Shown here: in pieces, positions 1 through 64,000 of the stretch
How the letters are laid out: each line of letters starts with the position of its first letter
Position numbering within the stretch: position 1 is the stretch's first letter
Assembly: GCA_010093705.1 (NCBI GenBank)
Contig: MU006092.1
Coordinates: 1,516,111 to 1,580,110, forward strand
Direction: 5' to 3'
Length of the DNA stretch: 64,000 bases
From: Patellaria atrata CBS 101060
Lineage: Eukaryota; Ascomycota; Dothideomycetes; Patellariales; Patellariaceae
The notes under the pieces: model-generated
Seen by the model: only the letters and a program-made list of their open reading frames with translations
The model's database searches: none
What the model was told of the DNA's origin: nothing
Made by a program: the position numbers and the translations under genes

Positions 1-3000
1 TTTTGGGATACTAGGGACAGCATTTTGCGGGACGGTTTTCCGCTTGGAATATTGCAATACGTTCAAGGATTTTGGAGATCTGGTCAACAGTCTCGCAGTT
101 TTCTTTCCTGCAAATAATTCATTGTTCTATTCAGTTCAATTTACTTTTTCATTTATCACCTCTTTTCTCTTGCCTGGAATGGTAATTAGAGCGGTGTTAC
201 CCTTTCTATCCATAGTTAGCTCTCTCAGCTAAAAACCTTGAAAGCTCAATCTTCGATGAGCTTATCTCTCAGCCCTGCCCACGCTCCGTGAAGCTGATCG
301 CATGACATGCTTTGCTCAAATTGCTTGTTTGCTATGTACGACCATCGATGCAGTTACACTGTCGGCAGTCGTGTATGGCTTCTATTTCGTCCGACCACTT
401 CATTAATTATCGCGTCTATTTTCGCATCTCTTTCCTCCTGGTATTCCACACAATCCTCGCGATCAGACTCTACTTCACAGTCCCATTCTTTTTTAATTTA
501 CAATTAGACCCCAGGATCCAAATCAGGGAATTCGGACCCCAAAAGTCCACGACACGGCAGGGTAACCCGGTTGCACCCGCGTCTAAAAATCACTTTCACC
601 CGAAGGTTTGACTGTACGCTCTCTATATCACCGAGTCTACCTACAGTGACTCCCCGTTGACGTCGCTTCATCGCTTGCGACGCGGGCCGTTGATGAGCAG
701 ACAATCATGTTCTGATGATGATGATGATGGTCGTACAGAACGGCGATAGCAAGGGTTAGACCTACGCGGCGCTGCATCGCGGCCCCCCACAGGATTCCTC
801 TAGAATTTTTTTTTTAGCATCGTGACTCTGTAAAGATGCACGGCCGTTTCAAGTAGTTCAAGGGAATAGAGTCCGAGAATGTTCTCGAAGGCGGTCACCG
901 TAGCTCCAGAGTTGTCACGAAGTGGTTTTCGGCGACTTTTTGTACTACCATCGCGTATAAGTCAAGTGTAAAATTGTCCGGTAGTGGTTCGTCTGGATGC
1001 GCACAGTGCATCATATGCTACTATAAAGACACGGTAGAACTGTTGATGAAACCCATCCCGGTTATTCTAGTAATATGCCTACTTGGGTCTACTGTTCGCA
1101 GTGTTCAGGTGGAGGAACTGGGGAGAAGGATTCAGACGCAATAATAAGCTTATGCGGATTGAGGTACATGTACAGTATCTGTAACTGACTACCAGCCTTA
1201 TGGCTCAAATGACCTATTTCTATAGAACCAATACTATCGCCGACATAGCTGGCACGAGCATCAGATTGCTGAGTGATTAGCGATCTCACCATCTGCACTC
1301 CAGGTTCAACACCATCTTCCCCCATGGTGTCGTATGAAATTGGTAATATCGGAGTCTCGATTGCTTGCACATGACATAATCTGATTTCCTTATACAGCAT
1401 TGCAACCATCCGGTTGGATCATAGCTCTCAGTAGAGCGACGTAAGATGATATATTCCGTACTCTCCGTACCCATTTTTGCATACAAAGATGGTTCTCGTT
1501 GACGCACGCTCACTCTTATCATTTATTCGGTGGTGTCGGTCAAGCCGCCAGGAAGTTCGATTTTGAACAATTTGCTCTTTGAGATCTTCAGAAGCAGGGG
1601 CACGCTTTTTGCGATTTGAAATCTTTCTCGCTTGACATTTCAAGAAAAAGACACCAAGGGCTCGTGGCACCCGATAAGGCGTTCACTAAAATTCTATAAG
1701 GCGTTAGGAGCGTTAGGAGTGCAAGGTCACCCATCGCTTGGTGCACAAGGGGGTTATCTATTCTCGTACCACGACCCTTCTTGGCACAAGGCACTCTTCC
1801 TGTCTCGCCAAGTCGAATTCTAAGCCTCATCTTCCGTTCTCTTCATCCCCATCTACCGTAATTTTCGCACAACTAGCGGCTCTGCTCCTCAGGATCAAGG
1901 GATATAGAAACTGCCACTTTCCATATTTACCTCTTACGATCATTGGGATTTGCTCAAAGGCCCTGGTCTAAGTCTATTGTCAACTCATTTTACCAGAATC
2001 AGCCTCGTACGATGGGCATTGACTTATCGAACTATGCTTCCTTGAATAACTATCGAGTCTTCAGTCACGACCACAACAGCAGTCTATCATAGCCATGATT
2101 CATGCGAACATCTTTCCTACTATCAAGTCATCGCTACCTCCGACATCTTGGAAATCACAGCATTCGCTTTGACGACAGAGAGGTAGGCATCCAGCGCATT
2201 CGTTTGCCGGACGAAAGAAGTTTCCCATCTACCTGCTCGTAACTCTCCTGTCGTTGCATTATTCTTGTCTGTTTTATTTACCGCATGTCACTATATTGTG
2301 AACTGTCCCGACAGATCACTTCTTGGAAGGGATGGAGCCCACAAAACCTCATTGCTCTCGTTGCTTTGCGTCGCACTCAAGCAACAAAGAGCTCTTGACC
2401 TGACCGCTTATGATCGTTACTATAACTACCTTTTAGGAGAAAATGGTGCTCTAGAGTGTTGATCCCTCTACTGCTTTCATGGAAGGCAACAGATTGAGGA
2501 TAGAGTAACGCTTGGGTTGTTTCCACTTATCACCTCAAACCGTCTCTCCACATGTCAGCTTTTTTATCGTAAAATGCGCCTTCAACTTTCCCAGATGCCG
2601 ACTGTATGCGTCGTCTGCCCTTGGACTCCCCCCTTGAGGTGATTTCTTTTCGTCTATTTTGGAAATGTTTTCCGCGCAAAATTTTCGGTGCCCCTGCGGC
2701 CTTCTCAAGTCATAACTATCGCCAGCAACGGCAAGACTGTGTCTCAATACTACGAAGTTAACATAGTTATGGGATCATTGATCTCAAACGAGTACAACTG
2801 GGGTTGATTCTTCAATCACGGCAGATCACGCAGTATCACTGTCAAGAAGCCAGATGACCGTGCGGTCTGTACCCTACAGTGATCAGCACCTCGACGGCGA
2901 AAGAAACTCACGAGCGTCTTTGCATTCTGCGTGCTCTAGGGTGACTGAGTCGCACTCCAGGTCTCGATACCATGATTTTCCGTGCACAAAGAATGGCGCA

Positions 3001-6000
3001 GCACTGTAAAGACAAACTGTGTAACCTCCTAACGAACTGGGAAGTCATCAGGAGTAGTGGCTCAGAGTCAAATCCGTTATCTTGCTGCCGTGAGGGCTTA
3101 GCTTTCATAGACTTCCCCGCTTGGAAAATGCAGAAGATATGCAGAATACCCCTGCCGTTGTCAAACTGAAGAATGGGGTCTTGTTTCAATTTCATACTGA
3201 CCTTACCTATCGGTCCTGTGAAGCATGAGGGTGTACAGACTGTGCGGAAGGTGACTACGCTTTGTTACAACCCATAGCATCACTGCGCATTTTCGAAATC
3301 AGGTATCTGAGTGTAAATTGAACTTGACGGTTGTACAAGACGGCAAGTCGGGACGTGGGGAGCACAATACCATTGCAGCGGATGTATTCTGCAAAGTAAC
3401 ACACTTCGACGAGACGAGCCGAAGACAACGTCGGGCGATTTATGTCACCTGTGCATCCGGACAGGGTTGTGTTGACAGTGCATCGGCAATATCGAGGTAA
3501 ACCAAAAAAAGACATGTTCACTGAATAAAACAAGATGATAACAATTCATATCCTCTCCAGTCCCCGCAAGTGGAGGGACCGTATCCTTGGAATATCTACT
3601 GCAGTTTCCAAATGTTGGTACATTACTTCGAATCAGTAAGATAATGAAACGAGATGAGCTATTACAAGATCACCACATCTGTGCGCACTGTATAGAACTA
3701 CACGAGGTTTCCAGGGTATCTAGTCGTCGATCAAAATCATTCAAGGCATCGTTATTTTGTGATACGTGTCAAAAGTCCTCTTCGATGCGAGTTCAGCTGG
3801 AACACCATGCCCACCCGCAAGATCCATATCGGTACAGCGAACCTGCTTGTTGAAGGTCCGCATAGTTCTAGGCTACGAGGTACATCCATTACCAACACAT
3901 AGTGGGGAACTTAGAAGTATCAACATTGGAAGAAGAATAGGTTCTCGAGGCGATTATTGCCGGAATACTCACCATTTGTTAGGCAAATCTTACCTCAGGT
4001 CGCCACAGAAGCCTCGTGCAGTGGCAACAATACCTCGAGAGTATTGAACCGACCAACCATCGTTATCCGATACTGATCCACCCCGATAAACACGAGCGCC
4101 GTACATGAGGATGCAACACGATCCTGAGAGCGGGGGATGTCCAATACCCAGAGTATGGATGCCTACAGCCACGCGACCTGGAATCAGCGATATGCGGCTC
4201 GCCGAAAACGCAGCGGAGGTATTCTGGGGCTTGGATAAATACTTTAACGGGTATACAACAGACGATCACTCGTCAAGAGACGGCAAGCTCGCTACTTTAT
4301 CGAGGTTGTATGCGAAACGTTGAACTCAACCTTCGTGGAATGAAACGAGTCGTTGCTCTTGCAGGACGATCATAAGTCGCTGAAATCTATGATAAGAAGT
4401 GGCAATATCATGCAGACCACCCTTTGTCGAGTCCTTCAGAAGGAATGATTGACCAAGGTCGGCGACTGTATGAGAGCGGGGTTCGGCCAGAGGTAGGCAC
4501 AAGTATTGTTCCTGTACGGTATGTTAACGAGAGAAGTAGATTCTATTTTCCTGCCTTCGAAGGCAATGATTTATTGTCTGTGCAAGCGGGAATAAGCTGA
4601 GCGATGGCAAAAAGCATTGATACCCACGAGTTCTGCGCCGCGTAAATGTCCGAACACCACGAGCTGTTACGGCAAGCACGCGAGAGAGGCGCTACGGCCA
4701 TTCCGTAGATGCAGTTTGATAGCCCAGTTCTTCAAAAGAATACCGTTGATGGCGGAAATACACTTCAGCGGCAAATTCACCGGATAGAAGACATCGCCGA
4801 CTGTTCTGCGAATGTATCAGGGACGGGAACAGGTCGTGACGATAAAACAACCTAGAATTTCAAACCCAAAGATTTACCGCAGCTGAATTACAGTAGAGAT
4901 CCATCAGCTCTCTCCGGAGTGCCCATCTCAGTTCGCCTCCTACCTTGAAATTTCTTTCACGCGACTAGTCTTCCACATTTCTAGTTGTCAATTTCAAGAT
5001 TCCCTAGTCATTCACGTACAAGCTCTATTTGATCTCTATCATATTCATTGCTGGAAATTTCTTACCTTACGATATTTATTACCAAGCTTTTAAGGTACTT
5101 CCCTCAACGCCTGTAGATTTACCTTCTCCAAAGTTTGTCCGCTTTGTTATATCACTTGTACAGTATATCAGCATCCTACCGTCAATCATTTTTACAGTGG
5201 TGAACAACGTGTGAACAGAGGGACACCAGAATTGACGTCCAGCTTTCTGGAAAATGTTCACGAGGTCGAGTTCATGCCTAGAATCACACTCCAAGAGTTA
5301 CTTATCAATCCAGAGCCAGCGTTTCTTCTCGTTATCGAAACTACAATTCTCGTATGCATTCTTCTAGTGATATGAAGGGTAAGAAACCTAGCGCCATTCC
5401 AGTTCATCTGATGCTACATCGTCCGCGAAGCAGATGGTTTCAGTACGTAGTTCCGTAGCATCTCATAGCCTTCCAACGAAACAGTTGAACAAAAGTAAAT
5501 AAAGCAATCCAAACTCAACACCATCACACTCGGTCATGACAAAATGATGTTCTGAAATGTTTCGTAGTCTTATCGCCCTTGTGCTTTATCCCATGTTGCG
5601 TTTACAGTCTCCTATGAACTCATTCGGAGATTTTCTTCCCTACACCTGTCCTTTATAAAGTACATTCTACACGCCTACCCATCGGTCCAGATTAACTCGT
5701 CAGTACTAGATTGACTATACTTACCATGTTTGTCCCGGCGCAGGTACTCTGCATGGGAGCTTCAAGTCCTTTTTCGTTCGACGGGATTTGTGTGTTGAGC
5801 CCATAATGGTTGAGCATTAGGAATGATTATGACCGATGTTTCGGTTCTCCTGCTGAGATGCCGGTTTGGTTTTTGTTTGCTCTCTACTCTGTTGGTAGAG
5901 TAGTGAGAGAGGTGTCGATATCGGTCAAGCATAGTAAGCAGAGAGCTCCCCGTGCCCTCCTTCGATTAACAACCCCTTATCAGTCTTTCGATCATATCGC

Positions 6001-6205
6001 TTCGTGTTGTGTTATCTACATGACCTATATTACGCTACAGATTACCAAATAACCGCATCTCCACCCCCAAAGTTGAAGAACACCTTACGTCGTCCGCTCC
6101 TGCCTTTTTATATTCACATCGTTTCCCAACTCAGCGTCCGCACGCTAACTCGACTTAAATCCAACCTACAACGCCGAAACCCCAAAATTTCTCCGTCACA
6201 GTCGG
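1..6205. other. gene-poor stretch
   Basis: No convincing gene is visible on either strand. Open frames are short (under about 110 codons), overlap at random, lack recognisable motifs and do not join through plausible introns. The only simple repeat noticed is a short GAT run at 713-729. I saw no terminal repeats, tRNA or rRNA signature. It resembles the other AT-rich intergenic blocks of this window. Diverged repeat remnants could be hidden here, because by eye I cannot compare it with a repeat library. Confidence 0.6.
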
Positions 6206-8394
6206 CTACTCCGGCCCATCCTCCCGCTTGATAGGATGAAACAGCATACCCCTCAAACACATCCTCCCACTCCCCTCATTCTCCTGCTTCGCACCCCCCT
6301 CACCCCCCTCAATTTCACCCAACCACCTCCTCCACACCCTCGGTGCAAAATCGCTATTGTAATAAAAGCTACTGCCTTTCAAATTATGCTCTCCCCACCC
6401 AAACGGGCTCTCATGGGGCTTTTGCGGGTAGTTGAAAATCTTATCCATATACTCCAGGTCCCAGTTGTGGTCGAAATAGACCGGGTGCGGGGCGTAGACA
6501 GCTTTGAGACCGTAGTGGAGACACATTGTCGGGGGGAACATCTCGGCGAACATGTTGCGCTTCTTGAGGACGTTTTCGTCGTGCATGGTCTGAAGCAGAC
6601 GGCGGGAGAGGCGGGAGACGGTGACGATGGCGGCGCGGCGAGGGGGAGGGGGGAACTTGCTGTTGTAGCCGTTTATATCGTTGCGGAGGGGCCAGTTGGT
6701 TACTTCGACGTCGAAGAGGGGGTTGAAGGATATGAAGTCGGCGGGTTCGTCGACACCCCATTGGTTGTTGTCCTCTTCGTAAGAGGATGGGGGAATGGTT
6801 CCGGTGATAGAGGGAAGCATGCCGGTGTTTTCGAATTTCAGAGGACCCCAGATTGGTGTCTTGCCACGGTTTGCTGTCTCCTGATCAACCATGGTGGAGA
6901 ATTCGTTCCAGTTGCCGTGCTTGCGCGGAATCCAGAACCAAGCACTCCGTTCCCAAAGGCCCTTGCGGGGCTGCTTAGTTGCCCAATCCGCGATCCGCGA
7001 GGTGAGTTCATAATAATGACCCGAGTATCTGAGGTCCATTTCCCAGTTCCAGAAATAGTCGTATTCGGGGTGCTGCTGCGCAAACCACTGCAGCGGCATG
7101 TGTGGACTTCTATAAACGCCGTGAATTTCACCTTTTGGGTTTACATCCAGCTGGAAGTCGAAAGGACCAGGGTAGTAGGCTCTCATTTGTGGAACCGACC
7201 AAAGCGTTGCGAGACCCCAGAACTCCTCCGGAAGGTTCTCGTGGATGGTGCGGTTATAGATCTCTTCGGAGGCGAAGATCGGTATGTTTTCATCTTTGAC
7301 ATGTAGTAAAAGATGCACGTCATATTCACCGCCTGATTTCAGGGAAAGCTCGTTGATCATAGCACGTAGAGTCATGATACGATACGGATTCCACTTATAT
7401 CCTGTCCAAACGCGCAGTACAAAGGCTTGTCGTACGAGTTTCTTCTTGTCGCTTTGGGAATCATCATGATATCTCTGCTTGTTCTTCTCATAACATTTTG
7501 CCTGTGCCTTGCCCCAGTCCATCTTACGGTAGTCAATCTTTCCTATAACGTCGAATATCTTCTCACTACCAGCTCTTTCAGACTTATCTCCTAATCCAAG
7601 GCCTCCATCTTCAGGGTTATACCCGTACCCGTACGGAGCGAAGCGTCCGAAACGGTCAAAGCATTTGTCCTCGGTTAAAGTTAGTTCTTCATACGATCCA
7701 AAGAACGGCTCAGTCATGTTTTGCGGGACCCCAGGATAAGCGTAAATGTCTGGCGCATGGACATTTTCTTCATCGTCCAAATAGCATTGTTCAATGGGCT
7801 GAAAATTGTCAAAGAATTCCAACGACTCATATTGCGGATAAGGGTTGAAAGGGTCGGGATCGAGTGGGAGAATAGGCTCTGAAGAAGGAGGTGCGGCGGC
7901 CTCAAACGAAGGGGACTGCGAATCAGGCGTTGTAGTATTAAAGTTCTGTTCGGATACATAATCGGAGTAAGGAACTAGTAGTTTAACGCCATTGTAGAAA
8001 CCACCAAGTCTATAAATTACATAGGTCAGTTACTATGCTATACTTCAAAGATGCTATCATCCTACTTTGGGTACAGTTCCCAAGGAAACACCAATTTCGG
8101 TTTTTTGTGTTCCTCAACCCATTTGTTGCGCCGATGGATTCCCCCCGCAATGATGGCCGATAGGAATAGTAGAACTGCAGTTGCTAATACGATCAACCGC
8201 GCGGAGAACCTCGGTTGAGAGAAGACTGCATCCTTCGGACTCAGAGAACGCCATCGGAATTTCCTCCAAGACAGAGGGCTAAAGGGTGTGGATGCGCTCG
8301 AAAGCTCGTGTTCGGGTAGTTTCTCGTAAGAAAAGTTCGTCCTGAGCTTAGGGAAGGAAATCAAGCCGGCAAGTCGCGACAATGTGGGATTCAT
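6206..8394 (-). CDS. DUF3405 family type II membrane protein
   Basis: Two exons, 8394..8066 and 8009..6206, give 710 aa. The 56-bp intron has a GTAGGA donor, CTGAC branch site and TATAG acceptor. The ATG at 8394 is preceded two codons upstream by an in-frame TAA, so the start is firm. Near residue 65-85 there is one hydrophobic segment (LIVLATAVLLFLSAIIAGGI) after a basic cytosolic tail, which gives a type II signal-anchor layout. The large C-terminal part is rich in Trp and Tyr, with stretches such as WNWEMDLRYSGHYYEL and WGLATLWSVPQMRAYYPGPF, which I recognise as the fungal DUF3405 family. Members resemble Golgi/ER glycosyltransferase-type proteins in topology and have an acidic WNWEMD patch, but the activity is not established. 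Family assignment is confident; function is unknown. Confidence 0.9.
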
Positions 8395-9809
8395 CACTCC
8401 TTAGGTTATCTGAGAAGGACGCGCATCACGGTTTGAGGGGTACGGGAAGCTCGCTCGATTGCACGTGGGACACCTCCAGTTCTAACCGGGGGAGAAGAGG
8501 ATGGTTTTCGGAGGAAATATGGAGGGGGGAGTTTTATTGTAACGACCGTGAGTATCTGAGGTGTAGAAAACATGGTGAAGGCGAGAAGAGGCAGAAGAGG
8601 AGAAAGGTAGACGGCACTAGTTCTGGAGGGTACGTACACAATGTCAAGGTTGTTTGCTAGTTAATCTGGAAAGTGCAGCGAAGGAAGTTGCTTCTACATG
8701 CAGCGGTTACCATTTTAAGCCGTAACCTAATAGATCCCGTCATAGATTGGCTTTCGGTGGCTTGCTCGTGCTCTACTAGCATGAGTGTTGATTGGTTTTG
8801 TTGATAGCTTAAATTATGATTGACCATTCATCTTTAGGTTTGCAAAGCTTAATAAAAAGCGATTCCATATCGAGTCAGAGCGTGGCGGAAGAAATATGGG
8901 TACCGCGTATCGGCTAAGAAGAGGACTAATGACGAATTTGACCCTAGTTCTGAACTAATTTCTCGCCGCTGCATTCTCTAAAATTCCTTTTCTCATCTCC
9001 TTTACGATGCATCTGTTTTCCTTCTCCATCTCATCGTCTTATATCAAAATCGACGCTCTAAATATACTGTACAGTACCCCTTTTTGGGACACCATTATTG
9101 CCATTATTACCCCTTAATCACAGTTGGCGATGATACAACCTAATATATCTGAAACCCAAACGAGATTGTCGCTTTTCCGAACCTTGCATTTAACCAGTTT
9201 TCATTATGAGGCATGCCAGGCCATTATTGAGAAGGCGCCTCCCGCTTCCTCTAGATTTCCCCTGAAAATATCGGCGTCGAACTTCATACTCCAAAGATGT
9301 CAAACGTTAGAGCTAGAGAGTCTTGGTATAATACAGTAACTGATGAATGAATTCTCTCGAGCGTTCACTGCAGTTGGTAAGCATACAATCTTATCGCTAA
9401 GATTGCAGGCCCTTGTCAGATCCTTATCGATTCCTTGCTCTTGGCCGTTCATACGATCCAACAGCGAACCTTGCGAAGAGTTCGGAATACAGGAACACCT
9501 TCCCTATTTACACTTTGGCCTACTACAATATAGTTCTTGTATCTCCGGCTGTCGATCGGGGCTTTGCTTTGGTACGCAAGCATTGCTTCAAAGTATGCGC
9601 TACATATCAGTCGTATTCTCTATCCATCCCTTAATCGGTGCTTCCTAGAGAGATACAGAGTCCGCAATTTTGCTCGGCTTTGACTAGAGCCTGCCAAACG
9701 GATAAGGATCAATAAAAACAAAGGGTTTCATCGGAACGATTGATGATCGCTGAGGCTCCCGTCAAAGTTGATTAATATATGAAGATAAAGTGGTGTGTTG
9801 AGTATATCT
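8395..9809. other. intergenic region upstream of the DUF3405 gene
   Basis: This 1.4 kb contains the presumed promoter and 5' leader of the leftward DUF3405 gene and the 3' flank of the next leftward gene. On the minus strand the first 200 bp upstream of the ATG are CT-rich, as is common around fungal transcription starts. ORFs at 9124-9648 show no recognisable protein and no splice structure. I see nothing else. Confidence 0.5.
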
Positions 9810-10513
9810 TCAGTCAGTCCAAACATGATCATCACCAAAAGTCCTGCGCCCTAGTCGACGCTCTACATCTCTCCATTCTCTACTCACCCAAGACATCCCA
9901 GTATTATGAGCGCCGGGGACTGGCTCTGTTTCATTGCCATTCTGTTTCCTTTTTCCCCTTCCTTTCTTACCACTGGTGAGTTCAGCGATTTCTTCAAAAG
10001 CTTGAATGTCAAATTGCGTTCCATAGGTCGTCCGACTGAGTTCTGATGCATGATTCTGAATATATAAATTTTTCTCCACAAGCTTGTTTTCGAGCGCTTT
10101 GAAGCGGATGTATTGGTCCCTAGTCAATTTCTTCAACTCTGGTTTGTCGAGCATGGAATTCATCCGGGGCGGACCACATATTTCTCGGGACAACTCCTCA
10201 TCCCCAAATCCGGCCAGCTCGGCTCGCAGACAGATCTTCCAGATCTCATTGGGCTCGATTTGGTAGGTTTCTCTGACCTTCTGGCTCCGCGAAGTGCTGC
10301 TGGCCATTTCATCGGAACCTGGCCCACCTATTTCAGACTTGTCAGCTCTAAAATCCCAGCAATATTGTTGTATTTTTTTATTCAACATATACTTCTTGGG
10401 TCCTTCGTTTGTCCATCATACCACCATCCGCGTTCCTTCATCCGAGCGATAAACTCCGCGCGAGATATCTCAGATACCTCAACAGGCTCTTCCACCTGTC
10501 GGAATACAGGCAT
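9810..10513 (-). CDS. unrecognised small protein, two exons
   Basis: Not recognised. The model uses exons 10513..10393 and 10327..9810, giving 212 aa. The 65-bp intron has a GTATAT donor, a CTGAC element and an AATAG acceptor, and it joins a reading frame containing AEFIARMKERGWWYDGQT to one containing SREICGPPRMNSMLDKPELK. The product is hydrophilic, with no signal peptide or membrane segment. The middle is Lys/Glu-rich and may be helical (KKLTRDQYIRFKALENKLVE), followed by a basic GKKGRGKRK patch that could be nuclear. The frame is open upstream of the chosen ATG as far as a CTTAG at about 10561 that could be a splice acceptor, so a further 5' exon is possible. That the frame is genuinely coding is inferred from its composition and clean splicing. 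Confidence 0.6.
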
Positions 10514-12690
10514 CTCTTCGGTTGGGTCAGAGGAATGCTTTTGCTCTCTTCTGGCAGTCTAAGGAGTGGCCAATGACTTCTCTTCAAGAAACGGATGATG
10601 ATGATGGTGAGTATAGGAAGCACTGATATGTAATCAGAATGTTTGTTTCCTTTGTCATGAGTGTTGACGCTCATACTACAAAGGTGTGCGCAGTCACAAG
10701 ACATCAAGCGTCCACATGTGTCATACCATGTCACACTCTCATGCATGTGAAGGCGAGAGATGAAAATTGACATAGTACCGTGATTTGGCAATGTCTCTTT
10801 CTGGATCAGCAGGGAGGTGTTATCCCAGACCACCTGGTATTCTAATTGATGCTATCGTGAACGAACAAGGGTAGGTATAGAAATCGTGGAACTTTTGGTC
10901 AATAAATCTTTGCTAACGAATGAACTTCGCAAACAGAGGTACTAAGATTGCCATGGAAATGGTCTCTCAGTAAATGTAACAAACTTTCTCACCGGCCCAT
11001 TATCTTCCCTTGGGTCATCATCCTTCTTCCATTCTACGTAATCGCACTCATCAGCCGTCTTGTCACACGTGTCTGGCTTCAGCATTGAATTAAGTAGGAA
11101 AAGGGGAAAACCAATATCTCCGATAGAGGCTCAAGCATCTAAATAACCACCTCCCCCAAATGTAGCGAAAAGCAAATAGCAAAACGGTTCCCACCTGCTC
11201 TTCAAACCCTGTTTTTTTTTTTTTTTTTTTTTCTGATCATATCACCCATATGGTAACAGATTGTTGGACAGATAATGGCTCCTCAAAGGGATGAACACGG
11301 CCAGTATCATTGCGGCGTGGTTTGTCCGTGATTCACGTTGACCCGATATTACGTTACCGGCCACATTATGAAAGAAGCTAGTAAAATATTGTATGGAGTG
11401 TTAAAGGCATAGTCATGGTGTTTGCCTGTTTACGTGGGTTCGGTGAGGGAAGTTATGGAGAACGTAAGAGTTTGTTGATGATCATTGGGTATGTATAAAG
11501 AACTTACGGGTATCGAATGACATGACTGTTCGGTCTTGTGGGTAGAGTCATGCTAACGAGATTTTGAATTGTAGTATGGTATCACAGGATCGAACGTATG
11601 GCCTAGTCTACTGCCTTTTTGGGGTTACATAGCCCGCGCAGCTCCCTCTTGAGAACTATCTACAACTCAAATTAACGCGGGTCTTAAACAGTCCATCGAG
11701 TGAAAGTGCTAACTTCGGGTGAATTCCTTGAAGACGCAACATTGCCAAACAAGGGAACAAGGGGGAACATAGTTATGAGCCATTTTGCTAGGAATTCCTC
11801 CCTCACCTTACCCCTACACCTCCATGGCGTTCACGCAGTGTCCACTTTCCAATGATGCTGGACTCACTGCCCGATATCATGGGGAACATCACCATGATTC
11901 CTGACTACTGCTTATCACCACCTGGTTATATTGATGATGGACATCATCACCTCCCATCTCCCATCTCGTACCTTTGATTTCCGGTTGGGCTTGTAAGCCC
12001 CACAAACCCCAAATAACACATGTCTCTCATCTAGGCACCACAAGCCCAAAACAATGAAAGCTGATACTGTGTAGTGGGGAAACCCTCTCTGTCCTGTTTC
12101 TCCAAGAATCTGTCAAACTTTGCTGCAACGGTGGAAGAGAACGTCGGGACTTTGTATATGAGCAGAGGCTCGTATCTGGTTCGTTTCGCAAGACAGGGTC
12201 AAGCGGATCATGATGGTATGCTGGTATGCTGCGAACTCCCGCACGTGGAGTTGAATTATAGGTATCATTCTTTTGTGCAGCGGTATAATGATGAATTCTC
12301 CGTCGACAGGATCTTTTCTACGGTTTCGTTTACATCATGATATCTGCTGGACTCTTAACGCCCTGCCGGAGCGCAGAACTAATCTCAAAGCTATTGTAAA
12401 TGGGGTTTACGAAGGAACTGATTTCTCGCTCTCGTGTCTATTTTCTTTTTTTCTTCACTCCATAATTCCTCTGTGATGATTGTGAGTAATGCTCCATTGT
12501 TGTACTCGCCATTATGTTATCATTTCAGCGTTTTTTTTATCATCATTATTCCTTGGTTATCCAGATTGATAATATATAGAACTTACTACGGAAGCACAAT
12601 TCAGTGCATTTCTATACAGCGCAAATCCGCGCAATCTTCAATTTTGCGGCGTGTCCGAGGACGATATTGCTACTTGATTCCAACACAGAC
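10514..12690. other. gene-poor stretch
   Basis: No gene is supported. Short ORFs at 12074-12476 and 12434-12724 look random. The stretch is AT-rich and leads into the repeated TATA/CT-tract block. A 21-base T run lies at 11212-11232. Confidence 0.5.
11212..11232 (+). repeat. poly(T) run of 21
   Basis: An uninterrupted run of 21 T on the plus strand. No retroposon body or target duplication could be recognised beside it, so it may be a simple homopolymer. Confidence 0.8.
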
Positions 12691-14544
12691 TTATAAAGAG
12701 AGAACAAAGGATAGGAGCAACTAGAGAGAAGAGATCTTAATACACCCACCGACAGCTGATATGATCACTAGAGTCGCATGACCACGCCGCTCTCTAACAT
12801 ATCTGGTCATGTAAAGCCCTCCTTTGTTAGTCCTCGTCTACAGAACCTTCATCTCTCTCTCCTTAATTAGTGATGGAGACCTCAAGGGAAAAGTTCAAGT
12901 GTATTTAGTTCCGACTCTGTTTCTGTGCCCCTACTGTCTCGCAATCTTTTGGCTCCACTTTTTTGTCGCTCTTAATGAAGTTTGGTGATGGAGATCATTA
13001 CTTCATGTCGATGTTAGCATTCATCTAAAACATGTATTTGGGATCTGTTACGTTATCTAGCAATGATTGTGCGATCCCTAGGATACTGTCTGCTCTCGTG
13101 CCCGCCTATTGATCATATATTCTCTCGAAGACCGCAAATTTTCAGGAATACTATTTTAGCTCACATTCCCATGTATCTCTTAAACCACTGCTAAAGCTAC
13201 GGTCAATATGGAAGAAGAATGATTTAAATGGGAAGAGTTGAAAGGGGGAGTTGATTTTATACGCCAGCATCCTAACACATGGATCACTATATCAGCTGCA
13301 CGGATTATTATTATACCAAGGTTCGTAGCATCTGAGGGATAAGCCTTAGGATTGCCTCGTTACATGCGTACTGCACGTTGTCTTTTGCATGTCTTTGTTA
13401 TATCCAGGCGCCTATAAAACAACGTCTCGATGCTCAACATTTGTAGCTTCCACTAAACTTTTCTTCTAGCTATTCCCTCCAAGTTGGAAGCTGAAATCCT
13501 TCGGAGAGCTCCTATCGCAGAAAATTGTGGATTCAACCTTCTGCATGATTTTACCGAATCCAACGATTTGAGGAGAGTTTCTCCTTAAACTCTTCATTTT
13601 CTCTTAGATCTCCCGTTACTTTATGGCCCAGGTTGTTTGAGTGATGGATCCCTTAGAGGCACTATGATGAGGACAGTCATCATCTCGTAGTCTTGATCAC
13701 TTGCAGTTTTTGATTGATATGATTGTCTATTATATTCCAACCACCTATAGACCACTTTTCTATCGGTTCTTTTCTTCATTCGTTTCCTGCGCAAATACTC
13801 ATCCAATACGAGGAAATCCAGCTTGAAGGGCAATGATCTCCGCGAGCACGCCCGAGAATCTTCCTTATCCGGCTTATCAAAATAGATAATGGACCTTTAT
13901 GTGAACCGAAGAGGGAGAAAGTGGAGGGAAGAGACGGACTTAATATATCCTTGGATATTCCTTCCAAATAACGGTTTGCTGGGTTCCATGGGGTGAGTTG
14001 AGTGAGAAAGTAGGAAGACAGAGGCAAATAAGGAAGTTGATATACTTATGTAGTGCGGGAATGTACGTGTAAGGGTCATGGAACGTTTTTCTACAACTAT
14101 CATTTCTATCATTGTCGTTTAGTTCTTGTTCAATTTCCACTTTAACCCCTTTAGCGGGTAAAGTCGGACAACCCCTTTTGTTGTATTTATTGCGTTCTTT
14201 CGCCTTCCATTCCACACCAGCCTCTTAAGATAGTTCGGAGGTTAGGGATCAAAGGAGGTCGTGACGTTAATACTAACCAACATCATATTCTTATTCAAGC
14301 GATGCTGGTCAAAACCGCATATCTTCGTTTGTCTAAATACTCAAACCCCCTATTGTAAAGATGATCAGCATCACTATCTCACCAAGGACCTATCATACTG
14401 TTCATTTCAACCTCGTTCTTTTACCCTCAGTCCAGAGTGTCTGAAATCCACTTACCCTTCCAACGATAAAAGGTGTTAGTCGAGACTTAACAGGGGCAAT
14501 TTTACTCTTTCTTCATAAAATTAATAACCTTATGATGTCGACTT

Positions 14545-14590
14545 CAAGAAAAGGAGAGAGGAAGATAGGGGAGGTAGGAGTGTATATACC
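14545..14590 (-). promoter_or_regulatory. TATA + CT-tract module (clear copy)
   Basis: Minus strand: GGTATATACACTCC followed by a nearly pure CT tract of about 40 nt ending in TTTTCTTGAAG. The first ATG downstream opens only a very short frame (ATG AAG AAA GAG TAA), so no protein is implied. Confidence 0.5.
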
Positions 14591-15072
14591 CTGCGTCCTC
14601 GGATTCAGTAAGACACCAGCTGAGTTTTGCGTCAGGAGTTCAGTGATGCATGACCCCTGAACATGTCCCTCGCAGTTGGTTCACGGCGCTGTTTTCTTGC
14701 CTTGCATAACTGATAAATACCCTTTAGGGCGATATATCTCAAACTCTTAACTTTCCACTTGGTCAACTTCTTTCGACTAGGAAGAAGGAGACCATTTGCG
14801 GAATGCCATTTGCCCTTCTCCCTCTGGGCTTCTGGTATAGTGCATAAGAGGATGAGATAAACGCATCTCATCGCCTTAAATTGAATTTGCACCTTTCCTT
14901 CCGCTCCTGCTCTTAGTACACTTAAGACTCTTGAACCTGTGTGGTGGTGGAAATCGTCGGGGTACTATTTCGATTTCAATAATTTCACTGCCACTACCTG
15001 TCACGGGTTAGACCCGATAGTTATAAGTGCCTTGGATGATCCAGCGGCTTAGTCAAACTATACTTTAGTAGA

Positions 15073-15124
15073 ACAGCATATGCTGTCTCAACACTTTCTT
15101 TCCTTAAGTTGAAGCTTAAGCTTC
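15073..15124. promoter_or_regulatory. two perfect 14-bp palindromes
   Basis: ACAGCATATGCTGT at 15073-15086 and GAAGCTTAAGCTTC at 15111-15124 are both perfect palindromes, 24 bp apart, inside the module array. They could be dimeric protein-binding sites or small cruciforms. Nothing ties them to a gene. Confidence 0.5.
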
Positions 15125-15368
15125 ATGTACATACAGCAATATACCTTTCAGTTTCCATCTGAGGTTGAGCCATGACACTACCCCATTCATTCCTTGGGCG
15201 TGACAATTATCCCCATTATGAAGGTCATATTATTGTGAGCACTCGATTCGAGAAGTAACTCCCTCCTTATCCTTCTTGACAGTTTTCTCCAGAATTGTCG
15301 TGAATCTTCATAAAAGGTTCCAGATCCGCTACCTCCACCTAAAACATTGTTATGACGGTGTTTAATTG

Positions 15369-15410
15369 TGAGGGTAAGAAAGAGAAGAAAGATGAGGTGC
15401 GATTTATACC
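15369..15410 (-). promoter_or_regulatory. TATA + CT-tract module
   Basis: Minus strand: GGTATAAATCGC followed by a CT-rich stretch of about 30 nt. The first downstream ATG is followed one codon later by a stop. Confidence 0.45.
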
Positions 15411-15989
15411 AGGGCCCGACGTTGTGATGCCCATATGAACACGCAGTCTATGGCGTGGGACACTATGAGATCGTCTTGTCATCGTCCTTGGACCCCTTTC
15501 CCTCTGCGATTCATTGTCTCTTTGGCTCTTTTAAAGTGAAATTGTATGCTTCTTCGTCTGTATACTGTAACCCCTGCTTATCTAAGTTATGACTCCTCTC
15601 TTTCCAGAGACCATCCTCCGGCTTCAAGTGATTCCCCTTTTCCTCCCTCTTTCGGATTAGTAAACGAGACTGGATCAGTGATGACAGTTTATTTGAATGG
15701 TAATGGAAGCTACCTTAGGAGAGTACACATGATACTGGACTCTTAAGATAATTTCAAGCACTCATAGCGCTATGAGATAATAGTCAAACGTCACTGATCA
15801 TTTCACGCCCCTTTTTCTGCCTCCTTTTCCGCCCCTTTTCCCTTTAGAGTAACCCCAACTCGTCCTCAAATCCTCTGGTGCTTCCCAGACGTAGACAGGC
15901 GAGTAATAGTTTTGCTCTGTAAACAATTCGCTTCAGAATCGCTGTAAAACAGCTGGTAGCAGGAGCCCGGAGAACGTGCTGCGGCGTTG

Positions 15990-16030
15990 TGGAGATAAAA
16001 CAAGAAGGAAGGGAAGGAGGAGTTTATATT
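15990..16030 (-). promoter_or_regulatory. TATA + CT-tract module (clear copy)
   Basis: Minus strand: AATATAAACTCCTCC running into CCCTTCCTTCTTG. No ORF of note follows. Confidence 0.5.
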
Positions 16031-16761
16031 GCTTCAAACTGCTGAACTTGTTATTCACTCCCTGCGAATTGGCTTGGGTATCAAGAAGGTTCGGGCTAGA
16101 CCACTTCAAAGCTCACCTGATTCTGGTGGTGAATGGTAGCACGATTCTCACCCTTTCACTGTTGATAGAGGTCACCATCTTCTGCTCGCCCTGGCTTATT
16201 CTTTCAACTTTTGGTTTTGCGACACTTCCTCCAAGCCAAGAGAATAAGCAATAGGGGTGTGGACAAGGCTTCTATTAAAGTCAGGGTGTCAGAGGGTATC
16301 TCCCACAAAGGAATACAATGATGGATGATATATTGATCCCATTATACACAGGGGAATATTGCTGTGATATTGTAATTGGAACAAGAGAAAATCAAGAAGG
16401 GGATTGAAGCCTACAGAGGGTGTTAATATATCTTCGCATACTAAGGCTAATACTGTGTGGAAGTATCGCTGGGATGGACATCGCAATTGCTAAAGCATCA
16501 GTTAATCCAGATTATCGAATTATAATATTGAATATTCTAATCTTTGGACAGTAGTGATTTTCATCAGTGTATTTCGCGATTCAATATTCAACTTTTCTTT
16601 ACGATTCCTTCCCAGATCAGCTAGAATCGAAGCAAGTACCATAAGACATTAGGACGTTTTACGGATGAAGAAGTCGAATCTGTCAGAATATCTATATGGC
16701 AGGATTTTTTTCCAAGCAGAGTCTGTTTAGCCGATCCGGTAATCTCACGATAACACTACTC

Positions 16762-16816
16762 TCAAGAAAAATGAGAGTAAAAGAGAGAGACAATGGAAGA
16801 AGGAGGGTTATATACC
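16762..16816 (-). promoter_or_regulatory. TATA + CT-tract module (clear copy)
   Basis: Minus strand: GGGTATATAACCCTCC, then about 45 nt of mostly C and T (CTCTCTCTTTTACTCTC). No ORF of note follows. Confidence 0.5.
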
Positions 16817-17204
16817 CGTTACAGCATTACTTCCACGTGCAAAGTACCGTCAGCTATGTCAGGGGAACGGACGTTACAATGCATGAAGATTCTTACACTT
16901 GAACGATAATTGTGAGATAAACTGGATCTGCAGGTGCACTGAATATATCGCTTGATTCTCAAAAGAGAGGTTCTATCTAGCTGTTATATACTGTAGGTGT
17001 GTACTAAAACGGACGGAACAGTATGAAATCTATGTCTCAGAAAATAACGAAAATAGCGCTAACACAAGAACTAAAAGGTAGTGTTATGTTAGTTTAGAAA
17101 CCCTAGGTTACGACGATACCGTAATTGTGGTGGTATAAGCGACTAGCTCACTACCCCTGGTTACCACAAGAATCAACACCCCGATAGCTCCACCATCTAA
17201 CAAT

Positions 17205-17247
17205 AATGATGATCTCCAGCCCCTTAAGGGTGATATTGATCATCATC
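17205..17247. other. nested inverted repeat
   Basis: AATGATGATC at 17205-17214 faces GATCATCATC at 17238-17247, with 9 of 10 pairs. The loop holds a perfect 10-bp palindrome, CCCTTAAGGG. A transcript would fold into a stem with an inner hairpin, and as DNA it could be a multi-protein site. It lies about 390 bp upstream, on the minus strand, of the module at 16762-16816. Confidence 0.5.
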
Positions 17248-17430
17248 ATTTCTTCAATCTTTCGTCCTCCTCGTTGCCCTTAAAAGTTATATTTAGACCC
17301 AGGAAGAATGATCCAATCACACTACACTCTCCTGAATCGGAAGGCTTACCACCACGCCCAGGAGACGCGGGAAAAATCGGCTTGTGGATGAGTTAGACAC
17401 CTTTCCACAACAAGGTAAAACAATGTATTA

Positions 17431-17473
17431 TAGAAAAGAGGACGAAGAGGATAGAGGAGAGGGGCCTATATAG
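17431..17473 (-). promoter_or_regulatory. TATA + CT-tract module
   Basis: Minus strand: AGCTATATAGGCCCCTCTCC, then TCTATCCTCTTCGTCCTC. No ORF of note follows. Confidence 0.45.
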
Positions 17474-18190
17474 CTATCGTCCCCACGATCACGTGGAGAG
17501 CTCAAAGCTGACATGGTATGTTAGAAACACAGGGACTGGTGATACTTGTAAAGCACTCTCAAATTATTTGATTAAACTGAAATCTAAATACCTCATAGTC
17601 CCTGAACTGCTGGCAATGAAGATTATCACCACTGACTCTTTCTTCCGCATACAATATCCTTTGACCTTTGGCAAAGGATTCAGGAGCTTAGTCACAGGAT
17701 TTTGCCAATATCATGGAGGTTGTCGCGATTGTAAAAAGTCGGGCTGATGCCTCTGTTAATTCTCCTGGGCGAAAATGACGAAACTTAATGAAGAAAAAAG
17801 AGAATAGAAAGGGAAAAAGGAAATAGAAAAGTGATTATATCACCAATAATGCTAATATAACCCAAGTCCTCCGTTAGAGCTCGCGAATCGTGATACTCAA
17901 AATCTTACCCGCTTGGATTATTGGGATGACGAATAATATATCCTGTGCTCGGTGATGATGATCAGTTTTGCCCATTTCTCCTTATCACTTGGTCTCCCCC
18001 GCAAAACATTCCTGATTTAAAGCAAGACAGCTCGGCGCAGCCTCTCTAGCATATCCACACCCATGAAGGCGCGAATCTGCTTGTTTTCGTATGCAGGACG
18101 CGAGTACAATAGATTGCCTTGAGGATTTCCCGAATGTTTGACTTAGCCCCTGAAGTTCTCTGGGGCTAGTAGCAGACCGCCGTTATGTTT

Positions 18191-18240
18191 TGAAGAAAGA
18201 GAAGGAAGGGAAAAGGAAAGGAGTAGTAGATTTATATACC
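18191..18240 (-). promoter_or_regulatory. TATA + CT-tract module (clear copy)
   Basis: Minus strand: GGTATATAAATCTACTACTC, then CTTTCCTTTTCCCTTCC. A small hairpin follows 20-45 nt further on, with TAGCCCC (18144-18150) facing GGGGCTA (18162-18168). No ORF of note follows. Confidence 0.5.
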
Positions 18241-18604
18241 TGCAGAATCCAGCGTCTCTCCACCTAGGTAAAGCGCGAAGCTGACCTATATCGGGAGAAA
18301 AGCGTCCCGTGATATCTCTAAGTCCTGCGGACTCGGACAATCGTGATGGTGAGTATAGTCCAGAGTGGCTATTGATCATAATCACCCCCATTACCCTTTT
18401 TCACGCGACTTACCCTGCTAACTCCCTCTGTATATCCACCCTTCGCAACGGACGTAATTTAACTCATTAGTGTATGGTGGATATAACAATATGGCTTTTA
18501 CTTCTCGTGGCGATATACCGTCTACAGTGGTATTACGATCTTGAGAAAAAATAAAAGTGGAGAGGGAGGTAAGGGGTTGGGTTTTATTTATTATCCCTCT
18601 TAAC

Positions 18605-20733
18605 TCACACATATATAGGCGCAGTCGTGTTAGGAGATCTCCGTCTTGTGATACCTAGGATTTGTCTACCTCGGACAATCAAGGTCAGCCTCTCCACCGG
18701 TCTCAACTCTGGGCCCAGGGTTGTAACTGCCACGCGTCCGACTTGTCCATCATTCACCCTCACACCTCCGACCATTATCTTGACATTCTTCATCATACGT
18801 GCGCGTTCCAGACCATTAGGAGTTGTGCCGTTGTCGGGAAGGTCAAGATGAGGGTTGTCGCGAGTGAGAGAGGAGACGTAACCGAAAATATCGGGATCGA
18901 GTGTGTGCTTGCGGAGTCAGAGGGAAATAGCTGCTGCTATGAAGAGGATTGTGCAGGAGACGAAGTCGACGGCAATCCAGGACCAGGATATGGCGTAGTG
19001 AGGTTCGTACTCAGCGCCCTTAAGATGAATGTACTCTACCCACGGGTTATGGACAGAGGGTTCAAAGTTGGAAACCATATCTTTGCGAATAGATGCCAAA
19101 AATAAGGAATTGATTGTTCTTGCTAGGAAGCGCTGTTGGAAGTTCGAGACCGCTATTTCAGCCGTAGTAGGACGAACAAATGGCTCCCTGTTCATGTTTT
19201 CTCTTAAGTTCTAAGCAAGAGCCCCTCCAATGTCAGTCTGACGATTGATGCTGGTTTGTGGTCCATCGTAGAGAAGCATGCTGCTGTAGAATGCTTGAGC
19301 AAAGCTTCTATCCTGACATGGGACCGCCGATAGAGTATCATCCTTTTGGGATTTATTGTCTATATATCTCATTTTACGAGCTTGGCAACCTTCAGTTGAA
19401 CAAGACACCTGAATATCCACGTGAATTTCTGCAATGTTGCAGACAATTTTAGCTCTACCATTAGTACTACTATAATAGTTCATCGACTGCTCAGGAATCC
19501 AGCGAACCCAGAGTTCGAATTCCGGAAGTGAGACTCCCATTGGATCTTTAGGCGTCCGTTTCGTTCCGACCGTCGCATTGATGCTCACACTTTGAGTCGA
19601 AAGGGTGGCGCTCGGAAATGCATCATACTCTAAGGCTATAGGAGCGCCACAAGAGACGGAAAAATAACGAGTAGTTGTCTTATACTTCCAATAGGACGGA
19701 TTGGCCAAGAGCCCTCGCTTCCTGTCGCACCAAATTTCTTGGGAGTCGGACCTTCCAAATTCTGACCAATATCAGACGTATAGGGGTTTTTTGACGACTT
19801 CGAAACATTTATCCATCCATCTTTTCCTGGATGAGCAGGTTCAATAGCAGTATCCGCAGCAAGAGCGATTACGTCCTCCTTAGGATGAACGACATAATAG
19901 AGATCGGGTATAATCATGCCTCCATTGTTGTCAATCCCAGGAGTATTTGCTGACCTCTCGTCAGCAGCTTCCACGGCAATATGCTGATGTACAAGAAGCT
20001 CGTGATAGAGCGCCTTGAGATTCCCCAGGTGCTATGGAAGGCCGGGGCTCATCAAGTGCATCTATGAAAATGAATGTATAGTTTGGCGGGTTCATCGCAA
20101 CATACATATTACGGAAGGAGTCCGAATTTACAAATTGATATTCCAGAGTTGTTGCTTGACTGTCAAGATAGTAGAAGGACCAAAGTACTATAAGCGCCCA
20201 GGACAGCGTCCCAAAAACTCTGAGTGACCAGATGAGCTTGACCGTACTAGGAAGACTGATGCTCCTCTGAAGCTGCTCTAGTTCAATCACAGAAGCTCCT
20301 TTTTGTGCTTTGTATAGTGCGTATCTTCGAGCGGCAGTATTCATTATAGTAACGAAAATGATAGTAAAAACGGTGGTCATCTGATGATAACACAATAAAG
20401 CAGAGTCGTCCTCACCTGACTGTTGAACTTGACCAATTGCTTGGTCAACTCGTTAACTATATCGATGAACGTTCCCCGATGTTTATCTTGATGCCACGCC
20501 ACAATACACAGACCTGTCTTCGTAGCAAGAAGGATCAGGACGAGTAAAAGGGCAGCATCATAACGAGAAAGGATTATGGCCGTGGTCCTGTCTGGTTGAA
20601 GAGGAATTGGCGTTTGCGGCCACGCTTTCGCTGAAGGAGTGGAGTTGAGGGGTCTTTGAGATTCATCTTCGCTAGACCCATGAGATACTGGAATCTCAGT
20701 GAGCTTCACAATAGTATCTTTCTCACTCGCCAT
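18605..20733 (-). pseudogene. decayed multi-pass membrane protein gene
   Basis: A leftward coding trace starts at ATG 20733. The N-terminal part carries three or four membrane segments (YDAALLLVLILLATKTGLC, TVFTIIFVTIMNTAARRYA, RVFGTLSWALIVLWSFYYL). A short 35-bp GTGAGG..CATCAG intron fits at 20403..20369. Coding then runs through HQHIAVEAADERSANTPG and SQEIWCDRKRGLLANPSYWK to a last membrane segment (SWIAVDFVSCTILFIAAAI) and a hydrophilic tail ending at 18605. Frame changes lie near 20030 and near 19755, and two stops interrupt one continuous frame: TAG at about 19213 (where CAG would give Gln) and TGA near 18913 (where TGG would give Trp). I recall similar proteins in Leotiomycetes but know no named domain. 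Some frame changes may be unrecognised introns, but the two stops have no good splice explanation. Confidence 0.7.
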
Positions 20734-21709
20734 CGGAACGCGTTTCAAATATTGGCAGAAAGGGAATGTTGAGTTAATGTAATAATGACGGAGAATCCAG
20801 AAGTTCTGGACAGGGAATATTTGATAACATCCAAACCTGGACTTCCTCATAACTATCTATGTCCTGATCCTTCTCAGGTGCGCCCCGTAGACGAACACCA
20901 GCTACCTCAAAAGCCAACATATTGTCGCGCCTAAGCTTCTGGCTAGTATCTCTAACCTATTATAGAGATTTTAAACGCGTATGGGGAAATATAAAGACTG
21001 AAGAGTTGTCAAAGACCAAATGTGGAATAGGAGTGGGAGGTTGTTTTCGTGGCGAACGTGAAGATCACATCCAGTGGCATAACATCGCACGAGCCATTGT
21101 TGTGGCAGAATCTGGACTCACCTCGAATAAATTGTAATTGCAAACAAGGATAAATTCATTGGTTGACGCAGTGTGATTCCGGATTTGTTGTTTCGTTGTT
21201 CGCTCTGGCCGAATAGACAGAATGCTGCCCCAAAAGTCGATTGCGTTTCTACTGGAAGGGTGTATAATTTCAATTGAGCCCGAGAAGAACTATGGAAAAG
21301 ACGTCTTCATTTCCATTTTCCTTCGGTCTGTATCGCGCGAAACTACATGATCTCGACCGCATAGGAATCTGATCATGTCAGGTCAGCCACTCATCGGTTC
21401 GCATCGCTGACGCCGATCATAGAGTTCCAGTATTTGCTGCGTGATGCCGTGAGCGCGAAGTGGCAGAGGGTAAAAAGATCCTTCCCATTTAGGTAGTTAT
21501 ATTATCGTCTAGATTTCTTCCTATCAGTTTCAACCCTAAGTCTGGCAATAGAACAACTTTCTAAGAACCATCACACCATCTCCCAAACTCCTGGTAATGT
21601 GTTCCTCATAGACGTTGCTCTATAATTAGTCATTGAACGGATCACCCTAGTTGTATAGAGAAGTCTGAACGTCGAGAGCTGTATATTCCAAAGAACGTAC
21701 AATGTGAGC
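20734..21709. other. intergenic stretch
   Basis: No gene is supported. It holds the 5' flank of the decayed membrane protein gene and the 3' flank of the DUF3605 gene. Confidence 0.5.
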
Positions 21710-22628
21710 TCAGAAATCCTTGACTTGAGCCACAAGAGGTATATCCCCATTCGTAATCTCCTCAACAAAAGCAGGGTCTGGTCTGTAGAGCATGACATGG
21801 AAATGCTCAACCGCATTTACGGACTTCAGGGACCGCCAGTTTTTGAACCACATCACCTATTGTTCTTCAATTAGCCCCTGAAGCTGAGGTTGTCCCTTCT
21901 TCAAAGAGCTATAAACATCATTGGCGACTACTTACATGTTCAGGATCTACCCGCTGACAGAACTTTCTCCTGACAAACTCATCGATCTTCTTCCGCGCTT
22001 TTGGTGTCAAGTCATCGGTATTCGGGTCGTCTTCGAGCTCGAATTTCGTCCAGATCACGAGATGCACTATCTCTGGATCTACACCATACGGCCAGTCATT
22101 GTATAAAATCTTAATGTCCTCTTTGCGGAAGTATATAGCATCAGAAAACAATATTTCGTTATCGCTGTTGTGGCGGAGACGGGATCGATCGACATACCAT
22201 TCTTCTCGAACTCCTTCCCGATGGGTACCATATCCACCCAGTCGAGTCGTTGTGTGATCACAAAGTTCATAACAGACCCATAATCCTGTTTTAGCTTGTG
22301 CATGTACTTCCTATAGTTGCGAAGGTCTGATGGGAGACGCTGGAACAAGTCTATGCGGTTGGTGCCTGGGTTCTATCTCAGTCTTATTTGTGGTAATTCA
22401 GGAGACATGAAGGGAAATTGGGCCCTATGATGAACCCTTAGGTGTAGTTGAGCCCTTACGTATCAGTTCTTTCACCTCTTCCCACGTCGTACGGTGGTAC
22501 TCCTCATCTAGTGTCCCAATGATCCTCCTATCCTTCTCCGAGACGTCTAACAAGAAGTCCGGACAGCTCGGCGGCCATTTATCTCTCGGAAGATTGACTT
22601 TCCAGAATAGTAGTTCCTCGTGCGGCAT
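21710..22628 (-). CDS. DUF3605 / N-acetylglucosamine-induced protein 1-like
   Basis: Four exons, 22628..22460, 22365..22198, 22120..21936 and 21856..21710, give 222 aa in one frame. The introns are 94, 77 and 79 bp with donors GTAAGG, GTATGT and GTAAGT. The whole product is one DUF3605 domain, with the motifs [49 protein letters not shown] and [20 protein letters not shown]. The family includes Candida GIG1, named for induction by N-acetylglucosamine; the biochemical function is not known. There is no signal peptide or membrane segment, so it is likely cytosolic. Length is normal for the family and nothing looks broken. Confidence 0.92.
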
Positions 22629-23563
22629 CCTTTAGGCACAGGAGTGGGGCGTGATACTCTAAATCCCAAAACAAAGCAATTGAGACTATGAATATTCTGA
22701 ATTGACAGATAGAATACTCAACGGGAAAGTAGGTATCTTGGAAGGTGACTGAGAGATATAGAGAAGGTTGGAGAGAAGGGAAAGATAAAGAAAGTGACAT
22801 GTTGAGCGTCACGACTCAGCAAACGCAACGCAGGAACGTGCCGGGACACCTACACCGCCGTCATACGCAGCGCTGAATGGGGATATGCAACCTGCGAGTG
22901 GATCCATTCTTTGGAAATTGATAACACGTCTTTAACTAACATCAGATCTTATGGTTAACAAGGTAGAAACCTCCATTGTTTGCAAATATTGATAAGACGA
23001 TGAATTGGGAGAAATGGCTCGAAAGAGAGGTGGTTCAAAAGAGATCGGTGCGAACCTAACATATTGATTCTTCATGCTTAATGTAACACTTCAATACACT
23101 ACAAAAAGGGATTGAAGAGTAATCCAAAGAATTTCCCGATATCTACAATACAACTAAATTTCAAGTCTCACGTTTATCGTTCTTCTACGCAACGTTCGTT
23201 CCCCATCTTCTACTTAAATATATCTCAAAATATCCGCAAAATAAAAGATTAGCCTAAATGCGGTAGCTATGATGCTATTGGGTAGGAGAAAAGATCCATC
23301 ATAGGTTGTTCACAGAATAGCATTTGTACCACCATAAAACCTTTGAAGGTAAGGGAGTAATAGGACGCCCAGTGAGCAAGAATTTTATACATTTCGAAAG
23401 CGTATAACTGTAATGTACAGAGCGCGCTCTACGCAAAAAGGATGACATATGTAGCATAACGCCGTTCATTCCTTTTAAAACAAACCCCGTCCGTGTGAAT
23501 GCATGATAGGAGTGGAATATACCAATAGTCAGCTTGCACTAAGCCCCTCGTAGACCGCTCAAA
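22629..23563. other. intergenic stretch between DUF3605 and TIM50
   Basis: It lies upstream of the DUF3605 gene and downstream of TIM50. A CT-rich patch just upstream of the DUF3605 ATG (minus strand, 22740-22800) is consistent with its transcription start region. No other gene is seen. Confidence 0.5.
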
Positions 23564-25271
23564 TCACTTTTTCTCGTCTCCCTTGCTGCTAAAATAACCC
23601 AGGAAACCGCTCTTCATGCTCTTAACCTGCTCCTCGTGTGCCTTCTTCTCTTCTTCCTCCATTTCCTTGAGCCATTTAGCACCGTTCTCTCTAATGTCTC
23701 TCTCCATGGCTTCATATGCTTTCTGACCCCTTTCTCTAATTTGATCTGATAACATCTTCCCTTGTTCATATGCTTCCGCCGGACTTTGCTCTCCCGGAGG
23801 TATGATCAGATTCTGCCCCGGTTTCATTCCCAATGCAGAGGCAAGGAAGCCCATTCCAGATCGCTTTGGGCGCTTCGCTCTTTCTTCAGCTAATTGTTTG
23901 TTGAATTGTTCGCGGGCGATTGCTTCACGTCGTGCAAACTCTGTAGGTATATGTTTCCCTTCAAATGACTTGATGACTGGTCGAACGTCAGGCACACCCA
24001 TAGAAGCAATATGCTCGAGGAACGGGATTAAGCCAACTAGGTCGCGATCGCCTGGTTGACCTTTCCATGGCGGGAGTATGATGGAATTTTCCGGTTGCAT
24101 TTTTGCATGCTCGGCCTTCGTGTCGATGAGGATGACTTTGGAGAGATCGCGGTTGAGGTAGGAGAGATCCTGGATATGTATTAATACAGAGGCCATAGAT
24201 AGAACTAAAAAATCATACCTTAATATATTCGCCCTTCTCGTAACGAGTAGCTTCACGGAAAAGAGGCCACATGATAATATGGAAAGGGTCAAGTTTCCGA
24301 ATTATAGGATCCGCGATACCCATTGGTTGGCTTGTGAATATAACCAACTCAAAGTATTGGCTCAGATACCGGACAAAGTAATCCATACCAGGGCGTTTTG
24401 CGGTTCTCCAGCCGTGTTCCCGCGTCCACTCACTATGAATAAGGAGATCCTCCAGTGACATCACTAATGTGTATGGGGGGGCAGGGTCCATGTCTGGGAG
24501 TAGTTTGTTAAATGTAGGTTCGGTGTAATATCCCATTTGATTTGATACCCTAGCTTTGATACGTCCGTAAAAATGCGACCAGTTCCAGCCAGATGGACAA
24601 TCGGGGTGTGCCTTCTCTTCTTCTTCGGATTCCCAATCGCGTCCAAGGTATACAACACCAGTTCCGCCCAATAGAAAGAACGCGATGAACATGTAGTTCA
24701 TCATCTGACTTCGACGCCTATCAAGAGAGGTCTCATAGGCCGATTTTGGAAGGTCACCGCCGTCCCTCGCCCCACCACCGTACGATGTTTGGGACTGATC
24801 TTCGGTGATATTCAACTCATGTGAAGGCGTAGTATCTGGGGTAGCTTTCGCCTTTATGAACTCGGCTTCGAACGTAGATGGGATACCCTGCCTAAGGTCT
24901 GGTAACGGACCCGTCGCGGTTGATGGCTTTTCCGGAGTTTGGTTCGGGGACGAGTTCTCATTGGGTATGTTGTTCCTTTCTGGAGCAGCTTTCCTATCTA
25001 TTTCGGGTTGTTCTGGTTTGTAGTCTGTCTTAGGGGTTGGTTCTTGACTGCTCCGTCCAGCCGCAAATCTTATGGGGTCGGATCGCTTCCATGTTTGATC
25101 TTTAGATGCTGAATCCGATCTTGGGGTTGAGTTAGAAAACTTTTCATTTGATCTTGAAGGTTTCTTTGGGGGTCTGTTGGCTGCGTAGGATCGTGTGACG
25201 GCAGGTATCGAAGCTCGAGGGAGGGAGGTCGTACGCGCAAAAGCTGCCCTCCCGGCAACCCGGGAAAGCAT
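23564..25271 (-). CDS. TIM50: TIM50, mitochondrial presequence translocase receptor subunit
   Basis: Exons 25271..24219 and 24169..23564, with a 49-bp intron (GTATGA..CCAG), encode 552 aa. Tim50 is the intermembrane-space receptor of the TIM23 complex that passes presequence proteins from the outer membrane. The start MLSRVAGRAAFARTTSL is an Arg-rich amphipathic mitochondrial presequence. A membrane segment (MNYMFIAFFLLGGTGVVYL) sits near residues 188-208, followed by the FCP1/NIF-like phosphatase fold (YTLVMSLEDLLIHSEWTREH, ELVIFTSQPMGIADPIIRKL, LSKVILIDTKAEHAKMQPEN). The acidic DxDx motif of true phosphatases is replaced by SLED, as is usual for Tim50. The C terminus is charged and probably helical. 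It is divergent from the MNL1 gene, with 355 bp between the ATGs. Confidence 0.97.
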
Positions 25272-25626
25272 GGTATAGGAATATAAGTATAAAACAGAAA
25301 TAAAAGTATAGAATTAGGTAGTACCTCTCGAGCAAGTTAATGCGCGTGAGGGTGATGATATCAATGGAGCGATTGTCGAATAGAAATGCTCCTAATGAAA
25401 ATGTCGAAGTGACGAAGGATGGAAGTCTTCCGATGATTTACCGGCGTGGGATGATAGAGGCCAGAAAGCAGATACTCCAGTAGACAAGAATATCTATAGG
25501 ATATTCTACATATCCGAGTGCCTAGAACATGACGTGAACAATTTCTCTTCATTCAATTTACGTGCTTCCAAGTTTCCACTGTCTCATTTGCTTTCTCATG
25601 CCTTTCCACGTCTCCTTCACCCGGGA
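25272..25626. promoter_or_regulatory. bidirectional intergenic region TIM50 / MNL1
   Basis: 355 bp separate the two divergent start codons, so both promoters must lie here. No strong TATA box stands out toward either gene, and CT-rich patches occur toward MNL1. Confidence 0.5.
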
Positions 25627-28600
25627 ATGCTACGGAATAATCGGCCGTTGAAATGCGACGGTCTCAGCAACCAAGTGGGCGTATCCCACTTTATCTGGTC
25701 ATTTTGGTCACTTCTGCTATTCTTGGTGACGCTCGCACATTGCATGACAGATGAAGGAGTTGGAAATTTAAGGTTTGTGAAAAGATATCACCTAACATCA
25801 TGCGAACAGCCCAGCCGTCTAACATGACCTCAGACAGGAAACACGGAACATCTTCTATCATGGATTCGATAATTATATGGAACACGCTTTCCCCGCCGAT
25901 GAGCTTCGTCCGGTGACTTGCGGACCTTTGACACGGGATCGTGCGAATCCTGCACATATCGAGCTTAACGATGTCCTTGGGAACTACTCTCTGACACTAG
26001 TAGACAGTCTCTCCACGCTTGCTATATTGGCATCTTCGCCTCCGGAGAAGACAGACGGTCGTAACCCCTTAAAGGACTTTCAAGATGGGATCGCTGCGCT
26101 AGTACAGTTATACGGTGATGGAAGAGACGGCCCCTCAGGACAAGGCTTACGAGCTCGTGGATTTGACCTCGATAGCAAAGTACAGTTATTTGAAACAAAC
26201 ATTCGCGGGCTTGGTGGCTTGTTGAGTGCGCATCTTTTTGCAACCGGCGAACTACCCATTACAGGGTATGATTCAAAGGTTCAGACTAAAAGAGGCCGGA
26301 CAGGCATTTTCTGGCCGAATGGCTTTGTTTACGATGGCCAACTTCTACGTCTAGCTTTAGACTTGGGCAAGCGACTTCTACCCGCGTTCAATACCCCAAC
26401 AGGAATACCATATCCACGTATCAATCTCCGTTATGGTATTCCCTTCTATGCCACCTCTTCAGTCAGCACTGATCAAGAGCACGGTCAATGTTTGAATACT
26501 CCTGATCCATCAACCGGAAACCCCGAAATCACCGAGACTTGTAGTGCCGGTGCAGGGAGCTTGATCCTAGAGTTCGCCACACTCAGCAGGCTAACCGGAG
26601 ATCCTCAGTTTGAGAATGTGGCTAAAAGGGCATTCTGGGCTATCTGGGAGAGAAGAAGTATGCATGGGCTTATCGGTGCTGATATTGATTCAGAAACCGG
26701 TCAATGGATCGGCCCGTATACGGGTGTCGGCGCCGGTATTGATAGTTTCTTCGAATACGCTTTCAAATCACACATTCTACTCTCTGGATTACCTTACAAT
26801 AGTGGGACGCGAGACGACAACGATCCTGATGCTTTTCTTTCAGTATGGAAGGACGCTCACGCAGCTATTCACCGACATGTCTATCGTGGCGCTGCATTCG
26901 GCCATCCCCATTACATTCAAGTTGATTTGTATACTGGCGCAACCAGAGCTCATTGGATAGACAGTCTCAGCGCCTACTTTCCAGGCTTATTGACGCTTGC
27001 AGGAGAACTGGAGGAAGCAATTGAAACACACCTCCTCTACGCGGCCTTATGGACGCGATATTCTGCTCTTCCGGAAAGATGGTCAACCGCCACTGGTACC
27101 ATTGAGCATGGACTTCGTTGGTGGGGTGGAAGACCTGAGTTTGTTGAATCGACATGGTACATATACCGCGCAACAAATGATCCCTACTATTTGCATATCG
27201 GTGAGATGGTACTACGAGATATTAAACGCAGGTGTTGGACTGCCTGTGGCTGGGCTGGCCTTCAGGATGTTCAATCTGGTGAAAAAACTGATCGTATGGA
27301 AAGCTTCTTTTTAGGGGAAACCGCCAAGTACTTACACTTACTATTCGACCCAACCCATCCTTTGAACAAGTTGGACGCTCCATTCGTCATGACAACTGAA
27401 GGGCATCCGCTTATTATTCCAAAATACTTCCGAAATCCAGAAGTGTCAACCATCTCAAATATGACTCGTGTAAGTCGGAAACGACGTACTAAGGTTTATG
27501 AGAAAGTTTGTCCTGTACCTCCACCTACAGTTCCATTTACCGTCTCTGCTACCGCTGCCAGACAGGACATCTTCCACGCTGCAAATTTAGTTAGGCTTTA
27601 CAAAACACCTAAATCTATAGACGTCGAAGGTCCTTTGGTTGACTTTACTAGTCAACATCCGAGTATAACTGCAGCTGACCTAAGCTCTCCATCTAACTAT
27701 ACATACTATCCTTGGACGCTCCCTCTCAATCTTGTCCCCCAAAATGCGACAAGTGCTAAACTAGCCCTTAGGACCACATTGGATGTTTCTTTTCCCTCAC
27801 AAACGGATGGACCTCTTAATATCGGCGGAGTACAACGTCTAACAAATGGTATTCTCGTCAATTCTATGAATGGTCTCCGTTTGGGGATGATACTGGAACC
27901 TGACAGTATCAAAGCTACTGGTGAAATTGCCTTGAATCAATTTTTCCGAATACATTCCGTTTCCAATGTCCCCTTAGGGAGGGACGAAAAGGTATTTCTA
28001 GAAAGAGAATCAGTTGCAGATTTCAACCCACTAGATCCTTACTTCACCCGAGTCAGGGACATGCAATCTTTGGACATAGTACTCGATATGGAACCCAATA
28101 TTTTATCTTCTATACCTACTTCAGCAAAGAAAGCCGTCGAAGACCTTCTATCATCTGTCAATGGTAGCACTCTATCGTTGGACCTCGATGATCTCTCATT
28201 CGTGGGTGAAGGTGGTGAGGATGGAACTCGATCGATGTTTGACTCTCTCCTTACGAAGATTCAGAACATCCTTTCTACCGATTCCGTCTTTGTGCGGGAT
28301 TCCAATATTCTAGCGGACAATTCCGCAGGCCACGGGCTCTCCTTTGAGCGGACACATATGGAAGCTTCATTGCCCGCTGGCCCTGGGGCCGCTCCAATAC
28401 CTGACATTGACGAGGAGCCTACTCTCACTAGAACATCATCATCGTCTGAAAAAATGGAGAATTCTGATCTCCCATGGGACAAGATATATGTGACTCATGA
28501 TCATCTGTGTGGGCCGACGCTTCCAGCTCACATCCCACGGGAAAACCAGATTCTTGTTATCACACGGGGCAGTTGCTCTTTTTCCGAAAAACTTCAGAAT

Positions 28601-28879
28601 ATTCCATCATATCCTCCATCATCATCCTCTCTCCAGCTTGTTATCGTCGTCTCATATGATGTGGATGAGGATGGTGACCCTAGACTCATCCAGCCATTGT
28701 TAGATAAACAGCAAACCCTTACGAGCGGGCTGGCCAGACAGAATCCAATTCCACTCGTCATGGTTGGTGGAGGTGATAAAACTATGGACCTTCTGAAGCG
28801 AACAAAGGGCTTGGGTATCAGAAGAAGATGGAGCGTTTTGAGTCAAGGAGTCAAGATTGGGAACTTAATTGTTCTTTGA
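25627..28879 (+). CDS. MNL1: EDEM-type alpha-mannosidase-like protein (GH47), Mnl1/Htm1
   Basis: Exons 25627..25772 and 25834..28879, with a 61-bp intron containing CTAAC before CAG, encode 1063 aa. The N terminus has a hydrophobic signal segment (FIWSFWSLLLFLVTLAHC). The GH47 domain follows to about residue 520, with FYHGFDNYMEHAFPADELRP, HIELNDVLGNYSLTLVDSLS and a WTACGWAGLQDVQSGEKTDR motif near its end. A protease-associated (PA) domain sits near the C terminus (DHLCGPTLPAHIPRE, ITRGSCSFSEKL). Htm1/EDEM proteins trim mannose on misfolded ER glycoproteins and mark them for ER-associated degradation; in yeast the enzyme works with a PDI. A sequence-long GH47-plus-PA architecture fits EDEM1/3-like fungal proteins rather than the smaller secreted mannosidases. 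No retention motif such as HDEL is visible at the C terminus. Confidence 0.94.
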
Positions 28880-29089
28880 ACCTTAATGCTGGGGTATATA
28901 TTACTCCTGAATACAAGGAATCCTAAATCACTCCACACTGTCACACTATCTATCCGATTCCGATTCAGGGGATGCTCTCGATTAAAACTTGAAGCGAGGC
29001 CCATCTTTACCGAAAGAAATTCATTATATGCTCGATATATTCTAACCGCGAAAGTAGAGAACTTCAATCGTAACAGGCTATTTAATAAT

Positions 29090-29684
29090 CTAAGCGGCAT
29101 CCAAAGCAGCTTTCGCCGCCTTCCAGTACTCCATGCGACCCTCATCCATAGTAGTACCGATACACTTGACGGTATAATCATTGAATCCCGCCTCCGTACC
29201 AGCCTGCAGTCCAGTGCGAATATCAGCATCACACTGGGTAGTAAAAAACCACATCGCGCTCCCAAACGAATACTTATCCTTCGTATTCACCAACTCGAGT
29301 ACCGCATCCGGGCCTTTCGTCCTCGCCGCAGCAACCTCATCAGGATACAGCTCGGTGGCATACTTCTCATTAGAATCGGGGCTCTGTATGTTACGCTTAC
29401 CCTGACCCAGACCGCCGGACTCCGGAAAGTGGTTGTGGTTGTATGCGAGGTCGCCGCTTTCCAAGGTAATGAGGGACAGTATCGCGGATTGTTCGGGTAG
29501 AGCGGTGATCTCATATTTGGCGAAGGCGGTGATGATAGGCGCTACGGCTTGGATATTCTTTGGTAAATTTTGCGGCTGCACAGGAGGAGGATTTGGGTGC
29601 AATTTTTAGGAGGGCCGCTTCTTGAGCGGCGTTGGCAGCGACGAGACCGGTGAATAGGAGGGAGGAAAGGGCTATGAGCTTCAT
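29090..29684 (-). CDS. small secreted protein, reading frame broken once
   Basis: Starts at ATG 29684 with a clear signal peptide (MKLIALSSLLFTGLVAANA). The long C-terminal frame ends at 29090 and contains AILSLITLESGDLAYNHNHF, GKRNIQSPDSNEKYA and GSAMWFFTTQCDADI. This matches a fungal family of small secreted proteins of unknown function that I recall only by pattern. The signal-peptide frame and the main frame differ by one base. The switch falls near an A5 run at about 29609-29613, with no usable intron, so it is either a real frameshift or a consensus error. If intact it would be about 195 aa. A TATA-like CATAAATACC lies about 60 bp upstream. It is a possible host-interaction or cell-wall protein, which is inference only. 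Confidence 0.7.
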
Positions 29685-29742
29685 GTTTATGGGGAATACG
29701 TCAGGTTTGGGGGTATCGTTTTGTATGATACGGTTCAGCAAA

Positions 29743-29752
29743 GGTATTTATG
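29743..29752 (-). promoter_or_regulatory. TATA-like box of the secreted protein gene
   Basis: Minus strand CATAAATACC, about 60 bp upstream of ATG 29684; the spacing fits a fungal core promoter. Confidence 0.4.
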
Positions 29753-30158
29753 TGTTTTTAGCGTTACGCTTTCACTGCGAGAAATGAAAATATTTTGGGA
29801 AGATTTGGATACGGTGTTTGATGGGAGTTTGTGGTTATTCAACTAAGAATCCACTTCGGATAATTAGAGCAAAAGAGAGGTATGTCATTCACAAAAAACA
29901 TAGGAACATTATGACTGCTCTTTGTTCTAGTCAGGATCTATTGATGCAACGCCCTTTCTCGACAAAGACACCTGTTCAACAACAAAGAAGGAGCCTCTGT
30001 CAAAGACAGTATACAGCTGGGTTTGACGTAAACCAAGTGCTCCGAAGTAATTCTTTCTCCCTTTTCCGTAATCCGCCCCAAACTTTCAATAACTTCCAAC
30101 TCATTGCTTCCCAATGCTTTCATCCTAATACAAAGCTCCCCTCCTCAAATTCTCTTCT

Positions 30159-30554
30159 TCAAACAGGAGCCCCCTCCGTAGGCGGCACACCGACCGTCTG
30201 TTTCCCTTGCAAAGCGTAGCAACCTCCCTGTCTGCACTCACACGCCGAGATCTCCGGGAAACCGCAGACACTGACGTAGCCGGGGCCCGGGCAGGCGTCC
30301 TTTGGAGTGAATTGCGCTTTCGCGTTCGCACACACGGGATAGTAGCCGCAGCAGTTGCCTCGGTTGATGATAGCGCAGTCGCTGCTCACGGTGCAGGTAT
30401 AACGGGCATCGATGGGTCTGAGAGGAGGTTAGTGGGGAGTGGAGAGTAGGAGGATGCAACGGGGGAAGGCTTACGTTGAAGTTGGAGCTGCTGGGAGGGG
30501 ATTTGCGGAGATTGTGGCCGCGAGGAGAGCCAGTATTATTACGGAGAACTGCAT
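30159..30554 (-). CDS. cysteine-rich small secreted protein
   Basis: Exons 30554..30475 and 30417..30159, with a 57-bp intron (GTAAGC donor, CTCTCAG acceptor), encode 112 aa. The signal peptide is MQFSVIILALLAATISANP. The mature part has ten Cys in about 90 residues (pattern YTCTVSSDC, NCCGYYPVC, ACPGPG, SVCGF, ACECRQGGC), which predicts a compact disulfide-bonded extracellular protein. No Pfam name comes to mind; it is not CFEM and not a hydrophobin by Cys spacing. The pattern recurs in secreted proteins of filamentous fungi that are often listed as candidate effectors. The next leftward gene is another small secreted protein in the same orientation. Confidence 0.87.
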
Positions 30555-33500
30555 GATGGAGTTTGGTGGTTATATTTTCTGATTCGAGTTATTTGGTGTT
30601 GCGAAATGAAGAATAGGAATGTTGGGGCTGGAGTGTTCAGTAAGAGCTACTTTTATAGTTTTTCACTGTACCACAATCAGCGTTTTTTGTGCCACTTGAA
30701 GAGAGACAAAATCAGTTCAAGCTGAACAAGCAGAACAGTAAATTACTACTGAGGTATATATACCACAATAGGTAAAACATACATATGTCGTCTCGGACGT
30801 TTCTATGATCCATATGCTAAGATGTGGTTGCTCGGTTACCATAGCTCTTTGGCGTGTCGTAGTAATTAACCATCTATTCGGCTGCAATTTACGCAACCTT
30901 GTCTTATTAATTAAATCCTCCGTGAGCCTATTTATCCCTCGTGTTCATCATTATCAAAACCTTTTTTTAGTAGTTCAAGATTCGACTTAGGAATTTTAGC
31001 AGCGCACCGGTAGCCAGGAATTTTCGCTCGGTTGCTTGCGGATTTGCGTATAGTGCCGACCCAGATAGCTCAGAACCCGTAAATTTATATTGTAGAGCTA
31101 CATTGGGAAGAGGAGGCATTCGTAGCTTAGTTCTAGACTTTTCTGAGATACCCTTAGCATTTATACTCAGAGGGTATTTAGAGATTGGTTTTTCTTTGCA
31201 TCCTACCTTAGGCTCGTGTCCGCATAGTTCCTTCCACGCCCAAGTCTATATTAAAGCAAGTGAAGGCGATTAGGCGAAGTCGACAAGACACGGCAATAGT
31301 GATTCAGTGAAGAGCCTATTCATAAGCTTCGATCTTTTCCGCACTCCGATACTTAAAGGCCCCAAACTTCATAAAATCATAGCATTACTGGGTTGGGAAA
31401 GAATGACTTCAAGTAGTTCTACGGGATGCGTTTCCGGCGATGATTCTATGAATATTTCCCAGTACGGACTGAAAGCAAGGTTGGCCTAGCTTTGGCTTCC
31501 AGAAAGAACAGTATACTGATTTGGAGTCCTGTAGTGATTGACTAAGCTAGCTTTTGATCCGCATGTGATTCGCTACAGATGCTAAAAGAAGACATGTTAG
31601 GGATCTAAGAGCAGGTCAACATATCGGTGAGAGACGCCGTTCATAGGCGAATCGAACAAACTTCGGAAGACCTACTCAATGGAGCAAACTTATTGATTTT
31701 ATAGATATTATTTTCCTTACTACGGTGCTTTCAGTTTATTTTCGGTCATGTGTATCATCCATGACTTTTAATCGAGTGATATCTGACGGATACATCTTGT
31801 GATGGAGCATGCATACAGGAAACACCTAGCGGCACGAGCTTGACTTAGACATAGGAAAAGCTCCTCGGGTGTACGGTATCTATTAAACGGACGTTAACTG
31901 GATCATTCAAGCTACTAGAGCTGATATAAGCAGTACGTATCGATTTGGGGGCGATAAATACTTTTACAGCTCTCGGGTCGCATGGACTGTTTTGCCGGAA
32001 TTGATTTGGTCCAACTGATAGTTCCTGAGTATGATGTGCGTCGTACAAATGTTGATTTATTGATACCATAAGCTAGCATGACTTGAATTTCCCTCGACCC
32101 GAGTGTTCGAAATAGCGGTCTTTTAGATACATGGCCTGAAGTGGTGTTTCGGACAGATAATCTCAGACAATCAGATTTACGACTGCTGCTATTGGTTGTC
32201 ATGGAAACTCTAGACGTTATCAATTAGACGCTGTTGTAGGTGATATGTCTCTGATGCTCGCAATGTGTTGACATCCTAACGTCTTAGCGGATGTTCGTAC
32301 TTATACGTTATACAATTATATGATGTTCAGAAGGAAAGTGCAGAATCCATTACGATTACTTTATAATTTTGGTTCGTTCCCGTTATATTCGTCTTAAGGC
32401 ACTTGGTGAAGCTTGTATTTCGTCAGAGCATCTCTATTCAAAAATGATCGCCATGATGGGGAGAATTTGGGGACCTGAGAAGTTTTGAACTCAACAAGCA
32501 CAAATGACATGACAGAGATCGCGGTATACCGGCGTAGTAAATGGTTACTGAAGTGAGACGTAATTTTCCTGAAGCTTTCTATAAGCTATCAGGTGTACGA
32601 AAATCGCTGTTTTGCGGTCACCAGCCTCATGGAGCATGGTAGAAGCCGTTGAATTTATTTCTTAACTGTAAGGATTACCCTCATTGTCCATCACTATTAT
32701 AAGATGGATAATGAACTCAAAGGTATATACAACGATGATTGAAACTGAGCGGAACTAGAGTTATTTGGTGCTTATAGGCCTTCTGGAAATGAACGAATAG
32801 AACTATTCGAAGTCGGACTTGTGTGGGATTTGCAATCATATTCCTTACGGTTGCTCTAAGTGCACTCAACCTATCTCATATAGAAGATAGATTTGCTTAT
32901 CAAGCCAGGATCTGCTTAAGTAGTTCTATTGAATTTAAGCTCAGACTTCCACACTAGAAAAGGAAACTTACATTATCTCAAACCATTCGCCCAATAATCA
33001 CTCCTTAAATTTGGTGTGCAGTATCCAAGTGATGTGAATCTCTTGATGTCCGTAAAGAGCAACGGAATGAAAAGAGAGTTTGTGCATCTTCCACGATTCT
33101 GGATATCTGTCAGGCTGGCACGGTGGTTTTTGCATGGGTTGGCGTTCAAAATAGCTGAATTGGTGAGTGATCGACATGATGGCGCTGCGATTTGCCAGCT
33201 GCATGTCCGGGGCAGGCGAATACCCAAATTTTGACCTACCGATATGAGCTGTATAACAACTTTACGATTGGTAGATATGATTATGTTCCGCACTCAAACT
33301 CGCATGCTCCAGATCTGCCTGATATGAAGAACCATCCGTCTGAAGCAGCTGGGAGGGCGGCCAAGGTGAAAATATGTGACCGTGGCTGCGGTTGAGGTCC
33401 GCCACTTAAATAACATTGGGTGTATCTGGCGCTTCTGTACTGGAGAGGTATGCTATATCCACCATTTCACCCAGTTGGCTTAAGAACTATTTCTGTATAA

Positions 33501-33585
33501 GCTCTGTGTGAGGCCCATCGTACACTCGACCGTTTCTTTCTTCAATATCGCCTTTCGGCGCCGTTCTTAGTTTCATCATTCCGAC
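30555..33585. other. gene-poor stretch
   Basis: Three kilobases of AT-rich sequence with only short, featureless ORFs on both strands. No tRNA, repeat array or recognisable protein remnant was seen. The first part holds the promoter of the Cys-rich gene, the last part that of the SLATT gene. Confidence 0.55.
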
Positions 33586-34752
33586 ATGAACTTCCTACCT
33601 CGAATTCTCCGTCCTCAAAAAGAACCAGGAATGTCAGTCGAAGATGGACTCAGTGACGCGACCTTCTTCCAAGGCCCCGGTGGAAGGCGAGCGACACTCA
33701 TTCCAGCGGACGACAAATTAACAACATTTCGTTTAATGGTTGGAATTCAGTCCACGAGTTCTTTGGGTGGTGTTGCTGGTCCGTTTGAATTTGCTGGACG
33801 CTCCGCTCCGAACATCGGAATATACAACCGAGTTGTACAGAGAGAGAGAAAATCCAAGCAAGGATATAAATTCGCCTCCCTCCTCATTAATGGGTGTCTT
33901 GGGCTTCAAATAGTCGTTGCCGCTTCGCTGACCGCAATGGGCGCTGCAAACTCAGACAGCAAAGCCGTCACGGCTTTCGGAGCTATTAATACTATAATAG
34001 CGGGTATGCTGACATATCTAAAAGGGTCTGGTTTGCCGAATCGGCTACGATATTATGAGAACGAGTGGAAAAAAATTCGCGAATACATTGAACAGCGAGA
34101 AAGGGAATTTACCCGGCCGGACTGCGATCTAGATGTTCTCCAAACTGTTGAAACCATCGAGAATATGTACGAGGAAGTGAAAGCAGATATACAAACAAAT
34201 ACTCCGGACAATTTCGTCAGCGTAGGTGATGTGAGAAATCGAAAATCACCGACGCACCCAGCACCGAGACTATCCTCAGTTAGAGGGTTTGGGGATAAAC
34301 ATAAAGATCTCGACTCAAGATACGGTGGTACAGCAAGACATTTCATTGCGGACATTGGAGATAAGGTAAAACATATGGGAGCCTTAGAGAAAGACGTAGA
34401 GAAAGAATTAGAGTCAGGACGAGCTAAGGCTGTGAATGTCGGGAAAGACTTTGAAAAGGAATTAGAGGAACGTCGGTCAAGACTATCGAACGTAGGCCTT
34501 GAAATAGACAAGGAACTAAAAGTTCATGGCCAGAGAGTAGAGGACATTGGAAAAGAAGCCGAGCGACAGGGGGGGAAACTAGAAGAGGCCGCAAGAGAAG
34601 TCAAAGAATTTGCGCAAAGAAGAATGGGTCACCTTATCGGCCAAATGACTGACTTGCGATCTCCTGCTATAACCATCAATCTCGCACCTAATGAACAACC
34701 ACCGGTTGATGAATCGAAGAAAAAACATGACAGCTCTCCACACTCACTATAG
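33586..34752 (+). CDS. fungal SLATT-domain (2-TM) protein
   Basis: A single exon encodes 388 aa. Residues about 75-175 match the fungal version of the SMODS and SLOG-associating 2TM effector domain (SLATT): IGIYNRVVQRERKSKQGYKF leads into two membrane segments (about 96-120, FASLLINGCLGLQIVVAASL; about 127-147, AVTAFGAINTIIAGMLTYL) and then RLRYYENEWKKIREYIEQRE. The C-terminal 200 residues are highly charged, with repeated helical blocks (ELESGRAKAVNVGKDFEKEL, ELEERRSRLSNVGLEIDKEL), suggesting a coiled coil. In bacteria SLATT proteins are proposed pore-forming effectors of nucleotide-signalling defence systems; the fungal role is unknown. A caspase-like gene lies 1.1 kb beyond, which hints at a cell-death or self/non-self locus. 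Confidence 0.85.
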   Translation: MNFLPRILRPQKEPGMSVEDGLSDATFFQGPGGRRATLIPADDKLTTFRLMVGIQSTSSLGGVAGPFEFAGRSAPNIGIYNRVVQRERKSKQGYKFASLLINGCLGLQIVVAASLTAMGAANSDSKAVTAFGAINTIIAGMLTYLKGSGLPNRLRYYENEWKKIREYIEQREREFTRPDCDLDVLQTVETIENMYEEVKADIQTNTPDNFVSVGDVRNRKSPTHPAPRLSSVRGFGDKHKDLDSRYGGTARHFIADIGDKVKHMGALEKDVEKELESGRAKAVNVGKDFEKELEERRSRLSNVGLEIDKELKVHGQRVEDIGKEAERQGGKLEEAAREVKEFAQRRMGHLIGQMTDLRSPAITINLAPNEQPPVDESKKKHDSSPHSL

Positions 34753-35250
34753 TACATATAGTTCACATATTCATCCTTCTGTGGACAAGTATGTTTTTTA
34801 GTTTCGAAAAGGCGTTGATAGCATGATGTATTGGGCTTAATATGTCTTTTCTGCCTGTCGTCTTTGTTTGATCCGAAGGAGTGAAAGGTCGCCATACGGG
34901 GGAAAGGGGCTGGAGTTGAAAAGAAGGTTTTAGATACTTTGAAAATATTCAGTAATAGGCTCCTCCGAACGGTTGGCTTGTTTGAATGTTTGATTTATGA
35001 GCGGAATAATCTGAGAAGATCAGTTAAACATTGGAGATGCCTCTTTGATGCTGAAATAGAACTATTGGACTCGGGCTAACCATATGTCTAGTTCTCTTCC
35101 GTGCCACGTACTTTATATGGCAGAATTATTTTGTGCTTGCGTTGAAAACTGGGGTATGAAGGATGAGATATCAAGTTTTACCGGTGAATCAATTGCCACG
35201 GGTATCTAATAGAGAGACTGTAATAAGACTAGCGTAGCTCCTCTGGTCAC
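34753..35250. other. intergenic region
   Basis: 498 bp between the SLATT and MYND genes. No further feature is seen. Confidence 0.5.
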
Positions 35251-35541
35251 ATGAGCGCGGCAACCACACCTCTCGCCAGGTCTTTGGACCCACCCAAACG
35301 CGAGAGTGTACTGACTATAAATTCTACTCCCAACATTGAGCTCAAATTCCCATTCAACCTCTACCTTACCGATTCTTTACCGGAGGATTCAACCATGTCC
35401 TCTACTGCAAGCACCGACTCCACTTGCGGTTCCTGCAATAAACCTCAAGGTGAACTTGCAAACGCTCTCAAGCCATGCGCCAAATGCAAGAAGGAGTGTT
35501 ACTGCTCCCGTGAATGCCAAAAGGCTGATTGGGAATCGTCA
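35251..35541 (+). pseudogene. MYND-type zinc-finger protein, truncated
   Basis: The frame from ATG 35251 gives about 97 aa, ending with a MYND finger: CGSCNKPQ, CAKCKKECYCSREC, then KADW. MYND fingers bind partner proteins through proline-rich peptides. The finger is cut off after KADW by a one-base frame change in a GGG run near 35530. In the other frame the text continues as HK then PSF, so the last zinc ligand Cys of the usual HKxxC end is missing. No downstream domain could be followed. It is either a decayed gene or one with a consensus error plus a diverged tail. Confidence 0.6.
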
Positions 35542-35853
35542 TAAACCCTCCTTTGGTCACTATAGCTCTTCTCAATCCTCATCCACTGCGAATCCGTCAA
35601 ACACCGGGACTTCGAATCAAAGGTATGGATACTTCAGTCATGTGAATGAAATCATCCTAATCAAAGGAGCTCATAGCTCCTACATCAGGTGAATTGACGC
35701 GTGATGAATCTAAATGCTCTGTTCCAGAATTCTACAACCAATTCCTGTCAGTCCCCGAATTACTGAAAAGTCTGTTTATAGTCTCTACTACAATACGTAT
35801 TAGTCTATGTCTAGAGTATTGTTTAAAGATCAGTGCGAACCGTTTATGTAAAA

Positions 35854-37122
35854 CTAGGAGTAGAAAATAGCCAATGGGGGTGCACGCTGGATTTGAAGCA
35901 TTCGATCTATAAATAGTTAGTAGTGGAAAGCTCTTGAAGGTGTCGGTCCTTACCGGCCACCTCTGATGCGGATAATCCATTGAATATATCCCGTGACCGC
36001 ACAAAGTCGACAAAAATGTACGCGGTGTCGTCTCTAAGGAAGTCCCAAATCCGGATAGGAAGAGTAATGTATATATGAGTTGTCCTGCCTCCTTCTAGTA
36101 CGCTATGTATCTCTATAGACCGCGATGGCCTGTTAAATGCCATATTCCAGATATACACTTCTGTGTATTTCTTCAAGCGGCAGTCTGGTTTTGACGAGCA
36201 ACTAATTTTGAGCAATACGCGAATATCAAAGCCATCCATGATAGGACTATCCATTAACTCGGTCCGCGCCCTTTGTTTATGGTTCATCACTGGCGCTATA
36301 AATAAACTCTTACACCTTTGGTACACTTGGTGTATCGGTATCGGTTGATTTCTCTGCCTATTCCATTTCGCAACTAGCATCGCGTGTATCTCCGCAACGG
36401 TTACCGGTACACCATCCATTCGCTTCAAAAATTCGGTGAGTGCAGGGATCATTGAGAGCCACTGACAAGTAGGTACTCCAGAATCCGACCAGGACGCAGT
36501 TGCTAGTGTCTCGCACATTGGCATCATGTTTATCCCTGTAGCATATGCACAGTCCATTATATACATTACAGGGCTAGGTGAAATTCGATTGACCACTCGC
36601 TGCTCCGGCCAGTTAAGTCTTGAGCTTGTAATGCTGCCAGTTTTGTCCTGTTTCCCCCTAGCAAACGTTAGCGAGTCTATACGTTCAGAAAGACCTATAG
36701 AAACGTAGATGGACTTACCAGATCCAGCAATTGGTGCCTTCAGGAGAACTATACCCAGAGTAGATGAATATCGTAAGGCAACGTACACAGTGTGTTGAGC
36801 CGAACTTGCCTCGAAACTTTGCCATCGCCTTGGCTAATACATCGGTACTACGAGCGTCGATCGGAATAGCGAACTGGGCCGTATGAAATCCGTATCTCCG
36901 CTTCAGTATCTTCTCGAGTTCATACCATCGGGGAAGAACGCTCAGTTCGTCTTTTTCCCAGTGGATGAACAATACGCCTACATGTGAGTACCTGAAATCC
37001 TCATGGACTTTGGAAGACGATTTGCAAATGGCCGCGGCAAGGTCATTCATAAAGACATTTATATTGACACAACAGGATTTTGCGTAAGCTGCACCTGGTC
37101 TAACCGTTGATGTCATTTTCAT
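35854..37122 (-). CDS. caspase-like (C14-fold) protein, expected catalytic dyad missing
   Basis: Exons 37122..36719, 36657..35954 and 35906..35854 encode 386 aa; the introns are 61 and 47 bp with GTAAGT/GTAAGG donors and CTAAC branch sites. The protein follows the fungal caspase-like pattern: YSHVGVLFIHWEKDELSVL, YELEKILKRRYGFHTAQFAI, TIFIYSGYSSPEG (residues about 117-129) and SPVMYIMDCAYAT (about 163-175). A C-terminal part (YITLPIRIWDFLRDDTAYIF) is typical of the larger fungal proteins that carry this domain. Relatives have GHG where this one has G-Y-S (Tyr124), and DCCY or DSCH where this one has D-C-A-Y (Ala172), so both catalytic His and Cys appear replaced. The alignment is from memory. 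It is probably a pseudoprotease or scaffold rather than an active enzyme. Confidence 0.75.
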
Positions 37123-39448
37123 GCAGTTTCAAATGGGTATCTTATACTGAGAAGTGAAAATAACCAGATTGGAGATAAGATGAGCAGTAAGAAAATGAGG
37201 AATGCAATTCTACATGGAAAAACATCGAGATAAACAAGAGTGGAAAGAGCAAATGTTAATCAAGATATACAAATCTACATTTGGTAACAAGCGAGGATAT
37301 CGATCCCAATGTTGCTTCTTCGCAGGTTTCAACATTACTTCAGTTCCGCGGTCTACTGCACTCAAGTGAAGTCGGATGAAAACGACAAGGATTAATTTAA
37401 ACCTAACGAGAATTGTCTGTATTCATGGTGAGGAGACCATGTCCACGAGAGGATGTACAGTACAGTACACCGCCGGCTTTTTCTTCTACTAACTTCCGTT
37501 AGGGATAGTAGTTTCCTATTACTTGTATGCTCGAAGAACCCAGGACCCAGGACCCATGACGGATGATGTCGGAATGAAACCCACGGTGCAGAAGTTAAGT
37601 AAAGGATTGCTTTAGGAGTACAGAGTAACTTACTCTCTTTTTCTAGTGAGGGAGAATCTGAACTAGGAACTGGGAAGCTAGTGCCGAATCAGCTAGACCG
37701 TCATGGGAGAACTCCAAACTCCCCCGTCGTAGTTTGAACTTCTTTCTTCCCATCTTTTCTCCTTTGTATTCTACGACTTTTTCACGAATTATTGGTAATG
37801 TGTGTATGCGACCATATGAGCAAAAACCTATCGTGCTAGGCGGAAGCCGTTACCGGATCATGAAATTGCCAGCCTTGAACTATTGTTTCATCCTTTTTCC
37901 ACGGCATACCATGCCATGGGGTTCTCATACGATTGTACGAAAAGTTTGTCACCCATTGGAATATATATCAGATGCAATCATCCATTGTCCACCGTCAGCG
38001 GTAATATCATTTGTAACCTCTCGGCTGTTTCCATGTTTTGGAGCGTACACACCACCATCATTGTCACCGATTCCTTCTAGAAATCCATGCGACAGTAGAG
38101 ACAAGTCTTCGCAATTTCATCGGGGTCAAGATTCTATGCACCTACGGAGCATGTCGTTGAAGGATATGTTTACTGTCTCTGAATCTAATCAAAACTCCCA
38201 AAGGAGTTATTGAGTGAATTCAGACCTGCCATCTTCTCGCCACACTTTCAGGGGAATCACCCTTTCTTTCACAACTTCCACACTTGCATCACAGACCTAT
38301 CTGCTTCTCAGTCATCTTTTCTCATATCTGTCCTCAAACATAGGGTTTCATCTCTCAGTATCTTCGCATTTTCTCTCTTTCAGAACGAAGGAATGCCCAA
38401 TGAGGTACCAACTCTTAGGGAAGATCTCCTGGATAGGCTCTCCTTAGCACTCCACGTGCAAGCAGCACAACCCCGGTCATTATTCGACCTTTCGCTACGG
38501 GAGATCAAACGGCACGAAACTCGCTGAAGTTTATCTCAGTGTTGGTGCATTACGAGGAACATTCCAAGGATTCATACGCTTAGAGGTCTTAACTAAATCA
38601 GTATCAATGTTGACATTTTCTAGGCAAGTTTACATGTTTAGTACCCGTAATTATTATTCTCAGAGATGAATTGATTGGGTAACATTTACAAGGAGTCTTG
38701 GTCCTTGGTCCTTGCTGACAGGCTCATAGGCTGAATTCGAGAGCGCATTTGAGCGGGTTTACATAAGCTTTCATTAACATTCTATCTACTGTCAACTAAG
38801 GAATGCATCCCACAGACATTTTCTGTACGCTCTCAACTTATTATCTGGACATCACGGTAGTGTAAGTACTGTACAGAATGGATCCATTTTGGATCATCAC
38901 CGCAAAAATAAAAAACATAAAAAAATCTTTTTCCATGCCAATCGAACCGCACATCTTCCTCACTCCCAAGAGACCATGGCTCTAAAGTCCATGAGGGGTT
39001 TTTTTCTTTCCTATGAAGGCAACTCTATCGCTTTACTCCGTAAAGGGTCAGCTAGTAGAAATTCTGGACTAATAAGTTACACCTGGACTACAAGTGACAC
39101 TCGCCACAAGGCACGGCAGCTCATATCCTTGACATCTTGGCTGAGCAAGTTTACATGCCAAGATTGAAAGAATTAACCAGCTCATAGACGATAATATACA
39201 ATCCGAGTATCTAGATCTTACGCCTCCAGAAGGTTAGTGACATCTATTTCAAAAGCTCGTCTCCTATTCGACCGAGAATACAGGTAGGTTACTTCTTTTC
39301 TTTTAAGTCCTGTCACACTACACTCACTGGCGGCTCTCCTATACAAATCCACGGTCTTGGAAGAGCCAAAGACGTCTTTTTCTCGTCTTCATAAGAGACG
39401 GGTCTCCCTTCCTGTCCCTTTGCGCATCAAAGTCAACAATCAGCAAAG
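37123..39448. other. gene-poor stretch
   Basis: 2.3 kb without a supported gene. Plus-strand ORFs at 37734-38213 and 38210-38527 are CT-rich, have no recognisable motif and lack a sensible splice structure. The last few hundred bases hold the promoter of the ferric reductase gene. Confidence 0.5.
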
Positions 39449-41613
39449 ATGAGGTCTCTACTCGCTATATGTCTCCTTGGGAGTTCAATCCCTCTTGCAA
39501 CAGCATTCGTCGGCCTTGGAAAGATGATGTACAAACCTTCTTGTGCTTACGCGTGCCGTGCCGCTATAGAATCGGCAACACTATCATGCTCAGAAGAAGG
39601 ACATAGTCATGGAGGCCATATGGGACACGGTGGTGGGATGATGACGACCCCAGAATGCCGAGCGGGAGATACACCCTTCCTCACTACATTGGCTTATTGC
39701 ATCAACTCTACATGTGAGGAATTCGATGTCGACTTCTGGAAGTTGGAGAAGTACTGGCACGATAAGACGACTGGCGACGTGGCAGCTGTGCCGAAGTGGA
39801 CGTATGGAGAAGCAGTCCTAGAAGCTGGGAGGAATCCGCCGGAGACAGAATGGGATGGAGAGTCTACTCTGAACTTTACTGCCCTTGTGCCGAAAGAGTC
39901 GTGGATCGCGCAGAAGATGACCTTGGAGTATTTCGAGGAGCAGGAGACGCTGCATGCAAGATATGGGTTCGTTGACACTCGCTACAATCTTTATATCGAT
40001 CAAATACTGACATCAGAGACAGTGTCGTACTCCTCGTCACTGGTTTCGCCATCCCGATAGTGTTCACTCTCATCAACTACCTCCCTTTCATGACCGCACT
40101 CCTGGAACGTCTAAGCCCATACATCATCTATCCCTCCCTTATCGGTAACTATCACGTCCGTCCTCTTCCCTACCTCCTCGGCAATGCCCCGACTATTGGC
40201 CAGTCTCTCTACATCTTTTTCTTCTTCTCCCTCAACATCCTCTTGAGTGCAGTCGAGTACCGTTCCACCCAACCAAACACCTGGTTCGCAACCCGCTGGC
40301 AAGAAATCGCCGGCTACGTCTCCTGCCGCACCGGTGTCCTGGCCTTCGCTCTCGCTCCGCTAGTCATTCTGTTCGCGGGACGGAATAACTTTCTATTATG
40401 GGTCACGAACTGGAGCCACTCGACGTTCATGCTGCTGCACCGGTGGGTAGCAAGGATCTTCGGTCTCCAAGTTATCGTCCACTCTATCGTCGAACTCGCG
40501 CTGTATATCGACAACGGGTCGTTCAAAGAGGAAACGGTCCAACCGTATTGGATCTGGGGCATCGTCGGCACACTAGCCTGCTCCATCATGCTCATAGCCA
40601 GCATGCTCTATTTCCGCCGCCTCTCCTACGAAGTCTTCCTCCTCATCCACATCTTGCTCGCCGTCTTCGTCCTCGTCGGGAGCTGGTACCACGTGGACTT
40701 CCTCTTCGAGAACCGCTGGGGCTACAAGTACTGGCTGTACGCCGCCTTCGCCGTGTGGGCCTTCGACCGCATCCTCCGCCTCCTCCGCATCGCCAAGACC
40801 GGCATCAAGACGGCCAAGGTGACGGACGTCGGCGACGGCATTGTGAGGATCGACATCCCCGGCGTCCGATGGGCCACGGTCCCGGGACGGCACGCGTACG
40901 CTTACTTCCCCGCCATCAGCGGCTGGAGGCCGTGGGAAAATCACCCCTTCTCCATCATTCCCAGCGCGATGCTGCATCCCTCCGCCACTTCCCCCGTCAC
41001 CGCTCCTAACACCAACGCCGCCACAGCCACATCCTCTGCTCCCTCCTCCGTCTCCGAAACAAGCGACCCCGAAAAAGCCCTCCCGCACACGCACACCAAA
41101 CCTCTCTCCTCCCCCCACCGCCCCGCATCCCCTACCCCTGCCTCTGGAGTGACCCTCTACATCCGCAAGTCCACAGGGACAACGCAGCACCTAGTCGACA
41201 GCACCCGCATGACCGCCGTCCTCGACGGACCGTACCCGAACAGCGACACCGCGGCCGTACTAAGCTGTGACCGACTGATCCTCATCGGCGGGGGGATCGG
41301 GATCACGGCGCTTTTACCCTTCCTAGGCGCGCACGCGAACGCGAAGTTATATTGGAGTGTCCGTGCCGCTGGGGCGGGGTTGGTGCAGGAATTAGCGTCT
41401 GCGCTGGAAGGTAGGGAGAAGGAGGTTGTTGTGGGGAGTCGGTTGGATGTCGAAGGGGTGCTGGCTGTGGAAGCGCAGGGGGGCTGGGAGAGGATTGGGG
41501 TCGTGGTTTGTGGACCCGGTGGTCTGTGTGATGGGGTTAGGGATGCGGTGGCTAGGGCAGGGAGGAAGGGGAGGCCGACGTGGGAGTTGGAGGTTGAGGC
41601 TTATAGTTGGTAG
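39449..41613 (+). CDS. ferric-chelate reductase (FRE family)
   Basis: Exons 39449..39966 and 40017..41613 encode 704 aa; the 50-bp intron has GTTCGT, ACTGAC and CATCAG. These enzymes move electrons from cytosolic NADPH through FAD and two hemes to reduce extracellular Fe(III) or Cu(II) before uptake. The order is: signal peptide (MRSLLAICLLGSSIPLATA); an extracellular loop with a His/Gly/Met-rich patch (HSHGGHMGHGGGMM) and Cys residues; several membrane helices with the two His pairs (HRWVARIFGLQVIVH and HILLAVFVLVGSWYH); an FAD-binding HPFSI motif; a low-complexity Ser/Thr/Ala insert; and an NAD(P)H-binding GGGIGITALLPFLGAH. Local GC rises sharply in the second half. It converges with the Fmp42-like gene. 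Confidence 0.95.
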
Positions 41614-42017
41614 GGTTGATACAAGCAGTGGAGCCGTTTGAAATTTATGTTATCCCCCCGCTACTTCTTAAATTACTAACGGTGAAGAGAAATTGCTTCT
41701 TGGCATTGAGCTATGGGACGAGATGTATAAAGTTGGGAACTTGAGTATGTTATTTTACTAACGATCCTCGGAACCAGTGTAAACGCACCAAGCCAATGCA
41801 CCGATGCCAAATCCATATAAAGCATGCTTGTATGCGAGAGAAGACGGAGAGAGATGATAGTGAAAGAGACATGCATATTGAGAAATCAACAATAGTATCA
41901 AATACATGTCATCCAAAATGTTTCAGAAAAACAGGAGAACAACCCTAACGCCAAATCAAATGCAATCAAAGCAGATCTCCTCTCCATACATACCTTATTT
42001 CTCATCCCCATTCCTTA
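41614..42017. other. convergent 3' intergenic region
   Basis: 404 bp between the stops of two convergent genes. It should hold both 3' UTRs and polyadenylation sites. No other feature is seen. Confidence 0.5.
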
Positions 42018-44015
42018 CTATCCAGAAGCCGCAACACCATCAGTACCACCATACCTCCTCCCTCTCGTTTCCCCATTGCTCTCACCATTAAGTAACCCCT
42101 CTCTCTCGCCCCCCGCAGCCGCTGGAATCCTCCTTTCCTCTGCATCTTGCGCTTCAGCCTCCAACCCACTCCTCCCCATCTTCTTACTCTTCCGCCATAC
42201 ATACCCCACCAGTGCTACTCCCACAACTAGTGCAGTGCCCAGAAGGATCAAGTTGACGGGGACGGGGTTGGAGTCGAAAGCCTGGTGCGTGAGGGCGTCG
42301 AGGCCGGATTGGGAGAAGTTGAATAAGCCGGCCAAGCAGATTATGAGACCGTAGACTTTGCCGAAGGTTGCGAAGCCGAAGACTTTGGCGGCGTAATCGC
42401 TGTTGATCGGTCAGTACTGTTGCTGGGCGCGTTTACGGGGTCGAATAAGGGCCTAGAAGGTATTAAAGGAGGGCAAAAGGAAAACCGGAGCTTACGAAAC
42501 AGTTGTATAATAAAGTGGCCTATACACCACAAACAAACACACATTGGCATATGCGGCCCACATCTGCGGAATGACCCCGAGTATTCCAATCATCGTGGCA
42601 ATCGTAACCAGCAACCCGAGCACGAAAGTCGTACTCGAATTATCCAATATTAACCCAATGAAAGGCACCGAGATAACACCACCAAGCGGCAAGGCAACGT
42701 CGAAAAATGTATTAACCTGTACCGCTTTACTATAGTCCCCAAGGAGGTATTCATATTGGGGCCGTATCGTCGCGACGAAGTAATTGATCCGCGTCATCTG
42801 GACGACGGTAAAGAGCGTGACGAGCACGAACCAGGGGCTCATAATCTGTTGGAGAGCTGTTTTGCCGTGCATGGCGCCCCAGACGCCGGACTTGTGTTTC
42901 TTCTTTTCTTCTTTTTGGGTTTGCTCCACCGCGTCTTTACTCCCGAGTAGTTCCGTGATCTCGGAGACGATGGACTCGCGGTGCTCACGGCGCTCAGCGC
43001 GAAGACGCTCGATGGTTGCGCTGTCCTCTGCTCGTGCGAGGAGGTCCGAGTCGGAGTGGGCCAGGCCGTTGTCTTCGGCTTGAACGACGAGCTCACCTAC
43101 CGTTTTGTAGCTCTTCTCCGGCATAACTAGCAATTGTACAATTAGGATATACGCCGGGACAACCAAATATGCAAGAAAGAACTTCTTGGGCCAAAAGCTG
43201 CCGCCAGACGCTTGATAGATCAACCTATAGAATAGGAAGATCGCACTACTGGTGTCGAACGCGCCGGTCAGGAGCGCGAGAATGAGACCAGAGTATCGCG
43301 GAAAGGCATTTGAAAGCTGGAAGGAAGAGATGAAGATGAAGGGTCCCGCGAGTGCAAGGAAAAGATAGCCCGGAATGTAACCGTCGAAGGGCATTTGAAA
43401 GGCAAAGGCGAAAAAGAGACAACCAGCCGTCAGGAAAAACACTCCGACTAACCCGGAAACACGAGGGCCATACCGGTCTAGGATAGTACCTACGGGGAGA
43501 GCGGCGACGTTGGTGGAGACAGCGGCAACAGTGAACATGAAGTTCAAACTGGTGGAAGAAAGTGAGTTCTTGACTGATGTTGGCAGATGAGGTCTAGGAA
43601 ACGTACCTGATCTCTTGGTAGAAGCATACTCTGACTCCATCTTCAATTTCTTGTTCTGTGCACTTTTCTCTGTAGACTTCTTCTTTGATGAGGACCGGTT
43701 TGATGGCCGCATAACCAAACACGATTCCGGCAGCAAAGAGACAGTATATCACAGCACAGATTATCTGCACTGCACCGATCACATATTAGCATCTTCATTC
43801 CTCTTATAGTGTTTGAATTGAAAAATTTAGATTCACTAACCTATCCTCTTCGCCTTTGAAACCTCAAAAGCCGCAACTGGATTTTCTTCGTTCATTGGTG
43901 GTAACCAGGTGTTCACGGGATTGAAACTCAACTTTCTATTCTGCCCCCCATTAGGACTCAAATCTCGCCATCGATCATACTCCTCGAGCGTCGAGACACG
44001 CTCAGCGAGAGACAT
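42018..44015 (-). CDS. fmp42: MFS transporter, Fmp42-like
   Basis: Exons 44015..43841, 43769..43607, 43548..42496 and 42399..42018 encode 590 aa. The start is MSLAERVSTLEEYDRW; an upstream in-frame ATG is not available. The second exon begins the first membrane helix (IICAVIYCLFAAGIVFGYAA). The next has LNFMFTVAAVSTNVAALPVG followed by TILDRYGPR, the MFS loop 2-3 motif. About twelve hydrophobic segments are visible, split by a long charged central loop (residues about 270-350). Late motifs VQVNTFFDVALPLGGVISVP and FATFGKVYGLIICLAGLFN fit the fungal Fmp42 group, related to animal SLC43 amino-acid transporters. The substrate in fungi is not known. The C-terminal tail is Gly/Glu-rich and cytosolic. 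Confidence 0.9.
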
Positions 44016-44882
44016 GATGGAGTATACAGCAACCCCGCACAAAAAAGATTTACGGGATGTTACGATATATAGCGATTTCGGAGATAAAAGATGGTGGGAG
44101 GGATGTATCTAGCTCTGAAGTATCAGGTGGTTGGAATACTTAAAGTAGAGCTTGTCAATTGGACAAAGATGATAGGTGAATGCGGTGGCGACTGGGCGAA
44201 TAGCTCTCTCCTCTCTCCCCTTTCACTCCTCCTCTTTAACCTAGTTCTAATGCAAGGAGCAGAAGATTTAGGACAATTGGAAAAATGCTCCTTACTGGAG
44301 CTGAGTACTGTGAAAAAGCTGAATGACTTAAAAGAAGACTTAGCTGTCCTGTATTTTTGAAATCCGGTCAGAAATGGACAAAAGGGAAAGAAAGTACAAA
44401 AGATGAAGACGAGTTTGGGAGGCGGGGGGCAAGCAGAAGCTCAATCTGCAGGGTGAGGTCAAAATTTTGCCTTGGCTTTGGTGGCAGTTCCGATAACACT
44501 AGAACTATAAAAACTACCGGTATCAAGCCTCAAATCTTTTAGCACTAGAACGGATATCGTGGGAGATGGATGTGATGGAGACTGATAGTGATAAGGATTT
44601 GTTACTAACTGCGATTTCTGCTGTATGAAGATCGGATGAAGCAGATGGCTTCCTCTCTATTTCCAACGCGATGGATCTTAGGTTGGATCGTTAAAAGGTG
44701 CAAGGTCAGATATAAACCCTGAACAAAATATGCAAAAGTTATGCAACGTGATACAAAAGAATAGAGGGGTAGCTCTTGCTTGGCTTGGTGGGGTTACCGC
44801 GAAACTCGGCATCAGTCAATTACTGAAAACGGCAGTATTTACTTTAGATTATCAGGAATGAGCGCAAAAATCCTAGTTCAAA
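44016..44882. other. intergenic region upstream of the MFS gene
   Basis: 867 bp between the start of the MFS gene and the tRNA gene. No ORF of note is seen. Confidence 0.5.
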
Positions 44883-45000
44883 AGTCCTGTGACGCAGTGG
44901 TTAGCGTGTCGTTCTTATATTTACGTTCCTCGCTTGCGAGGTTGTATGTATGACCATTGTGGTAATGCGAAAGTCGCGGGTTCAAGTCCCGCCAGGACTA
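44883..45000 (+). tRNA. tI(UAU): tRNA-Ile (UAU) with intron
   Basis: Folds by eye as a complete tRNA. The acceptor pairs AGTCCTG with CAGGACT, with discriminator A at 45000. The D stem is ACGC/GCGT around AGTGGTTA. The anticodon stem TCGTT/TGCGA has a wobble and one mismatch. The loop C-T-TAT-A puts anticodon UAU at 44916-44918. The T arm is GCGGG-TTCAAGT-CCCGC. A 45-nt intron (44920-44964) follows position 37, the standard place, and carries its own CCTCGCTTGCGAGG hairpin. Removing it leaves 73 nt. tRNA-Ile(UAU) is one of the tRNAs that normally carries an intron in fungi. It decodes the rare AUA codon. Confidence 0.93.
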
Positions 45001-45561
45001 GGGCTTATCTTTTTGCTTTTTCATCCTCCAGTATATGTGAATTTGTTGTTGAGTTCCAAGGTGGTTGGATTATTGATATTTTTTGGTGGATTCGGGGAAC
45101 TGGAGAAGCAGGCGGGTAGGTAATTAAAAGAGGCTTGGCGTAAGAGATAATCGATTTGGGGTGGAGCGGAGTTGTAGATGGCATTCTCACTTTTTTTAAT
45201 ATCATAACGGAATCAGACTAAGAAAAGATTGAATCAGGTTAATCTCAGATAGGGCTAGAAGATAATCTTTGCAAATATCGTATATATGTATACCTTATAT
45301 ATCATTAGCTTGACTCAGTCTATGCTGTAGAAACTCTCAAAGTCTCAAGAAGAAAAAAACAAAAACACCATTCCATGCACCTTATCGCCCAAGATGCTAT
45401 AAACCAAATACGATATGTGCGAACGAAAGACAATCTTTCCCACAACGCCACGCTATGCAATGCTAATCACCATATCACCATCCTCAAAACCCGTCGCGAG
45501 GAGTTATCTGGTCAGTCTTATTACAAAAAATATATTCCACTAGAAAAGTCAAGGATCAAGT
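45001..45561. other. intergenic region
   Basis: 561 bp between the tRNA and the stop of the LPMO-like gene. No feature is supported. Confidence 0.45.
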
Positions 45562-46791
45562 CTAACCATAAAACCTCATCGCATGCCGTCTCTGTGCATG
45601 TCTCACAATATCCTCTCTAATCGGTTGGGCATGGACAAGTTCATCTTCCGGTTCGATGACATCGCGTTTCTGCACGCTACCCGTTGCTTGAGGACGCGGG
45701 AGGGTGATGGTCTCGACGAGTGTCACGACCATCGTGGTGTATTCTTGAGACTGCGATGATGCGGGGGATAGTGTTGTCGTTGGCAAGACAGCAGGATCAG
45801 AGCTGACGGCAGGAACAGAGGACGGCCTTGTCGCAAGAGTTGTTGAGGCAACAGGAGCGGTTGGCACAGCGAAACCTGGTGGTGTAGTAGCTGCTGGTGC
45901 AGTGCGAGCGAAGGTGTAATCTTTGAGCGGATCTGTTGTCAAGGCCTTGCGGTTCTTGTAAGCAGAGACAGCAGCAGTTTGAGGATCCTGTTGAATCATA
46001 GGGTTCTTCGGTGCACCTTGAGGTTTCTCCGCGACGATATCGACATCAGAACAGGTGGTATAGTACTCGTCTTTGCCCCTGGGGATGTTGGGATCGATAC
46101 CGGGTAGGGTTGGCCACTGCCAGACCCAGTAGAGTGTCATAGTTGTCCCGACTTGGGCGTCTGTTGGCATCAAAACATCCGTTTCGCAGAACTGTTCGTG
46201 TGGGGCAATGTTTGATCCATCGCGAGCCGCAGCCGCTTCTTGGCGCGCGATCGCTACAGGGGAGTTGTTCAGTTGGTAGCATCGGCCATCATCGTAGTTA
46301 TTGGCTGCCAGGAGTTTGCCACGCTTATCACCACCGCTGCCGTCCTTGGTCCACCTCATAACCTCAACGATCTTCTCATCTGTTTTGGGTTGAGTTGTGC
46401 CAAAGACGAAGACAGTGCCACCACCCTCTGGTTTTCCAATGTTATTATCACGAAGTGAGACGTGGCCGTTCTCCGCATACTTCATTGCGATCCATTGACC
46501 GGGAGGAACCTTGAGACGAGGGAACCCATTGTTCTGTTTAGGGTTTTGTTGTGAAGGGCGGCAAAGAGGAGAGGCCTCAGTGATGCGGTCGTCGACATTG
46601 GGGACTAGGAAGTTGTTGACCGCAGCGTCGAAACCGGGGGCACCGCGTTCGTGGAAATCCCGCGGATAACCATTTTGGCCGACATACTTGCCATCAGGGC
46701 CGATAGCAGTGAGCTGATCAAGCCAAGTATGGGCGAGGGCTCCGGAAGAGAGGAGAGAGAGAAGCGAAAACTTGAGCAATGAAGGCCGCAT
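45562..46791 (-). CDS. secreted LPMO-like protein (DUF7492 type)
   Basis: A single exon encodes 409 aa. The signal peptide (MRPSLLKFSLLSLLSSGALA) should be cut directly before HTWLDQL, which would expose an N-terminal His. An exposed first His is the copper-binding hallmark of lytic polysaccharide monooxygenases. Further motifs are NGYPRDFHERGAPGF, PPGQWIAMKYAENGHVSLRD (a second His), and TTMTLYWVWQWPTLPGIDP near the end of the folded part. After about residue 290 the chain becomes Ala/Thr/Pro/Ser-rich, a typical extracellular linker, with no carbohydrate-binding module and no clear GPI signal. I recognise the DUF7492 group; oxidative activity is inferred from the His1 layout and is not established. 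The upstream region carries a cluster of ACAATG motifs. Confidence 0.82.
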   Translation of the reverse strand: MRPSLLKFSLLSLLSSGALAHTWLDQLTAIGPDGKYVGQNGYPRDFHERGAPGFDAAVNNFLVPNVDDRITEASPLCRPSQQNPKQNNGFPRLKVPPGQWIAMKYAENGHVSLRDNNIGKPEGGGTVFVFGTTQPKTDEKIVEVMRWTKDGSGGDKRGKLLAANNYDDGRCYQLNNSPVAIARQEAAAARDGSNIAPHEQFCETDVLMPTDAQVGTTMTLYWVWQWPTLPGIDPNIPRGKDEYYTTCSDVDIVAEKPQGAPKNPMIQQDPQTAAVSAYKNRKALTTDPLKDYTFARTAPAATTPPGFAVPTAPVASTTLATRPSSVPAVSSDPAVLPTTTLSPASSQSQEYTTMVVTLVETITLPRPQATGSVQKRDVIEPEDELVHAQPIREDIVRHAQRRHAMRFYG

Positions 46792-47023
46792 ATTGAGGTA
46801 TAGAGAAGTATAAGTATAGAGTTTGGATATCTTTAGACTTGCGCTGCGAGAATCTCTAAAGTGACTTGTTCAGAAAGGGTACAAAAAGTAGATTTCGTGG
46901 TCGAGGTACGAGTTGTGCTCTCAGGATAGATGTTTCTGATGTTTGATGCGGTCGACGCTGATATTTAGAAGTAGATGTGCTCTTATAAGTCTATGATAAA
47001 AGATATGTTGTAGAAAGAAACAA

Positions 47024-47163
47024 CATTGTCAAGGCCAGCATGACAATGAACAAAGAGTGAGCGATAGTAACAATGGCGATTCAACAAAGGTCATTGTTGA
47101 AGTGGGCCGTGGCCATTGTCAGCAGTTCAGAGAACGTGAACAATGGGGAGGTCGATGACAATG
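47024..47163. promoter_or_regulatory. cluster of seven ACAATG hexamers
   Basis: ACAATG or its complement CATTGT occurs at 47024-47029, 47043-47048, 47070-47075, 47092-47097, 47114-47119, 47140-47145 and 47158-47163. The first six form three inward- or outward-facing pairs (CATTGTC/GACAATG, AACAATG/CATTGTT, CCATTG/CAATGG). About 0.07 copies would be expected by chance in 140 bp on both strands. The core ACAAT is the classic binding sequence of HMG-box proteins. The cluster lies 230-375 bp upstream of the LPMO-like start codon, so a regulatory role there is a reasonable inference. Confidence 0.6.
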
Positions 47164-48668
47164 AGACAATAGACAGCGGGTGAGGGGGGGTTTTGAGGAG
47201 GACAATAACAATACAGTGAACATCAGTGAACAGCACGTCTGCAGCAAACAAGATTCTTGACAGCCAATGAAATCACCTTATCAAAACCCGACGAAACGAG
47301 AGGTAAGGCAATGGACACGCGAGAATATGAGTTTCTATTCTCGAACAAGCCTCAATGCTTGATGTGTTCCGGATTACCAGGATTTGAAGAGCCGCATCTG
47401 GGTAGAGGCCTATACATATCTACAAGGAAGGCCTGGGCGGTTTGCAGAAAGAGAATGCGCGCGGTATTCCGGTCCTTCATTATATCCAATTTCCACGAAC
47501 TTGCTTATGATTCCGGATATTTTGGTCCATTACTGCAAATCCATCTGCCAGCAGTTCATGAGTTCCGCTGTCGTGATACAGTCGGGGGGCGAATGAGTTA
47601 CGGAGAGAACACCTCGATATCAGGAATCTTTTGGCAAAGATAGCATCTCAAACCCGATCGTGAGTACCACAACAGCACTTCATCCTCCCGTTACTCCCCA
47701 TCTTCGTCCCGGTTGCAAGATGAGTCAAAGGCACGAGTGGCTCCTGTCATTCTTCCAGACCTGTCCGCATGGTCAATTCAACGCGTCGGAGTAGGAAAAC
47801 CGGGATATACAATCATGCAGGACATGTTCTACTGGCACTTTGCGACAGTCAAGAGTGAGTAGGGCGGCTCGAGAGGTCAGAGATTATCGAGGTCGTTGAA
47901 GTCGTGTTTCGCTTGGCGGGCGTTTCGAGAACACTCACTCTTCTTTCGATGATTGGACCGCGCAGCGCTCTTCAAAACTGCAACCCAAACGCCGACCATC
48001 TTTAGAAATTTCAATCTCGCTAATAACTTCGAAATATCAAAATACGGATTCCTGAGATGTAGTGGAAATGGAATGGTAATCATCAAATATGGATTCTTCC
48101 TTTTTTTTTAGCCTCTGCGCTTAGAACTACCTCGACAGGTGTTTATAAGATGACGTGTTGCTCGAAACAATGTTGAGTACCTTTGTCCTGTACGCTGTAC
48201 ATACCGATGCCACTGTAGTGGCTTATCGGGTAGGTATGATTACTATCCGATACTGACTAATTGATATCGAGATCATTTTTGTGCGCAAAAGACGCACTGA
48301 GGAGGATATGCTTTTAAAGCCGTAATTATACAGTACTAAGAATCATATTGTACATACATCCTCGGGTCCGAGTTATTCGTACAATTTTCACTCCTACACA
48401 TAGGAAGGTCCAGTTCGTACAACGTCTCCTAACTGTACGTGGAACACAAGAGACGGAGAATACAGATCTCATATACAGCACCGTTCGCGAAATGCGTAGA
48501 TCTATCTCTTCACATTATCGTCCTTTCAACTGAATATAAATACTGTCAGCATTGCGAAGGGGAGGAAAGCAAGGTTTAGGACTTACCGATTCTCAACCAC
48601 AATAATACAATGGTGGGATTTTAAATCCATACCTTCCAATATTCCTTCTCTTCTCAATCTCTAGGGCC
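47164..48668. other. gene-poor stretch with possible coding fragments
   Basis: No complete gene could be built. On the plus strand, frames at 47257-47640 and 47384-47596 and a short stretch at about 47717-47860 (containing VAPVILPDLSAWSIQRVGV and KPGYTIMQDMFYWHF) have protein-like composition. I recognise no family and found no splice pattern joining them. They may be an unannotated or decaying gene. The remainder is AT-rich with nothing visible. Confidence 0.35.
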
Positions 48669-49910
48669 TCATTCCCCTGACGAGATCTTTTTGAGTTTCT
48701 CCTTCAATACCTGACCCTCCAAGATCTCATTGACCTTCTCCCTCAAGGCCTCATCCCAGATCGGATACCCGTTCTTGTCCAGATCCGCTCCATCAAAATG
48801 TCTCTTCTTCAAACAGCTCGGCTGCTCAATCCATAATATCCTTTCTCCCCCCACCTTCTCATTCACCTTCTCCACCACTTCCTTCAAGTATGCGTTCGCG
48901 CCCTTCAACGCCGTCTCCTGGACATCTGGACGCTGGAACATCGCGACCGCGAGCACCTGGCTGTCCTCTATCAGCAACAGCAGCCTGAGCAGAAGCTCGT
49001 ATGCCCGGAGAACCTCCTGACTAAATGGGAGCATCCGTCCCACTCGTAAATCCTGAGCACCCACCTGTACCACCCACACCTTTATCGGGGTTGGAAGTTG
49101 CATCAGTAGGTCTAGTAACCCCTGTTGCAGTCTGTACAGCGTATGTTGCACCTTCTCGTTGCGTACGCCCGCGTCGAAGTTGCGCGCATCGTTCAGTAGG
49201 CTCCTTGGCGTACTGGGATACCTCGGGGCGGAGAAGGGGGCGGGACTGAGGAGGATGCTCTCGAGGTTCATTGGCGGGTTGGTACATGTCGTTTTCTGGG
49301 GTGCGAGAATGGAGGAGCAGAGGAATACGGTATCAAGCCTAGGCGATGAAGATGCCGAGTTGAGAGCTAGGTAGTGAATTCGTAGCGCCGGGACATGAGC
49401 GTTGAAGTGGATTTGGTGGGAGTGGAGTTTGTATATTGCGAGGCTATCAAGTTCTGTGAGCAAGAGTTGAGGTATACTTGGGCGAACGTTGCCTTGTATG
49501 GAGGGGGGGAGGAGTGATGAAATCTTTTCATTAGAAGTATTTTGTAGTTCTTCTGGATGGTCTATTATCCCAGTACGATCCTCTCTTTTTTTATGATCTG
49601 CTCCTTCGCAATCAGCTTCTTCTTTGCGGTCTGCTCCTTCTTCGCAGTTAACTCCCTCGTTACAATCTACCCCTTCTTTACAGTCTCCTCCTTCTTTATA
49701 GTATGCTTCTTCTTGACAGTCTACTCCCTTTCCAGAGTCTGGTCTGTCCATATACTCTACTCTCTTCGTACACTTCCTCAGTTCCGTACACCCTCTCCTA
49801 GTAATACTCTTTGGTGCGGGAAACTCTGAGGAGGTGAGAGAGGAAACAGTACTCCAGTTGTTCCTATTCTCTAACCGTTTGTTCTCACCTATTATCTCGG
49901 TATTCACCAT
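48669..49910 (-). CDS. SGNH-hydrolase-like protein with acidic Cys repeat
   Basis: A single exon from ATG 49910 encodes 413 aa; the frame is open a little further upstream but without another ATG. The C-terminal half follows fungal SGNH/GDSL-type hydrolases: a possible nucleophile block (TVFLCSSILAP), IKVWVVQVGAQDLRVGRMLP (block with the usual G-x-N-D-L here A-Q-D-L), VLAVAMFQRPDVQETALKGA, and the final DGADLDKNGYPIWDEALRE. In relatives the last block carries a catalytic Asp-x-x-His (DHVHL); here it reads DGADL, so His seems lost. The N-terminal half holds about eight copies of a Cys/Glu/Gly/Asp hexapeptide encoded by a minisatellite. No signal peptide is seen. Catalytic activity is doubtful. 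Confidence 0.65.
   Translation of the reverse strand: MVNTEIIGENKRLENRNNWSTVSSLTSSEFPAPKSITRRGCTELRKCTKRVEYMDRPDSGKGVDCQEEAYYKEGGDCKEGVDCNEGVNCEEGADRKEEADCEGADHKKREDRTGIIDHPEELQNTSNEKISSLLPPSIQGNVRPSIPQLLLTELDSLAIYKLHSHQIHFNAHVPALRIHYLALNSASSSPRLDTVFLCSSILAPQKTTCTNPPMNLESILLSPAPFSAPRYPSTPRSLLNDARNFDAGVRNEKVQHTLYRLQQGLLDLLMQLPTPIKVWVVQVGAQDLRVGRMLPFSQEVLRAYELLLRLLLLIEDSQVLAVAMFQRPDVQETALKGANAYLKEVVEKVNEKVGGERILWIEQPSCLKKRHFDGADLDKNGYPIWDEALREKVNEILEGQVLKEKLKKISSGE
49600..49740 (-). repeat. 18-bp coding minisatellite
   Basis: Seven imperfect 18-bp units and one of 15 bp in tandem inside the SGNH-like gene, each coding for a hexapeptide like K-E-G-V-D-C. All units keep the frame, so copy number can change without breaking the protein. 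Confidence 0.8.
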
Positions 49911-50608
49911 TGTACGGTATTCAAATGTTCTTTCTTTGAGTTCGAAATATTGGTGTATCAATGTAACTATATTGATTCGGTTAAATACAAATGGCTCACC
50001 TCAGTATTTATAGCAAAGGAATCCATCGCACCAGAGTTTGTATCCACTTATACTTCAACAAGTTTTATTGAGTGCGATGACAAGTGACATCGAGCGGTAT
50101 CGAGTAACCCCTGTTACTGTACCATGGGATGATATCGAAATTTCCCCAACCTCAACAATGAGCAGTCCTATCTGTCAAAAAGTATGTCCCACCATATTCA
50201 CCATGCTTTAATTTTTCCTAAAGTCTAATAGTTGATGGAGATGTTCTTGTGGTAATATTGCTTTGGTAGCATAAATGTTACCGGGCCGTGGAAGTACCAG
50301 ATATCGGCCCGAAATCTGGATACGAGCGGAAGTCTTAAAGAATGAATGTACAATGGAATAGGATACTACGGCGGCGGAAATGGATAGAAAAATCACTACT
50401 AACTCACCCTGTGCACAATAAAGTAACCGGAAGAACAGAAGATTGAACATGAAATTATCTTTCGATCCATGGATATATCAAACTACAGTGAAAAAGAGTC
50501 AAGATACCTATCTGGTAGCCCCGAAGCGCATCATCCCAGCGCCTATACATGATACCCTTATACGCCTGGAGCCACTAACGCCATCAAATCACCTAACTAC
50601 GAAACGGT
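49911..50608. other. intergenic region
   Basis: 698 bp between the start of the SGNH-like gene and the stop of RPD3. No gene is seen. Confidence 0.5.
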
Positions 50609-52929
50609 CTAAGCTACCGGGTTCCTATCATCCGCTAACTCCCCCTCGACCTCCGCCGCCAAATTCTCTGCCTCCCGTTCCCGCATCCCCTCCTCCTTGA
50701 CCCTCGCCTCCTCTGGAACCTGGTCAACGTCCATAGCGGATGTATCAGCCGCCCCATTCCCACCGGAATGAATTGGCTCTCCTCCCGCTAGAGGGCCGGG
50801 GACGGGAGATTCGGGAGGGGTGATGGTGGCCTTGGTCTCTCCGGCCACTGTGGAGGAGGAGGAATTGAGGGTTGGGGAGGAGGGAGCGGGAGCAGCGGTG
50901 GTACCACTGGGTGCAGCGAGGGATTCCTGCAATGTACCAGCAGATTGGTCTGGTACGGCATCTGTGGTGGATGCGTCTAGCTTTACGTCCGTTGTATCCG
51001 CCATCTCGACGTCATCGTCTTGATCCTGTACCGTTGCAGCTGGTGGCGCAGATGGGGGTACAGAAGACTTGTGGGATTTGCTGCTTTCATTGTCGGCAAT
51101 AAGGAGATTCGGATTGGTATTACCGTTCGCCTTTCGGCTGCTGGCTTTAGATTTCGAGGTGCTGGACTCAGCATCGGCTTTGGCGGCAAGGATTTCGGCG
51201 GCTACAGCGGCATTTGCAGCGGTGACATCGCCATTTGTGGATCCTGGGACACCTTCCGCGGGAGTTTGAATGCCCGACTCATCTTCAGGAGCGTAGGGAT
51301 TGCGGTGGTCCATGATATTCCTCCTCCTTCTACCACCAGGTTGGCGTCTCACGCCATTCCTCTCATTTTCATCTTCATCCTCACTCTCGCTGAAATCGCG
51401 ATCATCTTTGGTGTATTTGTCCCATCTCCGCTGGGTATATCTTGTGTCCTTGTTCTCGTCTTCGTCGAGGTCGTCCATAATGTTGTCCATATCATCATCG
51501 CCTGTTGCGTTTAGGGACGAGCGGGGTACGTCTTGGACTTGCACGGAGGGGGCGAAGGCGGTGCGCTTGAGGTTTTCGATCACTTGATTTTTGATCTTGG
51601 TGAGGTATTCCGTGCTATTGGCATTGTCCATGTTGGAGGGGCGCACGTCGAGTTCATAATCGGGTCCGAAATACTGAGAATGCTTAGCAGTGTACCCAAA
51701 GGGTGAAAGTCGGAACTGGACATACCTCATAATATTCGTTGAACGGTAATTGAGGGCCCAGTTCTTGTCCGACGAGTAGTCCAGTCTCATAAGCCCACGT
51801 TCTTGCGACGTTGCGCATGGTGTAACCTCCACCTCCAAGCACTAGGACCGGCATGTTGAAGCTCTTGACGAACTTGACGCAGTTTGCGTGTCCCTTCATA
51901 CTCAAGTTGAAACATCCTAATCGATCTCCCGATAAGCTGTCACCTCCGCACTGTAGGACTATCGCTTCTGGGCGGTACCATTCCATTACTGCTTTGATGA
52001 CCGGCTCGAAAACGTTCTTATAGGTAACATCGGTGATGCCGTCGCGGAGGGGGAAGTTGACCGAGTAGTATTTACCATTGCCGACACCGATATCGCGAAG
52101 TTCACCAGTACCGGGAAAGTATTCGCCATACTTGTGGAAAGACACGGTCATGACGCGATCCGTGGTATAGAAAGCTTCCTCGACACCATCGCCGTGATGG
52201 ACATCGATATCGATATAGAGGACGCGCTGCTTAAAGCGCAGGAGTTCGATGATACCCAAAACAATATCTTGAAAGAGGTCAGCAGGGCCATTGTACAGCC
52301 GATAGCGAAAGTCATACCATTAACATAGCAGAAGCCACTTGCTTCACTCTTTTTCGCATGATGAAGACCTCCCGCCCAGTTGACGGCGACGTCACACTTT
52401 CCTCGATTTAAACGAGCGGCACCTTCCATACTACCACCGGCGCTTATACCACAGAATTCGAATAGACCGTCAAAGACGGGGCAGTCATCTCCCACATTAT
52501 ATTTGTTCTGCTCCTTGGCGTAGGAGTCCATATTGTCTGGTGTGACCCTCTGAAGGAACTCGACATATTCGTCTGTATGAAATTGAGTCATTTCAAACTT
52601 CGACGCAGGTTTTGCGCGCTATTCCTCAGTCAGACGAAGTGATTCAAAATTGCAGTGCGATCTGGAGCCATATGCGACGATTCAGACATTCCGCCAGTAT
52701 CGTCGCATTCGAGGGAGGGGCAATAGGGTGAACTTACATAGATTTCCATTTTCTTATATAGACCATAGTTCATGATAAGGCTGTGCGCCATTCGAATCCT
52801 GTGCGGTTTCATAGGGTGGCCAGCGACATAGGCATAATTGCCCACATCAGAATCGTAAAAGTACGCAACTTTCTTCGGCTGCGAACCATTCGTAACATTC
52901 AAGTCTAAAGGGGGGCCTACACCGGCCAT
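50609..52929 (-). CDS. RPD3: class I histone deacetylase Rpd3
   Basis: Exons 52929..52738, 52618..52318, 52267..51726 and 51673..50609 encode 699 aa. Introns are 119, 50 and 46 bp with GTAAGT, GTATGA and GTATGT donors. Rpd3 removes acetyl groups from histone tails as the catalytic subunit of Rpd3/Sin3-type complexes in the nucleus. All catalytic blocks are present: [80 protein letters not shown] and [20 protein letters not shown]. The C-terminal tail of some 290 residues is acidic and then Ser/Ala/Pro-rich, much longer than in yeast Rpd3 (433 aa) but usual in filamentous fungi. It shares a 478-bp divergent promoter with RPN11. Confidence 0.97.
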
Positions 52930-53407
52930 GATTGAAGGTTTGATGTGAGTTTGTGAATATGAAGCTATGAAAATAATAAACAAGCGTGAAAGATCTCGGG
53001 GAAGGTGCGAGAGAAGAAATTGGTGAAGGAAGGAGTATGAATGTGGAAGGTATGATGGAGGAATAAGCTTTGAACTTCAATGGCTGGGGGTTTTGCGGTG
53101 GAAGGTCTTCTCGTCTGCCGTAGGATGAGATTCTGCCCGGCAGAGAGCAATTCACCGCCTGAAATTGCTTGGCTCTCTCATCTCAGGCACAACCTTACCT
53201 GTAACCCGATAGCTCAACGCAAGCTCCTACAATAGACAATAGCTAAAAGGAAGACACCTAACTCTCAACAATAACATCTCCTCCATCGACGCGCCATATC
53301 CTCCGAAGATCTGTTTCGTCCATCGGAAGCTCCGTAGGCCTACGCTATCATCTTTACCCTCATTTCCGAACCGTCCCAGCTGTCGCCGCCTCACATAACA
53401 TACTGCA
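52930..53407. promoter_or_regulatory. bidirectional promoter region RPD3 / RPN11
   Basis: 478 bp separate the two start codons. Toward RPD3 (minus strand, 52940-53080) the sequence is CT-rich, as expected near transcription starts. I found no exact yeast proteasome element (GGTGGCAAA). Confidence 0.5.
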
Positions 53408-54547
53408 ATGGATCGATTGAGCCGCATGATACAGGCCGCCCAAAGTATGGGTGGCGGAGGAGGCCCCGCACAGGATACACACCTTATAGATAATTCCGAA
53501 ACCGTCTACATCTCCTCCTTAGCACTACTTAAAATGTTACGGCACGGACGCGCTGGTGTACCGATGGAGGTTATGGGTTTGATGTTAGGCGAGTTTGTCG
53601 ATGACTACACAGTGCGAGTGGTAGATGTGTTTGCCATGCCGCAAAGTGGTACGGGTGTCAGTGTTGAGGCTGTCGATCCGGTGTTCCAGACAAAGATGAT
53701 GGATATGTTGCGGCAAACAGGACGGTAAGGCCTCTGAAGCTTCATCTGGAGGTGAATAGTGCTGATATATGTCTCCATGTAGGCCAGAGACAGTAGTAGG
53801 CTGGTACCACTCCCATCCAGGTTTCGGTTGCTGGCTATCCTCTGTAGATATCAACACACAGCAATCCTTCGAACAGCTAACCCCACGTGCCGTCGCTGTT
53901 GTCGTCGACCCTATACAGTCCGTTAAGGGAAAGGTCGTCATAGATGCTTTCCGTCTCATAAACCCGCAAACGCTTATGATGGGCCATGAACCGCGCCAAA
54001 CAACCTCCAATCTCGGTCATCTCAACAAACCCTCCATTCAAGCACTCATCCATGGGCTGAATCGCCATTACTACTCCATTGGTATCAACTACAGAAAGAC
54101 TGGACTGGAAGAAAATATGCTGATGAATCTGCACAAGCATGTCTGGACGGAAGCACTGCAGATGGATGACTTCCGGGACGAGGGTCAAAGTAATAAGGAG
54201 CGGCTATCGAAACTGGTAGGGCTGGCGGAGGGTTATGAGAAGAGGGTGAAGGAAGAGACGGAGTTGACGAAAGAGCAACTAAAGACAAGATACGTGGGCA
54301 AGGTGGACCCGAAGAAACGTACATACACCATTCCTTTTTGCTCCGTTCCAATATGTTGAGTTTTCAGAGGATTTATGCTAACTTATCCTCTCTAGATCTC
54401 GAGGATGTAGGTCAACATCTCATTGAAGACAACATCGTTTCCGTATCGCGGCAAATGATCGACAAGGAAGCCTCAGTCCCTAAACCAAAGGGACCAAGCA
54501 ATGGAGCAGCAAATGGGGACGTGGAGATGGATGAAGATGACGAGTAG
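53408..54547 (+). CDS. RPN11: 26S proteasome deubiquitinase Rpn11
   Basis: Exons 53408..53724, 53783..54318 and 54396..54547 encode 334 aa, the normal length. Rpn11 cuts ubiquitin chains from substrates at the proteasome lid as they are engaged. The MPN/JAMM zinc centre is complete: Glu in [17 protein letters not shown] and [14 protein letters not shown] downstream. Typical Rpn11 segments follow ([40 protein letters not shown]). The last intron joins DPKK to [20 protein letters not shown] using GTACAT, GCTAAC and CTCTAG. The C terminus ends in an acidic MDEDDE. It is divergent from RPD3. Confidence 0.97.
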
Positions 54548-55873
54548 ATTCTAGCGAAAAGTATCAAATAGTAGTACAACGATACTGACAGCACGAAAAG
54601 AATAATAATAAGAACTGATCAACCAATATCCCCATAATTGTCTCACGGGTAGAGCTCTATTAACTTTAGACCAACCCTAGGATTCTCACAATTGCTATCA
54701 GTGTTAGTTAGCTATCTTCAAGTCAATGAGTCTGAAGCTTTGTGTTCAAAATTGAGCATTTTAAGAACTTATTGTTTCTGCTATCCAGTTCTCAGCTCAG
54801 AACTGCTTGCAGTTACGTTTCGTTTTCTGTCACATCTTTCCATCTTCTTAACTTGTTTACTTTGTAGAGTTCTTTCGATGTCTTGCTTTACCTGTTTTCC
54901 CATCTTGGAACCCCTAGTTAAGCTTTCGGTTATCCTAGGACTGCTTTCCACCACGGTTACGTTATGGTTCGACTCCATAATCTGGCTAGCCTGTAGGAAA
55001 CCCCTTGATCGTAGGAAATCACCGTACCTTAACGAAACTAGTATGCTTCACAAAATCACTGGTACAAGATAAACTACTTGACTATACCAAGTTTGACAGT
55101 TCCCCTCCCAGAAAAAACTTAGTGAGTCAAAAAAGAAAAACAGCAATAACTTGTCGGGCAAGAAACCAACACGCCCTTTGGCATCGGGAAATCTCACCGT
55201 TGCTTCTTAACCTAACGTTGATTGGACACCCGATACATGATCGAACTGAGAGCTTACCGCTCAGCTTCCTAGGTTCGTGGGCCGTATTTGCTGTGATCGG
55301 TTGGCAGGCCTGGAAGAGAGATGGGGTTGGATTTAACAAAATCAATGGAGTATTACAGAAATAGTCCACCGTACGGAATTACTCGACTGTACAGAATCAT
55401 TGAGCTGTAAAACTCTAGACCGAAAATATGTAAGGATTCCACGGACACAGCGAATGCGTTTCTTTCCCATAACAACACTGCCCCTATTGTAAGCTTGGTT
55501 CTTAAAACAGTGTTCGACCTCGTTGTGCCTACTGATTGGATCGTATGCGGGAGTCTCAGCTGTATGAACGGTTAAAATAGATTGTTACAAAGATTTCATA
55601 TAGGGTGAGAATCCTCTTCCTTTCAGACATCATCTCATGCGTCAGAAAATGTTCAGAGGACATGACCGACCGTTCGAATAACGCACAACACTCTCAAGCA
55701 GAATATATGCGCAGATAACGCTAATGAGCGTAATGTGTAAGGTTAAGATCTCTGTATTAAGTTTCATATCTACATTCAGCTTAAGGAGAGACTTGAAGCT
55801 AAGTTATTACCTTATCAGACGTCCATCCTAGCATTGAGTAATCCGATCTCATGCCTTTGAGCCTTGCATCTGC
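54548..55873. other. gene-poor stretch
   Basis: 1.3 kb between the stops of RPN11 and the zincophore gene. The ORFs at 54692-55072 and 55005-55364 carry no recognisable domain. Nothing else is seen. Confidence 0.5.
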
Positions 55874-57035
55874 TTAAGTGCAGTGCACGACACCGTCGGA
55901 ATGAGTGTGGCACTCCTATCACCCGTTAGTAATTATTTCTAAATCCTAGTCTGGAGATTTATGACTTACAGCAGGTGCAGCACTTGTCATAGACGGGGCA
56001 TCAGGGACGGTGGACGTCGCAGCATGCCCATGGTCATGATCACCCTCAGTTGGCTCTGGGGCCTCGCCCACACAACCCACACCCGGAACCGCGATATCAA
56101 ACGCATAAGCCTCGAGGGCAAAATACTGTAAAGTATCACTGTTCCTAACGGCTTCCTCGGGGTTCGTCTTTGCTAGCTCAAGGACCTCGAGGTACTCTCC
56201 GGCATAGTGCTCGACGATTTCTTCGCCGATCTGCGGGACGTGGTAGACACGGTGCAAGAGATCGGAGGCGAAGTAGAAATTTGTTTCGTAGCCGGCGATG
56301 GTATAGCCCAGAGCGCAGAGGGATTCGAGTGAATGGCGGGTGCTGTAGGAGAGAGGGCAGATCACAGTTTCGGAGGTTGCGTTGGAGCCTCGCCAGTGTC
56401 CCCCCCAGCCTAATGGATTGTCAATTAGATTTGAAATTGGGTATGGATTCAAAATATTCACTGTGAAAATGGGGAGGATGGGATGGAACTCGAGGGGAGA
56501 GGCCACAAAGAGCAGAGCAGGTGATAGGAGATGACATGAAGGGAAAGTAAAAGGACAGAAGGGATAATACCTTCAAGGGCGCAGTTTCCATCGGGATTGT
56601 CGCAGCGGAACAACATGTCACCGCGATCACCACGAACGACCTTCTCGAACCATCCGATCGGCTCCGCAGTAGCAGCGCTTCCGAAATACTTGGTGTAGAT
56701 CTCGGAGCTATTGCCGAAGCGGAGGATGTGATCTCTGGCGTGTTCGGCCAACTTGATCATCTCACTGATACCTCTCTTGAGCATATGACTATGTAAGGTT
56801 ATAAGATATGCCTAAGTGTGTAACAATGCTTCAGAGGAACTTACACCTCGGTGGAATTGCAAGATTCGTGAATGGGATAATCGACGACAGCTCCAGTATC
56901 CCAGGCTGGTGTCTCGGCAGGTCCGCTAACAGTCTCAGTTACGGTAACAACATGGCGCTGGATCAGAGGACGAGGAGATGCCAGAGCAAAAGAGGCGCTG
57001 GCAAGCAGCAGAGACAGATTCTTGAAGTTGGTCAT
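55874..57035 (-). CDS. aspf2: zincophore, Asp f 2 / Pra1 / Zps1 family
   Basis: Exons 57035..56845, 56788..56571, 56409..55970 and 55915..55874 encode 296 aa; introns are 56, 161 and 54 bp, the last with GTAAGT and TACTAAC. The signal peptide is MTNFKNLSLLLASASFALAS. The deuterolysin-like domain has HARDHILRFGNSSEIYTKYF, GHWRGSNATSETVICPLSYS and FASDLLHRVYHVPQIGEEIV, with HxxxH-type potential zinc ligands. A His-rich patch (GDHDHGHA) precedes the short last exon, which encodes ECHTHSDGVVHCT, the conserved Cys/His zinc-binding tail of this family; missing the last intron would lose it. Pra1 and Asp f 2 are secreted to capture zinc and return it to a ZIP transporter. The ZIP gene lies next to it in divergent orientation. 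Confidence 0.93.
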
Positions 57036-58129
57036 GATGAAACTGAAGGAGACAGTTGACTGACGCTCAAGGAAGTCAAGTTGAACAAGTGGTGCGAGAT
57101 GAAGAGAGCTCCCTTACCGGGTTAATGGGCCCTTTTGTAGCTGCAGCTACCCTGTCAGAAACGAGGGCAATGATACCATTCACGTCATACTTTTGATCGA
57201 CTCATAGATGCTACTATTTGTTTCTCGCTTTTTCAGCATGATGGCGAGGTACCTTGATGGAGAATATCGCCGCTGAGCTGATGGCGTGGGGATTAACTGA
57301 GTCCTTTGAACTCGCCGTAGGTACGTCCGGAGATGTTGTTACCTTCCTGTATCGGTATCATCAGGAAGAGAGGGCCTGAAAAATCTACATCCGTCGAGAA
57401 TCTTTCGGTAAACTCTAGTAGTCTACTCAATAGTTGGAGTAGCCAAGAACAATAGTTCTAGATTGGGATGTTTAGCTTTAAAGGAAGTCACTTTTAGAGA
57501 ATAGATGGCTTCCCTCTATAAAATGCTCTTACGTAGTAAGAACACTGATGGTGAGCTATGAAGTCTTTTGACATAATGTAGACATAAGAGAGAGGTCCAT
57601 AACATGTTGTTGCGTGGATATAGTTCGGCAGCTGGTCTCCTTGGCCCTTCCCAGAGCCAAGGCAGTGGAGTTGGCGGCCAAGGGAATTCCATCAAGGTCC
57701 TCATTTGGACGATATTGAGGACACAAATTCTCTCGAAACTCGTGGCAGATCCGTCGCCTTTTCCGCCTATTCCCGTGGGGTTTTGTACTTGTCGTCCAAA
57801 GGCCAAATGAGCATGCAGACAAAGCGATTCCTAGGTCTTGGCGTCGGTCCAGCATTTCCCTTTCCGCTGTTGGTAGTGAGGATGTTTAAAAACTTAAGTT
57901 GCTTAACATGGGCGGGCTTACCGATACCAAGCCTTCTTTTGGGGACGGGGCCTCCTTTTTCTGCACTGGTCATCAAGGTACCGTGCATGACAAATGAGAC
58001 TTGATCGTTGGTTGCTACTGCCGGTCATATATGAGATTTGCAGCGCCATGCATCCAGCCGCCTTATACAGTTCCTACGACATACCTCGCTGACCGCTAAC
58101 CTCTTTTTTTCCGATTCCAAGTCCAGGAT
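57036..58129. promoter_or_regulatory. shared zincophore/ZIP promoter with three CAAGGT sites
   Basis: A 1.1 kb divergent intergenic region. CAAGGT occurs at 57693-57698 and 57974-57979 on the plus strand, and as ACCTTG at 57251-57256. Two copies share an exact 12-mer in opposite orientation (CATCAAGGTACC at 57971-57982 and GGTACCTTGATG at 57249-57260); the third shares CATCAAGGT. The outer sites lie 216 bp from the zincophore ATG and about 155 bp from the ZIP ATG. CAAGGT is the core reported for zinc-responsive sites of the Zap1/ZafA regulators. ORFs at 57516-57855 and 57604-58004 look like shadows. Confidence 0.6.
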
Positions 58130-59966
58130 ATGTCCAAAATGAGCTCCCTTGGGCGAAACCTTATCAAGTCGTGTGCTCTCCTTTGCTGCGTAACTGTAGT
58201 TGCTGCACAACAGACGCTCACTCTCTCAAATTGTGTACAGAGTGGATCAATAGAGTAAGTTATAAGTTGTTCGTGTGCTTCTACAACATTGATATTAACG
58301 GCTTGAAGGCTATGTCAGGGACCGGGAGGAACAACGTACCCTTTCACGAGGTCCGTAGCACCTACTACCACTACTGTGGAACCGGTGTCGATAACGGAGG
58401 GTTCTCCTCCATCATCTTCAATAACGGCTGTCTCTGGTTGCCATATGCATGAAACACAACAGTCAGTGATAATCTGATCCAAATATCCATACCACGTGAA
58501 ATCTAATCCGAATAGATTTTGCATAGCAGGAACCGCTGAATATGAGATCATAGGGGCTCCGACGGGGACCGAAGAACTGCCTGCAAGATACACTGGTTGT
58601 CATTCCCATGGGGAAGAAATGTGAGTTTAATCTACGTGTAACTATGCTAGAAAATCACTGAGCATCTTTAGATTCTGCATAGCACCAGACGGCAGTGAAG
58701 TCGAGATTGCACCGGAGGGCGCTCATGAAGAAGGACCGGACTGTCATTTCCACGCTGGAGTCGAGTAAGCAGGCTGCGAGTGATATCCCAGATCCATAAA
58801 TTAACCCAAGAACAGACATTGCATTGGCGGATCGGAAGAAGTTACCTGTGAAAGGGTAGATCGTGACTATAACGTACCGCTCCGGATCGGATTGCTCTTC
58901 GTCATCTTGGTAACGAGTGCAATTGGTAAGGGTGTGATATCGTCCTTCAAAGTGTCCCGCTTTCTAATGGTCTTTCAGGAGTCTTTTCCCCCATACTCGT
59001 AACATCGTTTACCAAGATTCATACCACGAGCATTATCTTTGTGGGGTTGAAGCAATTTGGCGCTGGAGTTATCATCTCTACTGCCTTCGTTCATGTAAAT
59101 CTTATTCTAGTGATTGTCAACGAACCATCTAACCAGTAGCAGCTCTTTACTCACGCATCTCTAATGTTTGGAAATGAATGTCTCGGAGAGCTTAAATACG
59201 AAGCAACCACTGCGGCAATTGTCATGGCTGGAATCTTTATCTCATTCCTAGTTGAATACATAGGAACTAGATTTGTTCTATGGAGGCGAAGCAAACGTGC
59301 TCACTCCCCTGCACCCGGCGAGAACGTCGAGTATGAACGTAATGGCGATGGGAAGACCGTGCAGGATGGTGCGCAAATAGGACCAGTGGCACTTAGTCAC
59401 CACGGTCATAGCACGCCTCCAGGTTCAACTACTGAGAAGCTGAACGTTCTAGTCCTGGAAGCAGGGATCATTTTCCATTCCTTATGTAAGTGTCTAGGAT
59501 AAGACTGTGTCCGGTGAAAACTAGCTGACATTAGATAGTGATTGGTCTTACGCTAGTCGTTGCCGGCGACTCTTTTTTCCTGACGCTTTTCGCAGTCATA
59601 GTCTTCCATCAAATGTTCGAAGGTGTCGCACTCGGAACCTGCATTGCTGCTCTACCCAGCTCTGTCTCTTGGTCACATAAGTTGCTCATGGCAACTGCCT
59701 TCATGCTGGTGACCCCTGTTGGCATGGCCATTGGAATTGGAGTCTTGAACCAGTTCAACGGGAGTGACCCGTCGACGATAATTGCTATTGGAACTTTGGA
59801 TGCTTTCAGTGCTGGGATTCTCGTATGGGTCGGTGTAGTGGAGATGTTAGCATCGGACTGGATGCATGGTGTGCTGCTCCAAGCACCGGTGGGGAAGACT
59901 GTTGTTGCTCTGTTGTGTTTGATAGCAGGTATGGCCTTGATGAGCTTACTTGGGAAGTGGGCATGA
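58130..59966 (+). CDS. zrfC: ZIP zinc transporter, ZrfC-like
   Basis: Eight exons (58130..58254, 58309..58461, 58516..58620, 58672..58764, 58816..58925, 58979..59094, 59143..59485, 59539..59966) encode 490 aa. ZIP proteins import zinc across the plasma membrane. A signal peptide is followed by a long extracellular region with repeated zinc-binding motifs (GCHMHETQ, YTGCHSHGEE, DCHFHAGVEHC), the mark of the ZrfC type that acts under neutral or alkaline zinc limitation. The membrane part has VPLRIGLLFVILVTSAIGVF, FVGLKQFGAGVIISTAFVHL, a cytosolic loop with HHGHS, HSLLIGLTLVVAGDSFF and the metal-site helix VIVFHQMFEGVALGTCIAAL. One donor (GTCAGT) is slightly unusual. Either ATG at 58130 or 58139 could start it. 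It is divergent from the zincophore gene. Confidence 0.93.
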
Positions 59967-61487
59967 ACGGAGACTTTGTGAAAAGGAGATATAACGAAGG
60001 GTTAGGAAGGGGAACAATAGTGAGACTAAGATAGGCATAAGATACTCAAGACTAAGAATTGAACCATTTGATCCACCATGACGTCGAACGAGCCAAACAA
60101 CTCGTGATGATATCTACGAGATATCGCTGAGATGTTCAGATGAGACGGGACGGCTGTCGGATCCTTCAGCCGTGGTTGCCTCTTCGGGCATGTCCAGCAG
60201 AAAGCGACCTAACATCGAAAGACCCAGAGATAACTTACGAATACAGTCGTCCTAATTTTTGATTGTGATATAGATTTAGGTTGTGACTGACTTACAGATT
60301 GCAGAACGCCATCTCTTGACATTCTGTCGCATGATTCATCCATCAATCCTTTGACACGGGAGAGAAGAAAAGAACTTCACACTGGGTTCACCGTTTGAAG
60401 CTTGAGCAATTGATATCGAGAATTAAAAGATATGAATCGTTTGTCTCAGAAATATTTCATGTATGAACTTTCGTCTCTAGATGACGGTAAATATTATCGA
60501 GGCTGAAATGAGTATGTCGAGGGTTTATATAAGAGAGGACTTGAGGTTCAATCATGTTGAATGTGTACTTTAGAGTCAGGCAACCTTTCGGCACAGACCA
60601 CTGAGGATATCGCGGGACGGCTAAATCCATCTTCAACGACAGCACTAGTTCTACAGTAGCCCAGCAACCCAGCAGCCCTACTCTTGTTATGATGTTGTAC
60701 CGTTGGACGAAATCGTTATCCGCATGACCGTCACCGCCCTTTTCTTTATCTTTCCAGAGATATAGGATGGGGGATACGCCGTCATCGTTCTGGGTGTCTG
60801 GTGCACAGAAACTTCATCCCCCTCCGCGGCACCTCGACGCGCGTGGTTCTACCCATACGTGTCGCACATGATCTATCATGGAAGCCAGACACATAAGCCA
60901 ATGCCAAACAGAACTTTTCCCATCCCATAGCAGATAACACAGTCAGGATGTGCTAGACTTCCATGGAGTTGACAACGGTCCAGGGGCGACAAGTAAAGAG
61001 CCAGCAACAATGTCCGGGAACCGCTGCATGAATCACTCAGTTAATCTATGTTTTGCTCATTATCGCCCATGGAATGAGAGCGTATATAATCACTCTCAAC
61101 CGTGTCGCACGTCTAAACGGATACGGGATCTCGTTGCCCCCAATTCATCATCTATTACCTGATTTTCCCATTCCCAAGATAAAGAGCATGAACCTCTCGA
61201 CAGCATAGACGAGCAAGAACATTCCAGAGTAAACATTTCAAGTAAGCATCAATTTTATCTATAGCTCTCATATCTATTATACAAATGAAAACAGGGCACA
61301 AATTCCCTCCTATGAATTCTAGATGGTATAGAACATAAGCACACCTCTCTAGTAAGATAAGCAACATAGCTTTATGAACCTTTTTAATCCTTCATTAGAA
61401 ATTTTTCCATGGGTATCATTCTGTCTAATATGTCTTCTAACTTTTACCACGGTTGTATGGACTATTTCGATAACACCCGGTTATTTC
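59967..61487. other. gene-poor stretch
   Basis: 1.5 kb between the stops of the ZIP and P450 genes. A small inverted repeat, GATATCT-acg-AGATATC (60109-60125), lies about 150 bp after the ZIP stop and may be in its 3' UTR. No gene is supported. Confidence 0.5.
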
Positions 61488-63547
61488 TCAATTTCTAGGT
61501 TCGAAGACACACCAAGTCGGACCTGGTTGCGCGGTGACCTGGTCTTTCATATCTCGCATTGGAGCCTCACTATCGTACTGTTCCGAGAAGCGGATCTTGA
61601 ATCTTTTCAACAAGATAGCTGCTACATATCGTAGTTCGACCCAAGCAAGCGTTTTACCGACGCACATACGACTGCCTGTAGAGCAACATTCAGTTGGTTT
61701 TACAACTTAACGATCTATTCTTTAGGGAGAAAACTTACCGGTATTGAATGGCGCATATGCTCTTTTGTCGTGGCAAAGCTCTGGTTGCGAGTACCACCGT
61801 TCCGGGATGAACTCGTTTGGATGCTCGAATGCTTCGGGCACTAAAGGACAGTCAATTAGTGGAAGTTGACTGGAAATTGTTTAAGCTGGACGTACTCCTT
61901 GCAAGTACATATTTCGGTGCAGTAACTTTTACTCCTCCTGGAATCCATGTATCATCGAACCAGAGACCTTCCGGGCCTGTTATTCTTCCGCCACCGGTCA
62001 GTTGAGGGGGAACTAGACGCAATGCTTCGTGAATAACTCCGTTGAGATGCGGAAGTTGAGCAAGTGCGTTCGCATCAGTAACATCAACGTCTTTGATTTC
62101 ATCATAAACCTTTTCCGCATCTTTTTGGTGCTTGGCCAAGAAGTACCAGGTGCTGATGAGAGTTGCACGTGCGGTATCACTATCATCGGGCGCATAACCG
62201 TTAGTTATAATAATTCTTATTTGAACCTCTTATATCTTACCTGCCGGCCACCACAACTGTTACGGAATTACCGCTTAGAAGCGCTTGACGACTGGCGAGG
62301 GTATCGGCTGAAGTTGGCTTATTATACTCATCAATGAACCAAGATGCAATGTTTGTATCCTTGACAGTTTTCTGGTACTTGTCGTCAGTAAGGGACTTCT
62401 CATCTAAGGTGCGGTATGACCGACCTTCATCCGCTTCTCCATCTGCTCTTCGCAGAACGCGATCATTCCCAGGAAATCTTTCACTTTTCCTAGCCATGGG
62501 AAAAAGGCAAATGCGAACCGAACGATCCAGGGGATATCATTAATAGGAGCAAGCAAAGAAAGAGCTTGGTGTTGGCGCCACATGGCCGGATGCCATTTGT
62601 TCGACCTCATCATACCAAAATCTTCACCAAATGTAACTTCTCCCATGGCATCGAAGGAGTACCAAGACATGATATCATTCACATTGACCGGTTCAGCTCC
62701 ATAGGAAGCGACACGGTCACCTAGCTTTTCGGTCAATCGTGCGAGCCTTGGAGCATAATCATTGACAGCTGACAGTTTCTGTATCAGCTACCCGCATTAC
62801 CAACCCAAGATTCGTGGCGTACCTTTTGTGGACACTGATTGACTCCATATCTTGCGCCTAATCTTGTGGTGTTCTTCATTTCGCGTAAAGATGGATGAAG
62901 TGCGTGGCTGCAATATATCATACCATCCATCTTTGTACGTCTTGTTCTTTGGACCGTCGAGGATTTCTACTGCTCCGGTATGGAACACAGTAATCTCATT
63001 AGGGCCTAATGATTATCAGCCACATTCTGTTTGGTATTGGGGGTAACACCAAGCCCTATGAAGCGATCGAGCTAGCTGGACGACTCGTCATGCTGTTCAC
63101 TTGAACATACACCGACAAACCCTTGAGGATTGGGGAATATTTACCTGTACGAACGAAACTACCATACTCCTCGTGTATTCTTGTCATAAGGAGATAATTG
63201 GTGGAGTTCCGATTATGGAAGATTTGCCAAAACTTCGTGACAGCCGCAAGCTTTGGTCCAGGGAAATGACGAAGTCTATGAAAGAAGAGTCGATATATAG
63301 TCATACTCGAGAACAATCCGGCCAGATAGGATGCGAACATCAGTCCAGTAGTGTGGAGCTGCCATCCTGTTCCACCAGATGGGGAGACTTTCGTTACTAG
63401 AATCCACCAAATGCTACACAGGAGCGTGATATGGCCGAAGACGATTGGCTTTGTGCGCATGTGCCATTCCCCATGGATAAACAAGCCTATATGCGCAAGA
63501 ACACCAAACGCGGACGATCCCGCGAACAATATGACTGAAGACAACAT
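61488..63547 (-). CDS. cytochrome P450 monooxygenase, one frame break
   Basis: Six exons: 63547..63145, 63005..62823, 62768..62241, 62179..61896, 61840..61739 and 61675..61488. Introns have GTAAAT, GTACGC, GTAAGA, GTACGT and GTAAGT donors. The N terminus has three hydrophobic segments, then HRLRHFPGPKLAAVTKF. The middle has WSFDAMG-like SWYSFDAMGEVTFGEDF, the I-helix region VVVAGSDTARATLISTWYFL, the K-helix ExxR in HEALRLVPPQ, and the heme loop FNTGSRMCVGKTLAWVELR with its Cys. It resembles fungal P450s annotated as tryprostatin B 6-hydroxylase-like; the substrate is unknown. Exon 3 needs a change of frame near 62428 (KRM then GRSYRTLDEK), the exons sum to one base short of a multiple of three, and no intron explains it. 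It is a pseudogene or consensus error. Confidence 0.85.
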
Positions 63548-64000
63548 TTCAAGAATTTACAACAACTTTGAAGAAGAGAGAAACCCGAGACCATAATCAA
63601 GATACTTTTGTAAGAGCTACTAGTGCTTCCGTGTAGGACAGCCAGCCAGCCGCAACTTTCCACGACCATTATTGCACCCTACTATCTTACCACTCAGACG
63701 CTCCATAAGCGAGAGTTAGAACTAGCTAAGAAGTCGATGGAAGCAACCCATGTCTTACTCGGAGCTGCCCTACAAAGTGCTCAAGGATTACTGTACTATC
63801 CGGCCCCGGTCGATTATTACAGAAAACTAAAAAATACGCAATATCCCGGAATTATCGTTTTCTGGGGGGGAAATCTTATCATGAAAGCTGAATCGCACAG
63901 GCCAAACCCTTTCTAGCGCCTACAAACACGCCGCAGCGCAGCAGTTACGGACAAATTCAACGGGTGTACAGTATCTTGCCTAAGAACGAGTACCTCAATA
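63548..64000. other. window-edge region upstream of the P450
   Basis: 453 bp at the window end. A plus-strand ORF (63623-63916) shows no known domain. The first part should hold the P450 promoter. Confidence 0.4.

Follow-up and report, generated by a model that had tools for sequence, protein, structure and literature searches.

In yeast, general regulatory factors, Reb1 among them, bring about roadblock termination. Among the box H/ACA snoRNA genes of Neurospora crassa, 16 of 20 are intergenic and, according to the part of the account drawn on here, the class is mainly independently transcribed, with snoRNA lengths of 136–309 nt (PMC2780460). The motif-dependent (type I) piRNA clusters of C. 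elegans consist, in the cited portions of the literature, of many loci that each carry a Pol II promoter motif and yield a distinct product (PMC6436959, PMC7917550). The locus of interest lies in a 64 kb stretch, hereafter the window, of the genome of Patellaria atrata CBS 101060, a saprobic fungus of the Dothideomycetes. In our judgement there is about an even chance that it is what its sequence suggests: at least 13 short Pol II non-coding units in tandem, each under a promoter of its own, with bodies that vary freely and a common downstream end or boundary site. No description of such arrays was found among the open-licence papers listed on the subject or on fungal snoRNA organization.

On the minus strand, between 12.69 and 18.60 kb of the window, inspection by eye identified 13 core-promoter modules—each a TATA-like box plus a CT tract—in one orientation throughout, where a preliminary description had counted about twelve. 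Numbered from the right, these modules lie at 18541–18592 (module 1), 18191–18242 (2), 17795–17844 (3), 17432–17476 (4), 16768–16818 (5), 16378–16435 (6), 15990–16034 (7), 15363–15411 (8), 14545–14592 (9), 13999–14047 (10), 13904–13951 (11), 13216–13266 (12) and 12693–12748 (13). A profile built from them recovered all 13 in place, a result that is circular by construction, and gave two weaker matches at E≤1 elsewhere in the window. A fixed rule, separate from the profile (TATA[ATC], then ≥78% pyrimidine across 38 nt), found 11 modules on the minus strand and none on the plus strand at 12.6–18.7 kb, recovering modules 2–12 and missing the outermost two. Across the remaining 58 kb of the window the rule found one module on each strand (three and one at 74%), and in 500 dinucleotide shuffles it found means of 0.05 and 0.02 modules per strand, with maxima of 2 and 1. 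Permuted sequence does not, then, reproduce the number of modules, and both their excess and their one-strand bias in the window array are beyond chance. Strong pyrimidine tracts number 16 in the 64 kb; seven have a TATA upstream, and all seven are array modules (2, 3, 4, 5, 7, 9 and 11).

With the LTR-like inserts discounted, successive modules are 357, 400, 368, 359, 380, 405, 620, 635, 542, 98, 688 and 517 nt apart (±1 nt); the range of 350–820 bp given initially holds for all pairs except modules 10 and 11, which are separated by only 98 nt. Two gaps between modules are enlarged by solo-LTR-like inserts that stand outside the array proper: one of 179 bp (14999–15177; flanked by the direct repeat CTACC; at least 31 further genome matches) and one of 292 bp (16911–17202; flanked by ATAAT; at least 15 further matches). 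Six 4-kb stretches fetched at LTR copies contained no array. To the left of module 13 lies a possible weak fourteenth unit (11935–12165, minus strand), seen by eye and under the module threshold, with a TATA-like CATATACAAAG near 12160 and, at 11935–11946, a copy of the dyad described below.

As had been proposed, the layout appears to match the core promoter of fungal Pol II genes: the one P. atrata gene compared, that for U3 RNA, has its TATA and CT tract in the same arrangement (TATA at 1392 in stretch L009). A model made from the array (R1) gave no match to the U3 promoter at E≤1, and a whole-genome search with the TATA pattern gave no excess (63 sites vs 63 for the reversed control). The observation that no meaningful ORF stands behind the modules is borne out. 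The longest ATG ORF in the 5.9 kb array encodes 82 aa (shuffled mean 95), and none of its 10 searched ORFs has a Pfam match above cut-off. Across 24 bodies, a set that leaves out the array-2 module at L031 5529, sense ORFs are no longer than in shuffles (21.8 vs 24.0 aa); splice donors number 4 sense and 5 antisense. Neither reading frames nor splice signals show what a tandem cluster of small protein genes would display, the exception being one 186-aa ORF in array 2 (see below). Of this ORF, 178 aa fall within the tested stretch, exceeding the 95th percentile of shuffles (128); it contains no domain above cut-off.

Three features go beyond the preliminary description: the two LTR-like inserts, further arrays in the genome, and a downstream dyad. 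A systematic sample of 20 segments of 10 kb (200 kb), in which the dyad was not used, contained a second array (array 2) and one solitary unit, while stretches fetched at motif sites yielded two more arrays, at two of three sites; the exact motif site C4:210932 has no module. The P. atrata genome contains several arrays of this kind, the window array among them, and the unlinked arrays share the layout while their bodies are unrelated. A centromeric reading was dropped because two of the arrays lie ~96 kb apart on the same contig.

The dyad, TGAT-N4-ATCA, is preceded by a G/A-rich stretch and lies mostly 200 to 300 nt after the preceding TATA, even where the next TATA is distant. In the window it occurs at 18373–18384 (~+219 after the module 1 TATA), 17953–17964 (~+282, module 2), 17231–17248 (two overlapping copies; ~+236, module 4), 16555–16566 (~+255, module 5, where the top match to a longer consensus falls instead at +307), 14362–14373 (~+223, module 9) and 12986–12997 (~+271, module 12). 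With a consensus picked from the arrays themselves, the 11.1 kb of the window array and array 2 hold nine copies, two of them overlapping, where a frequency of 11 copies in 247.7 kb predicts 0.49. Genome-wide, GATGATNATCATC with one mismatch has 169 sites (73 for the reversed control), and GGTGATNATSATCACC with two mismatches has 74 and 78 by strand (33 and 33 in the control). A dyad-like site (≥10/12) follows 5 of 21 TATA-plus-CT modules elsewhere, compared with 2.9% of random positions. An EM motif search upstream of the modules returned ATCAC-like motifs barely above shuffles.

The sequence itself shows how the parts are laid out, that they recur, how likeness is distributed along the unit and where the dyad sits; from these we infer that the units are transcribed, where they start, that transcripts end at the dyad and that the product is non-coding. 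In this reading (i) the TATA box and 30–50 nt of CT-rich DNA would set a start ~45–55 nt after the TATA, (ii) a unit body of ~100–150 nt follows, different in each unit and with no reading frame above chance, (iii) most units then carry the G/A-rich stretch and palindrome, ~200–300 nt after the TATA, and (iv) a putative dimeric DNA-binding protein on the palindrome would end or insulate the short transcript. Because transcripts would be ended or insulated in this way, units could be packed head to tail ~380 or 600 bp apart. Among the three options raised initially, an array of non-coding transcription units is probably the best.

The main rival explanation, which we consider rather unlikely, is that the units are clustered box H/ACA snoRNA (or other guide-RNA) genes with their own Pol II promoters, whose bodies differ with the target RNA site. 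A constant promoter in front of a different body is what guide RNAs would be expected to show, and the U3 gene of P. atrata shares the promoter layout; moreover, the N. crassa genes of this class are, in the cited portion of their description, mainly intergenic and independently transcribed, and the unit size fits (PMC2780460). Against this, Rfam gives no family at threshold in either of the two stretches searched, the window array and L030, and the snoRNA reading alone would leave the downstream dyad unexplained. The Rfam searches covered the window at the gathering threshold and 12.3–19.0 kb at E≤5; they returned one tRNA (44883–45000) and two weak, implausible matches, while L030 gave a single match far under threshold. 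Few fungal H/ACA families are covered by Rfam. A search for the hairpin-H-hairpin-ACA arrangement, run without a positive control, matched one unit out of 12, as many of the 12 plus-strand controls, and 7 of the 72 shuffled sequences. Folding z-scores averaged −0.01 over 25 bodies, in a test that is powerless because the U3 control itself scored only −0.11. Box C (RTGATGA) followed 45–120 nt on by box D (CTGA) was found four times sense and four times antisense (shuffled mean 0.4, maximum 2); these matches, equal on both strands, are probably driven by the GATGA-rich dyad.

The dyad might alternatively be an upstream activating site of the next promoter, the arrays being ordinary groups of tiny genes, coding or non-coding, under joint regulation; we regard this as unlikely. 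In eight units of ~380 bp the best dyad does also lie 73–163 nt before the next TATA, and upstream regions are alike in some neighbours (strict score 128, shuffle maximum 94). The ten units spanning more than 500 nt speak against it: in nine, the best dyad is 200 to 300 nt from the preceding TATA (P ~5e-6, in a test that left out c3560, with its dyad at +1063, and the module at 14048), and in all ten it stands 246–417 nt from the next. Convergent module pairs offer a second comparison. In four of the five pairs in the sequences covered, a dyad-like site (≥10/12) lies between the modules, against 9% of random stretches of 520 nt; it is close to the midpoint in L009, L019 and L047, with the caveat that L047 was fetched through its motif and that the L009 site is inside the U3 RNA itself. 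In L019 and L047, a common site is downstream of both promoters. Tiny coding genes, for their part, are opposed by the lack of a coding signal in the window array.

A further explanation, that the modules are relics—promoters of decayed tandem genes, or of an old promoter-bearing mobile element, with no present function—seems to us improbable. The TATA boxes of the left half vary in strength and are irregularly spaced; the array is moreover interrupted by the two LTR-like inserts; the searched stretches match only repeats elsewhere in the genome (one of the searches scored 40 of 158 candidates); and units with decayed modules would have been missed, because recognition rested on the modules. 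The pattern of similarity argues the other way. Over −5 to +60, the excess of similarity over shuffles is 5.5 sd for the 3 pairs of array 3, 5.2 for the single pair of array 4, 2.8 for the 15 pairs of array 2 and 1.8 for the 21 pairs formed by seven units of the window, compared with 0.9 sd for 21 background modules chosen by the same kind of rule. All three pairs of array 3, the one pair of array 4, 10 of 15 in array 2 and 6 of 21 in the window surpass the 95th percentile of background pairs. This promoter likeness is partly a product of selection, because units were recognized by their TATA and CT tract. Similarity within arrays is mildly raised at −60 to −5 as well (0.6 to 1.6 sd), falls to between −0.8 and +0.2 sd at +60 to +130, and is at shuffle level across the 120 bp from +60 to +180. 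Likeness that is strongest in the promoter counts against relics, because unselected copies should decay evenly; so does the recurrence of one layout with unrelated bodies in unlinked arrays. The initial suggestion of promoters left from lost small genes hence fits less well.

A long-unit satellite in which part of the unit is under constraint, the remaining initial option, matches the observed pattern, but similarity between modules is weak and units of the window array are not alignable over their length. Tandem duplicates, hinted at by loose local alignment, were rejected: with modules masked, 0 of 66 unit pairs exceed the 99th percentile of shuffles, and under a stricter scheme 6 of 78 inter-module pairs do so. 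We therefore claim likeness of promoters only, not homology of units. The module at 14048 was left out of the loose, masked and stricter alignments and of the H/ACA box search. Chance or base composition, for which it can be said that every element is simple taken alone, is already refuted by the shuffles (at most 2 modules per strand vs 11 observed) and by the further arrays.

If the units are transcribed, they would represent a fungal non-coding gene class that is invisible to protein-centred and family-based annotation, and in which promoter and end site are constant while a conserved product is absent. They would also offer a natural example of how Pol II units this short can stand 380 bp apart and not run into one another. 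A bolder reading, which we hold to be quite doubtful, is that the arrays are fungal clusters of piRNA type and of independent origin, in which a promoter of ~65 bp is kept, the transcribed stretch is free to change entirely and a palindrome forms the boundary; several arrays, with perhaps dozens of units, would then yield a highly varied set of short non-coding RNAs.

Like the H/ACA genes of N. crassa, the proposed non-coding units are short and intergenic (those of N. crassa measure ~140–310 nt), would mostly be self-transcribed, and differ in their bodies; tandem packing on one strand and a downstream dyad are absent from the N. crassa description, in the portion cited (PMC2780460). In contrast to those genes, neither Rfam nor a crude search for boxes recognizes a snoRNA in the array units. 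With the type I piRNA clusters of C. elegans they share clustering, a putative promoter for each unit and a body for each unit. The C. elegans precursors are short (~28 nt), capped and feed Piwi proteins, whereas the arrays have a TATA plus CT promoter and a downstream site ~200 nt away. In layout and spacing the modules resemble an ordinary fungal Pol II core promoter, with its TATA and CT-rich initiator region, as in the U3 gene; such promoters normally occur once per gene, while the array has 13 in 5.9 kb with nothing recognizable behind them. Finally, by analogy with a Reb1-type roadblock, a putative protein bound to DNA downstream of each short non-coding unit would bring that unit to its end.

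The window array (positions 12693–18592) comprises 13 modules, each a TATA-like box followed by a CT-rich tract, and every one lies on the minus strand. A fixed rule (TATA[ATC], then at least 78% pyrimidine over 38 nt, with the tract beginning 6, 8 or 10 nt on) finds 11 minus-strand and 0 plus-strand modules in the array region, and 1 of each in the remaining window. Across 500 dinucleotide shuffles of the region, the means were 0.05 and 0.02 modules per strand, and the maxima 2 and 1. The single-orientation series of the preliminary description is hence confirmed, and it withstands the permuted-sequence control called for there. With two LTR-like inserts left out, successive modules are spaced 357, 400, 368, 359, 380, 405, 620, 635, 542, 98, 688 and 517 nt apart. 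The inserts (14999–15177, with CTACC repeated on either side, and 16911–17202, with ATAAT) have at least 31 and at least 15 further genome matches, respectively, among the 40 of 158 candidates scored; their ends and 5 bp duplications suggest that both are solo LTRs. To the left of the array, a TATA-like box at 11247 (TTTATACATACC), with a GGTGATATGATCAG stretch ~250 nt on (11498), is possibly a further, decayed unit.

Similar arrays occur elsewhere in the genome (28.3 Mb assembled in 46 contigs; the window is G000:C4:1516111–1580110), ~0.3 Mb of which was read for modules and arrays. In a 200 kb sample (20 fixed-position stretches, 10 kb each), the same rule finds 16 modules, seven of them in one stretch, L030. 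This array 2 (L030/L031, contig C3, ~1606.0–1610.0 kb) includes seven modules on the plus strand (L031 1817, 2451, 3043, 3560, 5197, 5529 and 5826) and an opposite, minus-strand one at 4300. The exact motif GATGATNATCATC has 11 sites genome-wide (two overlapping), against 0 for its reversed control; two of three stretches fetched at sites of this type lie in arrays, and the third (L046) has no module. The former are array 3 (L045, C6:1076400–1077800), with three minus-strand modules at intervals of 393 and 377 nt, and array 4 (L047, C6:1172650–1174050), where the modules at 404 and 1115 are on the plus strand and one at 942 is on the minus strand. A solitary minus-strand unit lies at L019 3955. 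With one mismatch, GATGATNATCATC has 169 genome sites (73 for the reversed control), and GGTGATNATSATCACC, with two allowed, has 74 and 78 by strand (33 and 33 for the control). The locations of pattern matches hint at further arrays near C7:484–487 kb and C17:604–614 kb. Genome-wide, the TATA pattern shows no overall excess (63 sites vs 63 in the control), and we therefore take arrays to be few, not pervasive, in this genome.

Other features were observed in these regions. L030 8060–8320 (C3:1608.06–1608.32 kb) holds a dispersed repeat of ~90–260 bp, with 15 further matches at 77–86% identity; it carries a tRNA-like GGTTCGA stretch and looks like a SINE. At L030 6900–7015, a ~55 bp stretch (CATCGCTTATTTTCTGAGCACC...) stands in tandem inside one array 2 unit. 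In the window, a 1000-aa ORF (25877–28879) matches, at 100% identity, a GH47 protein from the dothideomycete Patellaria atrata CBS 101060. A 607-aa open frame with DUF3405 (6206–8029, minus strand; E 1.1e-193) lies opposite a plus-strand 385-aa open frame; a 393-aa protein (33571–34752, plus strand) matches PF18142 (SLATT_fungal, E 5.9e-41), a membrane domain of the two-helix effector type; and a plus-strand tRNA gene (44883–45000; Rfam 51.7 bits), absent from ARAGORN output, carries a long insertion where the anticodon lies.

As previously described, no meaningful ORF lies behind the modules of the window array: within its 5.9 kb, the longest ATG-initiated ORF reaches 82 aa, against a mean of 95 in shuffles, and Pfam gave no match above cut-off for ten ORFs of the region. 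In 40 sampled stretches of 5.9 kb, the longest ORF has a median of 372 aa, the smallest being 106 aa. Across 24 unit bodies, ORFs average 21.8 aa sense, 27.8 aa antisense and 24.0 aa shuffled, with 4 sense and 5 antisense splice donors. Array 2 provides an exception that counts against the absence of genes behind modules: a 186-aa ORF (L031 4255–4815) running from within a minus-strand module into an LTR-like insert. Counted as 178 aa in the test stretch, it exceeds the shuffle 95th percentile (128); it has no domain above cut-off.

Units were compared by global alignment of fixed intervals, counted from the TATA box, against shuffles. Within arrays, the interval −5 to +60 exceeds shuffles by 5.5 sd in array 3, 5.2 sd in array 4 (a single pair), 2.8 sd in array 2 and 1.8 sd among seven regular window units; between arrays the excess is lower (1.6 sd). 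Excess is mild at −60 to −5 (0.6 to 1.6 sd) and 0.2 to 0.7 sd at +190 to +300, and values lie between −0.8 and +0.2 sd at +60 to +130 and between −1.3 and +0.1 sd at +130 to +180. Since units had been recognized by TATA and CT, 21 background modules found by the same kind of rule served as a control; these exceed shuffles by 0.9 sd at −5 to +60. The 95th percentile of background pairs is exceeded by 3/3 pairs in array 3, 1/1 in array 4, 10/15 in array 2 and 6/21 in the window array. The control thus supports promoter likeness: units of an array have a ~65 bp promoter in common to a degree that selection does not explain, and do not share the 120 bp that follow. Across the stretches searched, unit bodies have no match elsewhere in the genome. 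Genome matches of the window array are to the LTRs only (among 40 of 158 candidates scored), and those of L030 5700–8900 to the dispersed repeat only; L045, L047 and window 15190–16900 (the last at E≤10) yield self-matches only.

Beyond the body lies a palindromic dyad, TGAT-N4-ATCA; the arrays hold 12 copies in 13.9 kb, and the background 11 in 247.7 kb. In arrays, a spacer of 4 is the most frequent; those of 1 (6 times), 10 (4), 3 (3) and 7 (3) also exceed the background rate, in part because of overlapping GATGAT runs. Without L045 and L047, chosen by a related motif, 9 dyads (two overlapping) remain in 11.1 kb, with 0.49 expected; array 2 alone, found without the dyad, has 2 (0.21 expected), the consensus having been derived from the same arrays as counted. 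At +180 to +300, 18 of 20 units from the window array and array 2 match GRTGATNNNNATCAYC at ≥9/12 (random, 14.6%, n = 1140 positions), and 5 of 21 background modules match it at ≥10/12 (random, 2.9%). Overall, 22 of 25 position-scored units reach ≥9/12 for their best dyad; unit c3560 (best dyad +1063), whose span contains an opposite module and a gap, was excluded from the position test. Where spans exceed 500 nt, the best dyad lies +200 to +300 past the preceding TATA in 9 of 10 units (P ~5e-6). In eight ~380 bp units it lies 73–163 nt before the next TATA, so that there it fits either neighbour. Purines rise to 0.60–0.67 at +160 to +220, chiefly G over C.

In this genome, the U3 RNA gene (L009 1501–1717; Rfam match 130 bits) has the same build as the window-array modules: a TATA at L009 1392, then a CT-rich stretch with TTCTTC at its end. 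R1, a profile built from those modules, does not match the U3 promoter at E≤1, and the likeness is therefore one of layout; as such, it supports the Pol II core-promoter layout first proposed. Yeast U3 RNA starts GUCGAC, and an intron interrupts its gene near the 5' end. The Rfam match starts at 1501; by yeast U3, the RNA here would presumably start near L009 1434, ~42 nt past the TATA. Read by eye, 1434–1510 holds an apparent short intron (GTGAGT ... CTGAT ... TATAG), which we take to resemble that of yeast.

Among the sequences read, five plus-then-minus module pairs lie 200–900 nt apart (L009, L017, L019, L031 and L047). Between the two modules of a pair, the top-scoring dyad-like site reaches 11 of 12 in L009, 10 in L019, L031 and L047, and 9 in L017; 9% of random 520-nt stretches reach 10/12. 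It is near midway in L009 (200 and 204 nt), L019 (259 and 242) and L047 (297 and 241), and not in L031 or L017. The L009 pair is the U3 promoter (1392, plus) and a facing module 404 nt away (1796, minus); in L019, modules at 3454 (plus) and 3955 (minus), 501 bp apart, have a GATGATGATGG...GATTATCATG stretch midway. As the motif itself led to L047, and in L009 the site falls within U3 RNA, L019 is the only clean case, which weakens the argument from convergent pairs.

The arrays recur with one layout, a shared promoter, a free body and, in long units, a dyad tied to the preceding unit. From this arrangement we infer that Pol II would start in or just past the CT tract, yield an RNA of ~150–250 nt, and be stopped or blocked at the G/A-rich stretch and a protein bound on the dyad. 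Being palindromic, such a block would suit head-to-tail and convergent neighbours equally. As to products, the sober option by analogy is H/ACA guide RNAs, because a Neurospora study (PMC2780460) gives 16 of 20 H/ACA genes as intergenic and describes the class, 136–309 nt long, as transcribed mainly independently. The bold option is that the arrays may produce a diversified repertoire of short RNAs, comparable to nematode piRNA clusters.
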